Positions 1 through 64,000 of a stretch of 64,000 bases of DNA are shown here, piece after piece. Made by a program: the position numbers and the translations under genes. The stretch comes from Candidatus Electrothrix rattekaaiensis (GTDB taxonomy: Bacteria > Desulfobacterota > Desulfobulbia > Desulfobulbales > Desulfobulbaceae). The DNA lies in NCBI GenBank assembly GCA_032595675.1, contig JAVQMD010000001.1, positions 620,001 through 684,000 of the forward strand, read 5' to 3'. Each line of letters begins with the position of its first letter. Position 1 is the first letter of the stretch. The notes beneath the pieces are model-generated. The model ran no database searches, was not told the DNA's origin, and was given only the letters and a program-made list of their open reading frames with translations.

Positions 1-1
1 T

Positions 2-1960
2 CTCATCTGTCGCAGCAGGATTCCTGAAATCAATGTCGGGGTTATAGCCCGTGAAATGGGCGGCGGCGGTCATGCTGCCGCATCCTCGGCCACCATTCGG
101 GACAAAACCCTGTTCGAGGCAGAGGAAGAGCTGCTTTATCTCCTGCATCGTCATGTAAAGCCCCGGGCTATGGCCGGAGAGCTGATGTCCTCTCCGGTAA
201 TAACAGCTACGCCGGATGTCACCCATGAGCAGGCGAACGATCTCATGGCCCGTTATAATATTAATGTGCTTCCTGTGGTTCGTGAGAATGCCGATCGAAA
301 GAACCCTTCAGGATTACTGGGGATCATTTCCCGACGGGATATCACCAAGGCCATTGCCCATAAACTTGGTGATATGCCGATCAGTGAGTATATGACAACT
401 GATCTTGCGGTGCTGCCGGAAAGCGCAACCCAGGCTGATATCCAGGAACTGATTATCGAAAACCGGCAGCGCCTGATTCCGATTATCCGGGAATCTGCGC
501 AGGCAGAGAACAGCGAGGGAGTTATCTGCGGGGTGATCACCCGTACTGATCTGCTCAATCTGATGGTCAATGACCCGGCCCATCTGCCCCGTGACCTGTT
601 TCATGAGGACGAGCATCCCTCCTCAGAGCGGACTCGTAATATCAACTCGCTTATGACGGATACCCTGAGTCGGGATATTATTCTTCTGCTGCGGGAAATC
701 GGTGAGATCGCTGAGGACGTTTGTATGCAGGCCTATGCGGTAGGCGGGTTTGCCCGTGATCTGCTTTTGCAAACCAGGAATCTGGATATTGATATTGTGG
801 TGGAAGGGGACGGCATCGTGTTCGCCAAGGAGCTGGCTGCAAAGAAACAGGCTGCGGTCCGTACTCATGAGAAATTCGCCACAGCCACTGTCATGCTGGC
901 TGACGGCATGCGTATTGATGTGGCAACGGCACGGCTGGAATATTATGCCTTTCCTGCCGCCATGCCCACAGTGGAGCACAGTTCGCTGAAGCAGGATCTT
1001 TTTCGACGTGATTTTACCATCAATGCTATGGCGATTCACCTGAATCCGAAGCGATTCGGCACGCTGGTGGATTTCTTCAATTCACAGAATGATCTCAAGG
1101 AACGGCGCATCAGGGTTCTGCATAATCTCAGTTTTGTAGAAGATCCCACCCGTATTTTCCGGGCTGTTCGTTTTGAGCAGCGTCTTGGTTTTACGATCAG
1201 CAGGCATTCGGAAAAGCTGATGCGGAACGCTGTTCGGATGCATATGTATGAGAAGTTTTCTGGACCTCGTTTTTTTAGCGAATTGAAGCTGATCCTCTCG
1301 GAAGATCATCCCTTGGCTTCTCTGCGCAGACTGGATTCCTTTCACCTGTTTCCTGTGCTTTGGCCTGATTTACGACCCAACCTAAAGATAGATCGCCGCT
1401 TTGTTCATATTCTCACCCAGGCGGAAAAAACTATCTCTTGGTTCAAGCTGCTCTTTTTAGAGGATGCCGGAAAGCAGGCGACCCGTTGTAACACCTGGAT
1501 GGTTTGTTTGCTGGCCGTGTTTAGTCGGTCCCGTGAGCAGGAGCTGCGCAATTTTTGCCATCGCTTTGAGCTACCGCCCAAGCATCGAAGGCAGTTATTG
1601 CGACAAAAGCGCAAAGCGGATCATATTGCATTGCATATGCTGCGACGACCGGTCATGCAGCCTGCTGTGGTCTACTGGCTGCTTGAGCCCCTGGATAATG
1701 AGGGGCTTCTTTACCTGATGAGTATTGCTCGGAAAAAGCATATCCGTCAACAGGTCTCTCATTATGTGACCCATCTTCGTGGTGTTCAGCCATTCCTCAG
1801 TGGCCAGGATCTGATGGAGTTGGGGTATGCCCCGGGGACCTCGTTTCGCATTATGATAAATTATACCTTGAGTGCCCGATTAAACGGTGAGATTTCCAGT
1901 AAAGAGGAGGCTATCGCCTTGATTCAAAAAAAATACCCTGTGGATTCCCTGAATTTTTAA
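2..1960 (+). CDS. DHHA1-CBS-CBS-poly(A) polymerase/tRNA nucleotidyltransferase fusion (5' truncated)
   Basis: The reading frame is open from the window edge, so the true start lies upstream. The first codons read as the end of a DHHA1 domain with the GGGGHAAAS motif (window residues 20-28). Two CBS domains follow (about residues 60-180). Then comes a class II nucleotidyltransferase head with GGFARDLLL and the metal-binding DIDIVVEGDG (about residues 246-270), followed by the helical RNA-binding region. In this family such enzymes add A, or CC, to tRNA 3' ends; the DHH part resembles phosphoesterases. The DHH-CBS-CBS-PolyA_pol order is typical of Desulfobacterota. An internal ATG at 56 would cut the GGGGH motif off its domain, so I do not use it as the start. 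The M50 protease gene starts 29 bases downstream on the same strand. Confidence 0.88.
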   Translation, partial: LICRSRIPEINVGVIAREMGGGGHAAASSATIRDKTLFEAEEELLYLLHRHVKPRAMAGELMSSPVITATPDVTHEQANDLMARYNINVLPVVRENADRKNPSGLLGIISRRDITKAIAHKLGDMPISEYMTTDLAVLPESATQADIQELIIENRQRLIPIIRESAQAENSEGVICGVITRTDLLNLMVNDPAHLPRDLFHEDEHPSSERTRNINSLMTDTLSRDIILLLREIGEIAEDVCMQAYAVGGFARDLLLQTRNLDIDIVVEGDGIVFAKELAAKKQAAVRTHEKFATATVMLADGMRIDVATARLEYYAFPAAMPTVEHSSLKQDLFRRDFTINAMAIHLNPKRFGTLVDFFNSQNDLKERRIRVLHNLSFVEDPTRIFRAVRFEQRLGFTISRHSEKLMRNAVRMHMYEKFSGPRFFSELKLILSEDHPLASLRRLDSFHLFPVLWPDLRPNLKIDRRFVHILTQAEKTISWFKLLFLEDAGKQATRCNTWMVCLLAVFSRSREQELRNFCHRFELPPKHRRQLLRQKRKADHIALHMLRRPVMQPAVVYWLLEPLDNEGLLYLMSIARKKHIRQQVSHYVTHLRGVQPFLSGQDLMELGYAPGTSFRIMINYTLSARLNGEISSKEEAIALIQKKYPVDSLNF

Positions 1961-1989
1961 CTCTGCTCCCGATCTTTGAAAAAACACCT

Positions 1990-2619
1990 ATGGACTTGAA
2001 TCACACCATCCAGCAGCTTATTATTACGGCTCCTCCTTTTCTTTTCGCCCTGACCTTTCATGAGCTGGCTCACGGTTATACTGCTTGGAAGTTGGGGGAT
2101 CCTACGGCAAAAGATGCAGGTCGGTTGACTATGAATCCGCTCAAGCACCTTGATCCCTTTGGGGTACTTGCTTTTTTTATTATGAGGATAGGCTGGGCAA
2201 AACCTGTTCCGGTTAATCCCCGATATTTTCAGGATCCGCAGAAAGGGATGTTGCTCACCGCTCTGGCTGGTCCTGTTGCCAACCTGTTTTTGGCGATCAT
2301 TAGTGCGGTCTTGGTAAAGGTGCTTGCCGCTGTTCCTATTTCGTCGCAATTGATGTTCAACGTGTTCAAGCCGATGTTTGATATGATGGCGGCATCGGTG
2401 TGGATTAACGTTATGTTGGCGGTCTTTAATTTTTTACCCATCCCGCCGTTGGACGGCTCGAAGATTTTGATGGGCTTTCTCCCGTTGGATAAGGCTGCCA
2501 GTTATGCCCGATTGGAGCCCTATGGTTTTATTATTCTCTTGGTTCTCTTTTATACGGGGATGATAGGTACGGTGATCATGCCGATTATTAATTTTACCGT
2601 CGGCATGATGGTAGGATAG
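1990..2619 (+). CDS. Site-2 protease family (M50) membrane metalloprotease
   Basis: A 209-residue integral membrane protein. It has the zinc-protease motif HELAH at residues 24-28 within the first transmembrane segment. A second family motif, NFLPIPPLDGSKIL, lies near residue 155, where the Asp completes the metal site. Four to five hydrophobic segments fit a minimal M50B peptidase of the YwhC/Rip type with no PDZ domain. Such proteases cut membrane-embedded substrates; the substrate is unknown here. The gene follows the tRNA nucleotidyltransferase on the same strand, an arrangement frequent in Desulfobacterota, and may be co-transcribed. No strong Shine-Dalgarno sequence is visible before the ATG. 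Confidence 0.85.
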   Translation: MDLNHTIQQLIITAPPFLFALTFHELAHGYTAWKLGDPTAKDAGRLTMNPLKHLDPFGVLAFFIMRIGWAKPVPVNPRYFQDPQKGMLLTALAGPVANLFLAIISAVLVKVLAAVPISSQLMFNVFKPMFDMMAASVWINVMLAVFNFLPIPPLDGSKILMGFLPLDKAASYARLEPYGFIILLVLFYTGMIGTVIMPIINFTVGMMVG

Positions 2620-2774
2620 CTTGGCTTCTTGGTTATTTTTTGTTAAATTTCCAAGGTGATCAATGGAGTGCTTTGTCCTCTGTTAATTTTTTCCAGGGGT
2701 GTTTTGTTGTTGAAAAAACCTTGGTAAAACTATACCCTATCGTGTATCAGAATATTTCAATGCATTATTTTTCT

Positions 2775-2850
2775 CCCGGAAAATACCGGGACATCAAGAA
2801 AACAGGATGTTGCTCCACGTAGCACTTGATGTCGCTGACCCTGTTTTTTT
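2775..2850 (+). promoter_or_regulatory. Possible structured RNA (pseudoknot topology) upstream of HD-GYP gene
   Basis: The 369-base stretch between the protease and the HD-GYP gene holds no convincing gene but has clear structure. CCCGG/CCGGG forms a hairpin at 2775-2789. ACATCAAG (2791-2798) pairs perfectly with CTTGATGT (2825-2832), enclosing TGCT/AGCA (2811-2824). AAAACAGG (2799-2806), inside that loop, pairs perfectly with CCTGTTTT (2840-2847), which runs into seven T. The A-B-A'-B' order is a pseudoknot, or two alternative hairpins of which the second is a terminator. It could be a riboswitch/attenuator or simply the protease gene's terminator. I recognise no known riboswitch class. Confidence 0.4.
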
Positions 2851-2988
2851 GTGATTTTTTATCGTATTCACAGGAAATACAAACTATTATCCTCTAAAAA
2901 ATGTACCGGTACAACAGATGCAACAGGGATGTTGCGCAAGAGCATATCTTGGTGTGTTTGGTATGTACTTGATGTAATAAAAAAGAAT

Positions 2989-4197
2989 ATGAGCGGTTGG
3001 CAACAGAAAGATGTTACATTAGTTTCGATCCTTAATAAAATCAGTGTACTGAACCAGCTTCAAGACGTCAATACGATCTTGGATGCCACGCTGTCCGAGG
3101 CACGGAGTTTGACCCATGCTGATGCAGGATCCATCTTTCTTGTCAAGGGAGATAATCTTGAGTTCCGTCATGTGCAAAACGTCACCCTGTTCGGTGAAAA
3201 GGGTGCCGGGGCAGCCAGGTATACAAATGTGAGCATTCCCATAAGCGAGGACTCCATTGTCGGTTTTTCCGCTTTGACCAAGGAAATAGTGGTTATTGAT
3301 GACGCATATAATATTTCTTTGGATGTGCCCTATAACTTTAACGATTCCTTTGACAAAAGCAGTTGTTACCATACGACCTCTATTCTGACAATCCCCCTTG
3401 TTTCCTTAGATAATCAAGGCTTGGTCGGTGTTATACAACTTATCAATGCGCAGGACGAGCACGGGAAGGTAACAAGCTTTTCTGAACAGAGCAGGATGTG
3501 GGTCCGTGTCTTCAGTAATAATGCCGCTGCTATTATTGAGCGGAGCATGCTGAACCATGAATTGATTCTCCGTATGGTGAAAATGGCAGAATTGCATGAT
3601 CCAGAGGAAACCGGTGCCCATGTTCAACGGGTCAGTGCCTATAGTGTTGAAATCTATAAGCGTTGGGCTGAAAAAAAGAAGGTGCCACAGGCTGAGATTG
3701 TCAAGTATTGCGATCTGTTGAGTCGGGCTGCACTTCTGCATGACGCAGGTAAGGTTGGGATCCCGGATGCGATTCTTAAGAAACCTGGTCGGTTAACGTC
3801 GGAAGAGTTTGAACTTGTTCAACAACATACTATCTCTGGTGCTGCTCTGTTTACCAATATTTCCTCGGAGCTTGATCAAATGACCCATGATATCGTTCTT
3901 CATCATCATGAGAGATGGAACGGCGAGGGGTATCCTGGTCGTTTGGTGCAGGACGGTTCAAAATGGATCCGAAAGCCCCTTGCTGGCGAAGAGATCCCCT
4001 TTGCTGCGCGAATAGTTTCTTTGGCGGATGTCTTTGATGCCCTTTCTTCGAAACGTTGTTATAAGGTTCCTTGGGAGGATGAAAAGATTTACAATGAGAT
4101 CCGGAAAGGATCTGGCGAGTATTTTGATCCAGACTTGGTTGATGCCTTTTTCGAGATAACGGATATCCTCTACGCCATTCAGGAAAGATTTACATGA
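2989..4197 (+). CDS. GAF domain HD-GYP phosphodiesterase
   Basis: A cytoplasmic two-domain signalling protein of 402 residues. The N-terminal part (about 15-180) is a GAF sensor domain. The C-terminal part has every HD-GYP hallmark: LLHDAGKVGIP with the HD pair, an invariant GRLTSEEFELVQQH stretch, HHHERWNG and GEGYP. This family hydrolyses cyclic di-GMP. The ATG at 2989 (protein starting MSGWQQKDV) is chosen because the upstream in-frame extension from a GTG at 2851 has low-complexity, non-domain sequence and overlaps the structured RNA. The ribosome site is weak. All catalytic metal ligands look intact, so activity is expected. Confidence 0.85.
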   Translation: MSGWQQKDVTLVSILNKISVLNQLQDVNTILDATLSEARSLTHADAGSIFLVKGDNLEFRHVQNVTLFGEKGAGAARYTNVSIPISEDSIVGFSALTKEIVVIDDAYNISLDVPYNFNDSFDKSSCYHTTSILTIPLVSLDNQGLVGVIQLINAQDEHGKVTSFSEQSRMWVRVFSNNAAAIIERSMLNHELILRMVKMAELHDPEETGAHVQRVSAYSVEIYKRWAEKKKVPQAEIVKYCDLLSRAALLHDAGKVGIPDAILKKPGRLTSEEFELVQQHTISGAALFTNISSELDQMTHDIVLHHHERWNGEGYPGRLVQDGSKWIRKPLAGEEIPFAARIVSLADVFDALSSKRCYKVPWEDEKIYNEIRKGSGEYFDPDLVDAFFEITDILYAIQERFT

Positions 4198-4282
4198 ACT
4201 TTCCGCTTTGAGCCGTCTTTTTAGGGGGAACCCCTTTGTTTTGTACGAAAAAAATAATGTTCATCAAACGAAAAAAGAAGAC

Positions 4283-4660
4283 ATGGAAAAACTCATTAAG
4301 GAATTAAAGAACCTCGTTTCTTTTAAAGACACGACTGATGTCGGTGATATTGTTCTCGTGGTGGTCGAGGAAACAGGAATGGCAGGCTATGCCTTGGTTA
4401 CCGGGATTGAGCGCGATTATACCCGGAAGGATGAATGGTGGGAAGTGCATATGCAGCTTCTCTCCGTCCCGCCTCAACCCCTTGTCTGGACCCTGCGAAC
4501 CGAGCAATTCACCGGTCAGGAAACCTTTACGATGGGCGGCAAGGGACGCTTTGTCAAGGCTGTTCTTTTCGAGACAAAAGCGGGCGGGACAGATTCGGCC
4601 CCTCCGAGCGGTAGCGAGGACGGTACGGAAAAAAAAGGCGGACTGCGCCTAATTAAATGA
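4283..4660 (+). CDS. Conserved-looking hypothetical protein
   Basis: A 125-residue soluble protein beginning MEKLIKELKNLV, with a short N-terminal helix, then a beta-rich domain (about residues 18-100) containing DVGDIVLVVVEETG and a WWEVHMQLLSVPPQP stretch. The last 25 residues are polar and low in complexity. I do not recognise the family. The start at 4283 follows an AAGAAG purine stretch; the longer TTG-started frame from 4208 adds an unstructured leader. It sits between an HD-GYP gene and HPr with only 19 bases to HPr, so co-transcription with the phosphotransferase genes is likely. Confidence 0.65.
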   Translation: MEKLIKELKNLVSFKDTTDVGDIVLVVVEETGMAGYALVTGIERDYTRKDEWWEVHMQLLSVPPQPLVWTLRTEQFTGQETFTMGGKGRFVKAVLFETKAGGTDSAPPSGSEDGTEKKGGLRLIK

Positions 4661-4679
4661 AACGTTAATAAAGAGTTGC

Positions 4680-4991
4680 ATGAAAAATGTTTCCTGGGAA
4701 AGCACGGTCAATAATCCGAACGGGGTGCATTGCCGAGTTGCCGAACGCCTGATCAAGGTGATTGACGAGCACAAGGCAACTGTACATATTATAGATCAGG
4801 GGCAGCCTGTTGACTGTACCTCTATCCTTGAATTGCTCAGTCTTGCCCTGGGGCAGGGGAGCAGGGTGCAGTTCACAGCCCAAGGATCTGATGCGGATCA
4901 GGTGGTCGCTGCGGTGGAACAGGTTTTGTCAGAGCCTGAACCCGATCACAACGCTCCTTCCCGGATGGAGCAGGAGGCTTCAAAAAAGTAA
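4680..4991 (+). CDS. HPr family phosphocarrier protein
   Basis: A 103-residue protein with the HPr fold signature. NPNGVHCRVAERL places the phospho-accepting histidine at residue 17, followed by a CTSILELLSLAL helix corresponding to the regulatory-serine region of HPr (here S-I-L-E-L-L). It accepts phosphate from the enzyme I encoded immediately downstream and passes it to EIIA-type partners. The stop codon overlaps the start of the EI gene (TAATG), indicating translational coupling. The tail beyond residue 90 is acidic and longer than usual. No EII genes lie in the window, so the pair probably works in a regulatory (PTS-Ntr-like) or mannose-type system encoded elsewhere. Confidence 0.88.
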   Translation: MKNVSWESTVNNPNGVHCRVAERLIKVIDEHKATVHIIDQGQPVDCTSILELLSLALGQGSRVQFTAQGSDADQVVAAVEQVLSEPEPDHNAPSRMEQEASKK

Positions 4992-6775
4992 TGGAACAGG
5001 GTGCAGAGCGGGAACCGGAAACCCTGTACGGGATCAGCGGGTCACCCGGTATTGTGATCGGTCGGGTCGTGGTTCTCAGGCCCCGTTCCGATGACCTTGT
5101 CCGTTATCGGCTGGAGAAGGAAGCGATTCAAGCGGAACAGGAGCGCTTCCAGGAGGCTGTTGATGGGGCGGAACAGGAGCTGAAGGATCTGCGCAGCAAA
5201 TTCGAGGGCGATCTTTCCGACACCCTCACTATTATGGACTCCCATATTCGGATGCTCCGGGACAGAATGATCCTAGACCAGACAGCTGGCCTCATTGAGC
5301 AGAAACAGATCAATGCGGAATGGGCACTTTCCCGGGCTCTTTACCTTGTTAAAAAGAAATTTGACCATATTGCTGATGCATACATCAGAGATCGTTTTGC
5401 AGATGTAGAGTATGTGGTGAATCTACTTTTGGATCAGCTTTCCGAGCACGGGCAGCAATTTCCCACCGGCTTTGCAGAACCGGTTATCGTGGTCAGCGAG
5501 GATTTTGCCCCAGTGGATACTGTCCGTATGCAATCTGAGAAGGTTCTCGGCTTTTTGACAGAAAAAGGCGGGACAACATCGCATACCGCTATTGTTGCCC
5601 GATCCTTGGGGCTTCCTGCTGTGGTGGGAGTGGAAAATATTACCGAACGTTGTCGTACCGGTGATACGATCATTCTGGACGGGTATGACGGGCGGGTTTG
5701 TCTTTTCCCGACCATGGACCAGCAGAAGCAGTATCAGGAGTATGACCGCCAGCATCAAGCCTTTTCCGATGAACTGCGTTGGTATATCCATTTGACCTCG
5801 GAAACCCTTGACGGGCTTAGGGTACGCCTATCTGCAAATATCGAGATCCCGGACGAGATAGAGGGGGTGATCTATTACGGGTCAGACGGTATCGGTCTGT
5901 TTCGTTCCGAGTTCGGTTATTTTCAACAAAAGCATCTTCCAGACGAAGAAGCCCTCTTCAGTGTGTATCAAGATCTGGTCATTGCCTTGGACCCGCAACC
6001 GGTCACCATCCGGACCCTTGATGCGGGCGGTGATAAACTTGTAAGTCAGCTGCCGGGGAATAGATTTAAGATCCTGCATGAACGTAATCCGGCCCTTGGC
6101 CTGCGTTCTATTCGCTTGTCCCTACGGGAAAAGCCGCTGTTCATCACCCAGCTGAGGGCCTTGTTGCGTGCCTCCGCCTTTGGTCGCCTACGCATTCTCT
6201 TTCCCCTGATCAGTATGCTCAGTGAACTCCAACAGGTCCAAGAGATTATAGGTCAGGTCATGATGGATCTGACCAATGAGGGCGTTCCTTTTGATCCAGA
6301 TGTTGAGCTCGGCATCATGATTGAGGTGCCCAGTGCTGTCACTATGGCAGATGCCTTGGCGGCCGAGGTTGATTTTTTCAGTATTGGTACCAATGATCTT
6401 ATCCAGTATTCCCTCGCCATTGACCGGGGCAATGAATATGTGGCCAAGATGTATGATCCTCTTCATCCGGCTGTCCTGCGTATGATCAGTCGAACTGTTG
6501 AAGCAGGCCATGCCCAGGGTATTGAGGTGGCTCTCTGCGGTGAGATGGCAGGAGATGTGTTCGTGGCACCGGTTCTGTTAGGCCTAGGCCTTGACGAGCT
6601 GTCTATGCGCCCTTCGGCAATTCCCCATGTCAAACGCCTACTCCGTCATTCCACCACGCGCCGGTTAACCGATTTGGCAAAGCAGATCCTGACATGCGGG
6701 GACGCGAGGGAAGCACGTGAACTGCTCAAGAACTATCTGGACAGCAATTACGGCGGATGGCGGGAACGGTTATGA
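4991..6775 (+). CDS. ptsI: Phosphoenolpyruvate-protein phosphotransferase (enzyme I)
   Basis: A 594-residue cytoplasmic enzyme transferring phosphate from PEP to HPr. The N-terminal HPr-binding helical domain is followed by GGTTSHTAIVARSLGLPAVVG, with the phosphorylated histidine at residue 198. The C-terminal PEP-binding barrel shows DGIGLFRSEF, the NPALGLRSIR loop, EVPSAV, SIGTNDLIQY and LCGEMAGD with the catalytic cysteine at residue 516. Length and motif order match typical EI. The gene overlaps HPr upstream by one base (TAATG) and thiL downstream (ATGA), so HPr-EI-ThiL form one translationally coupled run. Confidence 0.95.
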   Translation: MEQGAEREPETLYGISGSPGIVIGRVVVLRPRSDDLVRYRLEKEAIQAEQERFQEAVDGAEQELKDLRSKFEGDLSDTLTIMDSHIRMLRDRMILDQTAGLIEQKQINAEWALSRALYLVKKKFDHIADAYIRDRFADVEYVVNLLLDQLSEHGQQFPTGFAEPVIVVSEDFAPVDTVRMQSEKVLGFLTEKGGTTSHTAIVARSLGLPAVVGVENITERCRTGDTIILDGYDGRVCLFPTMDQQKQYQEYDRQHQAFSDELRWYIHLTSETLDGLRVRLSANIEIPDEIEGVIYYGSDGIGLFRSEFGYFQQKHLPDEEALFSVYQDLVIALDPQPVTIRTLDAGGDKLVSQLPGNRFKILHERNPALGLRSIRLSLREKPLFITQLRALLRASAFGRLRILFPLISMLSELQQVQEIIGQVMMDLTNEGVPFDPDVELGIMIEVPSAVTMADALAAEVDFFSIGTNDLIQYSLAIDRGNEYVAKMYDPLHPAVLRMISRTVEAGHAQGIEVALCGEMAGDVFVAPVLLGLGLDELSMRPSAIPHVKRLLRHSTTRRLTDLAKQILTCGDAREARELLKNYLDSNYGGWRERL

Positions 6776-7815
6776 GGGAACGAGATCTTATTGAGTTGAT
6801 CCGAAATCTTGCCTGTAACGAGGGTGAGGGCTTGGTGCAGGGGATCGGCGATGATTGCGCTGTTGTTGCAAAGGACAGGCAGAATGTCTGGTTGCTGACT
6901 ATGGACACCCTAATCGAATCGGTTCATTTTGACTGTTCCTGGCATCCCCCGTACCTGTTGGGGCGCAAGGCAGTTTCTGTGAATGTGAGTGACATCGCTG
7001 CAATGGGAGGACAACCGGTTTTTGCTCTGCTTTCTCTGGGGTTGCCGACTGATTTTGTGCCGGAATGGGCAACAGAGCTGAGCAGAGGAATCAATGATGC
7101 CTGCCGTCAGTACGGTTGTCTCTTGATCGGCGGAGACACGGTGTGCAGCCCGGAAAAGGTGTGCCTGACCCTGACCCTTATCGGCGAGACTGAGAAAAAC
7201 CGGGTACTGTATCGGCATGGAGCCTGTCCTGGTGATATTGTCTGGGTGTCCGGCTTATTGGGATATGCTGCTGCCGGGCTCGACTGCTTCCGATCAGGAA
7301 AGGTTATCGGGGAACATATCGGGATACCGCCTGAATATCCCTCGGAGTTAGCATCTTGCATCAAGGCTCATCTTGATCCTGAGGCGCGGGTGGGTCTCGC
7401 CGGAGCCCTTGCCCGAACAGGTTATGTCCATGCCATGATGGATCTTTCCGACGGATTAGCCACGGATCTCTCTCATCTCTGTCAACAAAGCAGGGTCGGA
7501 GCGAGGATTGAAGCTGAAAAGCTTCCTGGGCGTGCGGGCCTTGCTCATGCGGCTTCTTTGTTGGATAAGAAGAGAAAAGATGGGATGATTGTAGATTGGA
7601 TGATTGCAGGCGGCGAAGATTACGAACTGCTGTTTACTGCGGACCCGAAAGACAGTCACGCCATCTTGGCTGCCGCAGCCGAGCAAGGTACTAGGGTGAG
7701 CCCCGTGGGTACCATCAGAGTGGGGCAGGGCGTTACCTTGCAGCGGAAGACAGCCGAAGAGGACGTGGAACAGGCTGTTTCCTTTCAAGGATTCGACCAT
7801 TTCGCCGGGAACTGA
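6772..7815 (+). CDS. thiL: Thiamine-monophosphate kinase
   Basis: A 347-residue ThiL of the AIR-synthase superfamily, which phosphorylates thiamine monophosphate to the active diphosphate cofactor. The N-terminus carries GIGDDCAVV, followed by DTLIESVHFD, VNVSDIAAMGG and the glycine-rich LLIGGDTV. The C-terminal half has MDLSDGLATDL and IAGGEDYELLFT. The ATG at 6772 forms an ATGA overlap with the EI stop codon and gives the standard N-terminus MRERDLIELIR; the upstream ATG at 6757 would add only five residues. Linkage to HPr-EI is likely operonic convenience. A fragment of an unrelated hydrolase abuts its stop codon. Confidence 0.93.
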   Translation: MRERDLIELIRNLACNEGEGLVQGIGDDCAVVAKDRQNVWLLTMDTLIESVHFDCSWHPPYLLGRKAVSVNVSDIAAMGGQPVFALLSLGLPTDFVPEWATELSRGINDACRQYGCLLIGGDTVCSPEKVCLTLTLIGETEKNRVLYRHGACPGDIVWVSGLLGYAAAGLDCFRSGKVIGEHIGIPPEYPSELASCIKAHLDPEARVGLAGALARTGYVHAMMDLSDGLATDLSHLCQQSRVGARIEAEKLPGRAGLAHAASLLDKKRKDGMIVDWMIAGGEDYELLFTADPKDSHAILAAAAEQGTRVSPVGTIRVGQGVTLQRKTAEEDVEQAVSFQGFDHFAGN

Positions 7816-7919
7816 TTGGCTATGAAACAGAGTTGCTCCTGGAGGTTGGCGATGATACCGATACCATCGGAGCTATGGCCTGTCACTTTGCCGATGCGAT
7901 TGTTCAAGGACATTTTTGA
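7806..7919 (+). pseudogene. C-terminal remnant of an ADP-ribosylglycohydrolase-like protein
   Basis: In the third reading frame, overlapping the last bases of thiL, about 37 codons end in VGDDTDTIGAMACHF before a TGA at 7917. The GDDTDTIGAMA string closely resembles the conserved GxDTDTIxAxAG metal-binding motif near the C-terminus of ADP-ribosyl-(dinitrogen reductase) glycohydrolases. There is no start codon or N-terminal domain, because thiL occupies the upstream sequence. I read it as a decayed gene end left by a deletion that joined thiL to it. The evidence is a single motif. Confidence 0.45.
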
Positions 7920-7971
7920 GCATAACTGGATGCAGCAGATATTAGCCGGATATTAGCTTTATGAGGGCTTG

Positions 7972-9903
7972 ATGTGTATGGACTCGTTACAGACTCCACG
8001 GAAAATCGAATCTCAGCTTGACGTTCATCAGGATTACTATGAGCTGATGAACGCAATGCAGCGGGTTTATAATATCAGCTTGTATTATCCGATAGGCCAT
8101 AATATGGCTGATCAAGCAATTGATTCTTTTTTAAGTGCTGTTAAAAAGAATGTGGATAAAAAATCAGGCTACCTCCATTTTGGAGTGACAGAGCAGGTTT
8201 TGTCACTTCAGGAAAATGAACTGAACACCAAGCAGCCAGCTGTCAAAACATTTTACAATATGTTTTCAGCGTTGCATATAGCCTCGCTTGATATACATCG
8301 TGATATGAATGCAGATGAGGCGCGGTGTTTTTTTGGAGAAATCATTTCGCGAAATGCCAAGGTTCGGACCTGCCGTGATTTTTCGAAAATGATAATCAGA
8401 GGACTTCCTGAAACCGTTCAAATACGTCAGCTTAACTTTGTAGCCAGTGATGCCGTTGATACCGACGGAGACGCCAACGACACCTCTCAACCAACTCTGG
8501 AGTATCTCCTCTCCTCCTTGATGGAACGCGGTATTCCAGAAGAGATGCTTTCTATCTGCCGCCAATTATTGCAATCCGTTCAGGATACTCTGGAAAAACG
8601 TCAGATCAATAATTCTGGTCTTGCCTCGGTCACATGGGAAGATGTAGAAAAATTACTTTTCGGTCTGGCTGAATTTATTCAATCATCTTTCCAGGACGAG
8701 TCCGTAACACCTTTGGAAGAAAGGTATAATATTGATGCGCTTATAGCTATTTTAACAGCTATGGATGATCCCTGTGCGGATACTCAATCCAAGCAGGCGG
8801 TTAAAAAAGCAGTCAATCTCTTGGTTGACATAACAAAAGGACCTGTCCCTGAAACTGAGGAAGATGTTCCCAAAGAGAAAAAAAGCCTACGTCCTGGCGA
8901 TAGAATCGATATCAGTATTGAAGAGTTGAAAAAGGAACTCGTTTTGCTGGAGGGAGAACATTCTGCGACACAGCTTTTTCAACATAATCGAAGTGAACAA
9001 CTTTCTGTTCTCATGTTGATATTAGGGAGTTCCCTTCAGGTTCGAGCTCTTCTGGATATACAGCAGGCATTTTCAGACTGTTTCACAACCGTGTTGGAAT
9101 CGGATGAATGGCATATACTTGTTCAAGGAATGCGGCAACTCTTTAAAATCTTGGACAGAGAGCGTCTCCATTTTATCCTTGTTCTTCTTCTACAGGCACT
9201 TCGTTCTTCTCCTCACACCTCTTCCCTGGTGTTCATACGGGATATCTGTCGAGAACTCACTGATGATGAGCTTATTGCTTTCGGGCCTTTTTTGATAAAT
9301 GAACTTCTTGTTGAGGGAATGGAGAAAGACCCTAGTGTCTTCCAGGAACTCTCTGTAGTTGCAGGTCATTTGCCTAAACAGGATATGCGTGATGCTTTTC
9401 CCTGTCTCAAGCAACTTAATGCTCTGGCTGAAAGGAAGATTGCGGCAAATATTTTTTTATCGCGCTCTCCAGATGTATATTTTCTTTTCAGGTTTCTACT
9501 TGAGTCTTCACAAACGACATATTTTTGCAAAAAACTTATGAACGGATTGAGAAAACGTCCTTTAGGCTGGCTAGACAAGGCGGTATTGCCGCTCCTTGAC
9601 AACAGTTCAAGGGCCGATCAGCAGTTTATAATCAACCTGTTCCAGCAGGATGATCCTGCTCATCCGGGCCTGGCTCTGAAAGAAGAGGGTGCTGCAATCA
9701 TTGTGGAGAGGCTGCAGAAACTCTCTCTTGAACAAAGAAAAGAACAATGGGTTACCGAAAGCATTGCCGCATTGTCCAGGGTTCGTGTCCTCGCAGCGTA
9801 TTCCTTGCTTGTTGAAATAGCTCGGGATAAACAGTTTTTGCTTATTGCGAAATGGCCCAAGCCTGCCCGCATTGCCGCCCTTAAGGCATTGAAAAATTAT
9901 TAA
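7972..9903 (+). CDS. Large soluble protein of unknown function, partner of the downstream HD-GYP protein
   Basis: A 643-residue protein without signal peptide or membrane segments. The first 150 residues (DYYELMNAMQRVYNISLYYP, then GHNMADQAIDSFLSAVKK) resemble the N-terminal part of the next gene's product in layout: a short helix, a (Y/F)-x-x-x-H-x-(M/I) segment, a long amphipathic helix, then a beta strand. The middle and C-terminal parts are leucine-rich and helical, and the end (VRVLAAYSLLVEIAR and on) looks like HEAT-type repeats. I cannot assign a family. A GAGGG site precedes an ATG at 7972; ATG at 7978 is also possible. It is probably in the same operon as the HD-GYP gene 98 bases downstream. 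Confidence 0.7.
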   Translation: MCMDSLQTPRKIESQLDVHQDYYELMNAMQRVYNISLYYPIGHNMADQAIDSFLSAVKKNVDKKSGYLHFGVTEQVLSLQENELNTKQPAVKTFYNMFSALHIASLDIHRDMNADEARCFFGEIISRNAKVRTCRDFSKMIIRGLPETVQIRQLNFVASDAVDTDGDANDTSQPTLEYLLSSLMERGIPEEMLSICRQLLQSVQDTLEKRQINNSGLASVTWEDVEKLLFGLAEFIQSSFQDESVTPLEERYNIDALIAILTAMDDPCADTQSKQAVKKAVNLLVDITKGPVPETEEDVPKEKKSLRPGDRIDISIEELKKELVLLEGEHSATQLFQHNRSEQLSVLMLILGSSLQVRALLDIQQAFSDCFTTVLESDEWHILVQGMRQLFKILDRERLHFILVLLLQALRSSPHTSSLVFIRDICRELTDDELIAFGPFLINELLVEGMEKDPSVFQELSVVAGHLPKQDMRDAFPCLKQLNALAERKIAANIFLSRSPDVYFLFRFLLESSQTTYFCKKLMNGLRKRPLGWLDKAVLPLLDNSSRADQQFIINLFQQDDPAHPGLALKEEGAAIIVERLQKLSLEQRKEQWVTESIAALSRVRVLAAYSLLVEIARDKQFLLIAKWPKPARIAALKALKNY

Positions 9904-10001
9904 GACGTTACGCCTGTGATTGGACAGAATGTATCAGCCAAATCAGAATTCGTTGAAGGAAGAACGAATAAACCATTCAACGATCCTCAGGGGCTCAGTT
10001 T

Positions 10002-11384
10002 ATGGATGTGAAGCTGAATAAAATTATTGTGTTGCTGTGTAAGAGTATTGGGCAACGTAAGATTTATTTTTCAGAGCACCCCATAATCAGAGAGGGTTGC
10101 CAGAACTTTATAAGCGAACTCCAAGATTTTTTTAGCATTGCTGAGACGGAAAAATTATCTCTCGGGATAGCTGATAATAAACTGGTTTATGAGGGACATT
10201 ATCTTTTCGGCCCTAGCATTATGGGGCTCCAGTTGGTTGAGTTTGCCCGATTAGTTCATTGCTCTGGCTTTGCCTTCAGTGTAGGAATCTGCATCCGGGA
10301 GGTTCAGCGCCTCCTTGACCTTACTGATCATCTCGCACATCCTGTCAATAATCTTCATGAGGCAGAAGAGTTTTTGCGGTTGCATGATGTTGAAAATATC
10401 CAACTGGAGGATCATTGCGTACAGCCTTCTTCAAGTTTGAATGAGGAGCAGGATTCCCAGCAGGGACAGGGGGGCGAAGGCTCTGAGGAACTCCATTCTC
10501 CTCTCCTTGTCTATCAGGCTCTGTATGATATTGTGGCCAAATCATTCAGTGATGTCAGTCTCCAGCGTTCTCTTGATATCAACGGGGCGCAAACCATGAG
10601 TGAACATCTGCTGAAGAGCGCAGGTAGCAATTTTGCTGACATCTTGCAGTTTGTTCAATATCCTGAACATGATAGCTATACGGTGGGTCATTCGGTCAGG
10701 GTTGCCACCTTAGCGGTTTTTGTGGCTGACGCTCTGGGAGTGGAGAAAGATCAACTTGTCGATCTCGGAACAGCGGCCCTGCTCCATGATGTGGGAAAAG
10801 GAAGAATCCCGTCAGAGATTACCTATAAACGTGGGAAGCTCAATGATGAGGAGTTTGCCCTTATGCGCTCGCATCCTGCACTGGGAGCGGAAATTCTGCT
10901 TGAGCACCGGGAATCGACCCCGATGCAGATTGCCGCAGCTTGGGGGCATCATATCCGCTATGGCGGAGGAGGCTACCCAGCTTCCCCTCCTTGGGCGGTA
11001 CGTAGCCATTTTATCAGCCTTCTCCAGATTTGTGATGTCTTTGAGGCTTTGACTGCTGTCAGGCCGTATAAACCGTCGATTACCCCTTTGGCTGCATTCG
11101 GCATTATGATCAATGATAAGGGTGCCTTTGATCCTGAGTTGCTTTCCGCTTTTATCTCTGCTCTTGGTATCTACCCTCCAGGCAGTCTGGTACGATTGAA
11201 TAATGGTTGCCTCGCAACGGTTGTTGCCACCGGGAAGGAGATTGACAAACCCAAGATCCGTATCACCCATGATGAAACGGGTGTGGAGGTGGAGGAGGGG
11301 AGTGTCCCGGTTTTGGATTTGGCAGATGAGGTAAAGGAACAAATTGAAATTGCGGAATTATTGCTCGGAGAAGAGCCTGAATGA
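10002..11384 (+). CDS. HD-GYP domain protein with N-terminal sensory module
   Basis: A 460-residue cytoplasmic protein. Residues 1-150 form a module shared in layout with the preceding gene product, and residues 165-200 are a polar linker. An HD-GYP domain follows with VGHSVRVATLA, LLHDVGKGRIP (HD near residue 262), RGKLNDEEFALMRSHP and GHHIRYGGGGYP. The usual HHExxDGxGYP is altered: the Glu after the paired His is Ile and the Asp is Gly. The HD and GYP core remains, so activity is possible but less certain than for the first HD-GYP protein. The last 60 residues form a small beta domain of the kind often found after HD-GYP. Confidence 0.82.
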   Translation: MDVKLNKIIVLLCKSIGQRKIYFSEHPIIREGCQNFISELQDFFSIAETEKLSLGIADNKLVYEGHYLFGPSIMGLQLVEFARLVHCSGFAFSVGICIREVQRLLDLTDHLAHPVNNLHEAEEFLRLHDVENIQLEDHCVQPSSSLNEEQDSQQGQGGEGSEELHSPLLVYQALYDIVAKSFSDVSLQRSLDINGAQTMSEHLLKSAGSNFADILQFVQYPEHDSYTVGHSVRVATLAVFVADALGVEKDQLVDLGTAALLHDVGKGRIPSEITYKRGKLNDEEFALMRSHPALGAEILLEHRESTPMQIAAAWGHHIRYGGGGYPASPPWAVRSHFISLLQICDVFEALTAVRPYKPSITPLAAFGIMINDKGAFDPELLSAFISALGIYPPGSLVRLNNGCLATVVATGKEIDKPKIRITHDETGVEVEEGSVPVLDLADEVKEQIEIAELLLGEEPE

Positions 11385-11490
11385 GGTTTATCCTGTTTCT
11401 CGGGGTGCTGCCCGAGCTGATGAATATTCCCCCTCAAAAAAAAATTTGGTAAAGAAAATACCCCTGAACATCAAACAACTCAAAGGAACT

Positions 11491-12171
11491 ATGAATAAAA
11501 TATATACCCTTCTTGCCGCCAGTTCTTTACTGGCAATCAGCTCCACCGCTCAGGCGGAATCAGGTCAAATCGGTCTGGGCATTAAAGCCGGAACCCTCGG
11601 AGGCGGGCTTGAGCTCAGTATGGATATCAATCCTTACCTGGAGCTACGGGCCGGGATCAATCAGGTCAGTTTTGATTTTGACACCACCATCGGGGATATT
11701 GATTATGATTTTGCCCCGGATTTTTTTACAAGTTCGTTGCTTCTTGATCTACACCCCTTTGGCAATGCTTTTCGCTTTAGTCTAGGGGCCTATCTTAATA
11801 ATAATGAGATAGATATTGACGGAACCTATCGCCAAGATCTGCTTTCCCCGGAACTGAGCCGCTATGCCGATCTTATTGATCAGGCCCATGTGGTCGGGTT
11901 GATTGAGTTTGACACCTTTGCGCCTTATCTTGGTATCGGTTGGACAAGTAATCATGAATCCATGAGTCGCTGGGGAGTGAATATAGATCTGGGAATAATG
12001 TTCCAAGGCTCACCCCAAGTCACGGAATTGCATGTAGAGGATCCTTGGGGGGTCGGTGACCACCCTATTGCAGAGGTCTTTGTTGAGCAGGAGCGGAAGG
12101 AGATAGAAAAAGAGATTGATGAATATGAATACTATCCTGTTGCTTCCATTTCTCTCAGTTGTAAATTCTGA
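11491..12171 (+). CDS. Outer membrane beta-barrel protein
   Basis: A 226-residue secreted protein. The first 22 residues are a signal peptide ending ISSTAQA. The mature part alternates polar and hydrophobic residues as in an 8- to 10-stranded barrel and ends in a C-terminal Phe (SISLSCKF), the usual BAM recognition feature. The start at 11491 has an AAAGGAACT ribosome site seven bases upstream; the longer frame overlapping the HD-GYP gene has no signal peptide at its own start. It resembles the OMP b-brl/Opacity family in general form. Ligand or role is unknown. Confidence 0.72.
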   Translation: MNKIYTLLAASSLLAISSTAQAESGQIGLGIKAGTLGGGLELSMDINPYLELRAGINQVSFDFDTTIGDIDYDFAPDFFTSSLLLDLHPFGNAFRFSLGAYLNNNEIDIDGTYRQDLLSPELSRYADLIDQAHVVGLIEFDTFAPYLGIGWTSNHESMSRWGVNIDLGIMFQGSPQVTELHVEDPWGVGDHPIAEVFVEQERKEIEKEIDEYEYYPVASISLSCKF

Positions 12172-12451
12172 TTTTTACACTGTTCGTCTGTTACGATAAT
12201 GCCGTTCAGTCCGATCCATCTGGGCGAGTAAAAAAAATATAACGTATGCAATCATCGGTTGTAACAAATCGTGCGATAGGGTATTCTCTAGTTGTGTTAA
12301 ATGATGTATTCTTTTTTTATCGGATTTCAGGGGAATATCTGATAGAAAATAGAAAAAAGGTAAGGGTACACAATAAACTATTTTTATCGTAAAAGTAGGT
12401 TGTCCCATTTTATTGTTGTTACAAACAGGGAATGTGAGGAGGATTAAAACA

Positions 12452-13792
12452 GTGAAATTGAAATTTTTGGCACAGGTAACTTTTTTGTTATTGTTATCAG
12501 TCTGTACCGCTCAAGCAGCGACTACATTGACAGTAATCGGGCGTCATCCATTTTATAAGCCCCCCCTCAAATCAGTGGATGACCTCAGAAGCATGGTGCA
12601 GACGCAACAGACTTCTATCATGGAAGGATTGGAAGCAGCTGGCATGCCTGAGTTGTATACACCGCTCATGCAACAGTTTCCGCAGGCACAGGTTCAACAA
12701 ATTGAATATCAGCCAGGCGAGTCTTTTCACTGGATGCTGTTCAGGACGAACGGCGTTGGTCGGGCTAAAGCTGCTATGGATCTCATTTGGGGTGGCAAAG
12801 CAGCGTTAAGCGGCTATGAGTTTTTTATTGATGCAGGCGAAAATCGCTACATCTTTGCAGTACCTCTCTTTTGCGGCAACTTGGCTTTGAAAGAGGTTGT
12901 TCCAGCTCCAGCTCCCATTGTGGAAAAAGTTGTTGAGGTTCCCGTCCCTGGTCCTGTACAGTACGTAGACCGAATTAAAGAAGTTGAGGTTCCTGGTCCC
13001 GAGCGCATTGTTCAGGTTCCTGGTCCTGAGCGGGTTGTTGAGGTTCCTGGTCCTGAGCGGGTTGTTGAGGTTCCTGGTCCTGAGCGGGTTGTTGAGGTTC
13101 CTGGTCCTGAGCGGGTTGTTGAGGTTCCCGGTCCCGAGCGGATTGTGGAAAAAGTTGTTGAGGTTCCTGGTCCCGAACGGATTGTGGAAAAAGTTGTTGA
13201 GGTTCCTGGTCCCGAACGGATTGTGGAAAAAGTTGTTAAGATTCCTGGTCCCGAGCGAATTGTTCAGGTTCCTGGTCCCGAGCGAATCGTTGAAAAAATT
13301 GTTGAGGCAGCACCGCCGTGTTGTCCAGAATGTATCTACCCCGTTCGTTTCGTGGCTGATATGGGGTATCTTCGTCTTTCCGATCCGGCTGATTTCGGTT
13401 TTGGTAGGATCGGCGTAGAGTATGCGTTTAACCAACGTCTTTCCTTTCTCGGTATGATCGGTGGAGCGACAAAAGTTGACGGATCTGATGGCGATGATGC
13501 TTGGTTGATCGACTTCATGCTTCAGTACAACCTGTTCTTCCTCCAAGTCGCTGATAGATGGAATCCGGTCTTCTTGGGATTCGGTCTTGGTGGCTGGATG
13601 TCTAACGGTGACGACGATATTGATTCAGAAGATAGCGACATTGATATCATTGCCCAGATTGGTGCCCAGGTTTTCGGTCATCCAGATAGCTTCAATACCT
13701 CAGTTTTCTTTGAAGCGCGTTCAGGAATTGATGAGACCGATAAGCTGTCTGAGTACGGTCGGTTTGGTGCAGGATTGCGTTTCCGTTTCTAA
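12452..13792 (+). CDS. Outer membrane protein with PGPER-repeat spacer
   Basis: A 446-residue exported protein starting at GTG 12452 behind a strong GAGGAGG site; the signal peptide ends near VCTAQA. The order is: an N-terminal globular domain (mature residues to about 140); a rigid Pro/Val/Glu spacer of ten PGPER units separated by VVEV or IVEKVVEV; a CC pair (PPCCPEC); and a C-terminal barrel domain ending FGAGLRFRF with a terminal Phe. The layout suggests an outer-membrane anchor with a periplasmic or surface-projecting stalk. No family name can be given. It is preceded by about 280 bases without a recognisable gene and followed by two plus-strand terminators. Confidence 0.72.
   Translation: MKLKFLAQVTFLLLLSVCTAQAATTLTVIGRHPFYKPPLKSVDDLRSMVQTQQTSIMEGLEAAGMPELYTPLMQQFPQAQVQQIEYQPGESFHWMLFRTNGVGRAKAAMDLIWGGKAALSGYEFFIDAGENRYIFAVPLFCGNLALKEVVPAPAPIVEKVVEVPVPGPVQYVDRIKEVEVPGPERIVQVPGPERVVEVPGPERVVEVPGPERVVEVPGPERVVEVPGPERIVEKVVEVPGPERIVEKVVEVPGPERIVEKVVKIPGPERIVQVPGPERIVEKIVEAAPPCCPECIYPVRFVADMGYLRLSDPADFGFGRIGVEYAFNQRLSFLGMIGGATKVDGSDGDDAWLIDFMLQYNLFFLQVADRWNPVFLGFGLGGWMSNGDDDIDSEDSDIDIIAQIGAQVFGHPDSFNTSVFFEARSGIDETDKLSEYGRFGAGLRFRF
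12983..13303 (+). repeat. 24-bp tandem repeat array encoding VEVPGPER units
   Basis: Ten in-frame copies of a repeat of roughly 24 bases (GTTGAGGTTCCTGGTCC plus GAGCGG variants), some extended by 9-12 bases coding for IVEK. Four central copies are nearly identical at DNA level, which suggests recent slippage or recombination. The array also leaves long open frames on other strands; these are shadows. Confidence 0.9.
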
Positions 13793-13801
13793 AAAGTAAC
13801 A

Positions 13802-13855
13802 CCCCTTTCTCCCGAGTTTCTGTAAGACGATACGGAGAGAGGGGAGCATTTTTTA
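13802..13855 (+). terminator. Intrinsic terminator after the PGPER protein
   Basis: CCCCTTTCTCC pairs with GGAGAGAGGGG (one G-U wobble), followed by AGCATTTTTT. Confidence 0.7.
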
Positions 13856-13897
13856 ACAGGGAGGATGAGCCTATAGCTCTCCTCCCTGTTTTATTTT
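13856..13897 (+). terminator. Second, strong intrinsic terminator
   Basis: ACAGGGAGGA pairs perfectly with TCCTCCCTGT, with an inner GAGC/GCTC stem, followed by TTTTATTTT. Confidence 0.8.
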
Positions 13898-13940
13898 GTC
13901 CTTCTGCTTGGGGCCTGTGCTGGTTGGTTGCTGAGAAGAC

Positions 13941-13981
13941 AAAAAAGGCGGATACGCTTTGCAACGTATCCGCCTTTTTTT
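13941..13981. terminator. Bidirectional terminator between convergent genes
   Basis: AAAAAAGGCGGATACG and CGTATCCGCCTTTTTT form a perfect 16-bp stem with an 8-base loop. A-runs on one side and T-runs on the other serve both the plus-strand outer membrane gene and the minus-strand small membrane gene. Confidence 0.88.
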
Positions 13982-14019
13982 TATACGGTCAACCGAAAGA
14001 TAATATCTTCCCGATTGAT

Positions 14020-14280
14020 TTATCTTCTTCTCTCCACGGAGCAGCTTTTGTCCTGGCGGCAACTCATCAGGCTCACGGTATTTTTTTCTTTAATCACGTT
14101 AAAGAATCTCGCCCCGATATACAACATAAGCAGGAAGAGTGAGATAGCTACTGAACCGTCAAGTATTCGTTCAGGTGATGTTGCAAACCCCGCTTCTACG
14201 CGAATGTTTATTATAATATACATCAGAACGGCCAATGGCCAGTAGGATGTTTTTTGTTGGGAACAGCAATCGGTTGTCAT
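14020..14280 (-). CDS. Small two-helix membrane protein, hypothetical
   Basis: An 86-residue protein starting MTTDCCSQQ behind an AGGAGGGGGG ribosome site, which fixes the start inside a longer open frame. Two hydrophobic segments are visible (PLAVLMYIIINI and the stretch around VAISLFLLMLYIGARFF). The C-terminus is basic and contains two Cys. I do not recognise it. It stands alone between the bidirectional terminator and the transhydrogenase operon, which is also on the minus strand and ends just upstream of it. Confidence 0.6.
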   Translation of the reverse strand: MTTDCCSQQKTSYWPLAVLMYIIINIRVEAGFATSPERILDGSVAISLFLLMLYIGARFFNVIKEKNTVSLMSCRQDKSCSVERRR

Positions 14281-14449
14281 TTCCCCCCTCCTTTTTTTGT
14301 GATGCAGTCGTCCTTTTTTTAAACAGGAATGCTGCAAGCAGCTCTTGTTAGTTTCTTGTTAATAACTCCTTATGGTAATAGTCATAATGTTCTTCTCTCG
14401 TTCTCTCGTTTGATTTGGGTGTTCTGAACTCTAGTTCTCCGTATGCTCT

Positions 14450-15832
14450 CTAATCGTTTTTAAATTCAGCCACCAGGGCCTGAATTGAGGCCTTGGCATC
14501 GCCGAAGTACATACGGGCATTCTCGGCAAAAAAGAGGGCGTTTTGAATGCCAGCAAAGCCGGGGTTCATAGAGCGTTTGAGGACGATAACCGTTTTGGCT
14601 CGGTGCGTTTCAATAATAGGCATACCGTAAATTGGGCTGGATTCGTCATCAAGGGCTGCTGGATTGACGACATCGTTGGCACCGATGACCACGCAGACAT
14701 CTACGCTGTCCATACGAGGATTAATATCATCCATCTCCACAAGCTGGTCGTATGGAACATTGGCCTCGGCCAGCAGCACGTTCATATGGCCGGGCATGCG
14801 TCCGGCAACCGGATGGATAGCGTAAGAAACCTCTGTGTCGTTTGCTTCCAGCAGATCACCCAGCTCTTTCACAGCATGTTGGGCCTGAGCCACAGCTAGT
14901 CCATATCCCGGAACAAAGGCGACAGAGTCGGCAGCTTCAAGGATATAATACACATCCTCAGCTGAAGCTGGTCGAATCTCGCCTTGCGGTCCATTACCAG
15001 CCTCTTGTACGGTTGTTGTGCTGCCGAAACCGGAAAATAACACGTTGGCTAGGGAGCGATTCATGGCCTTGCACATGATATTGGTCAGGATTATCCCGGA
15101 GGCACCAACCAAGGCGCCAGCAACGATCAGGATGTTATTGGAGATGACAAAGCCAGCAGCACAGGCAGCAAGGCCGGAGTAACTGTTCAATAAAGAGATA
15201 ACAACTGGCATATCTGCTCCACCAATGGGAATGGTCGAGGTTATACCGAATCCCAAGGCCACTAAAAGAATAAGGATAAAGATGGCGTAGCCGAAACCGC
15301 TTGCTGGAGTTATACTGAATATACCGGCAGCGACCAAGGCGGTGCCCAGGATGACCGCATTCATAATATGCTGTCCCTTGAACACCACGGCTTTTTGAGT
15401 GATCTTGCCGGAAAGCTTGCCAAAGGCGACCATAGAGCCGGAAAAGGTGACCCCGCCAATAAAGGCGGAAAGGAAGGCGACAATGGCGATAAAAACCGAC
15501 ATTTCTCTGTTCTGATGATATTCAGCCCAGGCCAAGAGGAGACTGGAGATACCGCCGAACCCATTGAACAGAGCGACCATTTCCGGCATGGATGTCATTT
15601 TGACTCGAATTGCGACAAAGGCACCGATACCACTTCCGATAAGAATACCGAGGAAAATCCATTTATAGTCCAGACCAGCATTCATCAGGGTAATAATAAT
15701 GGCGATCAGCATACCCAGTGAGGAGAGCAAGTTCCCTCTCCGGGCCGTAGCAGGCGAGCTGAGCATTTTCAGCCCGAAGATGAACAGGGCTGCTGAAATG
15801 ATATAGACAAAGTTGATGAAAAGAGGGTTCAT
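14450..15832 (-). CDS. pntB: NAD(P) transhydrogenase subunit beta
   Basis: A 460-residue membrane protein. About nine transmembrane helices (residues 1-270) form part of the proton channel, and a C-terminal soluble domain III binds NADP(H). The VPGYGLAVAQAQHAVKEL segment is the dinucleotide loop, and GANDVVNPAA is the conserved second nucleotide-contact motif. With PntA and PntAB it couples proton re-entry to hydride transfer from NADH to NADP+. It overlaps pntAB by four bases (ATGA). Length and motifs are standard. Confidence 0.95.
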   Translation of the reverse strand: MNPLFINFVYIISAALFIFGLKMLSSPATARRGNLLSSLGMLIAIIITLMNAGLDYKWIFLGILIGSGIGAFVAIRVKMTSMPEMVALFNGFGGISSLLLAWAEYHQNREMSVFIAIVAFLSAFIGGVTFSGSMVAFGKLSGKITQKAVVFKGQHIMNAVILGTALVAAGIFSITPASGFGYAIFILILLVALGFGITSTIPIGGADMPVVISLLNSYSGLAACAAGFVISNNILIVAGALVGASGIILTNIMCKAMNRSLANVLFSGFGSTTTVQEAGNGPQGEIRPASAEDVYYILEAADSVAFVPGYGLAVAQAQHAVKELGDLLEANDTEVSYAIHPVAGRMPGHMNVLLAEANVPYDQLVEMDDINPRMDSVDVCVVIGANDVVNPAALDDESSPIYGMPIIETHRAKTVIVLKRSMNPGFAGIQNALFFAENARMYFGDAKASIQALVAEFKND

Positions 15833-16128
15833 CGGGGATCTCCTTCATTCTTGTTTTTTTTCTTAAACATCTCCAGCATTCGGTTGGTCACCATATATCC
15901 GCCCACCACATTGATGGTCGCAAAGGCCACAGCAGCGGTTCCGAGCACGGCTGCAAAGGTGAGATTGTCGGTCTTCAGGGAGGCTATGGCCCCGATCAGA
16001 GTGATGCCGGAAATGGCATTAGACCCGGACATCAGCGGGGTGTGCAGCGTTGAGGGGACCTTGGAGATAAGTTCAAAGCCTAAGAAAATTGCTAAGACAA
16101 AAACAAATGTTAAATATACCGGTTCCAT
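15829..16128 (-). CDS. pntAB: NAD(P) transhydrogenase subunit alpha part 2 (membrane part)
   Basis: A 99-residue protein with three hydrophobic helices and the conserved SNAISGITLIGAI and NVVGGYMVTNRML segments. It is the short alpha2 subunit of the three-gene form of proton-translocating transhydrogenase, separate from the soluble alpha1. It lies seven bases after pntA and overlaps pntB by four bases, so the three are certainly one operon. The C-terminus is lysine-rich (MFKKKNKNEGD). Confidence 0.94.
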   Translation of the reverse strand: MEPVYLTFVFVLAIFLGFELISKVPSTLHTPLMSGSNAISGITLIGAIASLKTDNLTFAAVLGTAAVAFATINVVGGYMVTNRMLEMFKKKNKNEGDPR

Positions 16129-16135
16129 TGTATCC

Positions 16136-17272
16136 TCATTTCTTCATGATGTTTTTGTACATCTTGCTGACGATTTCACCGTTATGGGTGATCAGTGCGC
16201 CCTGCATGATTTCGTCCTCTTGGTCCACAGTCATTACCTTGTTCTCTTTATCCCAGAAATGCTCAACAAAATTCCCTAAGTTTGCTGAGTACATTTGACT
16301 GGCCGTCGCAGCAACTCGTCCGGGAAGGTTGGCGATTCCCAAAATTTTGATACCTTCAATTTCAACGATAGTATCCAGCTCAGATCCCTCTACATTTCCG
16401 CCGGTCTCCACAGCCATGTCAATAATCACGGAACCGGGACGCATTTGGGCAAGAATGGTATGATCAATGATACGGGGCGCAGGGCGTCCGAAGAGCTGGG
16501 CTGTGGTAATAACAACATCCGCCCTAGCGCAGGCCTTGGACATTCCTTCTTTTTGCAGGGCCATTTGTTCAGGGGTCAGGGCCTTGGCATAACCATCCTT
16601 GGTTTGGCCGGTTTCACCGAGGTCGACTTTAACAAATTTGGCCCCCAAAGATTTTACCTGTTCTTCAACCACAGGTCTGGTGTCAAAGGCCTCGACCAAG
16701 GCACCCAAGCGTTTGGCTGTGGCAATGGCTTGAAGGCCAGCAACACCGACACCGATAATAAAGACCCTTGCAGGCTTGATGGTTCCGGATGGCGTGGTCA
16801 TCATCGGGAAAATTTTATCCAGCTGCTCCGCTGCCAAGGTTACTGCGGCATAGCCGCCAAGATTGGCCTGGGAAGACAGAACGTCCATTTTCTGAGCAAT
16901 CGTGGTGCGCGGAATCATCTCCAAGCTGATTGCGGAAACACCCGCATCCTTGAGGGTCTCTACAAGATCCACCTCGTTAAAAGGGTCAAGGTAGCTGACA
17001 TGAATGCAGCCTTTTTTCATCAGGATGACTTCATCTTTGGGCGGCTTGCGCAGGCGGAGGATGATATCTGCTCTTTTGAGCATATCCTCGCGTGAGGCCC
17101 CGATAGTCGCTCCTGCCTCCTGATACTCCTCATCTTTAATGCGACAGCTTATGCCCAGGCCGGATTCAATAACCACCTCCGCGCCGATTTTGACTAATTT
17201 GGCAGCTGTCGCAGGGATGAGCGGAACCCTTTTTTCCCTTGGGTGCCTTACTTTCATGACTGCAATTATCAT
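16136..17272 (-). CDS. pntA: NAD(P) transhydrogenase subunit alpha part 1 (NAD-binding)
   Basis: A 378-residue soluble domain I of the transhydrogenase, related to alanine dehydrogenase. The Rossmann motif GVGVAGLQAIATAKRLGA lies near residue 175 and is followed by FDTRPVVEEQVKSLGA. The RQD-loop region is present around SQANLGGYAAV. It binds NAD(H) and faces PntB's NADP site. An AAGGAGTGATTT ribosome site precedes the ATG. It is first in the minus-strand pntA-pntAB-pntB operon. Confidence 0.95.
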   Translation of the reverse strand: MIIAVMKVRHPREKRVPLIPATAAKLVKIGAEVVIESGLGISCRIKDEEYQEAGATIGASREDMLKRADIILRLRKPPKDEVILMKKGCIHVSYLDPFNEVDLVETLKDAGVSAISLEMIPRTTIAQKMDVLSSQANLGGYAAVTLAAEQLDKIFPMMTTPSGTIKPARVFIIGVGVAGLQAIATAKRLGALVEAFDTRPVVEEQVKSLGAKFVKVDLGETGQTKDGYAKALTPEQMALQKEGMSKACARADVVITTAQLFGRPAPRIIDHTILAQMRPGSVIIDMAVETGGNVEGSELDTIVEIEGIKILGIANLPGRVAATASQMYSANLGNFVEHFWDKENKVMTVDQEDEIMQGALITHNGEIVSKMYKNIMKK

Positions 17273-17764
17273 AAATCACTCCTTGGGTTGTGTATAAAAT
17301 TTTCTGATATCATACGGAATGCACTTGAATTTGGCCTCATAGAAGATCATTCATAGAGGAAGTCTAACTTTTTTAGTTCTACTCGAAAAAAAGAAAAAAT
17401 CCCACTGAAAATGGTGAAAAAATAGCCATCAACTCTTATGATAACATCTCGGAAATAAATATGTTATTTATTTCTTATAGTAGTCTGTTATTTTGTTTTA
17501 TTTTGTTTTTTAATTGGCCTGTTTTCGGTTATCTCGAAACGCTCAGCCAAGTAGAACGGATATTTCAGGGGGAATTCTATGAGGAGTTTTTTTATTGAGG
17601 TGATCGAGGTGGCTTTGAATGGGAGAGGGCGACCTCTTGTTCTGGAGGAGTTTCAGAGGATATTGGAGAGTTGGTTGAAGGAACTGATGTTGTAAAAAAA
17701 AACGGGTCACGCACTGAACACGTACCCGGTGAGGTGACCAGAAAACAAATTCAGTTGATTCATC
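17273..17764. other. Intergenic stretch, 492 bases
   Basis: AT-rich sequence between the divergent end of pntA and a small minus-strand gene. Apart from one possible 38-codon frame on the plus strand (17579-17695) I see no gene, no clear terminator and no RNA structure. The pntA promoter must lie here, but no convincing -35/-10 pair can be picked out by eye. Confidence 0.5.
17579..17695 (+). CDS. Possible 38-residue small protein
   Basis: An ATG behind an AGGGGG ribosome site opens a 38-codon frame encoding MRSFFIEVIEVALNGRGRP and then an amphipathic helix (FQRILESWLKELML). The product is acidic-amphipathic with no signal peptide. The ribosome site spacing is good, but length is short and I know no homologue. 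It could equally be a remnant. Confidence 0.35.
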   Translation: MRSFFIEVIEVALNGRGRPLVLEEFQRILESWLKELML

Positions 17765-17956
17765 CTATTTCCAGAGCAAAAAGCTATTGCTTCTTCGCTC
17801 AACAGGGGTCATGAATATTTCTGTCAACTTTTCATATGAATTATAAAGTGCTTGAAATGATTGATCAGAAAACAGAGAAGGGTTATCATTGGCCGCGTTT
17901 TCAATCAGTTCAATGGCTCTTGCGAAGGCGTATAGTTTTTGTTGATTTGCAGTCAT
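17765..17956 (-). CDS. Small hypothetical protein
   Basis: A 63-residue, probably helical soluble protein (MTANQQKLYAFARAIELIEN at the start) with a GAGGAGC ribosome site eight bases before the ATG. No motif is recognised. It lies alone between the intergenic stretch and the GGDEF gene, all on the minus strand. The good ribosome site and sensible amino acid use support a real gene. Confidence 0.55.
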   Translation of the reverse strand: MTANQQKLYAFARAIELIENAANDNPSLFSDQSFQALYNSYEKLTEIFMTPVERRSNSFLLWK

Positions 17957-18097
17957 CGTGATGCTCCTCTACTGGTACAGCCAGTCCTGAATCAATAGAT
18001 GCGGTGTTTTTTCGCCTGCCTCTTTTTGGGATCTTATCCTAACTGTAGTATAGAAAGTTACACTGTAAGCAGCAAGATAAAAATAATTTCATAATTA

Positions 18098-18109
18098 CCC
18101 CCCCCCCCC
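18098..18109. repeat. Homopolymer of 12 C (12 G on the coding strand of the neighbouring gene)
   Basis: An uninterrupted run of twelve C followed by six T, ten bases beyond the stop codon of the GGDEF gene. Runs of this length are prone to slippage and to sequencing error. Confidence 0.9.
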
Positions 18110-18119
18110 TTTTTTCGCT

Positions 18120-18923
18120 CTATTGTTTTTTGGCACCCCAAATAGCATAGCAGTTTTTGCCTTGTGCTTTAGCAACATATAAGGCTTTATCCGAATTTTT
18201 CATTAATGTTTTGGCTGTTCGTCCACTAGATGGATAGCAGGCGATTCCTATACTCATTTTAGTGATAATTTTTACTTTTCCTACAATAATTGGTTTTTGG
18301 ACAATTTCCAAAATACGATTAACGAGCGTCTTGATATCTTTGATACTCTTTGCTTCTGTAGCGAGCAGAATGAACTCATCTCCCCCAAGACGTGCAATTG
18401 TGTCTGTTTCCCGAATGAGTTCAGTGAGTCGTTTTGCAATTGATTTTAATACGACATCGCCTGTATCATGCCCATAAGTATCATTAATCTGCTTGAATCC
18501 GTCCAGGTCCAAAGTTATCAAGCTTGCCAATGTCTTCGTTCGCTTGGCTAGAAGTAAGTATTGATTGATGCGATCATTGAGCAAAACTCGATTTGGTAAT
18601 CCTGTTAAATGGTCATGCGTTGCCAATTCTTCTGCTTTTTCCGCCTTATCATACTGAAAAGAAAGATCTTTGTTGATAATCACTAACTCTTTTATAAGTC
18701 TCCTTTTCTCTTTAGTCTGAAAATCAAGTTTTTTATTTGCAATGACTAACTCTGCTGCCCGTTTTTTTTTCTCTTCTTCCTGAAAATCAAGTTTTTTATT
18801 TGCAATGACTAACTCTGCTGCCCGTTTTTTTTTCTCTTCTTCCTGAAAATCAAGTTCTTTATTTGCAATGACTAACTCTTCTGTCAGTTTCCTCACTTCA
18901 AGTTTTTCAGTATGTTGATTCAT
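18120..18923 (-). CDS. Coiled-coil GGDEF diguanylate cyclase
   Basis: A 267-residue cytoplasmic protein. Residues 1-95 form a charged coiled coil built of 21-residue repeats (ELVIANKKLDFQEEEKKKRA). The GGDEF domain follows, with the intact active site RLGGDEFILL and, five residues before it, an RETD inhibitory-site motif for product feedback. It should make cyclic di-GMP from GTP. There is no sensor domain, so dimerisation through the coiled coil or a partner probably controls it. It complements the two HD-GYP phosphodiesterases earlier in the window. The C-terminal end KNCYAIWGAKKQ is normal for the family. Confidence 0.88.
   Translation of the reverse strand: MNQHTEKLEVRKLTEELVIANKELDFQEEEKKKRAAELVIANKKLDFQEEEKKKRAAELVIANKKLDFQTKEKRRLIKELVIINKDLSFQYDKAEKAEELATHDHLTGLPNRVLLNDRINQYLLLAKRTKTLASLITLDLDGFKQINDTYGHDTGDVVLKSIAKRLTELIRETDTIARLGGDEFILLATEAKSIKDIKTLVNRILEIVQKPIIVGKVKIITKMSIGIACYPSSGRTAKTLMKNSDKALYVAKAQGKNCYAIWGAKKQ
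18655..18905 (-). repeat. 63-bp in-frame tandem repeats in the GGDEF gene
   Basis: Near-identical 63-base units with boundaries near 18718, 18781 and 18844, plus degenerate flanking copies, encode the 21-residue coiled-coil repeat. DNA-level identity between copies is very high, so copy number may vary between strains and change linker length in steps of 21 residues. Confidence 0.9.
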
Positions 18924-18964
18924 GGTTTATTCACCTTGTTGTTGCAAAGAAAATGCTAACAGTA

Positions 18965-19108
18965 TTAATAAGTAGAAACTTTCCATGTTATTGACAGTAA
19001 TATATTGCTACTTTTTCCACTTATACTGATATGAGACGGATCGGGCAGGGGCGGGAATTCCACATTCAGCAGTTCGGCAATCTGTTCGGTCACAGTTTTT
19101 TCCGGCAT
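18965..19108 (-). CDS. Small hypothetical protein
   Basis: A 47-residue protein beginning MPEKTVTEQIAELLNVEFPP. The ATG at 19108 has GGAGG five bases upstream, which decides the start against the longer open frame. The N-terminal half is a charged helix followed by a proline-rich turn; the C-terminal half is a serine-rich beta stretch. No family recognised. It lies just upstream of the GGDEF gene on the same strand and might be its partner, which is only a guess from position. Confidence 0.45.
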   Translation of the reverse strand: MPEKTVTEQIAELLNVEFPPLPDPSHISISGKSSNILLSITWKVSTY

Positions 19109-19174
19109 GGCATCCTCCACAGCAGAATGTATAGGAATGAAATTCAGCATATTACGGTGCAATAGGGCTGTCAA

Positions 19175-19742
19175 GAGAAAACATAAGGGGAAGGAACAAG
19201 GGCTGCTCCGGCCCCGGCAGAAATGCGGTGCGGCCTTCGGCAGGGACAGAAGACCGCAGAGGTCGTTTCAGACAGAAAAGGGGATGAGAGCGTACTCCTT
19301 GTTTCGGATCACGCTCTCCGATCTGCGGATCAGGAAGTCCACAGCGTGGATATACTCATCCAACCATTCAATGAGCTGACCCAAAGAGTGGATAAAAAAG
19401 TCCAAAGGATGGATAAAGAAGTCCAACGTCTGGATAAAAATATCCATGCAGTGGACTTTCTCATATAATAATTTGATCGTAAAAAGCATGTTTTTGTAGT
19501 ATCTTAGGTGTTATCCGTTCGTGATTTCCCGATTTTCCCCAGATCCGCAAGACAGCCTCTCAGAACAGGTCGGAGGATGAGCCGGGGAGACAGTGCTCAG
19601 AAGCCCTTCCGTTTCAGTTTTTTTTGACTCTTGTGAAAGCAAAAAGAATTCGTTATAACCGAAAAGCCGAAAAGAAATTGACGCAGAAAATTAATGCAAG
19701 GGATGTATGGGGCATGTATAGCAAAGAAAACAACAAGACACC
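19175..19742. other. Intergenic stretch with degenerate 21-base repeats
   Basis: 568 bases without a convincing gene. Between about 19337 and 19456 a motif like GTGGATAAAAAAGTCCAAAG recurs with a period near 21 bases, leaving open frames on both strands (heptad-like VDKKVQRMDKEVQRLDK on plus, FIQTLDFFIHPLDFFIHSL on minus). Neither frame has a good start site. A TTGACG hexamer near 19678 could belong to the promoter of the phosphorylase gene. Confidence 0.45.
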
Positions 19743-20576
19743 ATGATGGATATCAACGCACATAAACAGCAGGTGGAAAAGGCGGTGGCCTTTCTCCAAT
19801 CCCGCCTTCCGATCATGCCGGAAGTCCTGATCCAATTGGGCACAGGTCTGGGCAATCTGGTCGAGGCGATGGATAACAGCATCTCTATTCCTTACGAGGA
19901 GATCCCCGGATTCCCGCATTCCACCGTAACCAGTCATGCCGGTAATCTGGTCTGCGGCACCTTGGCCGGAAAGCCCTGCGCGATTCTCCAGGGGCGATTT
20001 CATTATTATGAGGGCTATTCGGCCCGTGAGGTTGGATTCCCGATCCGGGTACTGTCCCTGCTTGGTGTGCGGACTGCCATCATCACCAATGCCTCGGGCG
20101 GACTGAATACAACTTGGCCAGCCGGTACCATTATGACCCTCAAAGATCATATCAACCAGCTGCCGGATAATCCTTTGCGCGGCCCGAATATAGATGAATG
20201 GGGCCCTCGTTTTCCCGATTTGTCTGCACCTTATGACCCGGCCCTGCGCAAGCTGGCTCGGAAAGCGGCCCGTAAACTGGCATTTCCCGATGTGACGGAA
20301 GGTACCTATATCTGTATTCCCGGTCCCAGCCTAGAAACTCAGGCAGAGACCCGAATGCTGAGGCAATGGGGTGCCGATGCCGTGGGTATGTCTTCGGTTC
20401 CGGAAATCATCACGGCTCTGCACGGCGGACTGCGGGTGCTGGGCCTGTCCGTAGTTGCCAATGTCAATGATCCGGATGATTTTATTCCCATTCTGCTGGA
20501 AGATATCGTGGAGGCCGCCAAACGGACCGAACCTAAGCTGCAAAAGATGATCTTTGAAATCGTGCAGGAGCTGTAA
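19743..20576 (+). CDS. Purine nucleoside phosphorylase (trimeric type)
   Basis: A 277-residue enzyme of the PNP/MTAP family that splits purine nucleosides with phosphate. Family motifs are present: GTGLGNLVEAM, GFPHSTVTSHAG, LQGRFHYYEGY, NASGGLNTTW, LKDHINQLPDNPL, GPSLETQAETR and the VGMSSVPEIITALHGGLRV stretch. The residue following that region is Asn (ANVND), as in 6-oxopurine PNPs rather than the Asp of MTA phosphorylases, so guanosine/inosine are the likelier substrates. It is followed two bases later by an MTA/SAH deaminase gene. Together they would convert adenosine-type nucleosides to inosine forms and then to hypoxanthine. Confidence 0.9.
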   Translation: MMDINAHKQQVEKAVAFLQSRLPIMPEVLIQLGTGLGNLVEAMDNSISIPYEEIPGFPHSTVTSHAGNLVCGTLAGKPCAILQGRFHYYEGYSAREVGFPIRVLSLLGVRTAIITNASGGLNTTWPAGTIMTLKDHINQLPDNPLRGPNIDEWGPRFPDLSAPYDPALRKLARKAARKLAFPDVTEGTYICIPGPSLETQAETRMLRQWGADAVGMSSVPEIITALHGGLRVLGLSVVANVNDPDDFIPILLEDIVEAAKRTEPKLQKMIFEIVQEL

Positions 20577-20578
20577 TT

Positions 20579-21904
20579 ATGTATCAGGACAGAACAACGG
20601 ATGTCAATTTGATCCTTTCTGGTCGCTACCTCGTGGCGAATAACAGTGACATACAGGAGCAGGAAGATATTTCGGTTGCTGTTGCCAAAGACCGGATCGT
20701 TGAGATCGGCCCGAAGCTGGCAAAGAAATATCCGCATGCGGAATGTCTTGCTCATCCGCATGGTCTGATCATGCCCGGCTTGATCAATACCCATACCCAT
20801 GCGGCCATGTCCTGTTTTCGGGGACTGGCGGATGATCTCCCCTTGATGGAATGGTTGCAAGAGCATATTTTTCCCAGAGAGGCCCAGCTGACCTCGGAGA
20901 TCGTTTATCAGTCCACGTTGCTTTCCATCTGCGAGATGATTAAATCCGGGACCACCTCCTTTAATGATATGTACCTCTTTGCTAAGGACGTGGCCCGTGC
21001 AGCCGCTGCATCAGGAATGCGGGCCTGGTTGGGCGAGGTTCTGTATGATTTTCCTTCACCCAACTACGGTGAACTGGAAAACGGTTTTGCCTATACCGAG
21101 GAGCTGTTCGACCTGTATGCGGACGACGAACTGATCACGGTGACGGTCAACCCTCATTCGGTGTACACTTGCTCTCCGACCTTGTTGGAGCGATTGGCCA
21201 CCCAGGCGGAGGAGAGAAAGGCCCTCTATCATATCCATCTCTCGGAAAACCAGGATGAGGTGAATACTTGCACGGAACGCTATGGCTGTTCCCCGGTCCG
21301 GCATTTGGAAAACCTGGGACTGCTCAACCAACGAGTTGTGGCGGCCCACGGGGTCATGGTCAGTGAGGAGGAGGTCGCCTTGCTGGCAGAACGCGGGGTC
21401 AAACTGGCCCATTGCCCGGAATCAAATATGAAGCTGGCTTCCGGGATTGCTCCTGTGCCTGCCATGTTAGAGCAAGGGATCATTATCGGCCTCGGCACGG
21501 ACGGCAGTGCCTCGAATAACGATGTGGATCTCTTTGGCGAGATGAACTCGGCAGCAAAAATGCATAAGGTTGCTCGGATGGATCCCACGGTGATGAATGC
21601 AGCTGCTACCCTGCATGCTGCCACCCAGGGTGGAGCTGCTCTGCTCGGAGCAGAAGAGGAAATCGGGAGTATTGCTGTGGGGAAGAAGGCCGACCTCATT
21701 ATGCTGAATATGGATCAGCCCCATCTTACCCCGGTCTATAACCCGGTTTCCCATCTGGTCTATGCAGCCGGGGGCGGAGATGTTCTCCATTCGGTTATCA
21801 ATGGGCAGGTGGTTATGCGGGATCGGCAGTTGACGACCCTGGACGAGACAGTAATAATAACGGAAATGCAACGGATCGGAGAAATGGTGCGGAGGATGGG
21901 GTAG
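20579..21904 (+). CDS. mtaD: S-adenosylhomocysteine/5-methylthioadenosine deaminase-type amidohydrolase
   Basis: A 441-residue metal-dependent amidohydrolase. Metal ligands are visible in LINTHTHAAMSCFRG (His-x-His), the HIHLSENQDEV segment, HGVMVSEEEV and GTDGSASNNDVDL (Asp). Flanking beta-sandwich parts are present (QEDISVAVAKDRIVEIGP at the N-terminus). Family members deaminate SAH, MTA and adenosine, feeding methionine-cycle products into purine salvage. It begins two bases after the phosphorylase gene, so the two form an operon. The gene ends in a perfect palindrome that separates it from the convergent carbonic anhydrase gene. Confidence 0.88.
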   Translation: MYQDRTTDVNLILSGRYLVANNSDIQEQEDISVAVAKDRIVEIGPKLAKKYPHAECLAHPHGLIMPGLINTHTHAAMSCFRGLADDLPLMEWLQEHIFPREAQLTSEIVYQSTLLSICEMIKSGTTSFNDMYLFAKDVARAAAASGMRAWLGEVLYDFPSPNYGELENGFAYTEELFDLYADDELITVTVNPHSVYTCSPTLLERLATQAEERKALYHIHLSENQDEVNTCTERYGCSPVRHLENLGLLNQRVVAAHGVMVSEEEVALLAERGVKLAHCPESNMKLASGIAPVPAMLEQGIIIGLGTDGSASNNDVDLFGEMNSAAKMHKVARMDPTVMNAAATLHAATQGGAALLGAEEEIGSIAVGKKADLIMLNMDQPHLTPVYNPVSHLVYAAGGGDVLHSVINGQVVMRDRQLTTLDETVIITEMQRIGEMVRRMG

Positions 21905-21917
21905 TAGGGGCGGGAGA

Positions 21918-21945
21918 GTAGGGGCAGTTCGCGAACTGCCCCTAC
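21918..21945. terminator. Perfect 28-base palindrome between convergent genes
   Basis: GTAGGGGCAGTTCG and its exact complement form a 28-base palindrome. It belongs to the dispersed GTAGGGGC...GCCCCTAC family seen throughout the window and here may act as a bidirectional terminator, although it lacks a T-run. Confidence 0.6.
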
Positions 21946-21951
21946 ACAGTC

Positions 21952-22794
21952 TTATTTGATTTCAGACAGGAGTTTCGGATCAGTAACGAGCTGCCGTACG
22001 CCGTGGGCATGATCTTCTTCAAAGACATTATCTTTGCACCATGCATTCAGGCTGCTTATGTCGATTTTAGCACATTGCGGGCGAACGCTCCAGGTAACCT
22101 GGAGAGGTGAACATGTCTCCTGGGTGTATTTCGGGCCTGTTGTGGAACCTGGGAATTCAACCGGAGTTCCGGTGTCGCCGGGCAGAGATTTTGCCTGATG
22201 CAGTCCATCGACAATATTGCCGCCATAGGCCATATCACCGAAGTTCATGGCATCGGGATCATTAACGACCAAGAAAACCTGCGTTTCCACGCGGAGATCT
22301 GGGTTTGAACAGCTTTCAGACATACAGGAACCCAATCCTTTACCCGGTGTTACATCGCAGGAACTGTGGACCCAGTGGACCTCAATGGTATCACCCGGTT
22401 TCACTCCCGCGCATCCGTCCTTGACATCAACCGGAGTCAGCTCTTTCTTGGTGAGATTCTTGGTGTCGTTACACTGGTACCCGCCGCCGTGACCATGCTC
22501 ACCTTCACCAGCATAAATGGAAAAGTCTTTTGCTTTATGCTCGGCATTGACATGGAAATGAATATTACAGAGATTCATATCCTTATAGCCGGGTGCAAGA
22601 GAAAAAGCTTGCTTATTTTCCCCGGCCTTGCTGTCAATATCCCTTGGTGTCTGTGGTCCGAAGCCCTCGCATACCTTTCCTGTTCCTTCGGTATGTGTTG
22701 AATGCTCTGCTTCTTTTGCACACCCTACAGTGGCAAGTAATCCGAGAGCAGAAGATGCAATAACAAAGGCCTGTACTGTTTTTTTAAGATCCAT
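21952..22794 (-). CDS. Delta-class carbonic anhydrase, probable lipoprotein
   Basis: A 280-residue exported protein starting MDLKKTVQAFV behind a strong AGGAGG site. The N-terminus is a signal peptide with a lipobox-like LLATVGC (Cys near residue 20), so it is probably a periplasmic lipoprotein. The core motif LCNIHFHVNAEHKAKDFS supplies zinc-ligand histidines, and IEVHWVHSSC a third, matching delta-type carbonic anhydrases first known from diatoms. Several paired Cys suggest disulphides. It would hydrate CO2 in the periplasm. No partner genes are adjacent; the CRISPR operon starts downstream on the same strand. Confidence 0.75.
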   Translation of the reverse strand: MDLKKTVQAFVIASSALGLLATVGCAKEAEHSTHTEGTGKVCEGFGPQTPRDIDSKAGENKQAFSLAPGYKDMNLCNIHFHVNAEHKAKDFSIYAGEGEHGHGGGYQCNDTKNLTKKELTPVDVKDGCAGVKPGDTIEVHWVHSSCDVTPGKGLGSCMSESCSNPDLRVETQVFLVVNDPDAMNFGDMAYGGNIVDGLHQAKSLPGDTGTPVEFPGSTTGPKYTQETCSPLQVTWSVRPQCAKIDISSLNAWCKDNVFEEDHAHGVRQLVTDPKLLSEIK

Positions 22795-22979
22795 TGGTCT
22801 TCCTCCTTTTTTCTTCATGTCAGTGTCTGTTGCGTTTCTAAATCATTCAGAATTTATGTTATTCTGATTAATCTTTAAATGTTATTTTAATCGTGGAGGA
22901 GTTGAAAAGTCAAAGGATATTTTCATTGGGAAGATAATCGGAATTATTACGAGGAAGAAATCGCATGGTTTACTGTTAT

Positions 22980-23903
22980 TCATTCAGCAGGCAGAAAAAA
23001 AGAGCTTCTGTTCAGTGGCTCTGTACAGATTATCGGTGCCCGTTGAACGATACCGTGTAGAAACCCGTCCTTTTCTTCAAAGAAAGGGTGATACCTTTGC
23101 CTTTCTTGACCTTGCCAGCCTGGGGCGAGATGAATGCCCCAGTCCACAAAATGCTGACCAAAACCGTCTGATTTTCTACCATTCATAGTGCGGGTACGGC
23201 GCAGAACGATCCGCTCCAGTTCACCGGTTAAAGCAATGTGATCCCCGGTCGGATCAAAGCGCAGATGCTGCTGTTGAAAAAATCTGTTCAGTACTGCTGC
23301 CTTGTTGTTTTCAGCAAGCAGCTGCACCGTGAGGCAAGCTACCTCGGCCCCGCTGACCTGTCGATTGCCGCCTATCCGCAGGCGATCTCTTTCCTGAAAC
23401 GGCAGATCCTTTTTCACTCCGTCATAGCGAAAAATACCGGTGAGTCGGTAGGGGGCCTTCTGGCGAGCCTGCACGCTCTCAGTGAGAAAGAGTCTGCCTA
23501 GGCTGTCTTGATCCTGCTCATGGCTGCGAACAACCCCGTGCCGGAAGAGCGTGGGCGGGTGAAGATGATCAGCAGGCTGATCCAGGTTGTCGCGCCAGGC
23601 GAACATTGTTTTACCCCTCTTGTTCCAATCAACGGCAGGTAGGTATCGGTATGTATTGTCGCCCATGTCTGTTTCCAGAAAAAGATGCCCCAGCCAGCAG
23701 TGTTCATTCACAGCTTGACCGATTTCTCCGTATCCGCCGGGCCAACGCCCTGTCTTTTTAAGGTGAACCACCAGTGCGCCCCAGAGTGTCCAGCCCGGTA
23801 CATAGGGGCGACAGGGCAGGACAAAGCCCCATCTGCCGGAACCCACATGGAGACTGCCGGATAGTGTGAAGGTCACCTTGTACCATTGGCCATGCTCAGT
23901 CAT
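22980..23903 (-). CDS. Type III CRISPR RAMP protein, Cas5-group (Cmr3/Csx10-like)
   Basis: A 307-residue RAMP protein: N-terminal FTLSGSLHVGSGRWG with a YVPGWTLWGAL RAMP signature, a LRIGGNRQVSGAE glycine-rich segment near residue 180, and RKSDGFGQ near residue 250. Last gene of the six-gene operon, where subtype III-B/III-C loci carry the Cas5-like subunit that caps the crRNA 5' handle. It overlaps the small-subunit gene by eight bases. Assignment to Cmr3, Csm4 or Csx10 cannot be settled by eye; length and position favour a Cmr3-like role. Confidence 0.72.
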   Translation of the reverse strand: MTEHGQWYKVTFTLSGSLHVGSGRWGFVLPCRPYVPGWTLWGALVVHLKKTGRWPGGYGEIGQAVNEHCWLGHLFLETDMGDNTYRYLPAVDWNKRGKTMFAWRDNLDQPADHLHPPTLFRHGVVRSHEQDQDSLGRLFLTESVQARQKAPYRLTGIFRYDGVKKDLPFQERDRLRIGGNRQVSGAEVACLTVQLLAENNKAAVLNRFFQQQHLRFDPTGDHIALTGELERIVLRRTRTMNGRKSDGFGQHFVDWGIHLAPGWQGQERQRYHPFFEEKDGFLHGIVQRAPIICTEPLNRSSFFLPAE

Positions 23904-24267
23904 TTCCTTCCTGCTTTTCTCGCGTTTTGGCGTAATATTTGGCGTAGCAGAGTACCTGCATCAGGCTTTCTATGTTGCCCCAAGCGGTTTCTATATCCTG
24001 TTGTTCAGAGGTAAGACAGCGGGACAGGTCGAGCTGTCCTGCGATGTCAGCTTGCAGAGCTGTTCGGATGAATTGCCGCTCTCCGCTGTTGCTGTCAATC
24101 CAAAGGGTGAGTCCGATGGTGCCGAGTTGACGGAGAGTGGTCATGGCATCGCTAAGGATAGATACAACATTTCCCTTGTTCTGTTGATCGGAAAACTGAT
24201 TGTATATTGTACGCCCCAAGGCAAGGTACGCCGGTTCTTGATAGCTGAATTCGGTTATTTCAGTCAT
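23896..24267 (-). CDS. Type III CRISPR small subunit (Cas11/Cmr5-like)
   Basis: A 123-residue all-helical protein with no RAMP motif, placed between Cmr4-like and Cas5-like genes and overlapping both by eight bases. Position, size and helical character fit Cmr5/Cas11, which lines the inner groove of the effector complex along the target RNA. Features visible are ALGRTIYNQFSDQQNK and a C-terminal AKYYAKTREKQEG helix. The assignment rests mainly on context, as small subunits are poorly conserved. Confidence 0.72.
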   Translation of the reverse strand: MTEITEFSYQEPAYLALGRTIYNQFSDQQNKGNVVSILSDAMTTLRQLGTIGLTLWIDSNSGERQFIRTALQADIAGQLDLSRCLTSEQQDIETAWGNIESLMQVLCYAKYYAKTREKQEGND

Positions 24268-25315
24268 TGAGAACCTCTCCGGTGAAAGATTCTACCAAGA
24301 GCGATCCCAGTCCCCTGGTCTGCATGCCGCCGATACCCATGCGGGCAAATCCTTCACGGGCCAGCTCACAGACCGCTAAGGGGGAGGCATAGTCCCCGTC
24401 AATTCTTCCAGGAAGGTTTCCGGGAAAAGAACGTTCCGTATGTATTCGAGTGTAGAGCAGGCTGGCACGAGGCAGGGCCTCATAACTGAACAGGGCACCG
24501 TCTGCGACCGTGCCGGTGTCCTGATCCACCCGGTTGCAGGTGCGCCGTTCCAGGCAGGTTTCTACAAGGCGGTAAAAACTTGTTTCATCCAGCAGGACGG
24601 TCTGCTTGATGATATGCTGCCAGTATTCTTTGGTGGGAAACGTCTGATCAGTTGCGTTGCGCAGGGCATCAAGCACCAGCTGAATCTGCGACTCTTCTGT
24701 GGTGCTTTTCATTCCCCTGATATGAATCCACCCAATCCGCAGCTCGGTTCCTGTCTTTTCTTCGCTGATCGACAGGGCCAGATGGTCGGTGCCACTGACG
24801 AGCAGCTCAGGATATTCTTTTTCAGCAAGATCCAGCCAAGCCGCCGCCCGTCCTGGTGTAGAAAACCAAACTGTCCCCTTGTCCGTGGCTGCCGGAAAAA
24901 AGGCCAGTCGGGCATCCCGAAAATAGACCCGTCCTTCGTGACCAGGAATCGACTCGCTCTCTCCCTCCGTATTTTTCAGCTTGACGGAAGGATAACCAAA
25001 GGTCTGACAGATGGGGCAGGAGGTGATGCCGCAGTAATGGCTCCTAGACAGGGGGCCGTTGGACTTTTCTGGCTCCCCTTCCTGTTCCCCAGGCTGATCA
25101 CCGGGACAGGGCTTGGTTTTTTCGCCGTCCATTTTCAGCTTCCAGGCTGCATGGGCGCGGAAACCGCCTTTCAGGGCTGTTCCGGGGATACGCGGCACCC
25201 CGGTTTCGCTCTCCCGGTCAATGGGGAGGTCAACCTCTCCCATAATATCCTGGCCCACCCCGATATGGAGCGGGTCAAGGGTGAAGAATCTGAGCACCTG
25301 CCTGTTGTCAGACAT
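24260..25315 (-). CDS. Type III CRISPR RAMP protein, Cas7-group (Cmr4-like)
   Basis: A 351-residue RAMP protein. The N-terminus TLDPLHIGVGQDIMGEVDLP and TGVPRIPGTALKGGFRAHA match the Cmr4 pattern. A Cys cluster (YCGITSCPICQTFGYPS) near residue 100 is like that in many Cas7-group proteins, and a glycine-rich MGIGGMQTRGLGSL lies near the C-terminus. As the backbone subunit it would bind crRNA in multiple copies, and the Cmr4 catalytic Asp would cut target RNA every six bases; the exact Asp is not assigned here. It overlaps cas10 and the small-subunit gene by eight bases each. Confidence 0.8.
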   Translation of the reverse strand: MSDNRQVLRFFTLDPLHIGVGQDIMGEVDLPIDRESETGVPRIPGTALKGGFRAHAAWKLKMDGEKTKPCPGDQPGEQEGEPEKSNGPLSRSHYCGITSCPICQTFGYPSVKLKNTEGESESIPGHEGRVYFRDARLAFFPAATDKGTVWFSTPGRAAAWLDLAEKEYPELLVSGTDHLALSISEEKTGTELRIGWIHIRGMKSTTEESQIQLVLDALRNATDQTFPTKEYWQHIIKQTVLLDETSFYRLVETCLERRTCNRVDQDTGTVADGALFSYEALPRASLLYTRIHTERSFPGNLPGRIDGDYASPLAVCELAREGFARMGIGGMQTRGLGSLLVESFTGEVLND

Positions 25316-28300
25316 GATCCTGCTCCTTGTTGTCGTTGTTTTGCAGATATTTTTTTACTACCGATGCCAGAAAGATCGTGCCGTTGAGACAGCTCTCTTC
25401 TAGCAGTTTTTTATCGTCATCCTGGAGGTTATCCCATTTTTTCGGGCCAAAGCGGGAAGGATCACGCCAGAGCGTTTGGATGCTGTCCCGCAGGAATTCT
25501 TCCTGTTCCTCCGGCTTTTCTCCGGGCAGGTCATCCTTGTGCCAGAGTTTTTCCCGCATGGCCAAGACAGAACGTAGTCTCCGCTGCTGGGTTTCCGACA
25601 AGCGGGATTCCAGTCTGAGTAGCTCTTTGAGGCAGGGCCAATAACCCAGAGGGATGTCATGACAGCGGCTCGGATTGAGTTTTTCCGAGGGCCGGGCCAG
25701 TTCATCCAGGCTGAAGCCGGAGCTGATTTCCACGATGGCCAATCGGTTATCGGTCATCCAAGCGGTCTGCGCCTTGCCTTCCTGCGCTACGTCACCGACA
25801 AACATCCACTTGGTTGGCCTTCTTTGATCATCCCGTTCAATGCAGATGTTGGCGTGGAACTGATCGTTGCCGTTCATTATGTTCGGGGGCTGGTGCTTCT
25901 GCGTCCAAATCATGGGCAGGGGATAAGTGAAGTTGCGCTTCTTGCCGTTTTTGTCTTCACGGGTATCCGTGCGCAGGAGAACAGTTTTGTTGTCATCCAG
26001 AGCGATTTTGTTCAGCTTGACGTTTTTCTGCTTGGTGTGCAGGCAGCTGTCCCGCAGGCGTCGGGCTGCTTCCAGCACTAGATAGATGGGGACTCGGAAA
26101 GGGAAGATGCAGAGGGAGACATGAAAGGGCATCCGGTCGCTGACCCTACCGAACTCTTGGGTGAATTTATCATAGACTGCGTCAAGGGCCTTACCCGCTT
26201 TGGCTGCTGGCAGAATGATCTGTACATCCTGGGGCGCGAGCAGGATGGTGCGCATCAGGTAGGGATTATTTTCTTTATTACTGTGCCCGCAGATTTCGCG
26301 GATTTGGTCTCGAAGCTCCTTCAGAAAGATTTCAGTACTTCGCCAGATCCGGCGGAAGCGACCAAAGCTGTTGAAGCGTTGGTACTTTTCGCTTCTCTCA
26401 TTTTTTAATTTTTTAGCTATGTTGCGTGCTTTCATGCCCGGATCTGTCGGTTCATGACAGAAAATTCCGGAATTGGAGGTCTCGGCCAGCCAGTTGCTGA
26501 GGTTAAAGGAGACTGTGAGTAGCACCATGCGATGGTCGGCAGAACCGATTGCCATTTTTTCAATATCCCCGGTCTCGTTATGCAAAACCCGTCGGTGCTT
26601 GACCCGGTCAGAGCAGATACCGCATTTTCGGTGTTTATTGGCTGGAATCCCCTGACGCAGACCGCATACTCCGCAGAGATCAAAGGTGATTTCGCCCTCA
26701 TCTGCCCTGCCGTAGTTGAAAGCGTGGATTTTTATTTCTTTGCCTTTTTCTTCTCCCGCCATGATAGACAGAGAAGACAAGGAGCGCGTCCAGCAAATTG
26801 CTTTGGCCAGCATGTTCAATTTTTGCCCGAGCATGGCGTAACGCAGGCCGACCAGCAGTTCAACGCCGAAATTGACGTTGAAATCAGTCAGTTCTTTTTC
26901 CGCCGTTGCAAAGAGCCAGCACACAAATTCTTCATTGGTCAGGGCATCATCGGGAGCCTGCTGCCAGTTGATGTCGGGAGTTTCTCCGGGAGTGATAGAG
27001 GCACCCTCTTTTTCACCGCGAACCCAACGTCTTGCCGGATCACCGAGAATGGGCACCACCAAGTGAGCACCGTGCTGATCTTGGTATACTGCCCCGCCTA
27101 CCGGGTGTTTTTCAGAGAACAGGGCAAGAAAATACTCAAGCAGTTTCTTCACTTCTTCCCGGAGGGCGGTGATATCCTTGAGTTCCAAAGCCATTTGATC
27201 AAGTTTGTCCGCGTTGATTGCGCAGCTGAAAACGGCAAAAGCGGTTTGGGGCCAGTCCGGCTGTTTCCTACGAACCGGCAGGCTGTAATACATATTGTCC
27301 TCGACCTTACCTATCCCGGTTTCCAGAATCAACCGGGCAGCATGAGCCGCAGCAAGGACCGCCGTGGATATGGCATGGTCAGCCAAGGTAATGTCATTGA
27401 GCGGGCGACCTGTCCTGATGACGGTTTTTTCAAAGGGCTGTCGGATTGCCTCTTGCAAGGCGAGGGCATGTGCAACCGGGTTGTCCTGTTTCTTCCGGGA
27501 ATCTATAAAATGAGAAATTGCCCTGCTTTCTTTCAGCAAGCGTTGGGCTTTGTCCCATCGTACTTTGCGTTCATAGCCGAAAGGATTGGCGATCAGGATA
27601 GACTTTTCTGAAGTGACATCCGGTCGGTGATGCTCCAATGCCCCTTTTTCGGTAGTCTCAGTTTCGTACTTGGTGTCCAGACCGTCAATATTCGCAGTTC
27701 CCGAAGAAAAGAGGAGCAGTGCTGTTGCCGCATGGGAGTATGTTTTTAATCGGAAATTTGGACTGTGATGCCAAGCATAAAAATCATAAAATGAGATTCC
27801 GGCCCGAAATTCACAGAGCCAATCCGCTGTTGTTGTTGCGGGCTGGCCGGTTAGTTCATTAAACACTCCGTCTGTAAATAATGGGGTGTAATCCTTGCTG
27901 TAAGAAAAGCTAAATTTGTTCTTTTTAAACCAAGATGCAAACCTTGGCCTGGCTCCAAAAGATGCAACAATTCTGCTGGTAAAATGTTCATTATTAGAAT
28001 ACGGTTGAACTCGATCAGCAGCCAGTTCCTGACGCAAGAGAGTTGGTTCTAAGGCGACTCGTTGAACAGGGGCGAGAACTGGTTTCAATTCGTGCCGAGG
28101 AAACAGTTCTTCCTTACGTTCTAAAAAGGCCTGTCGGGCCTCCTGAAAAACATTATGTCCGGGATACTCTTCTTGGGAAACGCTGTTTTTATCCAGCGAC
28201 CAGCGCAAAAACTCCGAAGTAGCCTTGTCACAATCATGCAGCAATGCATTCACCCGCACATAGGCAAGGAATCGGCAGTGCTCTTTCAGGGCCTTCTCGA

Positions 28301-28340
28301 TATCCGCTGCTTTTTCGTTGCTGATCCGTTCGCTGCTCAT
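25308..28340 (-). CDS. cas10: Cas10 large subunit (Csx11/III-C-like) with HD motif but degenerate cyclase motif
   Basis: A 1010-residue protein, first recognised by its HD motif NALLHDCDKAT (H35-D36). A four-Cys zinc element (LCGVCG...KCGICS) lies near residue 550. The C-terminal palm domain, recognisable from IILPAAKAGKALDAVYDKF and a following VLEAARRLRDS helix, has APQD near residue 702 where active Cas10 cyclases have GGDD. The enzyme is therefore predicted unable to make cyclic oligoadenylate, while the HD nuclease site may be intact. An inactivated cyclase plus the Cmr1-Cas7-Cas10-Cmr4-Cmr5-Cas5 order fits subtype III-C. The ATG at 28340 overlaps the upstream stop (ATGA); a TTG at 28346 is less likely. 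Confidence 0.8.
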   Translation of the reverse strand: MSSERISNEKAADIEKALKEHCRFLAYVRVNALLHDCDKATSEFLRWSLDKNSVSQEEYPGHNVFQEARQAFLERKEELFPRHELKPVLAPVQRVALEPTLLRQELAADRVQPYSNNEHFTSRIVASFGARPRFASWFKKNKFSFSYSKDYTPLFTDGVFNELTGQPATTTADWLCEFRAGISFYDFYAWHHSPNFRLKTYSHAATALLLFSSGTANIDGLDTKYETETTEKGALEHHRPDVTSEKSILIANPFGYERKVRWDKAQRLLKESRAISHFIDSRKKQDNPVAHALALQEAIRQPFEKTVIRTGRPLNDITLADHAISTAVLAAAHAARLILETGIGKVEDNMYYSLPVRRKQPDWPQTAFAVFSCAINADKLDQMALELKDITALREEVKKLLEYFLALFSEKHPVGGAVYQDQHGAHLVVPILGDPARRWVRGEKEGASITPGETPDINWQQAPDDALTNEEFVCWLFATAEKELTDFNVNFGVELLVGLRYAMLGQKLNMLAKAICWTRSLSSLSIMAGEEKGKEIKIHAFNYGRADEGEITFDLCGVCGLRQGIPANKHRKCGICSDRVKHRRVLHNETGDIEKMAIGSADHRMVLLTVSFNLSNWLAETSNSGIFCHEPTDPGMKARNIAKKLKNERSEKYQRFNSFGRFRRIWRSTEIFLKELRDQIREICGHSNKENNPYLMRTILLAPQDVQIILPAAKAGKALDAVYDKFTQEFGRVSDRMPFHVSLCIFPFRVPIYLVLEAARRLRDSCLHTKQKNVKLNKIALDDNKTVLLRTDTREDKNGKKRNFTYPLPMIWTQKHQPPNIMNGNDQFHANICIERDDQRRPTKWMFVGDVAQEGKAQTAWMTDNRLAIVEISSGFSLDELARPSEKLNPSRCHDIPLGYWPCLKELLRLESRLSETQQRRLRSVLAMREKLWHKDDLPGEKPEEQEEFLRDSIQTLWRDPSRFGPKKWDNLQDDDKKLLEESCLNGTIFLASVVKKYLQNNDNKEQDHV

Positions 28341-29116
28341 CGGCAAGACTCCGGGCTTTTGATACAGGCGGTAACAGTCCGGGGAACATCAGGGCCGGTT
28401 TGGACGCTGCAAGTGATCAGGCGGATGCGCCCCCAGATGCCGGATTTTCCGCCAACAGCGGCTCCCTGTTTCTCAGCGGCCCGTGCGGATAAAAATACGT
28501 TTTTGAGCACCTGTTCCGCCATCCAGGCGGCATCTTTCCGGGAAAGCCTGTCTGTTCTGGGCAGGTAGTCGATAACCACCTCGCAACGATTTCCTTTGTT
28601 GACCACCTCATAGGTGATCGGCCCGTGGGCCACCTTGCCGGTCTCGGGATCTCTGGGCGCGATCAGGGCTCTGTCTGTACTGTTCAGAGGGAAAGAGGCA
28701 TGATGGAATTTCAATTCCGCTTTCCACGGTTTTTTCGGGTTTTTCTCTGCTTCCAAATCCTCTGTCTCCGGGCCGAAGAGCCGGTCCAGGTCTGATGCCG
28801 CGTTTTCCGGCCAATAGGTACGGAATAACCGTTTCCAGGCCCCGGCCTTGGCCAGCGGGTTGCCGGAGATCCAATCCCGGCAGAGATGGTTATTCGGGAT
28901 ATCCGTGCTGTGGTCGCCAGATGCTTTTTCTTTGCCTGCTCGGTCGCGACCGGAAAAGAAAGGAGTTTGCAGCGCAAAGGTGCAGAAGAAACGGAAGGAG
29001 GTGCCGGAGATTGGAGGGGCAGGGAGGAAAGGCAGGTCGGCAGTCAGCGGGCTGGGCTTGTTTTTCTCCCATGGAATGTTGTCCAGAGGGTCTTCAGTGG
29101 CCTGAAACTGCATCAT
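28337..29116 (-). CDS. Type III CRISPR RAMP protein (Cmr6/Cas7-like)
   Basis: A 259-residue RAMP protein between Cmr1-like and Cas10 genes. It shows the N-terminal RAMP strand FRFFCTFALQTPFFSGRDR, a long insertion, and the glycine-rich loop AAVGGKSGIWGRIRLI near residue 230. Its neighbours and size suggest the Cmr6-type terminal Cas7 subunit. The ATG lies 15 bases after the Cmr1-like stop, and its stop overlaps the cas10 start. It could be assigned to another Cas7 group; the RAMP identity itself is solid. Confidence 0.7.
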   Translation of the reverse strand: MMQFQATEDPLDNIPWEKNKPSPLTADLPFLPAPPISGTSFRFFCTFALQTPFFSGRDRAGKEKASGDHSTDIPNNHLCRDWISGNPLAKAGAWKRLFRTYWPENAASDLDRLFGPETEDLEAEKNPKKPWKAELKFHHASFPLNSTDRALIAPRDPETGKVAHGPITYEVVNKGNRCEVVIDYLPRTDRLSRKDAAWMAEQVLKNVFLSARAAEKQGAAVGGKSGIWGRIRLITCSVQTGPDVPRTVTACIKSPESCR

Positions 29117-29131
29117 GAAGGGGTACCTGTT

Positions 29132-30145
29132 TTAAATGGATTTCAGGAGGTTTTCGCTTTGATCAAGCTGGGCACGAGGAGAAGGGGTGACCTTTGCCGG
29201 AGTAAGTCCGCCTGTGTTGTCGGGCCGAACAGCAAAACGCAAGCGAAGTCGCCATCCTCGGTTCGGTTCCGCAACAGGATGACTGACATGGACACAACCG
29301 GCATGGTTTTTATCCCCGAAAAAAAGATTTTCCCTTTTCCAGTCAAGGCCGGAGGCATCACGTAACCAGCGACGGATTTCGTAACCAATAGGGGGAGGCT
29401 CCAGGCCGATATACTTGATACTTCCCTTGTACCGGCTTTTTCGCCAGTGTTGATCGACCTTGTCAATTTTTTCGCTGAAAAAATCAATAAGCTCGTCTTT
29501 CAGTCTGTCCGCCTCGTGTTCGGTTAATACGATATCCTTGGCAGCAAAGATCGGATTATCGCTTGGTAAATTCAGCCGATTTTGCAACTGTCCCTGCACT
29601 TGCACCCAGCCCAGCCCATTCTGCGGGGCCGCGCCCAGCCAGCCGTAATGGTGGACAAAGGACATCAGCTCTTCAACCTCGTTGTGTATTCTTTCCCCTT
29701 CTGTGCCGTTGAAAAAGGAAATTTTCCTGTCTTGGTGAACATTGAGGGTTAACCGCTCCCATTGGTACGGTTTTTTTTCAGCGTTCTTATCATCTGCTCG
29801 TGCCGAGCACGGCTGCGCCTGCCCTCGTTCCGCATCGGTAATTTCTAAACGAAACATCTTTTTCCAATTGGTGCCCCCAAAGAGCTGTACCACTGAGCCC
29901 GCTGCTCCCAGTGCTGTGAAAAATGCAGGGTCTTTCGGGCCTTTTTTGGAAGGAAGTTCAGCGGAATAAAGAGGGTAAACCGGGTTGTCAGGATCAGCCT
30001 GCCAGACCTGCATAGCCTTGAGGAGCCAGTATTGATAGCGAAGGCTACCGAGGATGCCGGTGGCCTGCAATTCCGTATTGCGGTGATCGTGGTCACCGGT
30101 GACGATGGGGGTGCGGGAGGTGATGGAGTAGGAGAGAGATTTCAT
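29132..30145 (-). CDS. Type III CRISPR RAMP protein (Cmr1-like)
   Basis: A 337-residue RAMP protein starting MKSLSYSITSRTPIVTGD. The motif ELQATGILGSLRYQYWLLKA is the Cmr1 signature (TGI-x-G-x-LR-x-W), followed by PAFFTALGAAGSVVQLFG and the glycine-rich NGLGWVQV. Cmr1 forms the 3'-end cap of the type III-B effector complex. The open frame extends further upstream, but that part is translated dispersed palindrome sequence, so I place the start at 30145; ATG at 30166 is possible. It is the first gene of the six-gene cas operon, and the nearest array lies about 200 bases upstream. Confidence 0.78.
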   Translation of the reverse strand: MKSLSYSITSRTPIVTGDHDHRNTELQATGILGSLRYQYWLLKAMQVWQADPDNPVYPLYSAELPSKKGPKDPAFFTALGAAGSVVQLFGGTNWKKMFRLEITDAERGQAQPCSARADDKNAEKKPYQWERLTLNVHQDRKISFFNGTEGERIHNEVEELMSFVHHYGWLGAAPQNGLGWVQVQGQLQNRLNLPSDNPIFAAKDIVLTEHEADRLKDELIDFFSEKIDKVDQHWRKSRYKGSIKYIGLEPPPIGYEIRRWLRDASGLDWKRENLFFGDKNHAGCVHVSHPVAEPNRGWRLRLRFAVRPDNTGGLTPAKVTPSPRAQLDQSENLLKSI

Positions 30146-30218
30146 GTCGAAAAAGGATAACGACATGGATTGGGAATTGCAAGGATTTTTTTGAGGCGGG
30201 TGCGATATTTCAGGATGT

Positions 30219-30349
30219 GTAGGGGCAAGACCTGTGTGTCTGCCCGGAATGATAGGTTCCGGTGGCGGTGCAAGGGCGACCGACCGGTCGCCCCTACAGA
30301 TTGTGGTCATTCCGGCATTGGGTAGGGGCACGGCATGCCGTGCCCCTAC
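30219..30349. repeat. Cluster of GTAGGGGC...GCCCCTAC dispersed palindromes
   Basis: Three linked palindromic units with different inner sequences (CAAGACCTGTGTGTCTTG-like, CGACCGACCGGTCG-like, ACGGCATGCCGT). The last one ends one base before the first CRISPR repeat. Members of the same family flank most arrays. Confidence 0.85.
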
Positions 30350-30350
30350 C

Positions 30351-30586
30351 GTCATAACCCAGGACGTCCCGGAGTGTCATTGTGACAAATGTGCCCAGTA
30401 CATCAATGGAGTATACGTCATAACCCAGGACGTCCCGGAGTGTCATTGTGACCCGCAGGACTGTTCATGAACAATGATAAAAAGTCATAACCCAGGACGT
30501 CCCGGAGTGTCATTGTGACTTAAAAAACAAGGAGATCTCAATGCAGAAAAGTCATAACCCAGGACGTCCCGGAGTGTCATTGTGAC
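30351..30586 (-). CRISPR. CRISPR array A: 4 repeats, 3 spacers
   Basis: Four identical 36-base repeats at 30351, 30417, 30484 and 30551 (plus-strand sequence begins GTCATAACCCAGGACGTC and ends AGTGTCATTGTGAC), with spacers of 30-31 bases. The repeat has an internal GGACGTCC palindrome and GTCA/TGAC ends. The leader with its promoter lies at the right, so the array is transcribed leftward and the crRNA handle would be GTTATGAC. Confidence 0.97.
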
Positions 30587-30910
30587 TCTGCCTCTTTTTA
30601 TACCCGTAAATTCAGTTCCCTGTCAATACCTTTTTGTAGTACCTCCCCTCCCCGGCCCTGTTTTACCGTCATTTTGAAGGAGGTACTACACTGTGTTGGT
30701 TTTGGCGAATAATGCCGCAGGTTCAACATGATACAACGATGCTGAAAACTTGGTTTAACTGATTGATTCAAATAGGTTTCTCCGCTCTTTTTCCCGAAAT
30801 AAGCCGATTTTCCCCTCTGACAGGCAAAAACGGGCCAAAACAGCCCCAAAACCGACCCAGGATTTTTTGAGACCCATATTTAAGCCGAACATTGAATAAA
30901 TACCCACGAT
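30587..30910 (-). promoter_or_regulatory. CRISPR leader with sigma70-like promoter (array A)
   Basis: On the minus strand TTGACA (complement at 30621-30626) and TATAAA (complement at 30597-30602) are 18 bases apart and point into the array, placing the start of transcription at about the first repeat. An 11-bp inverted repeat, GTAGTACCTCC at 30636-30646 and GGAGGTACTAC at 30679-30689, lies upstream of the -35. The whole region is repeated after arrays at 31962, 34460 and 38167. Confidence 0.8.
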
Positions 30911-30913
30911 TCT

Positions 30914-30993
30914 GTAGGGGCGGTTCGCGAACCGCCCTTACAGACCGTAATGGTTGCGGCATCGGGTAGGGGCACGGCACGCCGTGCCCTTAC
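30914..30993. repeat. Dispersed palindrome pair
   Basis: GTAGGGGCGGTTCGCG and its complement, then GTAGGGGCACGGCACG and its complement, ending immediately before a solo CRISPR repeat. Confidence 0.85.
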
Positions 30994-30994
30994 G

Positions 30995-31030
30995 GTCATA
31001 ACCCAGGACGTCCCAGAGTGTCTTTGTGAC
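30995..31030 (-). CRISPR. Solo, degenerate CRISPR repeat
   Basis: One copy of the 36-base repeat with two changes (CCCAGAGTG for CCCGGAGTG, TCTTTG for TCATTG). It has no leader to its right, unlike the other units; the following 199 bases up to the Uma2 gene hold nothing I can name. It looks like a dead relic. Confidence 0.8.
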
Positions 31031-31229
31031 TCGGTTATTTTCTGCACGGTTTTCCTAAGAATAGGCAGAACAACAAATTTTTTCCGGCTTTTTTCCTGTT
31101 GTTTGAAATCTGCAAATATTCTTTATCCTTTTCTGCATTTGCAATATGTTTACAATTCCACGTCAGCAGGCAAGGCCAACCTGTCTGCCCGAATAATTAT
31201 CCCTGTGTCCTCCCGGAGCAACTCTTTAC

Positions 31230-31805
31230 CTACAGGAACACGGCATCAAGCTTCATCATCAGGCCCGGCAAAACCCGGACAGCAATTATCCCGGTTGCAT
31301 CATGGATGACCGCCTTGCCGTATCCACCCTTTTCTTCAAGATATCTGACCATGACGATTTGATCCACCGGATGCACGATCCAGTATTCCCGAACGCCGTA
31401 TTTTTCGTACAGGGCCAGTTTTTTGATATTATCCATTGATGCCGTGGACGGCGACACAATTTCGATAACCAGATCAGGGGCACCCAAGCAACCCTTTTCA
31501 TCAAGTTTGTCAGGATCGCAGACCACGACAAGGTCGGGTTGGACAACGGTACTTATCTGATCCTCTGTTTCTTCAGCATGTTGCAAGCGGACATCAAAGG
31601 GAGCGTAATACACCTCGCAGTTTTTCTGCTCCAGAAAGGCATCCAGCTGCCTGAACAGTCGTCCAGAGACCTTTTGGTGTATTCTTGAGGGGGCCGGACT
31701 CATCGCACAGGGAACGCCTTCAATGAGTTCCCATTGCTCATCTTCCGGTAATGTCAGGTAATCAGCATAGGTCATGTGCCGGTCAAGGTTCGTTGCCAAA
31801 CTCAT
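31230..31805 (-). CDS. Uma2 family (DUF820) endonuclease-like protein
   Basis: A 191-residue protein with the Uma2 PD-(D/E)XK fold pattern: MTYADYLTLPEDEQWELIEG at the N-terminus, then VQPDLVVVCD, GAPDLVIEIVSPSTA with the catalytic Asp...Glu-x-Val pair, and a KLALYEKYGVREYWIVHP helix-strand. These proteins are abundant in cyanobacteria and mat-forming bacteria; their biological role is not settled. All active-site residues look present. It lies between CRISPR fragments, has no operon partner, and may have arrived with the mobile units. Confidence 0.88.
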   Translation of the reverse strand: MSLATNLDRHMTYADYLTLPEDEQWELIEGVPCAMSPAPSRIHQKVSGRLFRQLDAFLEQKNCEVYYAPFDVRLQHAEETEDQISTVVQPDLVVVCDPDKLDEKGCLGAPDLVIEIVSPSTASMDNIKKLALYEKYGVREYWIVHPVDQIVMVRYLEEKGGYGKAVIHDATGIIAVRVLPGLMMKLDAVFL

Positions 31806-31925
31806 GTGCAGCCTCTGTTGGTATGTGCGGGGTTTTCGGACGGGGCAGGAATACTCGGGGTGTTACCCCGAGCTGATGAATAGACGCCTTTCACTTTCAG
31901 GCGGACACATGGGTGCGCCCCTACG

Positions 31926-31961
31926 GTCATAACCCAGGACGTCCCGGAGTGTCATTGTGAC
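31926..31961 (-). CRISPR. Solo CRISPR repeat with leader
   Basis: A perfect single copy of the 36-base repeat, with the conserved leader directly to its right and a GCGCCCCTACG palindrome end to its left. With no spacer it is either an array collapsed to one repeat or a naive acquisition site. Confidence 0.9.
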
Positions 31962-32263
31962 TCTGCCTCTTTTTATACCCGTAAATTCAGTTCCCTGTCA
32001 ATCCCTTTTTGTAGTACCTCTCCTCCGCAGCATGGTTTCACCCTTATTTTGCAGGAGGTACTACACTGTGTTGGTTTCGGCGAATAATAACGTAAATTCA
32101 GCAAGATATTTTAACTCTGAAAGCTTGATTCAACTGCTTGATTCAAAAGGGTTTCTCTTGAGTTTTTGCCGAAATAACCCCATTTCCCCCTCTGGCAGGC
32201 AAAAACAGCTCTCAATTGCCCTAAAACCGACCTACGTTTTCTCGACAGTCTTTTCTGGACGTA
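31962..32263 (-). promoter_or_regulatory. CRISPR leader copy (solo repeat)
   Basis: The same leader as in array A: -10 complement at 31972-31977, -35 complement at 31996-32001, and the GTAGTACCTC/GAGGTACTAC inverted repeat. It runs directly into the 3' end of a truncated Rpn-type gene. Confidence 0.78.
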
Positions 32264-32663
32264 TTACCGGGATGATCCACCCGATTCGGAAAAAACCTCC
32301 TCCAGACTGGTGGCGGTCAGAACCCGTTCGGACCAGGTCTCCAGCATCCCTGAAGATGCCTGCCGCAGCCGCTCTTCAGCCCAACCGGGCAGTTCCCCAA
32401 AACGTCTGCGCAGCAGCCGAAGAAGCAATCGAAGTTCTCCCTGTGCGACACCTTTCTGGATGCCTTTCTGGATCCCCTTCTGGATGCCTTTCTGCACACC
32501 CTGATCAAAATATTTTTTCAAAAAAGATTTCATAACCTCACCTCCAGAAGCGGTTTCTTTGAGAGCATGTTCAAGTGTTTTTTCATCCACTCTGCCAGTA
32601 GCACCGGTGAGATAGTACAGCAGAGTGAACCACGCTGTCATGGGGATTTTCCGCTGTGCTCAT
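32264..32663 (-). pseudogene. Internally deleted Rpn-family nuclease/transposase gene
   Basis: The first 12 codons (MSTAENPHDSVV) match the intact copies downstream. The sequence then jumps, out of frame, to the region coding LLYYLTGATGRVDEKTLEHA and the C-terminus ending SESGGSSR. About 650 bases are missing and the reading frame is broken at the junction near 32636. Several GIQK repeats remain before the VAQGE segment. The catalytic PD-(D/E)XK core is lost. Confidence 0.85.
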
Positions 32664-32723
32664 GGGGAAAATATAACCGTTCTGGAAGGATTATGCAACG
32701 GGGAGAAGGGTGGAGAAAAGGGA

Positions 32724-32802
32724 TAGGGGCGGTTCGCGAACCGCCCTTACAGACCGTAATGATTGCGGCATCGGGTAGGAGCACGGCACGCCGTGCCCTT
32801 AC
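32724..32802. repeat. Dispersed palindrome pair
   Basis: GGCGGTTCGCGAACCGCC-type and GCACGGCACGCCGTGC-type palindromes, upstream of an Rpn pseudogene and abutting a truncated CRISPR repeat. Confidence 0.8.
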
Positions 32803-32803
32803 G

Positions 32804-32914
32804 CTCATAACCCAGGATGTCCCGATAACCCCATTTCCCCCTCTGACAGGCAAAAACAGCTCTCAATTGCCCTAAAACCGACCTGCGTTTTCTCGACAGC
32901 CTGTTCTGAACGTA
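32804..32914 (-). repeat. Truncated CRISPR repeat fused to the far part of a leader
   Basis: About 21 bases match the start of the CRISPR repeat (TCATAACCCAGGATGTCCCG), then the sequence joins ATAACCCCATTTCCCCC, which is the distal part of the leader. The promoter-bearing part of the leader is deleted, so this unit is inactive. It precedes an intact Rpn gene. Confidence 0.8.
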
Positions 32915-33895
32915 TTAACGGGATGATCCACCCGATTCGGAAAAAACCTCCTCCAGACTGGTGGCGGTCAGAACCCGTTCGGACCAAGTCTCCAGCATCC
33001 CTGAAGATGCCTGCCGCAACCGCTCTTCAGCCCAACCGGGCAGTTCCCCAAAACGTCTGCGCAGCAGCCGAAGAAGCAATCGAAGTTCTCCCTGTGTGAC
33101 ACCCTGATCAAAATATTTTTTCAAAAAAGATTTCATAACCTCACCTCCAGAAGCGGTTTCTTTGAGAGCATGTTCAAGTGTTTCTTCATCCACTCTGCCA
33201 GTAGCACCGGTGAGGTAGTACAGCAGAGTGAACATGATTTCACGACCGTTTTCATCCTCCAGCAGGGTACGGGCCTGGACCAACAGAGCGGGAAGGCGTT
33301 GCGCCAAGTCAGGCCGGAAGATGTATTTGAGCAGAAGCAGCAGGGTTTCGGCAGCGGCCTCGCCAGTGATCTCATCATCGCCAAGACGGGCCACGTCGTG
33401 CAGTACTGGAGAAAATTCAGGAAGATGTCGCAATAGCACCGGATCATCAATAGAGATCAGCGAGTGAAAATTTACCGGATACGGCCACGGTTTCCTGCCG
33501 TGATAGAGGATCAGCGGGTAGACTGGCGGCAACGCATTGCTCTTCCGGTGTTCTGCGCAGTGCCTTTCCCAAATGCGGACCATATAGCGCAAGAGCTGGA
33601 ACAGAGCCATCCGGTCGGGATAGCTCTTGTGTTCAATAAGCAGATAAAGCAGGAGATTTTCCCGTTTTTCCTCTGAACCGCTACCAGAAATATAATCAAC
33701 AGTGAAAAGCAGGTCAGAAGCCGAAGGATGCAGCTCCGGGTCGATGAAGCTATCCTGCACCCTGTCCAGGGTGGAAAAATCCAGTTTCTCCGCAAGCTCC
33801 GCAGGCAGGTTGTGCCGGAAATATCCGACCGCCACCTCCGGGCGTCCGAGAACCTGCCGGACCACGCTGTCATGGGGATTTTCCGCTGTGCTCAT
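32915..33895 (-). CDS. Rpn family recombination-promoting nuclease / putative transposase (copy 1)
   Basis: A 326-residue PD-(D/E)XK protein of the Rpn/YhgA-like family. It has the N-terminal HDSVVRQVLGRPEVAVGYFR, the SDLLFTVDYISG strand, and LLLYLLIEHKSYPDRM with the catalytic Glu-x-Lys equivalent (EHK). The PVYPLILYHGRKPWPYPV segment is diagnostic. A helical C-terminus contains the FDQGVTQGELRLLLRLLR coil. Rpn proteins promote RecA-independent recombination in E. coli. This copy lacks the GIQK repeats of its sister at 34761. It lies within a tandemly duplicated palindrome-CRISPR-leader-rpn unit. Confidence 0.85.
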   Translation of the reverse strand: MSTAENPHDSVVRQVLGRPEVAVGYFRHNLPAELAEKLDFSTLDRVQDSFIDPELHPSASDLLFTVDYISGSGSEEKRENLLLYLLIEHKSYPDRMALFQLLRYMVRIWERHCAEHRKSNALPPVYPLILYHGRKPWPYPVNFHSLISIDDPVLLRHLPEFSPVLHDVARLGDDEITGEAAAETLLLLLKYIFRPDLAQRLPALLVQARTLLEDENGREIMFTLLYYLTGATGRVDEETLEHALKETASGGEVMKSFLKKYFDQGVTQGELRLLLRLLRRRFGELPGWAEERLRQASSGMLETWSERVLTATSLEEVFSESGGSSR

Positions 33896-33954
33896 GGGGA
33901 AAATATAACCGTTCTGGAAGGATTATGCAACGGGGAGAAGGGTGGAGAAAAGGG

Positions 33955-34080
33955 GTAGGGGCGGTTCGCGAACCGCCCTTACAGACCGTAATGATTACGG
34001 CATCGGGTAGGGGCAGATCCCTGTGTCTGCCCGACGAAGCGACCGGATAATTCAGGGCGCACACATGGGTGCGCCCCTAC
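33955..34080. repeat. Dispersed palindrome cluster left of array B
   Basis: Palindromes with inner GGTTCGCGAACC, AGATCCCTGTGTCT and GCGCACACATGGGTGCGC; the last ends one base before the first repeat of array B. Confidence 0.85.
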
Positions 34081-34081
34081 C

Positions 34082-34459
34082 GTCATAACCCAGGACGTCC
34101 CGGAGTGTCATTGTGACATGAAACGACGTTGTTCATTCCTCGCAGTTAGTCATAACCCAGGACGTCCCGGAGTGTCATTGTGACAAATGGAGAAATAAAA
34201 TGTTGCAGTTGCAAAAAAGTCATAACCCAGGACGTCCCGGAGTGTCATTGTGACTGCAGAGAGAGAGTTTAATCAGTGTTAATTTTGTCATAACCCAGGA
34301 CGTCCCGGAGTGTCATTGTGACAAAAAAAACGAATTGAGCAATAACCGTTTTTTGTCATAACCCAGGACGTCCCGGAGTGTCATTGTGACAAGAATACTC
34401 CGTGGAAAGAGAGCAGGTTTTTTGTCATAACCCAGGACGTCCCGGAGTGTCATTGTGAC
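34082..34459 (-). CRISPR. CRISPR array B: 6 repeats, 5 spacers
   Basis: Perfect 36-base repeats at 34082, 34149, 34219, 34287, 34355 and 34424; spacers are 31-34 bases and AT-rich. The leader is on the right. The repeat is identical to arrays A and C, so all are served by the same Cas6. Confidence 0.97.
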
Positions 34460-34760
34460 TCTGCCTCTTTTTATACCCGTAAATTCAGTTCCCTGTCAAT
34501 ACCTTTTTGTAGTACCTCCCCTTCGGAGCACGGTTTCACCCTCATTTCGGAGGAGGTACTACACCGTGTTGGTTTTGGCGAATAATGTCGCAGATTCAAC
34601 ATGATGCAGTGATATTGAAAACATCGCTCAACTCCTTGATTCAAATAGCTTTCTCCGATTTTTTTCCCGAAATGAGCCAATTTCCCCTCTGACAGGCAAA
34701 AACGGGCCAAAACAGCTCTGAAACCGACCTACGTTTTCTCGGCAGTCTTTTATGGACGTA
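34460..34760 (-). promoter_or_regulatory. CRISPR leader (array B)
   Basis: -10 complement at 34470-34475 and -35 complement at 34494-34499, identical in spacing to array A. The inverted repeat GTAGTACCTCC/GGAGGTACTAC is preserved although the loop between its arms has diverged. It is followed by the end of the second intact Rpn gene. Confidence 0.8.
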
Positions 34761-35801
34761 TTAACGGGATGATCCACCCGATTCGGAAAAAACCTCCTCC
34801 AGACTGGTGGCGGTCAGAACCCGTTCGGACCAGGTCTCCAGCATCCCTGAAGAGGCCTGCCGCAACCGCTCTTCAGCCCAACCGGGCAGTTCCCCGAAAC
34901 GTTTGCGTAGCTGCCGGAGAAGCAGTCGGAGTTCTCCCTGTGCGACACCTTTCTGGATGCCTTTCTGGATCCCCTTCTGGATCCCCTTCTGGATGCCTTT
35001 CTGCACACCCTGATCAAAATATTTTTTCAAAAAAGATTTCATAACCTCACCTCCAGAAGCGGTTTCTTTGAGAGCATGTTCAAGTGTTTTTTCATCCACC
35101 CTGCCAGTAGCACCGGTGAGGTAGTACAGCAGAGTGAACATGATTTCACGACCGTTTTCATCCTCCAGCAGGGTACGGGCCTGGACCAACAGAGCGGGAA
35201 GGCGTTCCGCCAAGTCAGGCCGGAAGATGTATTTGAGCAGAAGCAGCAGGGTTTCGGCAGCGGCCTCGCCAGTGATCTCATCATCGCCAAGACGGGCCAC
35301 GTCGTGCAGCACCGGAGAAAATTCAGGAAGATGTCGTAATAGCACCGGGTCATCAATAGAGATCAGCGAGTGAAAATTTACCGGATACGGCCACGGTTTC
35401 CTGCCGTGATAGAGAATCAGCGGGTAGACTGGCGGCAACGCATTGCTCTTCCGGTGTTCTGCGCAGTGCCTTTCCCAAATGCGGACCATATAGCGCAGGA
35501 GCTGGAACAGAGCCATCCGGTCGGGATAGCTCTTGTGTTCAATAAGCAGATAAAGCAGGAGATTTTCCCGTTTTTCCTCTGAACCGCTACCAGAAATATA
35601 ATCAACAGTGAAAAGCAGGTCAGAAGCCGAAGGATGCAGCTCCGGGTCGATGAAGCTATCCTGCACCCTGTCCAGGGTGGAAAAATCCAGTTTTTCCGCA
35701 AGCTCGGCAGGCAGGTTGTGCCGGAAATATCCGACCGCCACCTCCGGGCGTCCGAGAACCTGCCGGACCACGCTGTCATGGGGATTTTCCGCTGTGCTCA
35801 T
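34761..35801 (-). CDS. Rpn family recombination-promoting nuclease / putative transposase (copy 2)
   Basis: A 346-residue paralogue almost identical to copy 1 over its first 250 residues, with the same PD-(D/E)XK signatures (DLLFTVDYISG, IEHKSYPDRM, PLILYHGRKPW). It differs by an insertion of tandem QKGI units (QGVQKGIQKGIQKGIQKGI) before VAQGELRLLLRQLRKRF. The insertion is encoded by a 12-base DNA repeat and changes the length of a probable coiled region. All active-site positions look intact. It sits between array B's leader and the palindromes that precede the solo repeat next to cas6. Confidence 0.85.
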   Translation of the reverse strand: MSTAENPHDSVVRQVLGRPEVAVGYFRHNLPAELAEKLDFSTLDRVQDSFIDPELHPSASDLLFTVDYISGSGSEEKRENLLLYLLIEHKSYPDRMALFQLLRYMVRIWERHCAEHRKSNALPPVYPLILYHGRKPWPYPVNFHSLISIDDPVLLRHLPEFSPVLHDVARLGDDEITGEAAAETLLLLLKYIFRPDLAERLPALLVQARTLLEDENGREIMFTLLYYLTGATGRVDEKTLEHALKETASGGEVMKSFLKKYFDQGVQKGIQKGIQKGIQKGIQKGVAQGELRLLLRQLRKRFGELPGWAEERLRQASSGMLETWSERVLTATSLEEVFSESGGSSR

Positions 35802-35848
35802 GGGGAAAATATAACCGTTCTGGAAGGATTATGCAACGGGGAGAAGGG

Positions 35849-35974
35849 GTAGGGGCGGTTCGCGAACCGCCCTTACAGACCGTAATGATTACGGCATCGG
35901 GTAGGGGCAGATCCCTGTGTCTGCCCGACGAAGCGACCGGATAATTCAGGGCGCACACATGGGTGCGCCCCTAC
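35849..35974. repeat. Dispersed palindrome cluster
   Basis: Nearly identical to the cluster at 33955-34080; the final GCGCACACATGGGTGCGC unit ends one base before a solo CRISPR repeat. Confidence 0.85.
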
Positions 35975-35975
35975 C

Positions 35976-36011
35976 GTCATAACCCAGGATGTCCCGGAGT
36001 GTCATTGTGAC
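35976..36011 (-). CRISPR. Solo CRISPR repeat adjoining cas6
   Basis: One 36-base repeat with a single change (GGATGTCC for GGACGTCC), directly followed by the promoter-proximal 55 bases of the leader, which here are also the 3' end of cas6. No spacer. Confidence 0.88.
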
Positions 36012-36021
36012 TCTGCCTCTT

Positions 36022-36051
36022 TTTATACCCGTAAATTCAGTTCCCTGTCAA
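36022..36051 (-). promoter_or_regulatory. CRISPR promoter embedded in the cas6 3' end
   Basis: The -10 complement at 36022-36027 contains the cas6 stop codon (36023-36025) and the -35 complement is at 36046-36051, inside the last cas6 codons. The next 9-10 bases upstream of the -35 (to about 36062) also match the other leaders; the sequence then diverges into cas6 coding sequence. Confidence 0.7.
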
Positions 36052-36862
36052 TCCTTTTTTGTAAATTCTCGGAATCGTGGACCAGTCTGTAATGTCCTAA
36101 ACCGAAAGCACTGTGTCTACCGTTGTTAATCTCGGAGCAGAGCAGGAGGAGCGGATAGACCGGCGCGATCTCGCCGCGCAGATAGAGCGGTCCGACCGTG
36201 CCGTTCAGGTATTGCCTGCCTGTATTACTGGCGGAATCCCGCTGTCGTTCATAGTAGTCCCAATAGCAGGAGAGCAGGCGCACTTCGCTCCAACTGGTTT
36301 CCGCTTCGGGCAGATCCAGGTCAAAGGTGCGTTTGATTCTGGCCTCCAACTTGCGGAAGAAGATGTCCTGGTCAATGAGATGGCGTTGGCCCCGTTCTTT
36401 GGGGGTAAAGGGAAAGGGGGTGATGAAATCTAGGCAGATTTCCTGCGGGTTGATCAGGGGATTTTCCGTGAGCAGGTCAGCAAGGTTGCGATTTCGGGCA
36501 GGTTCACTGCTGTGCAGGGTGAAGTTGTTGCGGGGATTTGCCAGATGTTCCTTTAGCCCGCTCAGGAAGCGGTCGCAGAGTATGCTGTCTTTGCTGTCGC
36601 TGTTTGGGAAGACCAGCTCCAGCGGGTAGAGGGTGTTTTTGCGGATGCGATCATCGGGCGGGCCTTGCAGGGGATGGTAAAAATACTCGTGATGGCCAAT
36701 GCCTACCTGTTTGGCAGCGTGCTTGCAGATTGCGGCAAACACGGCCAGCGGGTGCTGACGGGCAAAGGTGTTGCGGGTGTTGCGCAGTTCGATACGCAGG
36801 GTTTGCCAGGAGAGGTCGAGCAGGGGGCTGAAACAGGCTGGGACAGAGAGGGCGGATTCCAT
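36023..36862 (-). CDS. cas6: Cas6 pre-crRNA endoribonuclease
   Basis: A 279-residue RAMP-fold protein that would cut the repeat RNA to release crRNAs. It starts MESALSVPACFSPL behind a CGGAGC site; the longer open frame upstream is a shadow of cas2. Features include GPPDDRIRKNTLYPLELVF, ITPFPFTPKERGQRH and the C-terminal LRGEIAPVYPLLLLCSEINN leading to the glycine-rich SAFGLGHYRLV loop, the Cas6 family hallmark. Its last codons (ELNLRV and stop) form the core of the CRISPR promoter. It follows cas2 by 28 bases. Confidence 0.85.
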   Translation of the reverse strand: MESALSVPACFSPLLDLSWQTLRIELRNTRNTFARQHPLAVFAAICKHAAKQVGIGHHEYFYHPLQGPPDDRIRKNTLYPLELVFPNSDSKDSILCDRFLSGLKEHLANPRNNFTLHSSEPARNRNLADLLTENPLINPQEICLDFITPFPFTPKERGQRHLIDQDIFFRKLEARIKRTFDLDLPEAETSWSEVRLLSCYWDYYERQRDSASNTGRQYLNGTVGPLYLRGEIAPVYPLLLLCSEINNGRHSAFGLGHYRLVHDSENLQKRIDRELNLRV

Positions 36863-36890
36863 TTTGCTCCGGGCTGTTACAAGGGTCTGG

Positions 36891-37172
36891 TTAGACGACA
36901 AAAGCAAAACCGTTGTCTGGAGAAGGCGGTGCCTTGCCGATTTCGCTCCGTTTTGCCTGCTTGTTGAGATGGTAGATATGGAGATAACCGCTTTGCAGGT
37001 CCAGCTGCTCCAGTTCCTCTTCCAGCTTGGCCTTGCCGCCCGTTGACAGCGAGCATTCAAACACCGATTTCTGAACCCGGAAACCGTAGCCGCTCAGGGT
37101 TTTGCTGACCCGACTGCGTTCCCGCTGATTGCTGATGTCGTAGGCGATGACGTATCGGCTGAAATTGCTCAT
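36891..37172 (-). CDS. cas2: CRISPR-associated endoribonuclease Cas2
   Basis: A 93-residue ferredoxin-fold protein with the Cas2 signature YVIAYDISNQRERSRVSKTL (the catalytic-type Asp in the first strand), then GYGFRVQKSVFECSLS. It is the structural core of the Cas1-Cas2 spacer integrase. No cas1 gene is present anywhere in the window, which is unusual; Cas1 may be encoded elsewhere or be lost. The C-terminus (SPDNGFAFVV) is typical. The upstream side is a dispersed palindrome cluster and array C. No strong ribosome site is visible. Confidence 0.92.
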   Translation of the reverse strand: MSNFSRYVIAYDISNQRERSRVSKTLSGYGFRVQKSVFECSLSTGGKAKLEEELEQLDLQSGYLHIYHLNKQAKRSEIGKAPPSPDNGFAFVV

Positions 37173-37184
37173 GGGTTCAAATGG

Positions 37185-37310
37185 GTAGGGGCGGTTCGCG
37201 AACCGCCCTTACTGGTTGTTGTCATCCCGGGATTGTGTAGGGGCAGACCTGCGTGTCTGCCCGGAATAACCGGTAGGAAATTCAGGGCGCACACATGGGT
37301 GCGCCCCTAC
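37185..37310. repeat. Dispersed palindrome cluster left of array C
   Basis: The same three-part cluster as before arrays A and B (inner GGTTCGCGAACC, CAGACCTGCGTGTCTG and GCGCACACATGGGTGCGC types), ending one base before the first repeat. Confidence 0.85.
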
Positions 37311-37311
37311 G

Positions 37312-38166
37312 GTCATAACCCAGGACGTCCCGGAGTGTCATTGTGACAAAATCAAGTCTTGGTTATTAAAAAACAAGCTCAAGTCATAACCCAGGACGTC
37401 CCGGAGTGTCATTGTGACATTAATGATGGACCAATGGCAATCTTTTTTGTCATAACCCAGGACGTCCCGGAGTGTCATTGTGACGAATCCGACCACTCTC
37501 AAGAATCCCATTTTTGTCATAACCCAGGACGTCCCGGAGTGTCATTGTGACGAAACATGAAAATAATTAGAAACAATAATGGGTCATAACCCAGGACGTC
37601 CCGGAGTGTCATTGTGACTCAAAACGGCGATAACAACGTATATATCAACGTCATAACCCAGGACGTCCCGGAGTGTCATTGTGACAATATTATGCTGTAC
37701 GATTCACTGTTATTAATAGGTCATAACCCAGGACGTCCCGGAGTGTCATTGTGACAAATGGAACTTTATACTATAATCACATTGGGTCATAACCCAGGAC
37801 GTCCCGGAGTGTCATTGTGACAAAATCAAAAACTGTTTGGGATAATACTCAACAACCAGTCATAACCCAGGACGTCCCGGAGTGTCATTGTGACCATACG
37901 CATTATTAGTAGCATCAGCAATTTGTGTCATAACCCAGGACGTCCCGGAGTGTCATTGTGACCATTTCAATTCTACAAAAGGTAAATTAAAAAGTCATAA
38001 CCCAGGACGTCCCGGAGTGTCATTGTGACCCTATCTCTGGTCTTGGCAACAGGCTTTTGAAGGTCATAACCCAGGACGTCCCGGAGTGTCATTGTGACGG
38101 GAATGTTATGTTGTTTTCTACGTGGATAGTGTCATAACCCAGGACGTCCCGGAGTGTCATTGTGAC
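37312..38166 (-). CRISPR. CRISPR array C: 13 repeats, 12 spacers
   Basis: Thirteen repeats of 36 bases begin at 37312, 37383, 37449, 37516, 37583, 37650, 37720, 37786, 37859, 37927, 37994, 38063 and 38131. I see no changes between copies. Spacers are 30-37 bases and mostly AT-rich. Leader on the right; the newest spacers should be those near 38100. Confidence 0.98.
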
Positions 38167-38490
38167 TCTGCCTCTTTTTATACCCGTAAATTCAGTTCCC
38201 TGTCAATACCTTTTTGTAGTACCTCCCCTCCGCAGCCCTGTTTCATCGCTCTTTTGAGGGAGGTACTACACCGTGTTGGTTTTGCCGAATAATAACGCAA
38301 ATTCAATATGATATTTCAACCCTGGAAACTTAATGTAACCACTTGATTCAAAAGAATTTATCTGGAATTTTTTCCAAAATAAGCCGATTTTCCCTTCTTG
38401 CAGGCAAAAACAGCCCTCAATTGCCCTGAAATCGACCTAGGATTTTTTGACCACGATATTTTTGCCGAATATCAAATAAATAACCACTAT
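38167..38490 (-). promoter_or_regulatory. CRISPR leader (array C)
   Basis: -10 complement at 38177-38182 and -35 complement at 38201-38206 with 18-base spacing, plus the GTAGTACCTCC / GGAGGTACTAC inverted repeat. More diverged from the others in its distal half. Confidence 0.8.
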
Positions 38491-38495
38491 TTTTC

Positions 38496-38573
38496 AGGGG
38501 CAGTTCGCGAACCGCCCTTACGGATCTCGATAATTTCCGAATCAGGTAGGGGAACGGCGTGCCGTGCCCTTAC
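38496..38573. repeat. Dispersed palindrome pair at the right edge of the CRISPR region
   Basis: GGGGCAGTTCGCGAACCGCCC and GGGGAACGGCGTGCCGTGCCC-like units with a few mismatches. No CRISPR repeat follows; the next 194 bases up to the membrane protein gene hold no gene I can see. Confidence 0.75.
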
Positions 38574-38767
38574 GGTCCGTGCTCTTACGACCATGCCCCG
38601 GACACCCCATTTTTTTCCTCGCAGATTCTCCTCGCAGACACCGGCAAATCAGGTTATTGTTTTTCTTGCTCAGCAGATACCCCCACCCGGTTGATCATAA
38701 TACTATGAACGGGCTGCTTCTGCACGTCCTGAATATATCCTGAATTTTACCGCCCAGAGAGGAGAGC

Positions 38768-40297
38768 ATGGCCAAACACAAAACAACAGCGTCCTTCCAC
38801 TTGACCCTGTTTACTGTCTATAAAAGAAGAGAAAAACACCTGGACCCGACCTTTTTCTATACCAGCAGAGAGGGCGAATCGCAGTGCCTCCCGTTTTTGC
38901 AGGCAGAGGAAGAGAATAGCAAGGCCGTGAAAAGTGCGCTGCACCGGCTTCAACCCCTTGCCCGCCGGATTTTCGCCTCGGACAGGCATGTGTTCAGAAC
39001 CGTGCCCAAGGAATTGGTTAACGAATTGCGGGCAGTATGGCATCTTGGCCAGGATAATCTCCCTATTCGCTTTACCGGGGCAGGCGGAATCAGCCTGGAA
39101 GAGGATTATTTGCTGCTGTATCTTGAAGTCGAGCCGCATCTTCCGGTGATTGATGCGGACCTCCTTGCCGAGACCGCTGTCACCCTCTGTAATAGACTCT
39201 CCTATGCCGGGCAATTGCACGGCCCAGAAAAAAAGGTGAATATCCCCAAGAACAGCCTGTTGACCAGGGAGTTTCGCGACAGCAATGCGGAGCAGGTCAG
39301 CCGAAGGCATTTTCAAGAGAATTCGGATGAGTTGCCCCTGATAAAGGGACTTTTCGGAGAAACCATCACGGTTGAGGATATATTCGCCACCCTTGCCGGG
39401 CCGGGCTGGCAGTCTCTGCTTGGCGACCGTTTTCTGCTGAATTCTTTGCTGGTCACACCAACGGAGAGCGATGCTCCAGAACACAACCGGGAAGAACAGG
39501 ACGATCTTGTCCGGCGGGCACGGGGAATGAGTTCTTCCTACCTGCCTCCTTCAGTGGAAGACCTTGCTGGCCATGTTATTCCGGTACGAACCTTCAATAA
39601 CGTGCTGTTTATGGCGGCCAATGAAGGTGTTGCCGGACATGTGAAACCCGGTCCTGGTCCGCAGCAGGATTTTCTTCGTAGCCAGTTTTCAGCCCGTTAT
39701 CGAACCGAATATCGGCTGCTTTTTGTTTTGGCCGTGTATCAGCATTATCGCCTTGCGGCCATGCTCTATAAATGTGTGCAGGGAATAGAAGAGCAGAGTG
39801 GGCAAGGGCAGGGGAACAGTATGGAGCAGCTACGGCTGCTGCGCAAGGAGCTGGTCTTGCATGAATTAAAATACATTAACACCCAGCCCGCCTTTTTGAC
39901 CAATTATCAGCAGTACTATTGCGGGCTGCGGCAGGGGCTCCATACTGAAGCGTTGGCTGTGAAATTACGCCGGACCCTGACGGAGCTGGATATTCTGCTG
40001 GCCGGTGAAGAGCAGCAGGCAGCTGAGAAAGAACAGCAGGTGAAAAAAGAACAGAAACGACGTGATGAAAACGCCAAGATGATTTTGGCGATGATTGCGG
40101 AGGCCTTTGCCCTGCCGTACTATCTTTACAGCTTTTTGGTCCATGCCTTGCATCTCAAGGCGGATGGCTGGGGAGTAAAGGGTGTTTTAGTGTTTACTCT
40201 TCTGGTCACTTGGGCTGTGGTGAGCAATACATGGCGGGTGATGAAGGGGAAGAAACCCTGGGGTTTTCTGCAAAGATTTTTTACTGACCGAACTTAA
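38768..40297 (+). CDS. Two-transmembrane protein of unknown function with CorA-like layout
   Basis: A 509-residue protein with a strong GAGGAG ribosome site. Residues 1-290 are a soluble alpha/beta region beginning FHLTLFTVYKRREKHLDPTF. Residues 310-430 are long helices (RYRTEYRLLFVLAVYQHYRL and the coiled EQQAAEKEQQVKKEQKRRDE). The last 80 residues hold two membrane helices (ILAMIAEAFALPYYLYSFLV and VLVFTLLVTWAVVSNTWRVM) with a short C-terminal tail. The order of soluble domain, stalk helix and two C-terminal membrane helices resembles CorA channels, but the CorA GMN loop is absent. It is divergent from the cas genes and directly beside array C. I do not recognise the family; a CRISPR link is only positional. 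Confidence 0.75.
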   Translation: MAKHKTTASFHLTLFTVYKRREKHLDPTFFYTSREGESQCLPFLQAEEENSKAVKSALHRLQPLARRIFASDRHVFRTVPKELVNELRAVWHLGQDNLPIRFTGAGGISLEEDYLLLYLEVEPHLPVIDADLLAETAVTLCNRLSYAGQLHGPEKKVNIPKNSLLTREFRDSNAEQVSRRHFQENSDELPLIKGLFGETITVEDIFATLAGPGWQSLLGDRFLLNSLLVTPTESDAPEHNREEQDDLVRRARGMSSSYLPPSVEDLAGHVIPVRTFNNVLFMAANEGVAGHVKPGPGPQQDFLRSQFSARYRTEYRLLFVLAVYQHYRLAAMLYKCVQGIEEQSGQGQGNSMEQLRLLRKELVLHELKYINTQPAFLTNYQQYYCGLRQGLHTEALAVKLRRTLTELDILLAGEEQQAAEKEQQVKKEQKRRDENAKMILAMIAEAFALPYYLYSFLVHALHLKADGWGVKGVLVFTLLVTWAVVSNTWRVMKGKKPWGFLQRFFTDRT

Positions 40298-40318
40298 ATA
40301 ATGCGGGAACAAGGGCCA

Positions 40319-40353
40319 GCAGGGAGTTTATCATCTCCCTGCACGGTTTTTTT
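40319..40353 (+). terminator. Intrinsic terminator
   Basis: GCAGGGAG pairs with CTCCCTGC across an eight-base loop, followed by ACGG and a run of eight T. Confidence 0.85.
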
Positions 40354-40421
40354 TCGCACGATCTGAGGCACCACCTGCTGCTTCAAAGAAACAAAGGGTA
40401 ACAGGCAGGCAGTGCATTTTT

Positions 40422-40634
40422 TCATCGATAGTAATACACCGGTGGTGGCGGCGGGAGAGGAATAACGACCCTCGGTGCCGGTACCATAACAGGACGATGA
40501 TACGGCCTTATTGGTCGTACGACCGGAGCCGCAGGCCGTGCGACCCCAGGCTGGTAGGGCGGCGGAGGAAAATAACATCCTCCGAGCAGGATCGCCGTTG
40601 CTGTCAGCGTGAGAAATATTGTGATCTTTTTCAT
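40422..40634 (-). CDS. Small proline-rich lipoprotein
   Basis: A 70-residue lipoprotein. MKKITIFLTLTATAILLGGC gives a signal peptide with lipobox LLGGC; the mature part is Pro/Val/Arg-rich (PPPPYQPGVARPAAP and a final PPPPPVYYYR). The start is chosen by the signal peptide; the upstream extension of the open frame is not credible. It is the last of four minus-strand small lipoprotein genes with similar N-termini (MKK...GCY), probably related by duplication of the export signal. Function unknown; probably envelope-associated. Confidence 0.65.
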   Translation of the reverse strand: MKKITIFLTLTATAILLGGCYFPPPPYQPGVARPAAPVVRPIRPYHRPVMVPAPRVVIPLPPPPPVYYYR

Positions 40635-40728
40635 GGCTTCATATCCAGTATTAAACAGGTAAGGAGCCCTTGCTCCGAAAGGATCTTGCAGGAGGGGCTT
40701 GGGCTCCATTTCGATCTTGCGATCCCGG

Positions 40729-40977
40729 TTAGTAGCGACACACCGGTTTGTAGACGGGCTCACAGTCACAGGAAGGTTTGCACTCCGGCTTTTTCTCTTC
40801 CTTTTTCTCTTCTTTCTTTTTCTTTACCTTCACTTCCAGCTGTATCGGCGGAGGACATTGATTGCCGTATCCATAGGCACGTTGCTGATTTTGTTGGTAA
40901 TTGTACGGAGAAACATAGCAGCCGCTAAGGATGGTCGCCGCGATTGCCAAGGAAAGGAAGGTGCTGATTTTTTTCAT
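40729..40977 (-). CDS. Small lysine/cysteine-rich lipoprotein
   Basis: An 82-residue lipoprotein. The signal peptide MKKISTFLSLAIAATILSGC ends in lipobox ILSGC. The mature chain has a Tyr/Gln/Asn-rich start, then a KVKKKKEEKKEEKKPE block and a Cys-rich tail (CKPSCDCEPVYKPVC). An AGAGGTAAAAGAAACC stretch precedes the start. The tail could bind metal or be cross-linked by disulphides, but nothing proves it. Similar leader peptide to its neighbours on both sides. Confidence 0.65.
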   Translation of the reverse strand: MKKISTFLSLAIAATILSGCYVSPYNYQQNQQRAYGYGNQCPPPIQLEVKVKKKKEEKKEEKKPECKPSCDCEPVYKPVCRY

Positions 40978-41098
40978 GGTTTCTTTTACCTCTTTTTGGG
41001 GATGGCAGAAAATAAATCAATTCTGTCGCTTACAGAATCGATTTGAGTTACTTGCTTTACTCAATTTTTACAAAACGTTTTATTTGCTCTCTGTTTCA

Positions 41099-42340
41099 TT
41101 ACGGACAACAAGGTTCAGGTGGACAGTAGTCCGGTTCTGGTTTCGGTTCCGGCAATGGCGGAGGGCAGTAGCTGCTGTCATACCGGGGTTCAGGGCGGCG
41201 AGCTGTCGGTCGCGGTCTCGTGTTTGACGACGACGTGTAGCTTCCTGTTGCCGGTCGTGGTCTTATGGTTGACGACGTGTAGTTTCCTGTTGCCGGTCGC
41301 GGTCTTATGGTTGACGACGTATAGCTTCCTGTTGCCGGTCGCGGTCTTATGGTTGACGACGTGTAGCTTCCTGTTGCCGGTCGTGGTCTTATGATTGGCG
41401 GCGTGTAGGTCGGTGTGTAGTTTCCTATTGCCGGTCGCGATCTTATGGTTGACAACGAGTACGGCATGTTTGACGACGACGTGTAGTTTCTTGTTGTCGT
41501 TCGTGATTTGATGATTGGCAGTGTAAAAGTCGGTGTAGAAATCGGCATGTAACTTGCTGCCAGTCGCGAACGCATGCTTGTTGTCGACGTGTAGGCTGAA
41601 CTTCTGTTCGTCGGCATAGGGTTGATTCTTGTTGTCGTTCGTGATTTAATGATTGGCAGTGTAAAAGTCGGTGTAGAAATCGGCATGGAGCTTCGTGAAC
41701 TCGTCGGGCTTAAACGGATGTTTGAAGATGATCCATACGATGATCTATAGGTTCTTGTTGCCGGTGTGGTTATTGTTGAGGGCACTGTAAACCGTGATGT
41801 CGGCGTGGTTACCATAGATGGAACCGTAATTTTTGTCGCCGGAGTGGTGGTGACGGTTGCTGGATAACGATTCCGTGTGCTGACCTGCTTACTGACGTAG
41901 CGTGACGGCGAAGTATATCGTGTTGTTGATGAGCGCACTATCGGTCTGGAACGCACTATCGGTCTGGAACGCACTATCGGTCTGGAACGCACTATCGGTC
42001 TGTATGTACGAGTAACCGGTGCAGAGGTCCGCGATGATGAATAGGTACGGCGCGGAGAATATGTACGAACAATTGGTGTAGAGGAGCGTACCACCGGTGT
42101 AGAGGAACGTACCACTGGTGAGTATCTACGTACAACCGGTGTAGAGGAACGAACAGTCGGCACATAGGTGCGTCGTACCGATCTGCTCGTTCCGCTACCG
42201 GTGTGGGTCGAAGTGGAAACACTTTGGGTTGTTGAGGTGTAGGTATGGACTGACCGTGAGGTTGGCCCGCTGGAGTATCCGCATGCGCTCAATAAACCAG
42301 CAGTAAGCACAGGTGTTAATAAGACGGTTGTCATCTTCAT
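41099..42340 (-). CDS. Long low-complexity Ser/Thr/Arg-repeat lipoprotein
   Basis: A 413-residue lipoprotein. MKMTTVLLTPVLTAGLLSAC is the signal peptide with lipobox LLSAC, preceded by AGGAGATGAAGAACTC. The mature protein is almost wholly repeats: VVRSSTPV/IVRSRP units, then TFTLPIIKSRTTTR, and six IRPRPATGSYTSST-type units near the C-terminus, ending with a Pro/Cys-rich PPEPCCP. Such basic, disordered chains suit binding to polyanions or peptidoglycan, but that is inference. DNA-level tandem repeats are obvious around 41230-41400 and 41930-42000. The longer open frame upstream overlaps another small lipoprotein gene. Confidence 0.6.
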   Translation of the reverse strand: MKMTTVLLTPVLTAGLLSACGYSSGPTSRSVHTYTSTTQSVSTSTHTGSGTSRSVRRTYVPTVRSSTPVVRRYSPVVRSSTPVVRSSTPIVRTYSPRRTYSSSRTSAPVTRTYRPIVRSRPIVRSRPIVRSRPIVRSSTTRYTSPSRYVSKQVSTRNRYPATVTTTPATKITVPSMVTTPTSRFTVPSTITTPATRTYRSSYGSSSNIRLSPTSSRSSMPISTPTFTLPIIKSRTTTRINPMPTNRSSAYTSTTSMRSRLAASYMPISTPTFTLPIIKSRTTTRNYTSSSNMPYSLSTIRSRPAIGNYTPTYTPPIIRPRPATGSYTSSTIRPRPATGSYTSSTIRPRPATGNYTSSTIRPRPATGSYTSSSNTRPRPTARRPEPRYDSSYCPPPLPEPKPEPDYCPPEPCCP

Positions 42341-42384
42341 GAGTTCTTCATCTCCTGAAATTATATAACGTTTTTTATACAGTG

Positions 42385-42552
42385 TTAATAGTGGGGATAT
42401 GCCCCCCCGCCGTAATAGGTGGAGGTTCGGACGGTGTGTGTCGAGGTCGAATAGGTATCGACAGTCCGTGATGTCGGTGCTGAGTAGTAGCACCCGCTCA
42501 GTACAAGAGCGGCAAGAAGTAATACTATAAATAAGCGTCCTCGTTTCTTCAT
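42385..42552 (-). CDS. Small lipoprotein (55 residues)
   Basis: A short gene with a strong AGGAGGTGGGG ribosome site. MKKRGRLFIVLLLAALVLSG is followed by the lipobox Cys (LSGC at about residue 21). The mature part is Ser/Thr/Tyr-rich (YYSAPTSRTVDTYST) and ends GGGAYPHY. The SRTVDTYSTSTHT part resembles the start of the mature 413-residue neighbour (SRSVHTYTSTT), so the two are probably related. First of the four-gene lipoprotein run. Confidence 0.65.
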   Translation of the reverse strand: MKKRGRLFIVLLLAALVLSGCYYSAPTSRTVDTYSTSTHTVRTSTYYGGGAYPHY

Positions 42553-42667
42553 AACAACCCCACCTCCTGAAGATTATCTGTGCAATATAATTCTATTTCC
42601 TTTTTTCCCCTTCTTCTTATTGGGATAGTATAGGAAATCTTTTAAATACTCAAGTTTTTTCTTGACA

Positions 42668-43540
42668 TTATTCGACAGAAGAACTTGTTTTTTCCTGTTT
42701 TCTCAAATGTTTTCCCTCAAGCCCGAGACTGAGCAGATAGCAGGCCGTTGCAATAAGGATAATAACCGAACCGCTGGGCAGGTCAAAAGAAAAACTGACC
42801 CCGAGACCGCTGACGATGAACAGGGCGGAGAAAACTGTAGCAAGAACCATCATCTGGCGAATGCCGGAGGCGATGTTTCCGGCAATAGCGGCTGGCAGGG
42901 TGAGCAGGGCGATGACCATAATAATGCCGACAATACGAACCAGCAGGACAATGGTCAGCGCGGTCAGGCAGAGAAGCAGGAGATAGAGCCAGCGGGTATG
43001 CACTCCTCGGAGCTGAGTATATTCCTCGTCAAAGCAGAGAGCGACCAATTTGTTAAAAAAAATACCGACTATGAATAGAATAACAAAATCAAGGGCGATA
43101 ACAAAGTAGATATCTTCTTTGCTGATGAGCAGGATATTGCCGAAGAGATAGGACATCGGATCAAAATAACCCGGTGTTATGGCTATGAAAAGGAAACCGA
43201 TGGACATGCCGCCTGCCCAGAGTGCCCCGATAACGGAATCTTCCCGTTGACCGGCATTTTTGCTGACTTGTGCCAGGATCACGGCGGCCAGCAGGGAGAC
43301 GATAACAGCCCCTCGGATAGGGGTAATCCAGGGAATGCCGACCACGTTTTGAAGGTATAAGCCTCCTCCGATGCCTGCCAGAACACAATGAGAAATGGCA
43401 CCAGCAATATAACTGATACGGCGGACAACGACAAAGGTACCGATAATGCCGAAGGCAATAGAGGCCAGCAGGCCGGTCATAAGGGCGTAACGAAGAAAGG
43501 GCAGGTCAGGATCAAGGAGTGCGGACCAGAGTTCAGTCAT
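42668..43540 (-). CDS. znuB: Zinc/manganese-type ABC transporter permease
   Basis: A 290-residue membrane protein of the ABC-3 permease family with about eight helices. The start at 43540 has an AGGAGGACAC site. Conserved parts include SYIAGAISHCVLAGIGGGLY, GVIIMVIALLTLPAAIAGN-like text (VGIIMVIALLTLPAAIAGNI) and a final SVIILIATACYLLS. It works with the ATPase and the binding protein encoded upstream. It overlaps the ATPase gene by eight bases. The metal is most likely zinc, from the His-rich loop of the partner binding protein. Confidence 0.88.
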   Translation of the reverse strand: MTELWSALLDPDLPFLRYALMTGLLASIAFGIIGTFVVVRRISYIAGAISHCVLAGIGGGLYLQNVVGIPWITPIRGAVIVSLLAAVILAQVSKNAGQREDSVIGALWAGGMSIGFLFIAITPGYFDPMSYLFGNILLISKEDIYFVIALDFVILFIVGIFFNKLVALCFDEEYTQLRGVHTRWLYLLLLCLTALTIVLLVRIVGIIMVIALLTLPAAIAGNIASGIRQMMVLATVFSALFIVSGLGVSFSFDLPSGSVIILIATACYLLSLGLEGKHLRKQEKTSSSVE

Positions 43541-44288
43541 GTTCGTGTCCTCCTGTACCGCAGCGATGGTCATGGCGGATCATGCGTAAATCACCGCCGT
43601 ACATGTCGCGGAGCAGCTCGCCGGTCAGTTCGCTGGTTGGGTGGACATAGACCTGGTTATTAACGCAGATCACTCGTTGAAAAAAACTGGGGGAGACGCC
43701 TATTTCATGGGTCACCATGAGAATGATCATATTTTTATTGAGTTCGGCCAGCAGAGTAAAGAGCTGCTCTTCTGATTGGCTGTCGAGGCTGGCAGTGGGC
43801 TCGTCAAGGATGAGGATATCGCCTTCCGCAGCCAAGGCACGGGCAATGAGCACCCGTTGTCGTTGCCCTCCCGAGAGAGCAGAAAAAGAACGTTTGGCCA
43901 GATGACTCAGGTTGACGGCATGTAGAGCCTCCAAGGCGACGTTTTTATCGTGGCGAGTATAGTGACCGCTCAGGGAGTTACCTATTCGGCCCATGCAAAC
44001 CACCTCCAGAACAGAGATAGGGAAATTGGGATCATAGCGGGCAAACTGGGGGACATATCCTATCCGCGTGCGCTCCTGCTCTGGCTCATTGCCGTAGACC
44101 AAGACAGTGCCCTGATCCGGGTTCACCAAGCCGAGAATTACTTTAATCAGCGTGGTTTTGCCGCCGCCGTTAGGTCCGATGATCGAGGCGGAATCCCCAG
44201 GGAAAATATCCAGATGAACATCGGTGAGCACCGGAATATTATCATACGAATAACTGAGGTCTCTGATCTGGACAGCAGCATCTTTCAT
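43533..44288 (-). CDS. znuC: Zinc ABC transporter ATP-binding protein
   Basis: A 251-residue ABC ATPase: Walker A GPNGGGKTTLIK near residue 40, Q-loop YVPQFARYDPNFPISV, signature [15 protein letters not shown], Walker B DILILDEPTASLD and switch His in VTHEIG. The C-terminus is His-rich (MIRHDHRCGTGGHEHD), possibly metal-sensing. Start at 44288 (MKDAAVQIRDLSYSY); the longer open frame upstream is a shadow of the binding-protein gene. Operon order is znuA-znuC-znuB. Confidence 0.92.
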   Translation of the reverse strand: MKDAAVQIRDLSYSYDNIPVLTDVHLDIFPGDSASIIGPNGGGKTTLIKVILGLVNPDQGTVLVYGNEPEQERTRIGYVPQFARYDPNFPISVLEVVCMGRIGNSLSGHYTRHDKNVALEALHAVNLSHLAKRSFSALSGGQRQRVLIARALAAEGDILILDEPTASLDSQSEEQLFTLLAELNKNMIILMVTHEIGVSPSFFQRVICVNNQVYVHPTSELTGELLRDMYGGDLRMIRHDHRCGTGGHEHD

Positions 44289-44310
44289 AGGGAAATCTCT
44301 TAGGCCCTTA

Positions 44311-45225
44311 TCAGGGCGCGAGCGCAGTTTGTATGGCCTTGGCCATTTGCCTGAGGTTCTGTTCGATATTTTCTGCCAAAGGATCCAGTTCCACAAGCCT
44401 GCCCTTAATAGCCTGGGCCACGGTTTGGGCATTTTTTCGGTCAAACTGGGGTTGGACAAAGAGAACCTTGACCTTGTCCGCCTTGGCCTGTCTGACCAGG
44501 GCATAGAGCTGCTTGGGAGAAGGGGCCTTTCCTTCGATTTCCACCGCCTCTTGGTGCAGATCATAGGCATGGGCGAAATAACCGAATGCAGGATGAAAAA
44601 CGAAAAAGGTTGCGCCTCGGAGCGGGGCCAGCTGTTGCCTCAGTTCCTGATGGAGCAGGGTCAGTCGTTTTTTGAGGGCTTGAAGATTTTGTTGATAGGC
44701 AGCTACGTGTTTTGGATCTGCCGTTGCCAGAGCCTTTGTCATGGCAGAGGCTATTTTTTCTACATTGCGTGGATCAAGCCAGAGATGCGGGTCCGCATGT
44801 TTCTGGTCCTGCTTTACTTTTTCATGCCCCTCTTTTTTATGGTGATGGGCAACCAGAGGAATTCTTTTGATGCCCGTTGTTACGTCAATGAATTGAGGCC
44901 CGCTGTTGGAGCTCTCTTTATTGCTTATTTTTTGTGCGATCTCCTGTTCAAACTGCATCCCAACTGTAAAATAGAGGCTGGAACGAAAGAGTGAGGTTAT
45001 TTTTTCCGGGGTTGGCTGGTAACTATGCGGTTCCTGTCCCTTGTCGAGCAGAACCCGGGTTTCAACCAGATTTCCCCCTAATTGCTCGACGATCCATTTT
45101 TGTGGGCCAATGGAGACAAACACGGGCAGGGGGGCTTCTGTGTTTGCCGGAAGGTTTGCCGGAAGCATTGCGGTTGAGAGCAGGAAGAAACAGCTCAGAA
45201 AAAATGTACGTGCTTTTGCTTGCAT
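44311..45225 (-). CDS. znuA: Zinc-binding periplasmic protein of the ABC transporter
   Basis: A 304-residue cluster A-I solute-binding protein. The signal peptide ends near LPANLPANT. A first metal His lies in GQEPHSYQPTPEKI, a His/charged-rich loop HHHKKEGHEKVKQDQKHADP precedes PHLWLDPRNVEKIA with the second His, and a third lies in FFVFHPAFGYFAHAY. The His-rich loop is typical of zinc rather than manganese members. It captures metal for the ZnuBC pump. A possible Zur-type operator lies about 45 bases upstream. Confidence 0.9.
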   Translation of the reverse strand: MQAKARTFFLSCFFLLSTAMLPANLPANTEAPLPVFVSIGPQKWIVEQLGGNLVETRVLLDKGQEPHSYQPTPEKITSLFRSSLYFTVGMQFEQEIAQKISNKESSNSGPQFIDVTTGIKRIPLVAHHHKKEGHEKVKQDQKHADPHLWLDPRNVEKIASAMTKALATADPKHVAAYQQNLQALKKRLTLLHQELRQQLAPLRGATFFVFHPAFGYFAHAYDLHQEAVEIEGKAPSPKQLYALVRQAKADKVKVLFVQPQFDRKNAQTVAQAIKGRLVELDPLAENIEQNLRQMAKAIQTALAP

Positions 45226-45267
45226 TCTATCAGAAGGAAAACGAGTTCAGCCTGTATGCAACAAGGC

Positions 45268-45285
45268 AATAATGATATGATTATT
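45268..45285. promoter_or_regulatory. Possible Zur/Fur-family operator
   Basis: AATAAT-GATATG-ATTATT, an inverted repeat with 6-base arms, 43 bases upstream of the znuA start. The placement and AT-rich dyad fit a metalloregulator site, but the match to any Zur consensus is loose. Confidence 0.3.
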
Positions 45286-45364
45286 CAGGAGATAGACAGA
45301 GTCGGACAGATGACAAGGAAAATTATACCTTAAATAAGAGGGTATGTCACGGTTATGTCAATTT

Positions 45365-45643
45365 TTACTGATTGTGCTCGGCTTGCAACGCCTGCTCAAT
45401 AAACGCCCTGATAGCAGCCCGGCCAAGCAGAAGTCCGCTCAACCTTTGATTTCCGGCCTGCAAGGTCGGGATCATTCTGATCCGCTGCCGGAGGGTTCTG
45501 CCCGGATGGGTCAGGATATCCACCGATTCAACCTTGAGGTTAGGGAACTCCTGCTGGAGATCGGTCAGCACCCGGCGGACCAACATGCAGCGGGGTCAGA
45601 GGGCGGAGGTGTACAAGATAATGTGGGTATCAGGTTTTTTCAT
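45365..45643 (-). CDS. Thioredoxin-fold protein with probable selenocysteine (UPRC motif, in-frame UGA)
   Basis: Reading from ATG 45643, the frame gives MKKPDTHIILYTSAL, then UGA at 45598-45596, then PRCMLVRRVLTDLQQEFPN and on to a TAA at 45365: 92 residues with U16. The UGA sits exactly where thioredoxin/glutaredoxin-like proteins have the first Cys of CxxC. The fold is otherwise complete: strand IILYT, active site UPRC, helix, strand KVESVDI, and the cis-Pro loop IRMIPTL, then GLLLGRAAIRAFIEQAL. Read as a normal gene it would start at 45586 and lose both the first strand and the redox site. It overlaps the mscS end by 14 bases. A SECIS hairpin after the UGA is possible (GCAU/GUGC pairing) but weak by eye. 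Confidence 0.72.
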
Positions 45644-46796
45644 CAGGCAAAGGCTCGGGTTCAGGAGAAGGAGTGAGGGCGGCAACCGGGTTCGGGGCTG
45701 GATCTGTCCCGCCCGTGTCAAAATTCGTGTCAAGATGCAGGGTGCGTTGGGGAAAGGGTATCTCAATCCCGTGTTCTTTAAAAGCGATATGGATCATCTT
45801 GAGCAGATTATGGGTTTGCAGCCCCCGTTGCGCCGGTTCTTCCACCCATACCAGCAGTTGAAGTAGGATGCCTGACTCGCCCAGGCTGCGCACCCTGACC
45901 CTGGGTTCCGGTTTCTTTTCCAGGGCGGTATTTGACTCGGCAACTTGCAGGAGAGTTTTTTCCACCGTACGAAGGTTGCTGTCATAACTCACGTTCACAT
46001 CAATACGGATTCGAAAGCTTACCTCAGGGGCGGATTGATTGATGATTTTGGTGGTGGACATGATGGAGTTGGGTATGGTGATCATCACGTCATCCCTGGT
46101 TTTGATCTTGGTGGAACGAATACCCAACTCCACCACTTCGCCTCGTTCACCGCTGTCAAGGATGATATAATCGCCTACTCTGTAGGCGGCATCGGTGAAC
46201 AGGGCGATGCCGCCGAAGAAGTTGGCCAAGGTGTCCTTGGCTGCCAAGGCAATGGCGATACCGACAATACCGGCTGAAGCGAAAAGGGGCGTCAGATTAA
46301 CATCCCAGATGACCAGTCCCCAGATGATCCCGACAAAGAGGATGATGATCCGGGAGATGTTCTTCAGCATGTAGAATCTGGTTTTATCGAACTTGCTCAC
46401 GGCCCAGCCGGTGTTGTTCGCATTCATGACCGTGATCTCCCGGATCAGGGAGATCCACCAGACCGCCAGAATCAGGGTTTTGATTACATTGGGCAGAGCT
46501 GTGTCCCAGGGCGGCGGAAATGCCGGTTCCAGCAGGGCGGCGTGGAGAAACCCGAGGAGAAAGACAGAAAGAACAGCCGGACGGCGGATGAAACGAACAA
46601 TATATTCATCTGCATCAAAACTGGTTCGGATGGCGAGAGGGAGCAGGATTCTGCTGATAATAATATCCGCCGCCTTACTCAGGATGATGTAAAAACAGAG
46701 AATAGTGAAGCGCTGCCCGAATTGATACTGCCCGAGATCAGGCAGGGAAGTACTGAACCAGTGGCCGAAGGCTTTGGGCAGGATGCTGAAGTCCAT
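45630..46796 (-). CDS. MscS family mechanosensitive ion channel
   Basis: A 388-residue membrane protein: several N-terminal helices, the pore-helix region FASAGIVGIAIALAAKDTLANFFGGIALFTD near residues 165-195, then the MscS beta domain (RVGDYIILDSGERGEVVELGIRST-type text) and a C-terminal alpha/beta domain. The tail after residue 360 is Pro/Glu-rich. It opens under membrane tension to release solutes. Trm112 lies upstream and the selenoprotein candidate overlaps its end, all on the minus strand. Confidence 0.9.
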   Translation of the reverse strand: MDFSILPKAFGHWFSTSLPDLGQYQFGQRFTILCFYIILSKAADIIISRILLPLAIRTSFDADEYIVRFIRRPAVLSVFLLGFLHAALLEPAFPPPWDTALPNVIKTLILAVWWISLIREITVMNANNTGWAVSKFDKTRFYMLKNISRIIILFVGIIWGLVIWDVNLTPLFASAGIVGIAIALAAKDTLANFFGGIALFTDAAYRVGDYIILDSGERGEVVELGIRSTKIKTRDDVMITIPNSIMSTTKIINQSAPEVSFRIRIDVNVSYDSNLRTVEKTLLQVAESNTALEKKPEPRVRVRSLGESGILLQLLVWVEEPAQRGLQTHNLLKMIHIAFKEHGIEIPFPQRTLHLDTNFDTGGTDPAPNPVAALTPSPEPEPLPDEKT

Positions 46797-46814
46797 AGGA
46801 AGTTCCGGGGAAGA

Positions 46815-46994
46815 TCAGACAGATTGTTTTGACGAGAAGGGCTCGGCTTCTTCAATGATCATAATGGGGATACCATCACGAATTGCATAAGAGAGTTGGC
46901 AGGCAGGGCAGAGCAGGGCACTTTCATCCTCCCTAAGCTCTATAGTTCCTTTGCACTGGGGACAGGCGAGAATATCAAGCAGTTCTTTTTTCAT
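46815..46994 (-). CDS. Trm112 family zinc-ribbon protein
   Basis: A 59-residue protein, too short for many gene finders. MKKELLDILACPQCKGTIEL supplies the first CPxC pair and LLCPACQLSYAIRDGIPIM the second CPxC, followed by the family ending (I/M)MIIEEA. Bacterial Trm112/YcaR-type proteins bind zinc; eukaryotic and archaeal members activate methyltransferases. It starts 18 bases before mscS with a normal spacing for an operon. The diagnostic Cys pattern makes the call firm. Confidence 0.88.
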   Translation of the reverse strand: MKKELLDILACPQCKGTIELREDESALLCPACQLSYAIRDGIPIMIIEEAEPFSSKQSV

Positions 46995-47162
46995 GTTTTT
47001 TCGTTATTGCGTCGGTTCATTGGCAAGCCTGTTCTTTGCTGACAGAACAGGATTCGGATTTCATGATGCGTTCTCGTATCAGCGGTGTTAAGATGACGAG
47101 AAGGCGATATTGTACCAGAAAAAAGAAGTGCTGACAGCAAAACAAGAGGAACCGGAGAAAAA

Positions 47163-48197
47163 ATGAAAAAACGTATACCGGTAGACCAGGCCGTCGGCAT
47201 GGTGCTGCCCCATGATATCACGGAAATTGTCCAAGGGGAATTTAAAGGATGCGCCTTTAAAAAAGGCCATATTCTCCGTCTTGAGGATGTGGAGCATCTG
47301 CGCCGATTGGGTAAGGAACATATTTATGCCTTGGAGCTTTCAGAAGGGGAAATTCATGAAAACGAGGCGGCCCGCCTGCTGGCTGCCGCCCTTGCCGGAG
47401 AGGGCGTGGAGTATTCCGATAAGATAAGCGAGGGCAAGGCTTCGCTTCGGGCCTCCTGTGACGGCCTGCTCAAGATTGACAAAGAGGCACTGTATCGCTT
47501 CAACCTGCTGGGCGAGATCATGTGCTCCACTCTGCATACAAATACCCCGGTCAAAAAAGGGGAACAGGTGGCCGCCACCCGTCTGATTCCTCTGGTGGGG
47601 GAACGTTCTTTGATTGAAGAGGCCGTGAGTATTGTTGAATCTGCCGAGTCGGGTGAGAAGATTATCCGGGTTTTGCCGCTGAAAAAGGTCAAGGCCGGGC
47701 TGGTTGTCACGGGCAGCGAGGTTTATTACGGTAGGATTGAAGATAAATTTGAGGCAGTGCTCCGAGAGAAGATGACAGAGCTGGGCTCGGAAGTGATTCG
47801 GGTTGGCTTTGCCCCGGATGACGCGACCAAGATTGCCGAGGAAATCCGTCTTTGTCTGGAAGCCGGGGCTGATCTGATCATCACCTCTGGGGGGATGTCT
47901 GTGGATCCAGACGACGTAACCCGAACCGGTATCCGGGAGGCCGGTGCTGTGGATACGGTGTACGGTACACCGGTTCTGCCCGGTGCCATGTTTCTGGTAG
48001 GCCGAATCGGGGAGGTACCTGTTTTCGGCCTGCCCGCCTGCGGTATGTTTCATAAGATAACCGTGTTTGATCTGATCCTTCCTCGTATCCTTACAGGTGA
48101 ATCCATCGGTCGAGAGCAGTTTGCCGCCATGGGCCACGGAGGTCTTTGTCGTAATTGCAAACATTGCCAGTACCCGGTCTGTAATTTTGGTAAATAG
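47163..48197 (+). CDS. Molybdopterin-binding (MoCF domain) protein with C-terminal Cys cluster
   Basis: A 344-residue soluble protein. The N-terminal MKKRIPVDQAVGMVLPHDIT is the MoeA-like start, and residues 170-310 contain the MoCF/MogA fold: GLVVTGSEVYYGRI, ADLIITSGGMSVDPDDVT, GTPVLPGAMFLVG and VFGLPACGMFHKITVFDL. Unlike MoeA it lacks the full four-domain length. The C-terminus has CRNCKHCQYPVCNFGK, a four-Cys tail able to bind metal. It probably acts in molybdenum-cofactor insertion or sensing; the exact role is not clear. An AGAGGAACCGGAGAAAAA ribosome site precedes it. Confidence 0.82.
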   Translation: MKKRIPVDQAVGMVLPHDITEIVQGEFKGCAFKKGHILRLEDVEHLRRLGKEHIYALELSEGEIHENEAARLLAAALAGEGVEYSDKISEGKASLRASCDGLLKIDKEALYRFNLLGEIMCSTLHTNTPVKKGEQVAATRLIPLVGERSLIEEAVSIVESAESGEKIIRVLPLKKVKAGLVVTGSEVYYGRIEDKFEAVLREKMTELGSEVIRVGFAPDDATKIAEEIRLCLEAGADLIITSGGMSVDPDDVTRTGIREAGAVDTVYGTPVLPGAMFLVGRIGEVPVFGLPACGMFHKITVFDLILPRILTGESIGREQFAAMGHGGLCRNCKHCQYPVCNFGK

Positions 48198-48253
48198 CCC
48201 CTGGTGCCTTACTCTCACCTTGTGTAATATTCTCTTGTTGGTATATTGTATTA

Positions 48254-48365
48254 TAGGGACACGGCATGCCGTGTCCCTACGGATTATTTCCGCATGCCGG
48301 GCCGTAGGGGTGAATCCCTGTGTTCGCCCTTTTTATACCGGGCAGGCACAGGGGCCTGCCCCTAC
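48254..48365. repeat. Dispersed palindrome cluster
   Basis: TAGGGACACGGCATGCCGTG-type palindrome, then GTAGGGGTGAATCCCTGTGT and GGGCAGGCACAGGGGCCTGC units ending CCCCTAC, filling most of the 221-base gap before the delta-60 gene. No gene seen. Confidence 0.8.
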
Positions 48366-48418
48366 GTCCTTATAACAACGCACCATTCCCGTTTATCTTT
48401 CTTCTGTAAGAGACTGCC

Positions 48419-51313
48419 ATGCTTTTCCCTATCAAATACCCGATGAAATTTGCTGCCCTTTGTCTGCTGTTGTTGACTCTTTTTACTGCTGAAACCTTTG
48501 CTACCTCCCTTGATCCTGGCTTTGGTGATAACGGCAAGGTTGCTGTGGATCTCGGATCATACGGTGACCAAGCCAATGCAGTGCTTGTGCAGCCTGACGG
48601 CAAAATTTTGGTGGGCGGGTCTACCTCCAATACCGCTAACTTGGACTTCATGCTCTTTCGGCTCCTTGCTGACGGCTCCCTTGATCTAGAATTTAATATT
48701 GACGGCAAAGTCTCCACAGCAGTGGGGTTCAATGATGATGAGGTCTTTGCCTTAGCCCTGCAAGATGACGGTAAGATTGTCGCGGCAGGCTACAGCAGCA
48801 AGGACGGAAGCCGGGATTTTGCCCTAGCCCGCTATAACAGCGACGGCTCGCTTGATCGGGAATTCGGCCTGGAAGGTATGGTTGTGACGGATGTCAGTGG
48901 TTCTGATGATGAAATTACCAGTGTGGCTGTGCAGCCGGACGGCAAGATCCTGCTGACCGGTACCGCCCTAGGAGATGAAGGACGGGTGGTGGCTCTGGCC
49001 CGGTACCAGAGTAACGGAACACCGGATGATACTTTTGCTGATGAGGGGTTTACCCTCAGTGCCGTGGGCACTGATGCCCGAGCTGAAAGCCTGCTGTTGA
49101 CCGAAGAGGGACGTATTCTTGTTGCTGGTACCTATAGTGAGGAGAAGAAAAACGAGAAGAAAAAGGCTGCACTTATGGTGCTTGCTTACGATGAGAACGG
49201 CGACTTAGATACGAGTTTTGGGCATAAAGGTGTGACTGTTCCGTTGGATGGTGCTGTGCCCAGTGCTGGCTACGGTATGGCGATTCGGGATGACGGCAGT
49301 ATTCTGGTTACCGGTTCTGTCGGAGAAAACGGAGAACGGGACGGGGCTTTGTTTCTCTTTGGCGAGGACGGGTTGCCGGACAGGATCTTTGGCGATAAGG
49401 GTGTCCTGGTTACAGGTGATGATGATGATACGGTCTTTTACGATGTTTTAATGACCGAGGAGATGATCGCAGCAACCGGTGTGACTGTTGGCGAAGACGG
49501 GATGCGCAAATCCCTGTTGATCACCTATGCAAAAGGGGAGGGTGCGAACAGTGAGCAGCTTTTTCAGCAGCAGATGGCTGCTCCCTCAACTGATACAGCT
49601 GGTGAAGAGCCGGTTGCTCAGATCGTTACCGCAGTGGATAATGAAGAAAATTCTGCCTTCTCCCTTGCAGCCACAGGACCTGAGAGTATGGTTGCGGTCG
49701 GTGCCAGCGGTGCGCAGGAAATAGCCCGTGCGGCAGTTCGGAAGTATACTGTCTTTCAGTCAAGTGTTTCTGGAACATCCTGGAAAACAGCCACTGGTAA
49801 TGCCTCTGTCCTGACTGGCGAGGCTCAGGACGTAACCCGGACAACCGCTCTTATTCCGGGAGAAATTCTTTCCGAGCTTGGAACGGTAACGGAGCGGGGC
49901 GTGGTGTTCAGTATTGATCCTCTTCCTGTTTTGAAAGGGAGCGATAGCACCACGGACGATACGACCACGGATGATACGACCGATGATACGACCGATGATA
50001 CAACTACGGATGATACCACCACGATTGATGAAACCGGGCCGAGCATAACCAGCAGTACCAAGGATAATTTTTTACCGACAGAGCCGGTTATTTTGGTCGT
50101 GTCCACGGATGAGAATGCAATATGTAATTTTAATAAGGACTTTGATGAGGATTACGCGGAAATGGGAGGGGTGCTCTCCTCTTCCTACGGTACCGGGCAT
50201 CATATTATCTTGGGCACGCTTACGGAAGGGGATTACATCTTTTACGTACGTTGCAAGGATGAATCAGGGAATATAAGTACAGCAGGGACTGAGGTAACTT
50301 TTGCTGTCTCTGTAGAGAGCACAACAACTGATACAACCGATACTACAGAGGAGGACACAGCTTTAACTATTACTGAGGGGAAGAGTGAAACCACTGCTAG
50401 TGGTGACGTTGTTTTGACGGTTACAACAAATCAAAAAGCTTATTGCGGATACTCTGAGAAATATTCAATTGATCCATATGACTATACAATAAGTTTGATG
50501 CAGACTTTTGATGGCATAAAGCATGAAATAAATATCGGACCGAAACCGCTTCCTTCCGATATATACTATGTCGGTTGCAGGGATATATCTGATGAAAATA
50601 ACATAACAACGTTCCCGACAAAAATTGAGGTCACATCGTTATACAAAAACTCCATCTTCTTTTCTGAAAATCAAGTCGCTTTCTCCTCTCCTATGAAAGC
50701 AGGTTTGAGCACCGCCTTGGAAAGCGTTGGAAATCTGTTCGTGAGCACTGCTATCGCCCAAGATGATGAAGACAGCACCGATGATACCACAGACACCACT
50801 GACGCAGACACCGAGGACAGTGATTTCCTGGAAGAGGGGGGTATTGAGGAAGGCTCAGGTACTGGCAAGTTTACCGCTAAGCTGGAAGACCTCAAACCCG
50901 GTACTTTCTTCTACGCCCGAGCCTATGCCGTTGTCGACGGCACTACTTATTACGGTAATCAGATCAGTTTTCAGACCGCAGATTCCTGTTTTGTCGCCAC
51001 CGCAGCCTATGGTTCCCTTTTTCACCCCGCAGTGAAACTCCTCCGGGATTTTCGGGATCGCTTCATGCTGGATAACCCGGTGAGCCGTTCTATGGTGCGC
51101 CTGTACTATCGCTATTCTCCGCCTATCGCCGACGTTATTAGCAGCAACACAATCCTGCGTCCGGTGACCAGAACCCTGCTGATGCCCATTGTCGGTTCAG
51201 CCTGGCTGACCATGCATTTTGGTTGGTTGTGGTTGCTTCTCCCCGTAGCGGCTATGGTTCTGTTGAGCTGGTTTGGGATGCAGCAGACAATGAACAGGGA
51301 AAGGCTGCGGTAG
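48419..51313 (+). CDS. Delta-60 repeat surface protein with CFI-box C-terminus
   Basis: A 964-residue exported protein. The signal peptide ends near FTAETFA. Residues 30-330 hold about six delta-60 repeats (LQDDGKIVAAGYSS, FALARYNSDGSLDREFG), probably a beta propeller. A Thr/Asp-rich linker (DDTTDDTTDDTTTDD) lies near residue 520, then Ig-like segments with paired Cys. A second Asp/Thr linker precedes CFVATAAYGSLFHPAV, the CFI-box C-terminal module, and two hydrophobic helices near the end (LLMPIVGSAWLTMHFGWLWL) with a basic tail. Probably a cell-surface or periplasmic adhesin-like protein anchored by its C-terminus. ATG at 48443 is an alternative start. Confidence 0.78.
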   Translation: MLFPIKYPMKFAALCLLLLTLFTAETFATSLDPGFGDNGKVAVDLGSYGDQANAVLVQPDGKILVGGSTSNTANLDFMLFRLLADGSLDLEFNIDGKVSTAVGFNDDEVFALALQDDGKIVAAGYSSKDGSRDFALARYNSDGSLDREFGLEGMVVTDVSGSDDEITSVAVQPDGKILLTGTALGDEGRVVALARYQSNGTPDDTFADEGFTLSAVGTDARAESLLLTEEGRILVAGTYSEEKKNEKKKAALMVLAYDENGDLDTSFGHKGVTVPLDGAVPSAGYGMAIRDDGSILVTGSVGENGERDGALFLFGEDGLPDRIFGDKGVLVTGDDDDTVFYDVLMTEEMIAATGVTVGEDGMRKSLLITYAKGEGANSEQLFQQQMAAPSTDTAGEEPVAQIVTAVDNEENSAFSLAATGPESMVAVGASGAQEIARAAVRKYTVFQSSVSGTSWKTATGNASVLTGEAQDVTRTTALIPGEILSELGTVTERGVVFSIDPLPVLKGSDSTTDDTTTDDTTDDTTDDTTTDDTTTIDETGPSITSSTKDNFLPTEPVILVVSTDENAICNFNKDFDEDYAEMGGVLSSSYGTGHHIILGTLTEGDYIFYVRCKDESGNISTAGTEVTFAVSVESTTTDTTDTTEEDTALTITEGKSETTASGDVVLTVTTNQKAYCGYSEKYSIDPYDYTISLMQTFDGIKHEINIGPKPLPSDIYYVGCRDISDENNITTFPTKIEVTSLYKNSIFFSENQVAFSSPMKAGLSTALESVGNLFVSTAIAQDDEDSTDDTTDTTDADTEDSDFLEEGGIEEGSGTGKFTAKLEDLKPGTFFYARAYAVVDGTTYYGNQISFQTADSCFVATAAYGSLFHPAVKLLRDFRDRFMLDNPVSRSMVRLYYRYSPPIADVISSNTILRPVTRTLLMPIVGSAWLTMHFGWLWLLLPVAAMVLLSWFGMQQTMNRERLR

Positions 51314-51751
51314 GCAAAAGATTTTTTTGCCCTGACGAGATCATATGACCGGGAATACCTTCATGCAGCCAACGAAACAGCGTCGTTCCGGTTCATTGAC
51401 TGGCTGCTCATGCTGCCGCCGGAACTGGAGAGAAGTTTCACGGAAGAAGTGAGTAAGATTGAGGAGGAAAAGGGCATGGAATACATTACCAGCGTGGAGC
51501 GGGTCGGAATGGAGTGCGGTCTCGCGCAGGGAATGCAGCAGGGAATGCAGCAGGGAGTACAGCAGGGGAGTCTTCAGGAGGCCCGGATCATGCTGCTGGA
51601 AACGCTCTCCGTCCGTTTCGACGGTGTGCCTGAGGGGATTGCCGAGACTGTGAAGGGCATCACCGAGTACGATGTTCTGAAACGGCTGTTCCGCCGGGCT
51701 TTGCGGTGCGCTGATCTGGGCGAGTTTACGGATGGGCTGGCGCAGAGGTGA
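51314..51751 (+). pseudogene. C-terminal fragment of a Rpn/DUF4351-like nuclease-family gene
   Basis: Directly after the stop of the delta-60 gene and in the same frame, the sequence reads SYDREYLHAANETASFRFID then WLLMLPPELERSFTEEVSKI and a GMQQGMQQGVQQG coil, ending ALRCADLGEFTDGLAQR. This is the C-terminal half of the large family of PD-(D/E)XK putative transposases; the catalytic N-terminal half and a start codon are missing. An internal ATG at 51410 exists but would make only the tail. I read it as a remnant. Confidence 0.6.
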
Positions 51752-51778
51752 AGAATCCATGTGCCGAAAAGGTGCGGC

Positions 51779-53431
51779 CTACTGTTCCACATAAAAGGCA
51801 GCCCGCAGCAATTCCTTGGTGTAAGGGTGTTCCGGTTGGTTGAAGATACGGTCAGCCACACCCTGTTCAACGATTTTTCCTTGGCGCATGACAGCCAACT
51901 CATCTGCCAATGAGCGAAGCACCCGCAGGTCATGGGTGATAAAGATATACGTCATGCCGTAATTCTTCTGCAAGCGTTTCAGCAGATCAATAACCTGAGC
52001 CTGGATGGTGGTGTCTAGGGCTGAGGTGGGCTCGTCAAGAATGAGCAGTTCCGGTTTGAGGATGATTGCACGGGCAATGGCGATACGCTGGCGTTGACCT
52101 CCAGAAAATTCATGGGGAAAGCGATTTGCCATATCTGGATCAAGTTCCACCTCTTCAAGGGCCTGCTGGACAAGGAGGCTACGTTCCGCCTTGCTGTGTC
52201 CTGAGTCATGCACCTTTAAGCCTTCAGCAATAATTTGTTCAACAGTCATCCGGGGTGAGAGCGAGGAGAACGGATCCTGAAAAACAATCTGCATCCGTTT
52301 GCGCAGTGGTCGCATCTGGCGATTGCTCAGCTCGGAGAGCAACACACCTTCTTTTTTCCCTCCCTCTGTAAAATACTGGACTGATCCCTTGAAGGCCTGA
52401 AGTTTGAGCAGGCAAAAGGCCAAGGTACTCTTGCCAGACCCTGATTCCCCGATAATTCCTAACGTTGTTCCCTGCCGGACCGTCAGGTCGATATTATCCA
52501 CAGCCCTGAACACCGTTTTTTTTCGCTTGAATTTTTTTTCTTTGAAAAAGCCTTCCCAGGATCTGCTGACCACGAACTCGCATTTGATATCTTTGAGCGT
52601 TACAAGCGGTCTGCCCGGAGTAGCAGGTTGATGGTGGTAGTTGGGGATGGCGTTGAGAAGTTTGTGGGTGTAGTCCTGCTGCGGATCTTTAAACAAGGTC
52701 TCTGTACGGTTTTGTTCCACAATCCTTCCCTGATGCATGATGGATACCGTGTCTGCAACCTTGCGTACCAGCGGGAGATCGTGGGTGATCAGCAGGACAG
52801 CCATATTAAATTCTTTTTGCAGATCTTTGATCAGCTCAAGGATCTGGGCCTGGATGGTTACGTCCAAGGCCGTGGTGGGCTCGTCAGCAATGAGTAGGGC
52901 AGGGCGACAGGCCAAGGCCATAGCGATCATGACCCGCTGACGTTGTCCCCCGGATAACTGATGGGGATAGGATTGGAGCCGCTGTTTTGGATCGGGGATC
53001 CCGGTTCGTTCAAGAAGAGTGACGGCTTCCTGCTCTGCTTCTTCTTTAGCCATCTTCCGATGTCGTATCAGGGGCTCAGTGAGCTGCTTGCCAATGGTGT
53101 AGACAGGGTTGAGCGAGGTCATGGGCTCTTGGAAAATCATGGCGATATCATTGCCTCGCACCGTCCGAATATCTTTCCTGCTCAGTTGCAGCAGGTCTTG
53201 GCCGTTGAAGAGGATACGGCCCTCAGTGCGCACAGTGCTCACATCCTCAAGGAGCCGCAAAACAGACATGGCGGTCACAGATTTTCCAGAACCAGATTCT
53301 CCGACCAAGGCATGGGTTTTTCCCTGCTCTATGCTCAGGTTAATATCGTGGAGGATCTGGCTGTTGCCGCCGATCTCCTGATCTGAACAGAAGGTCAGGG
53401 AAAGATTCTCAATGGTCAATAAGGTATCCAT
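51779..53431 (-). CDS. Duplicated-domain ABC transporter ATPase (peptide/microcin type, YejF-like)
   Basis: A 550-residue protein of two fused ABC ATPase domains. The first has [34 protein letters not shown] and [14 protein letters not shown]; the second has [30 protein letters not shown] and [14 protein letters not shown]. The order equals DppD-DppF, fused as in YejF. It energises an oligopeptide importer whose membrane subunits are not next door. The start at 53431 ([14 protein letters not shown]) fits the family N-terminus; the open frame continues upstream in unlikely sequence. No strong ribosome site seen. Confidence 0.9.
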
Positions 53432-53847
53432 GAAGGAAATGTACCGTATGGAAGCGGGCAGAGCAAGACCAATAAAGCCGATAATCCGAGCAGGGGTTGA
53501 TTTTTTTGGGGCTGGAGAGGAAGAGAATGTGGACTGGCACGTAGCGAGTAAAAAATATTCGAAGTGTGCATCCGCTGTAGTATATAAAATACGCAAGCAG
53601 GACATGCGAAGCGAATCGCTCCCTGTTGGTAGAAAGTCTTATTTCTGTTGTGCTGCGGCGAGGTACGTCTGGTAACCATTCCAATCGTGAAAATGGCATG
53701 AATTAAGCATGGCAAAAGTTATATATTCAGGTATGATTATTTTTCTCCTTCTGCGCAAAGCAACGCAGGGAGAAAAAAAGAGAGCATGAGGTTCGGAGAA
53801 ATTAAACATATCGCTCCGGTTCTGCACAAGAGCAAATGGAGAGAATT

Positions 53848-54087
53848 ATGAATTGTTGGGAATATAAGAAATGCGGACGGGAAAAAGGAGGAATTCACGC
53901 GGAAAGGAAAGGCATTTGCCCGGCATACCCTGCTCATGGCAAGGGCTGTGCTCGGGTTGCAGGTACCTTATGCGGGGGTAAGGTACAGGGTGAATTTGTT
54001 ATGAAGTTGCTTTCCTGCATAAAATGCGATTTTTATCAAAGTGAGAATTACGATAAGTCATATGGGAAAGAAAAGGAGATCGTCTGA
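53848..54087 (+). CDS. Two-CW domain-type small Cys-rich protein
   Basis: A 79-residue protein starting MNCWEYKKCGREKGG, with further Cys at ICPAYP, GKGCARVAGTLCGG and LLSCIKCDFY: seven to eight Cys in the pattern of the two-CW family seen in Desulfobacterota and other anaerobes, often near signalling proteins. The start is set by GGAGAG four bases before ATG 53848. The Cys pattern suggests a metal or iron-sulphur site. Function is unknown. It precedes tilS by 45 bases. Confidence 0.75.
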   Translation: MNCWEYKKCGREKGGIHAERKGICPAYPAHGKGCARVAGTLCGGKVQGEFVMKLLSCIKCDFYQSENYDKSYGKEKEIV

Positions 54088-54132
54088 TATCAACCTGCTT
54101 TTTTCCTGAAAGTTGGAGCTGATCCTGTCTTT

Positions 54133-55176
54133 ATGCGAAAGAAAGAGCCATTGGCCCGTCTTTTTTTTCGGGAACTTATCGAATCCTGTCAGGTTGCGCA
54201 GGGGAGTAGCATTATCATTGCGGTTTCTGGTGGCCCAGATTCTATGGCACTGCTCCATCTCTTGGCTGGTGCCCGGAAGCGGTTAGAGCTTGACCTGACA
54301 GCGGTCTGGGTGGATCACTGTTTGCGCCCGGAAGAAACTCCGAGAGAAGAACAGACGGTTCTTGCTGCGACGGAAAAATTGCAGATCAACTGCGTCAGGC
54401 ACCGGGTGGATGCGGCCTCCTCTGCGAGCGAGCAAGGGACTTCTCTTGAGCATGCTGCCCGCGACCTGCGCTATGCCGCCCTTCGGACTACCGCTCGTGA
54501 GGCGGGGGCGGAATATATTGCTGTGGCCCATACGGCTGATGATCAGGCGGAAGAGATCCTATTGCGACTCTTGCGGGGGAGCGGTCGGGAAGGGGTGTCC
54601 GGGATGCGGATGCAGAGCAGAGACCTGATACGTCCCTTGCTGAATATCGATAAAAAAGACTTGCTAGCTTGGCTGACAGAGCAAGAAATCGCCTCCTGCT
54701 TTGATTCGTCCAATGACGATATGCGCTTTCTGCGCAATCGGGTTCGCCATCAGCTGCTGCCCTTTCTGGAAGAGCATTTTGAGCAGGGGGTCAAGAAATC
54801 CCTGCGCAAGACCGCAGACAGTTTGGCGGTAGATGAAGAGCTGCTGGCGGTCTTAACCGCCGAGGCGGAGCAGAAAACAATCAGCGAATTATCCTCCCCG
54901 AAAATTAAGCTTCTCCGGGCTCCGTTTTGCGGACTGCATCCAGCCTTGCAGCGTCGGGTGGTTGAGCGTCTGCTCTGGAAAATAGGGGGAAAAGCGAGCT
55001 ATGATCATATCCTCCTGGTAATCAAAGCTGCGGAGAGCGGCAGAACAAACAGTGAGTTGCACCTCGGGCGCGGCCTGCGGGTTGGTGTTTTCCGTGATTG
55101 CTTGGAGTTTTCTTATCCGGTTGGGCAGCGGGCTTGGCGGGGGCGGTTGTTTGGGACGTCCGATGGGGGAAGTTGA
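54133..55176 (+). CDS. tilS: tRNA(Ile)-lysidine synthase
   Basis: A 347-residue enzyme that modifies the CAU anticodon of tRNA-Ile with lysine so that it reads AUA. The PP-loop ATP site VSGGPDSMALLHLLAG lies near residue 30, with WVDHCLRPEE, EHAARDLRYAALR, VAHTADDQAEEILLRLLRG and NDDMRFLRNRVRHQLLPFLE following in family order. It is somewhat short at the C-terminus compared with E. coli TilS but matches the medium-length form. The following 219 bases hold no gene; composition then drops to very AT-rich. Confidence 0.92.
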   Translation: MRKKEPLARLFFRELIESCQVAQGSSIIIAVSGGPDSMALLHLLAGARKRLELDLTAVWVDHCLRPEETPREEQTVLAATEKLQINCVRHRVDAASSASEQGTSLEHAARDLRYAALRTTAREAGAEYIAVAHTADDQAEEILLRLLRGSGREGVSGMRMQSRDLIRPLLNIDKKDLLAWLTEQEIASCFDSSNDDMRFLRNRVRHQLLPFLEEHFEQGVKKSLRKTADSLAVDEELLAVLTAEAEQKTISELSSPKIKLLRAPFCGLHPALQRRVVERLLWKIGGKASYDHILLVIKAAESGRTNSELHLGRGLRVGVFRDCLEFSYPVGQRAWRGRLFGTSDGGS

Positions 55177-55395
55177 CAGGAGTATTGATTGGAGCTGTCG
55201 CACCAAGGGACTATTTTGGATAAATGTGAAAAAGGCACTTGTTGAAAATTAAACTGATAACGGTAAATTGTATGAGTAATTGCAGACTGCGTGGTATTTT
55301 CCTGTCAAACCGTGATGAAGTTTGAGCGGGCACTAGAAGCCTTGATGTTTAGCACTTTCCTACCATTACTTATACAGAATGTTGGCGGTAGTATT

Positions 55396-56013
55396 TTATT
55401 TTAAAAATTGACAATCTGTCCTTATGTTTAATATATCATTAAAATATTCTTTTCCAATTTCATTATCTAATCCTATTTTATATGTCCCATGTGATGTAAA
55501 ATTTATGTCAAGATGATTTGTTGGATGTACCTTTTCGTTTGCATTTGATGGGTCATAATCATATCGAATATATGAAGGCTCTGATTGAAATATCTCTTCC
55601 AAAATTGCAATGCCCAAAAAAACAAAAGAATCTGATTCTATATAATAATCTGTTAAAGAGGGATTAAGGTTAAAGGAAGAATCTTCCAGTATAGATATTG
55701 CACTAGAAAGAGATTTATTATCTATTGATTTACCAGAAAATGTACTGATATTTGTAATTTCATTTTCATAAATTTGTACAGAAAAAGGGAAAGAAACGCT
55801 AAAATATTTTTTTTGTTTGTAAAAAAACAAGCGACTCATCTTATCAATACACAGTTTTATTTTTGAATCACATTTAACTCCTTTTGTTTCGACATGAAGT
55901 AATAAATAACGAGTTGAATAAACAATTAATTTAGCGTAATCAAGTTTATCCCTTATGGGGCTAAAGAACTCATCTTCTTTAAAAGGGAAAATGTCACGTT
56001 CTATTACCTTCAT
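55396..56013 (-). CDS. Hypothetical protein of an AT-rich two-gene island
   Basis: A 205-residue soluble protein starting MKVIERDIFPFKEDEFF, rich in Ser, Tyr, Ile and Lys, with strongly A/T-ending codons unlike the rest of the window. No transmembrane segment or recognised catalytic motif; a beta-rich middle (VSFPFSVQIYENEI) is visible. It begins six bases after the helicase stop on the same strand, so the two are co-transcribed. I cannot assign a family. It may be the regulator or effector partner of the helicase. Confidence 0.7.
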   Translation of the reverse strand: MKVIERDIFPFKEDEFFSPIRDKLDYAKLIVYSTRYLLLHVETKGVKCDSKIKLCIDKMSRLFFYKQKKYFSVSFPFSVQIYENEITNISTFSGKSIDNKSLSSAISILEDSSFNLNPSLTDYYIESDSFVFLGIAILEEIFQSEPSYIRYDYDPSNANEKVHPTNHLDINFTSHGTYKIGLDNEIGKEYFNDILNIRTDCQFLK

Positions 56014-56019
56014 GTTAGA

Positions 56020-58017
56020 CTAGCCTTTAATATATTTCAGATTATCCTTAATGAATTCTTTTAAAATTATTTGGTCACTTTCTATCATATCCATCTGCTG
56101 AGTAGCTTGTAATAGTTTGTCTTGATATCTTTTTTCTACTTTCAATTCTTTAAAAATTTTCATCATTAAGTCGTAGTGAGATAGTTTTTTTAGACTGTAT
56201 TTGAATCTAGTTCTAATCTTTTTCTTCTCTTCCTCTGATGGTTCTTTAATTACCATTTCTTTTTGAGAAATAATGTGTTTTAAGCCTTCCTTCATTTTGC
56301 TTGTCAAGCCAGATCTTTTTCCTGGTTGAGTTACAAAAAACGATTTAAGGAAAGAGCGTGTAAGCATTGTATATAATGAATTTCGGTAACTTGGACTACA
56401 AGTTATTTTTTTAGTCACACAGATTACAAATGGAAACTCTAACCCTTTAACATTATTCCTGTTACTGATAAGTAATGTATCATGCCGCTTTTCTTTAGAC
56501 TCGTATGTTTTATTCGCCTTCCATCCAAACTCTTTTTGGATTTTAATCTCTAAAATATCTGCAAGTTCATATATGTCTTTATTACTGTCTAATAAGATTA
56601 TACCTATATCGTCCGGCTTAACAGTCTTATTTTCCTGTATAATTTCTTTGATTATAGAGACTATTGTATCAGAAAATGATTCGGTGGCCTCCACTATTCT
56701 GATGCTCTCAAAATTATCATTTAAGTCTTCAAATCTTTTGAGAGGTTCTCTGCTTAAGAAATATTGAGCGTTTTTAATGTGTACATTATAGCCACAATCT
56801 TTCCATTCTTTTTCCTCTAACCACCTTAATTTAGTTTTTTCAAAAAGCCCCATCCCTAGGCCATGTGCAAACATTAATGTCTTGGGGTCTGTACGGTAGC
56901 ATTTTCCAAGAAGGAAGTCAGGTTCTATTGTACTTGAAATAGTCTCATCAAAAATACTTTGAAAAATATCACCAGCTATATAGATATTTTTTTCAGTAAC
57001 AAGTTCACAAAGATCAAAAAAGTTATCGTCAAAATCTTGGCTTTCATCTATAAACATATATGTGAGAGCAAAAGGAGCATCTTCTGGATATTTCTTCCTA
57101 ATATCATTAATAGCAAGTTGGCATGCCTTGCTAAATGACATTTGATATGAAAATCTGTAAAATGGTATTTTATAGAATGCACAAATATATCTGTATGCTC
57201 CAGAATTAGGGTAAGAATTTGATCCCCAAGCATTCGTGCACCAAAGTCTAGAATCCCATTCAATCTGTTGTTCAACTTTCATAAAGTTGAAAAAATCTGG
57301 AATCCTTTTCTTTAGATTGTCAGATAGGATTTTATTATGACAAGTGAAAAATATTTTTGAATTATTGTCATTAATATATAACTCCTTCAACTTATGCAGA
57401 AGGAGTTCTGTTTTTCCTGTCCCTGATAATCCTTGAATACGAATTTTTACTTTATCAGGATTTTTATAAATAAATCTAGTTTGGTCTCCATCAAATAATT
57501 GAATTTTTTGTTTGACCTTATCTAGTAATGTTGTCGGAACTTCTTCTTTAATACGTTCAATATCATTGATACTGCCAATAAATAAAGAAATTAATAAGTC
57601 AAGTTTTTTCTTGTTGCTCTCCTCTTTTACAGATAATCTTTCAAAGAAGTCATTTACTTCCTTAATTGATTCAATTTTTATTGTTGTTTCTAACAGTGAC
57701 TTTCTCCAAATTCTTGGCCTCCCAACAACAGTTTTGTATAAATATTTATCTGAAATTGAGCCTACATCTTCTATTACATCTTCTACATAGTCTTCATATT
57801 CATCTTCCTTTTTTCCATAATCTACAATAGCAATTTTATTGCTTGATGATAATATTATCAAAGCTTGAGTGTAACTATATGTATATTTTTGGTCAGTTAA
57901 AGGTCTATCTAAAACATAAATCAAGGTTTGATTTGTATCTGAGAATATTTCAAGTGCGTCAATCAGGGTTGCATTCCTAGCATTTTTTTCTGCATGTAAA
58001 AAAAAGTAGCTACTCAT
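56020..58017 (-). CDS. Superfamily 1 (UvrD/Rep-like) helicase, probable defence gene
   Basis: A 665-residue protein. Residues 1-180 form an alpha/beta domain not recognised. From about 190 it has SF1 helicase motifs: Walker A IQGLSGTGKTELLLHKLKE, motif Ia IFFTCHN, Walker B MFIDESQDF, motif III YIAGDIFQSIF, motif IV-like GKCYRTDPKTL, and a C-terminal NVKGLEFPFVICV plus YTMLTRSF (motif VI with its Arg). The C-terminus is a Lys-rich helical tail. Base composition is far more AT-rich than the neighbours, a sign of transfer. Helicases of this type with small partners are common in antiphage systems; the name of a system cannot be given. Confidence 0.82.
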   Translation of the reverse strand: MSSYFFLHAEKNARNATLIDALEIFSDTNQTLIYVLDRPLTDQKYTYSYTQALIILSSSNKIAIVDYGKKEDEYEDYVEDVIEDVGSISDKYLYKTVVGRPRIWRKSLLETTIKIESIKEVNDFFERLSVKEESNKKKLDLLISLFIGSINDIERIKEEVPTTLLDKVKQKIQLFDGDQTRFIYKNPDKVKIRIQGLSGTGKTELLLHKLKELYINDNNSKIFFTCHNKILSDNLKKRIPDFFNFMKVEQQIEWDSRLWCTNAWGSNSYPNSGAYRYICAFYKIPFYRFSYQMSFSKACQLAINDIRKKYPEDAPFALTYMFIDESQDFDDNFFDLCELVTEKNIYIAGDIFQSIFDETISSTIEPDFLLGKCYRTDPKTLMFAHGLGMGLFEKTKLRWLEEKEWKDCGYNVHIKNAQYFLSREPLKRFEDLNDNFESIRIVEATESFSDTIVSIIKEIIQENKTVKPDDIGIILLDSNKDIYELADILEIKIQKEFGWKANKTYESKEKRHDTLLISNRNNVKGLEFPFVICVTKKITCSPSYRNSLYTMLTRSFLKSFFVTQPGKRSGLTSKMKEGLKHIISQKEMVIKEPSEEEKKKIRTRFKYSLKKLSHYDLMMKIFKELKVEKRYQDKLLQATQQMDMIESDQIILKEFIKDNLKYIKG

Positions 58018-58183
58018 TTTATTTTTTTGCTAAATATAAGGTTTCACAGGCACTTATTCAGCGATTCCGAAGCAGGGAATGCGCCCGTTTCTGAGTCTGT
58101 TGTTATATTATCGCCAACTTAATTCTAAAAGTCACAGTGTTTTTTATCGGTGGATTAAACCGGAAAGACAAATAGTGTAACCT

Positions 58184-59179
58184 TTACGGCAACCGCCTCC
58201 GAGAAACAAACAACTCCACCCCCAGCAGCACCAAGGCCGCAAAAACCAGCCAGGAAAACAGCTCCCGATAGCGAGCAAAATGCTTGATCTTCCGGGTCGT
58301 GGCCTCCATCGCATTAATCTCCTCGTAGATTTTCTCCAGCGACTTGGTATCCGTGGCCCTAAAATACTGCGCCCCGGTCATTTCAGCGATTTTACTCAGC
58401 GTCTTTTCATCAATATCCACCTGCGCCCGAATAATTCGCTTGCGACCGAACTGGTCTTCCACCGGCATGGGAGCCACCCCGCGTCGACCCGCCCCGATGG
58501 TGTAGACCTTGATCTTCATGGTCTCTGCGGCTTCGGCAGCAGTGAGTGGCGCGGCCTTGCCTGAATTATTTACCCCGTCAGTGAGCAGGATCACGATCCG
58601 GGATTTGGCCTCCTGATCCCGCAGCCGGTTCACCCCGGCCACAATGGCGGAACCGATGGCTGTGCCGTCTTCGATCATCCCTGTTTGCAAAGAATCCAGA
58701 CGGAGCTGGAGCCAGTCATGATCCAGAGTCAGGGGGCAGACCATGTAGGGGCGACCTGCAAAAGCGACCAGCCCGATGCGGTCGTTGGGGCGTTCTTCAA
58801 TGAATTTTTTAACCACCGCCTTGACCACGGTCAGGCGATCAACATTCCTGCCTTTGAGCTCGAAATCCATAGCCTGCATGGACCCGGAAACATCAACGGC
58901 CAGCAGGATGTCAATGCCTGATGCCTCGACCTCGGTCTTGGTATTGCCCCATTGAGGCCGAGCAATAGCGATGATGAGCAGGCCGATGGCTGCTAGGCGT
59001 AACCAAGCCAGGAATTTACCAGGACTGACTTTGCGGTCGCCGGAGATTGCTTTGGCCATTGAGATGGAGGAAAACACCAAGGACGGTGCTGGCCCGCGCC
59101 GCCCTCGCAAAAAAGCCAGAACAGGAAGGATAAGCAGGAGCCAGAGCAGTTCAGGATGCACAAAACGAAGGCTGTCCAT
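58184..59179 (-). CDS. VWA-domain membrane protein (BatA-like)
   Basis: A 331-residue protein: an N-terminal membrane pair (FVHPELLWLLLILPVLAFLRG and LAWLRLAAIGLLIIAIA), then a von Willebrand A domain with the MIDAS motif LLAVDVSGSMQA and LTDGVNNSG, and a C-terminal helix FSWLVFAALVLLGVELF. In Bat operons this protein sits in the inner membrane and is linked to oxidative or envelope stress through the MoxR ATPase. Its start overlaps the stop of the preceding gene (TAATG). Last gene of the four-gene operon; BatB and BatD are not seen here. Confidence 0.88.
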   Translation of the reverse strand: MDSLRFVHPELLWLLLILPVLAFLRGRRGPAPSLVFSSISMAKAISGDRKVSPGKFLAWLRLAAIGLLIIAIARPQWGNTKTEVEASGIDILLAVDVSGSMQAMDFELKGRNVDRLTVVKAVVKKFIEERPNDRIGLVAFAGRPYMVCPLTLDHDWLQLRLDSLQTGMIEDGTAIGSAIVAGVNRLRDQEAKSRIVILLTDGVNNSGKAAPLTAAEAAETMKIKVYTIGAGRRGVAPMPVEDQFGRKRIIRAQVDIDEKTLSKIAEMTGAQYFRATDTKSLEKIYEEINAMEATTRKIKHFARYRELFSWLVFAALVLLGVELFVSRRRLP

Positions 59180-59976
59180 TATTTTTCTTTTGCCTCCATC
59201 TTGGTTGATTCAATAAAGGAGCGTAGGTTCAATACCATGTCGGTCATGGTTTCCTGGCTTAGACCAGCCTTGGCGAATTTTACCAGGTCGCAATGCTGGA
59301 GCCAAGTCTTCAGGTTTTCAGAGTTTTCCATCAAAGGTTCAGGCACGTTTTCCTGATCTTCAGCCAGTTCGTGAATAAATTCACGGGTGGTCTGTCTGCG
59401 GGCGAAGATGTGGAAACGCTGCTCAATATAGCGGCGTAGGGTTTGGTCGATTAGGGTGATAAAGGCGTTGATGTTTTGTTCCTCAATCAGGGGGCCAGCC
59501 CGCTCTAATGCACGGAGGGCAGTCTCGTGGGCCAGTACAGCCTTCTTTTTACGGGCACGCTTTTTCCAAAAATAGAAGAGCAGGCCGAGCAGTAGGAGTC
59601 CGGCCAGTATCGCGGCAATCCACCACAGGATTCGGTTGCTGTCCGGAATCAAGATGGGTTCCCGGATATCATAGAGCTGATTCTCCGTAAGAGCGGGTTC
59701 TTTGAGATTATCGGGCTGGTTCGCAGCTTGGTCCTGTATTGATTTTTGCGTCTTTTGTGCAGGATCAGCAAGAGGCACTGTCACCTGATCGGCAGATACA
59801 GCGGCGGGGATCATTGTTAGGAGGAGAAGAAGGAGCAGGAATGCTGTAGGGGCGAATCCCTGTGTTCGCCCTAGCTGTGTTCGCCCTGACAATGTTCGCT
59901 CTGAGCGTCCGGGGCAGGACATAAACGGGCAGGCACAGGGGCCTGCCCCTACCGTTTTTAAACACAACCATTTCAT
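59179..59976 (-). CDS. DUF4381-like membrane protein with a repeat inserted in its signal peptide
   Basis: A 265-residue protein. Without an internal 36-residue block the N-terminus would be MKWLCLKT followed by AFLLLLLLLTMIPAAVSADQ, a normal signal peptide. The block (VGAGPCACPFMSCPGRSERT and on) is a translated copy of the dispersed GTAGGGGC palindrome, inserted in frame. The mature part has one membrane helix (WWIAAILAGLLLLGLLFYFW), a basic KKRARKKKA segment and a helical domain typical of the small Bat-operon protein between DUF58 and VWA genes. Overlaps DUF58 by four bases. The insertion may impair export, unless a downstream start is used. Confidence 0.78.
   Translation of the reverse strand: MKWLCLKTVGAGPCACPFMSCPGRSERTLSGRTQLGRTQGFAPTAFLLLLLLLTMIPAAVSADQVTVPLADPAQKTQKSIQDQAANQPDNLKEPALTENQLYDIREPILIPDSNRILWWIAAILAGLLLLGLLFYFWKKRARKKKAVLAHETALRALERAGPLIEEQNINAFITLIDQTLRRYIEQRFHIFARRQTTREFIHELAEDQENVPEPLMENSENLKTWLQHCDLVKFAKAGLSQETMTDMVLNLRSFIESTKMEAKEK
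59845..59952. repeat. Dispersed palindrome element inside a coding region (108 bases, 36 codons)
   Basis: Ends GTAGGGGCGAATCCCTGTGT and its GCCTGCCCCTAC partner; contains three copies of a TTCGCCCT-type unit. The length is an exact multiple of three and leaves the host frame open. Confidence 0.88.
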
Positions 59977-60887
59977 CGGCCCATCCTCCTTTCCCGCGCC
60001 TTAAAAAATCCCATCAACGGCATGATATAAGGTTTATCTGTAGAGAGCTGGAGCAGATCAAGGCCAGCACTGCGCACGGTATGGGCAAAACGCTCAGCCC
60101 GATCAAGGGCCAGATGGGCATAGGCCTGTCGGGTCTGTGGATCAGCTGTGTTGAGCACTAACTGTTCGCCGGTTTCCGCGTCTTCCAAGGTGATATGACC
60201 GACATCAGGCAGCTCCTGCTCTCTTGGGTCGGTAACTGAGACCGTGATCAGGTCGTGACGACGTCCGGTGACTAATAACTTAGGGCGAAGTGCTGCCAGC
60301 GAATCGTCATAATCGCCGGGCAGGCAGAAGTCTGATAAAAGAAAGGTCACGCATTTGCGTTTAGCTACCCGGTTGACAAAATTCAAGGCTTCAGAGATAT
60401 CCGTGCCTTTATTTTTGGGCTGAAAAAAGAGGATCTCCCGGATGACCCGAAGGATATGCTTGCGTCCTTTATCCGGCGGGATGAAGAGTTCAACAAAATC
60501 GGAAAACAGGATCAGGCCCACCTTGTCGTTATTGCGCACAGCGGAAAAGGCCAAGACCGAACCCAGCTCGGCCATCATCTCGCGCTTAGATTGGTCCCCG
60601 GAGCCGAATCCGCCTGAACCGCTGATGTCGATCATCAGTATGATGGTCAGTTCCCGCTCTTCAGTGAATTTTTTCACATGGGGCACCCCGGTACGGGCCG
60701 TGACGTTCCAGTCAATAGAGCGGATCTCATCGCCGGGCACGTATTCCCGGACCTCATCGAAGTTCATGCCCTGGCCCTTAAAGACCGAGTGGTAGCTCCC
60801 GGCCAGGGAGTTATCCACCATGCGGCGGGTGCGCACTTCAATGCGACGGACTTTCCTCAGAATTTCTTTGGTTATTGCTTTTTCCAT
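59973..60887 (-). CDS. DUF58 domain protein
   Basis: A 304-residue soluble protein of the DUF58 family, which carries a degenerate VWA fold. VRRIEVRTRRMVDNSLAGSY opens the domain, and GMNFDEVREYVPGDEIRSIDWNVTAR is the family signature, followed by MIDISGSGGFG and FLLSDFCLPGDYDDSL. Found almost always with MoxR ATPases and VWA proteins, as here. It is thought to act as an adaptor in MoxR-dependent metal-insertion or protein-maturation systems. ATG at 60887; 19 bases after moxR. Confidence 0.9.
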   Translation of the reverse strand: MEKAITKEILRKVRRIEVRTRRMVDNSLAGSYHSVFKGQGMNFDEVREYVPGDEIRSIDWNVTARTGVPHVKKFTEERELTIILMIDISGSGGFGSGDQSKREMMAELGSVLAFSAVRNNDKVGLILFSDFVELFIPPDKGRKHILRVIREILFFQPKNKGTDISEALNFVNRVAKRKCVTFLLSDFCLPGDYDDSLAALRPKLLVTGRRHDLITVSVTDPREQELPDVGHITLEDAETGEQLVLNTADPQTRQAYAHLALDRAERFAHTVRSAGLDLLQLSTDKPYIMPLMGFFKARERRMGR

Positions 60888-60906
60888 GATATTGCCTTGC
60901 TCGCCT

Positions 60907-61968
60907 TTACGGCACCGGCACCGTATCCAGCAGGCGCTGAATAATATCCTCGCTGGTCACCCCTTCAGCCTCAGCCTCATAGCTGATCCGCAGGCGATGG
61001 CGCATTATATCCGGGGCACAGTTTTTAATATCATCCGGGATGACATAGCCGCGACCGTTGAGGTAAGCCAGGGCACGGGCAGCCGCTTTTAGGTTGATGG
61101 TGGCCCTGGGCGAGGCTCCGGTTTCGATATAATCTTTCAGTTCAGGGCTGATGCTGCCCGCATCACGGGTGGCAAAGACCAGATCCACGATGTACTCCTT
61201 GATCCGGTCGTCCAAATAAATGGTGTCCACCACCTTGCGGGCCGCCAGGATATCCTCCGGGGCGATGAGCGGCTGCACCTGCATCTTGGAGTCGGTATGC
61301 TCCACCATGTCCAGGATTCTTCGTTCCTGCTCCCGGGTGGGATAATCCACCTTCACCTTGAGCATAAAACGATCCACCTGGGCCTCGGGCAGGGGATAGG
61401 TGCCTTCCTGCTCAATGGGGTTTTGGGTCGCCAGAACTAGGAACAGCTCGGGCAGAGAAAACGTGGTTTCTCCGATGGTGACCTGCTTTTCTTGCATGGC
61501 CTCCAGCAGGGCCGATTGCACCTTGGACGGGGCCCGGTTGATTTCATCGGCCAGGATGATGGAGGAAAAGATCGGGCCCTGCTTGACCTCAAAAGAGGTG
61601 TTCTGCGGATTATAGATCTCCGTGCCCATGATGTCTGCTGGCAGCATATCCGGGGTAAACTGGATCCGGCGAAAATCCGTGGACACGGCAGCGGCCAGGG
61701 TTTTGACCGCCAAAGTTTTAGCCAGACCGGGCAGACCTTCCAGCAGAATATGCCCACCAGAGAGCAGGCCGATGAGCAGGCGTTCCACCAGCCGTTCTTG
61801 GCCGATAATATTTTTCTCCACTTCCCGTTTCAGCAGACCGACCCAGGCTGAACTGTTCTGGACAGCCTTGTTGATTTCCTGGACAGATTGTTCCGGGGCA
61901 ACATCGGCTGTATTGTTTTGTTCCGCCGGGACCGGAGGAACCGGTGGTGTTTCAATGGACGAGTTCAT
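60907..61968 (-). CDS. MoxR family AAA+ ATPase
   Basis: A 353-residue ATPase starting MNSSIETPPVPPV behind an AGGAG site. A disordered Pro/Glu N-terminus of about 35 residues precedes the AAA+ core: Walker A LLEGLPGLAKTLAVKTLAA, the RIQFTPDMLPADIMGT stretch, Walker B IILADEINRAPSKVQSALLE, and sensor 1 LVLATQNPIEQEGTYPLPEAQ. The C-terminal lid contains SPRATINLKAAARALAYLNG. First gene of the MoxR-DUF58-DUF4381-VWA operon, a chaperone-like module. Confidence 0.93.
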   Translation of the reverse strand: MNSSIETPPVPPVPAEQNNTADVAPEQSVQEINKAVQNSSAWVGLLKREVEKNIIGQERLVERLLIGLLSGGHILLEGLPGLAKTLAVKTLAAAVSTDFRRIQFTPDMLPADIMGTEIYNPQNTSFEVKQGPIFSSIILADEINRAPSKVQSALLEAMQEKQVTIGETTFSLPELFLVLATQNPIEQEGTYPLPEAQVDRFMLKVKVDYPTREQERRILDMVEHTDSKMQVQPLIAPEDILAARKVVDTIYLDDRIKEYIVDLVFATRDAGSISPELKDYIETGASPRATINLKAAARALAYLNGRGYVIPDDIKNCAPDIMRHRLRISYEAEAEGVTSEDIIQRLLDTVPVP

Positions 61969-62006
61969 ATCTGTTCTCCTCTTCTGGATGCTTGTGCAAG
62001 GTTGCT

Positions 62007-62065
62007 GTAGGGCGAACCTCTGTGTTCGCCCTTTTTGTCGGGTAGACACGCAGGTCTGCCCCTAC
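62007..62065. repeat. Dispersed palindrome upstream of moxR
   Basis: GTAGGGCGAACCTCTGTGTT and GGTAGACACGCAGGTCTGCC units ending CCCCTAC. The remaining bases to 62398 show no gene or clear promoter. Confidence 0.8.
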
Positions 62066-62398
62066 ATATTTTGCGCTGCCCTTAGGCGGGTATTTGTTCA
62101 AGTAATATAACGTAATGAGTGCTTGAAAAAAGTCAAGATGGTATGAACTGTTCTGATTGAATAATCCTTCAATCGCAATCATGTTGTGTATAATATCGCG
62201 AAGGATGCCTTGGGCAAAGTGAAAATTGAAAAAAGAGGGGAAAGAAGTAATATCTTGGGGGCAGTATCGACCTTGCGGAATCCTGTTCTTTTTTGTACTC
62301 TTCTGCTGGTCTTTTTCTTATTTCCGTCAACAGAGAACTACGAGGTTGTATAACCTTTGCGATCTCCTCTCGTTTCAATCTGCTGGGAGCAAATAACT

Positions 62399-62785
62399 AT
62401 GGATGCAAAACTCACCCTGCACCACGATGAAATATCTGAAGAAGACATTCAGGAACTGGTCTTTTCGCTCACCCGGAGCTTGAATCAGAAAACGGATGTG
62501 ACAGCGAGCTTACCTGAACAAGCAGGAGGCCTTGGGACCAAGGGAGATGCTGTCACCATCGGAGATATTTTCATTGCCGCCCTGAGTTCCGGGACAGTTG
62601 TGGCCCTCTTGCAGGTGCTGAAATCCTATGTTGAGCGAAAACCGACCCTGCGCATTGAAGTAGAGACCCTGGACGGCAACAAGGTTAAAATTGAGGCTGA
62701 GCATCTCAGTCCGGGGCAGATAGAACAGACCACCCGAGCGGTGCAGCAGCTCTGCGAGCACAGCGGCAATGTCGGTAATGGCTGA
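62399..62785 (+). CDS. Effector-associated constant component (EACC1-like) protein
   Basis: A 128-residue protein. A polar N-terminal region (DEISEEDIQELVFSLTRSLN) is followed by one hydrophobic helix (FIAALSSGTVVALLQVLKSY) and a small beta domain (RIEVETLDGNKVKIEAEHLS) with a closing helix. This layout matches EACC1, the small constant partner encoded beside variable effectors such as caspases in bacterial conflict systems. The start at 62399 is preferred over the open frame from 62357. Its stop overlaps the start of the caspase gene by eight bases, so the two are translated together. Confidence 0.7.
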   Translation: MDAKLTLHHDEISEEDIQELVFSLTRSLNQKTDVTASLPEQAGGLGTKGDAVTIGDIFIAALSSGTVVALLQVLKSYVERKPTLRIEVETLDGNKVKIEAEHLSPGQIEQTTRAVQQLCEHSGNVGNG

Positions 62786-64000
62786 ACAGGCCGAAGTGAC
62801 TGAAAAACGCTATGCAATTCTTATTGCCAGCAGCTGCTACCCGAAAGAGCCGGGTCTGAAGGATCTGCGTTGCCCGGAGAATGATGTTGATGCGCTGGAT
62901 GCCGTGTTGCGCTCGCCTGATTTCGGCGGATTCACCAAGACCTTTGTTTTCAAGAACCGGCCCAACCATGAGGTGCTGGAACGGATTGAGACCGTGCTGG
63001 GCGAGGCAGGTCAGCACGATCTGGTGCTCATCTATTTTTCTGGACACGGTAAGCTGAATCCGGCAGGACAGCTCTGTCTTGCCACGGCAAATACTAAGCT
63101 GCGGGCCTTGGGTTCCACCTCCATTCAGGCCGCAGAGATTAAATCTTATTTTGGTCATTCCGCGAGCAGGAAAAAGATTCTCCTGCTGGACTGCTGCTAC
63201 AGCGGGGCTGTGGGTAAAGATTTTGCCAGGGGGGGCGTTGACGATCAGTTGCAGCTCGTGTCCCGAGGGCAGGGCACCTTTATCATGACTGCGTCTACCG
63301 GCATTGAGGTGGCAGTGGAAAAGGAGGGCGATCAATACGGCCTGTTCACCAAGCATCTTGTGCAGGGGATTCGTTCCGGCGAGGCGGATAAGAACGAGGA
63401 TGGCTTTGTGGATATGCAGGAGCTGTATGAGTATGTCCATGAGAAGGTGCGGGGGGAAGGGGCGCAAAAGCCCATGCAATGGGGGCTTGGTGTCAAAGGC
63501 AGCATAATTATTGCCAGGAGCGGCAGGATTGCGAAAGAGAAGTGGCGACAGGAGATGGAGCGGGGCCTGCATCGCTTTGCCGCAGACGGGTTGTTGACCA
63601 GCAGGCTTGTCAATGAAGCAATACAAGTCCTGAATATCCCAAAGAAGAAACTGGTCGGCAGCGAGCAACAACGTATTGTCCTGATTGAGCAGCTCATAGA
63701 CAGCAGGCTCGGCATGGCTGATTTCATGGAACAGTGGATGGACTTGCGCTGTCTTGACTGTGCAGCGGTAGCGCAGAAAAGCTCAACAATCAAGTGTGAA
63801 TCAGCAGAGCGATATATTGGGAGGCGATATATTAATCATGGCGATGGCACGATAACGGACACGAAAACCGGTTTGATATGGAAACGCTGTTTAGAAGGTT
63901 TGTCCGGTGGTAACTGCGAAGAGGGAAAGGTGGAAACCTATACGTGGGATGTTGCCGTGAAGCGTTTCAAGAATGTTACCTACGCAGGCTTTACTGATTG
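62778..64000 (+). CDS. Caspase-family (C14) protease with C-terminal DUF1566 domain (3' truncated by window)
   Basis: At least 407 residues, continuing past the window. Residues 1-230 are a caspase-type peptidase: RYAILIASSCYPKEPGLKDL, CPENDVDALDAVL, then LVLIYFSGHGKL with catalytic His90 and LLLDCCYSGAVG with catalytic Cys140, followed by GTFIMTASTG and YGLFTKHLVQGI. Residues 250-350 are helical. From about 360 a DUF1566 (Lcl C-terminal-type) module begins (INHGDGTITDTKTGLIWKRC). With EACC1 upstream this is a predicted suicide or conflict protease whose C-terminal module would sense or bind something. The end lies beyond 64000. Confidence 0.87.
   Translation, partial: MAEQAEVTEKRYAILIASSCYPKEPGLKDLRCPENDVDALDAVLRSPDFGGFTKTFVFKNRPNHEVLERIETVLGEAGQHDLVLIYFSGHGKLNPAGQLCLATANTKLRALGSTSIQAAEIKSYFGHSASRKKILLLDCCYSGAVGKDFARGGVDDQLQLVSRGQGTFIMTASTGIEVAVEKEGDQYGLFTKHLVQGIRSGEADKNEDGFVDMQELYEYVHEKVRGEGAQKPMQWGLGVKGSIIIARSGRIAKEKWRQEMERGLHRFAADGLLTSRLVNEAIQVLNIPKKKLVGSEQQRIVLIEQLIDSRLGMADFMEQWMDLRCLDCAAVAQKSSTIKCESAERYIGRRYINHGDGTITDTKTGLIWKRCLEGLSGGNCEEGKVETYTWDVAVKRFKNVTYAGFTD

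Follow-up and report, generated by a model that had tools for sequence, protein, structure and literature searches.

The usual thioredoxin motif is CGPC. Thioredoxins carrying selenocysteine (Sec) in a UxxC motif are already known and are entered in Table 1 of a selenoprotein inventory from 2026 that counts 119 selenoprotein families or subfamilies (PMC13188914), and GOS_C has been described as a thioredoxin-like UxxC family (PMC2398784). Desulfotalea psychrophila has been credited with 12 selenoproteins, none of which is called a thioredoxin in the accessible part of that report (PMC1794560). Our own literature search for UPRC or CPRC selenoproteins, for a CPRC thioredoxin-like motif and for selenoproteins of cable bacteria returned nothing relevant.

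The locus described here lies on the minus strand of the window, that is, the whole stretch of 64,000 nucleotides that was analysed, and comprises the following features.

45365-45643, minus strand: predicted selenoprotein gene for a 92-residue UPRC thioredoxin-like protein, from ATG 45643 to TAA 45367-45365
45596-45598, minus strand: in-frame UGA, putative selenocysteine U16, position one of UPRC; homologues have Cys (TGC/TGT) or TGA here
45587-45589, minus strand: codon UGC of the presumed resolving Cys19, last residue of UPRC, invariant in 29 aligned rows
45467-45469, minus strand: codon of the presumed cis-Pro, P59 (in IPT), invariant in 29 aligned rows
45563-45581, minus strand: putative SECIS apical hairpin, register A, in which 45581-45575 pairs with 45569-45563
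45574-45570, minus strand: loop of that hairpin, CGGGU, with G at the second loop position
45630-46796, minus strand: upstream MscS-family channel gene, whose 3' end overlaps the predicted selenoprotein gene by 14 nt
44311-45225, minus strand: downstream gene for a ZnuA-like periplasmic component of zinc uptake, with genes for an ABC ATPase and a permease after it

The frame claimed in an earlier note on this DNA proved to be exact: from ATG 45643 it runs through exactly one in-frame TGA, at residue 16, to the TAA, and the translation (MKKPDTHIILYTSALUPRC...EHNQ and stop) is a 92-residue read-through product with UPRC at residues 16-19. The same note had warned that standard gene calling would lose the active site, and mechanical ORF calling does return 73 residues from ATG 45586, downstream of it. 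No strong ribosome-binding site for the gene was seen by eye, and its overlap with the MscS-family gene makes translational coupling possible.

Judged from its sequence and its relatives, this gene very probably encodes a minimal thioredoxin-fold selenoprotein of 92 residues with a UPRC motif, whose UGA would be decoded as Sec by way of a SECIS element. We infer Sec insertion, as the earlier note had done, from the sel genes of the genome, the Cys or Sec found at the UGA position of homologues and a covarying SECIS hairpin, all of which support that reading. In the proposed mechanism, SelB with Sec-tRNA would decode the UGA of residue 16 as selenocysteine under the direction of a hairpin with a 5-nt loop starting 22 nt downstream of that codon. 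The UPRC redox centre would consist of Sec16 and Cys19 and lie opposite cis-Pro59. In the redox cycle, Sec16 would act first, on disulfides or oxidised substrates; Cys19 would then resolve the mixed intermediate so formed, leaving a Sec16-Cys19 selenylsulfide for a cellular reductase to re-reduce. The protein is most likely a thiol-disulfide oxidoreductase with such a predicted selenylsulfide, and its location is probably cytosolic, no signal peptide being visible by eye.

A search of 57 related genomes, including the window's own, gave 31 matches in 30 genomes, and 17 of these match rows were flagged as having one TGA, which on reading lies at the UPRC position in 16; the other (L014) is the ordinary stop codon that ends a CPRC gene, as is the TAA of the lone TAA-flagged row (L029). 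The best relative, from the same genus (L003), keeps the TGA and shows 75% identity across the frame, with a dN/dS of 0.27 after the UGA, which is more than chance would give. An order-wide profile search found homologues in 158 of 257 genomes (E <= 1e-8), and an even draw of 395 genomes across the phylum gave 7 matches (E <= 1e-12), all inside the window's order. The scan of named genomes yielded 24 loci, 11 of them under Desulfobulbia genus names or Desulfobulbaceae, and these names lead us to take Desulfobulbales as the window's order. Seven loci clearly outside Desulfobulbia, in Desulfoluna (1), Campylobacterota (4), Spirochaetes (1) and Anaerolineae (1), are all CPRC, and the remainder are unspecific 'delta' or Proteobacteria bins. 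Among the viral contigs searched, 120 pattern matches included no relative. Throughout the 29 aligned rows U/C16, P17, R18, C19 and P59 are invariant.

The earlier note had proposed looking for Cys at position 16 of an alignment, and the homologues do show either Cys or Sec at precisely that residue. With duplicates counted, 162 loci matched the profile, and 160 of them carry [U/C]PRC (79 UPRC and 81 CPRC); the other two are one UPRS (L123) and one distant CGPC (L031). The UPRS gene (in G111) keeps Sec and has Ser (AGT) for the resolving Cys; it lies inside a Sec clade and could be a monothiol-type selenoprotein or a sequencing error. Among the copies read, distinct genes number 65 with Sec and 66 with Cys at the same codon, the Cys codons being TGC in 40 and TGT in 26; these tallies are among the matches listed, which hold part of the order-wide Cys matches. 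An in-frame UGA at the position where homologues have Cys is the pattern that marks a bacterial selenoprotein.

The machinery for Sec insertion, another point on which the earlier note had made its reading depend, is complete in the window's genome: selA (626 bits, cut-off 267.9), selB (375.9, cut-off 242.25), selD (343.8, cut-off 125) and tRNA-Sec, the selC product (74.8, cut-off 47), all score above the curated cut-offs, and selD has its own in-frame TGA in the motif CGUAAK. Among 14 control genomes, selA exceeded the cut-off in 1, selB in 2, selD in 2 and tRNA-Sec in 5, so that the tRNA-Sec cut-off alone is not very specific. Because the selB, selD and tRNA-Sec models also match all 14 controls, mostly below cut-off, only matches above cut-off count. 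Two SelD-like genes are present outside the window (G000:C1:1741955-1742899 and 1925405-1926334). The TGA-bearing one (CGUAAK, 343.8 bits) is about 6 kb from selB; the second, a 351-aa frame that has no TGA, gave a match split in two, with 252.3 bits in all.

A bacterial SECIS, which can be specific to its host, is a hairpin that closely follows the UGA and has a G among the first loop positions; a hairpin of this kind, with the loop CGGGU, is found 3' of the UGA in the window. The window's single-sequence fold is unremarkable (z about -1, with 27 of 200 dinucleotide shuffles folding at least as well), so that the SECIS is convincing solely by comparison. Its stem has one C-U mismatch at columns 22-32 (columns being numbered from the U of the UGA). 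The SECIS expected from the earlier note is therefore borne out as a hairpin that is present and covaries across relatives, but not as a remarkable fold of the window by itself.

Comparison of the homologues reveals two hairpins of the same shape, each with a 5 bp stem and a 5-nt loop, 7 nt apart: register A pairs columns 20-24 with 30-34, and register B pairs columns 27-31 with 37-41. Each register was aligned over 29 sequences, and 7 of the 65 distinct Sec genes are absent from both alignments. RNAalifold recovers both hairpins unprompted and in B adds a further short one, at columns 11-20, that hardly varies. In register A, the pair 21-33 is C-G in 15, A-U in 5, G-C in 5 and U-G in 4 of the 29 sequences and joins the third codon positions of a Val/Ala codon and a Leu codon, while the pair 23-31 is G-C in 25 and A-U in 4; two further pairs at the outer end of the window's longer stem do not form in 13 and 17 of these 29. 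In register B, all 145 of 145 cells are paired, with 11 double changes. For both registers, none of 500 shuffles reached the observed paired cells, doubly changed cells or covariation score, and the counts of doubly changed pairs and of further pair types were matched by 96 and 96 of the 500 for B and by 170 and 244 for A; these shuffles, like the synonymous-codon test below, are lenient because the sequences are related.

Randomisation of synonymous codons over 51 nt from the UGA gave a mean z of -1.07 for Sec genes (n=65) as opposed to +0.07 for Cys genes (n=66), and -1.96 for the window itself; a simpler codon pool gave -0.98 and 0.02. The difference is confined to that stretch, the values being -0.06 (Sec) and -0.13 (Cys) 51 nt further on, -0.23 and -0.39 102 nt further on, and 0.93 (n=52) and 0.86 (n=51) in the 54 nt before the UGA. 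A generic rule for minimum-free-energy folds (stem of at least 5, loop of 3-14, loop start at 16-38, and a G at loop position 1 or 2) picked out 48 of 65 Sec and 13 of 66 Cys genes, or 56 and 37 without the rule for G. At least four of five A pairs or all five B pairs, a threshold set on mostly the same Sec sequences that were counted, are present in 65 of 65 Sec genes versus 8 of 66 Cys genes, matches below 60 bits (L031, L059) and duplicate downstream sequences having been removed before the tally. Shifting the registers leaves 0-8 of 65 Sec and 0-15 of 66 Cys genes, apart from shifts of 7, where one class falls into the register of the other (23 and 33 Sec genes). A Sec paralogue (L186) fetched after the hairpins had been defined shows 5 of 5 pairs.

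The catalytic position is thus split nearly evenly between Sec and Cys within one bacterial order (65 and 66 genes read). On a tree from a short alignment (79 columns; 15 of 128 inner branches starred), at least 15 changes between Sec and Cys are needed, a weak estimate in that another tree could need fewer. One Cys gene (L015, in G056) and one Sec gene (L090, in G189) are identical over 57 nt save for TGC/TGA, and the Cys copy still has the SECIS hairpin; because of this near identity, it seems to be a recent change from Sec to Cys that retains the old SECIS. Eight Cys genes have a hairpin: two of them (L015 and L079) fall within a Sec clade, a third (L157) is placed next to the Sec gene L129, and the other five have no such clear position in the tree. 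The even split, the 15 switches, the L015/L090 pair and the two SECIS registers make this family a good natural test of the gain and loss of Sec in bacteria.

The neighbourhood of the gene was considered as a general guide to function and set aside, as contexts vary by lineage. The counts refer to 139 loci, which include several genomes twice, with neighbour families named from one representative each: the nearest downstream gene on the same strand is Na/Ca-exchanger-like in 39 (representative at 28.6 bits to PF01699, cut-off 24.9), and on the upstream side the closest neighbour is histone-deacetylase-like and divergent in 45 and a class-I adenylate cyclase in 23. The start of the exchanger-like gene, taken from mechanical ORF starts, overlaps the end of the [U/C]PRC gene by 4 nt in 21 of the 39, as in L099, L103 and L215. 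Sec forms (20) and Cys forms (19) adjoin the exchanger alike, and this association is therefore independent of selenium. The mscS-znuA neighbours were seen in no genus other than the window's own and so give no ground for arguing either zinc uptake or osmoregulation; the recurrent downstream Na/Ca-exchanger-like gene is the sole functional hint. A reading in which the [U/C]PRC protein serves as a dedicated redox partner for ion-moving membrane proteins strikes us as improbable; these would be the exchanger-like transporter, with which it seems to share an operon in many relatives, and the MscS channel, whose gene is the overlapping one in the window. If it were so, selenium status would control cation flux.

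Other open reading frames of the window may be recorded here. The ZnuA-like protein (44311-45225, minus strand) has a His-rich stretch, which is usual for zinc binding. A long, repetitive ORF rich in Ser, Thr, Arg and Pro at 41099-42493 (minus strand), in which RPRPATGSYTSS repeats are seen by eye, is possibly a surface protein. At 48419-51313 (plus strand), a 964-aa ORF shows by eye LDxxFGxxG-type repeats and a (TTDD)n linker, and its C-terminal part has a hydrophobic stretch.

Two of the 8 genomes of the window's genus yielded the gene; some of the 8 are incomplete (G005 is 69% complete). Downstream of mscS, one genome (G007) has a decayed copy (L197) and another (G003) a 5' stub with the first codons only (L200), and no recognisable trace of the gene is seen there in G001, G002 and G004. 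Since it was not found in six of the eight and is decayed or reduced to a stub in two, the gene is dispensable in this genus, and the remnants suggest that it was once present and then lost, possibly repeatedly. These losses among close relatives, together with the fact that TGA is a single change from either Cys codon, would fit a pseudogene in which TGC or TGT had mutated to a true stop in the window's lineage. Such an origin is nevertheless very unlikely, because the TGA is common to 65 distinct genes from several families of the order, with neither TAA nor TAG at this codon among the homologue copies read; because dN/dS between the window and G006 is 0.27 after the UGA (0.38 before it, over 15 codons only); because the decay in G007 and G003 consists of deletions, with no lone TGA; and because the SECIS covaries. 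Still harder to credit is that the real gene is the 73-aa ORF from ATG 45586, without an active site. It is the output of mechanical ORF calling, but in place of its initial residue, M20, homologues have L, H, R, F, I, A or other residues, while conservation extends to the UPRC motif and to the strand that precedes the UGA, and Cys homologues hold the N-terminal strand in one open frame.

A different question is whether the protein, accepted as a selenoprotein, is the Sec form of a catalogued broad family (PF00085, glutaredoxin or glutaredoxin-like) that published selenoproteomes already count, a proposal that differs from ours only in the degree of newness. Its fold and UxxC motif agree with this. 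The window protein reaches no Pfam cut-off but comes nearest with PF00085, which it misses by 0.6 bit (22.9 against 23.5); among 10 relatives scanned, drawn from the 29 aligned rows, 6 exceed that cut-off and a seventh scores exactly 23.5. One relative (L019, 27.7 against 22.9) passes PF00462, where another equals 22.9, and two pass PF13192. In addition, the row for Desulfolithobacter dissulfuricans GF1 in one survey gives 22 selenoproteins, and GF1 is not named, in the part available, among the sources of new ones (PMC12013277), so that a UPRC gene of GF1 would have been either missed there or counted within a known family. On the other hand, the window protein passes no curated cut-off of NCBIfam, the 10 relatives likewise reach none (best 40.7 against 92.75, TIGR00411), the genome has a canonical TrxA as a separate gene (124 bits), and published family tables name nothing with a UPRC motif, as far as Table 1 of the 2026 inventory goes (PMC13188914). 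We regard prior cataloguing as a serious possibility that falls somewhat short of probable, and prefer to see in this protein, probably, an uncatalogued subfamily of a well-known kind, the UxxC thioredoxin-like selenoproteins.

The claim of a thioredoxin fold with UPRC in the place of CxxC and a cis-Pro downstream agrees with an AlphaFold model (22 rows, mean pLDDT 84.7), which predicts a complete minimal thioredoxin fold in the order strand-helix-strand-helix-strand-strand-helix, and with the invariance of P59 in 29 rows; fold, two-residue-spaced redox motif and cis-Pro are together those of a thioredoxin domain. The best 50 Foldseek matches in the PDB are all thioredoxins or entries with one as fusion or partner (query TM 0.67-0.80), some having been judged thioredoxin by name or from sequence-based structure matches. 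Small thioredoxin-fold families with some Sec members are similar in kind, but the window protein is below their cut-offs: 19.8 against 22.9 bits for glutaredoxin (PF00462), 21.6 against 26 for Glrx-like DUF836 (PF05768), 12.6 against 66 for UXX-star NF041212 and 12.4 against 97 for UXX-star NF047338, PF05768 and NF041212 being reached by none of the 10 relatives. GOS_C (NF045500), SaoT (NF040730) and the HUIPC thioredoxin-like protein (NF047660), which are thioredoxin-like or hypothetical selenoproteins likewise with UxxC, are absent from the NCBIfam matches of the window protein (E <= 1) and of the 10 relatives (E <= 0.001). The MJ0307-family thioredoxin (TIGR00411; PDB 1fo5, 1nho) is similar in length (about 85 aa) and the best solved-structure match by sequence, and its model is matched by 28 of 29 members, but the window protein scores 28.3 bits against a cut-off of 92.75. 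With thioredoxin itself (PF00085/TIGR01068) the protein shares the fold, the cis-Pro and a redox motif that opens helix 1; it differs in having UPRC, in being shorter and in scoring 14.1 against 96.8 bits for TIGR01068, the 10 relatives also being below. Because relatives pass PF00085 and no NCBIfam cut-off is reached, the protein belongs in the broad thioredoxin domain and in no narrower curated family. Overall, the locus adds to the known UxxC proteins a clear Sec-containing subfamily that is truncated by simple gene calling and has no NCBIfam name.
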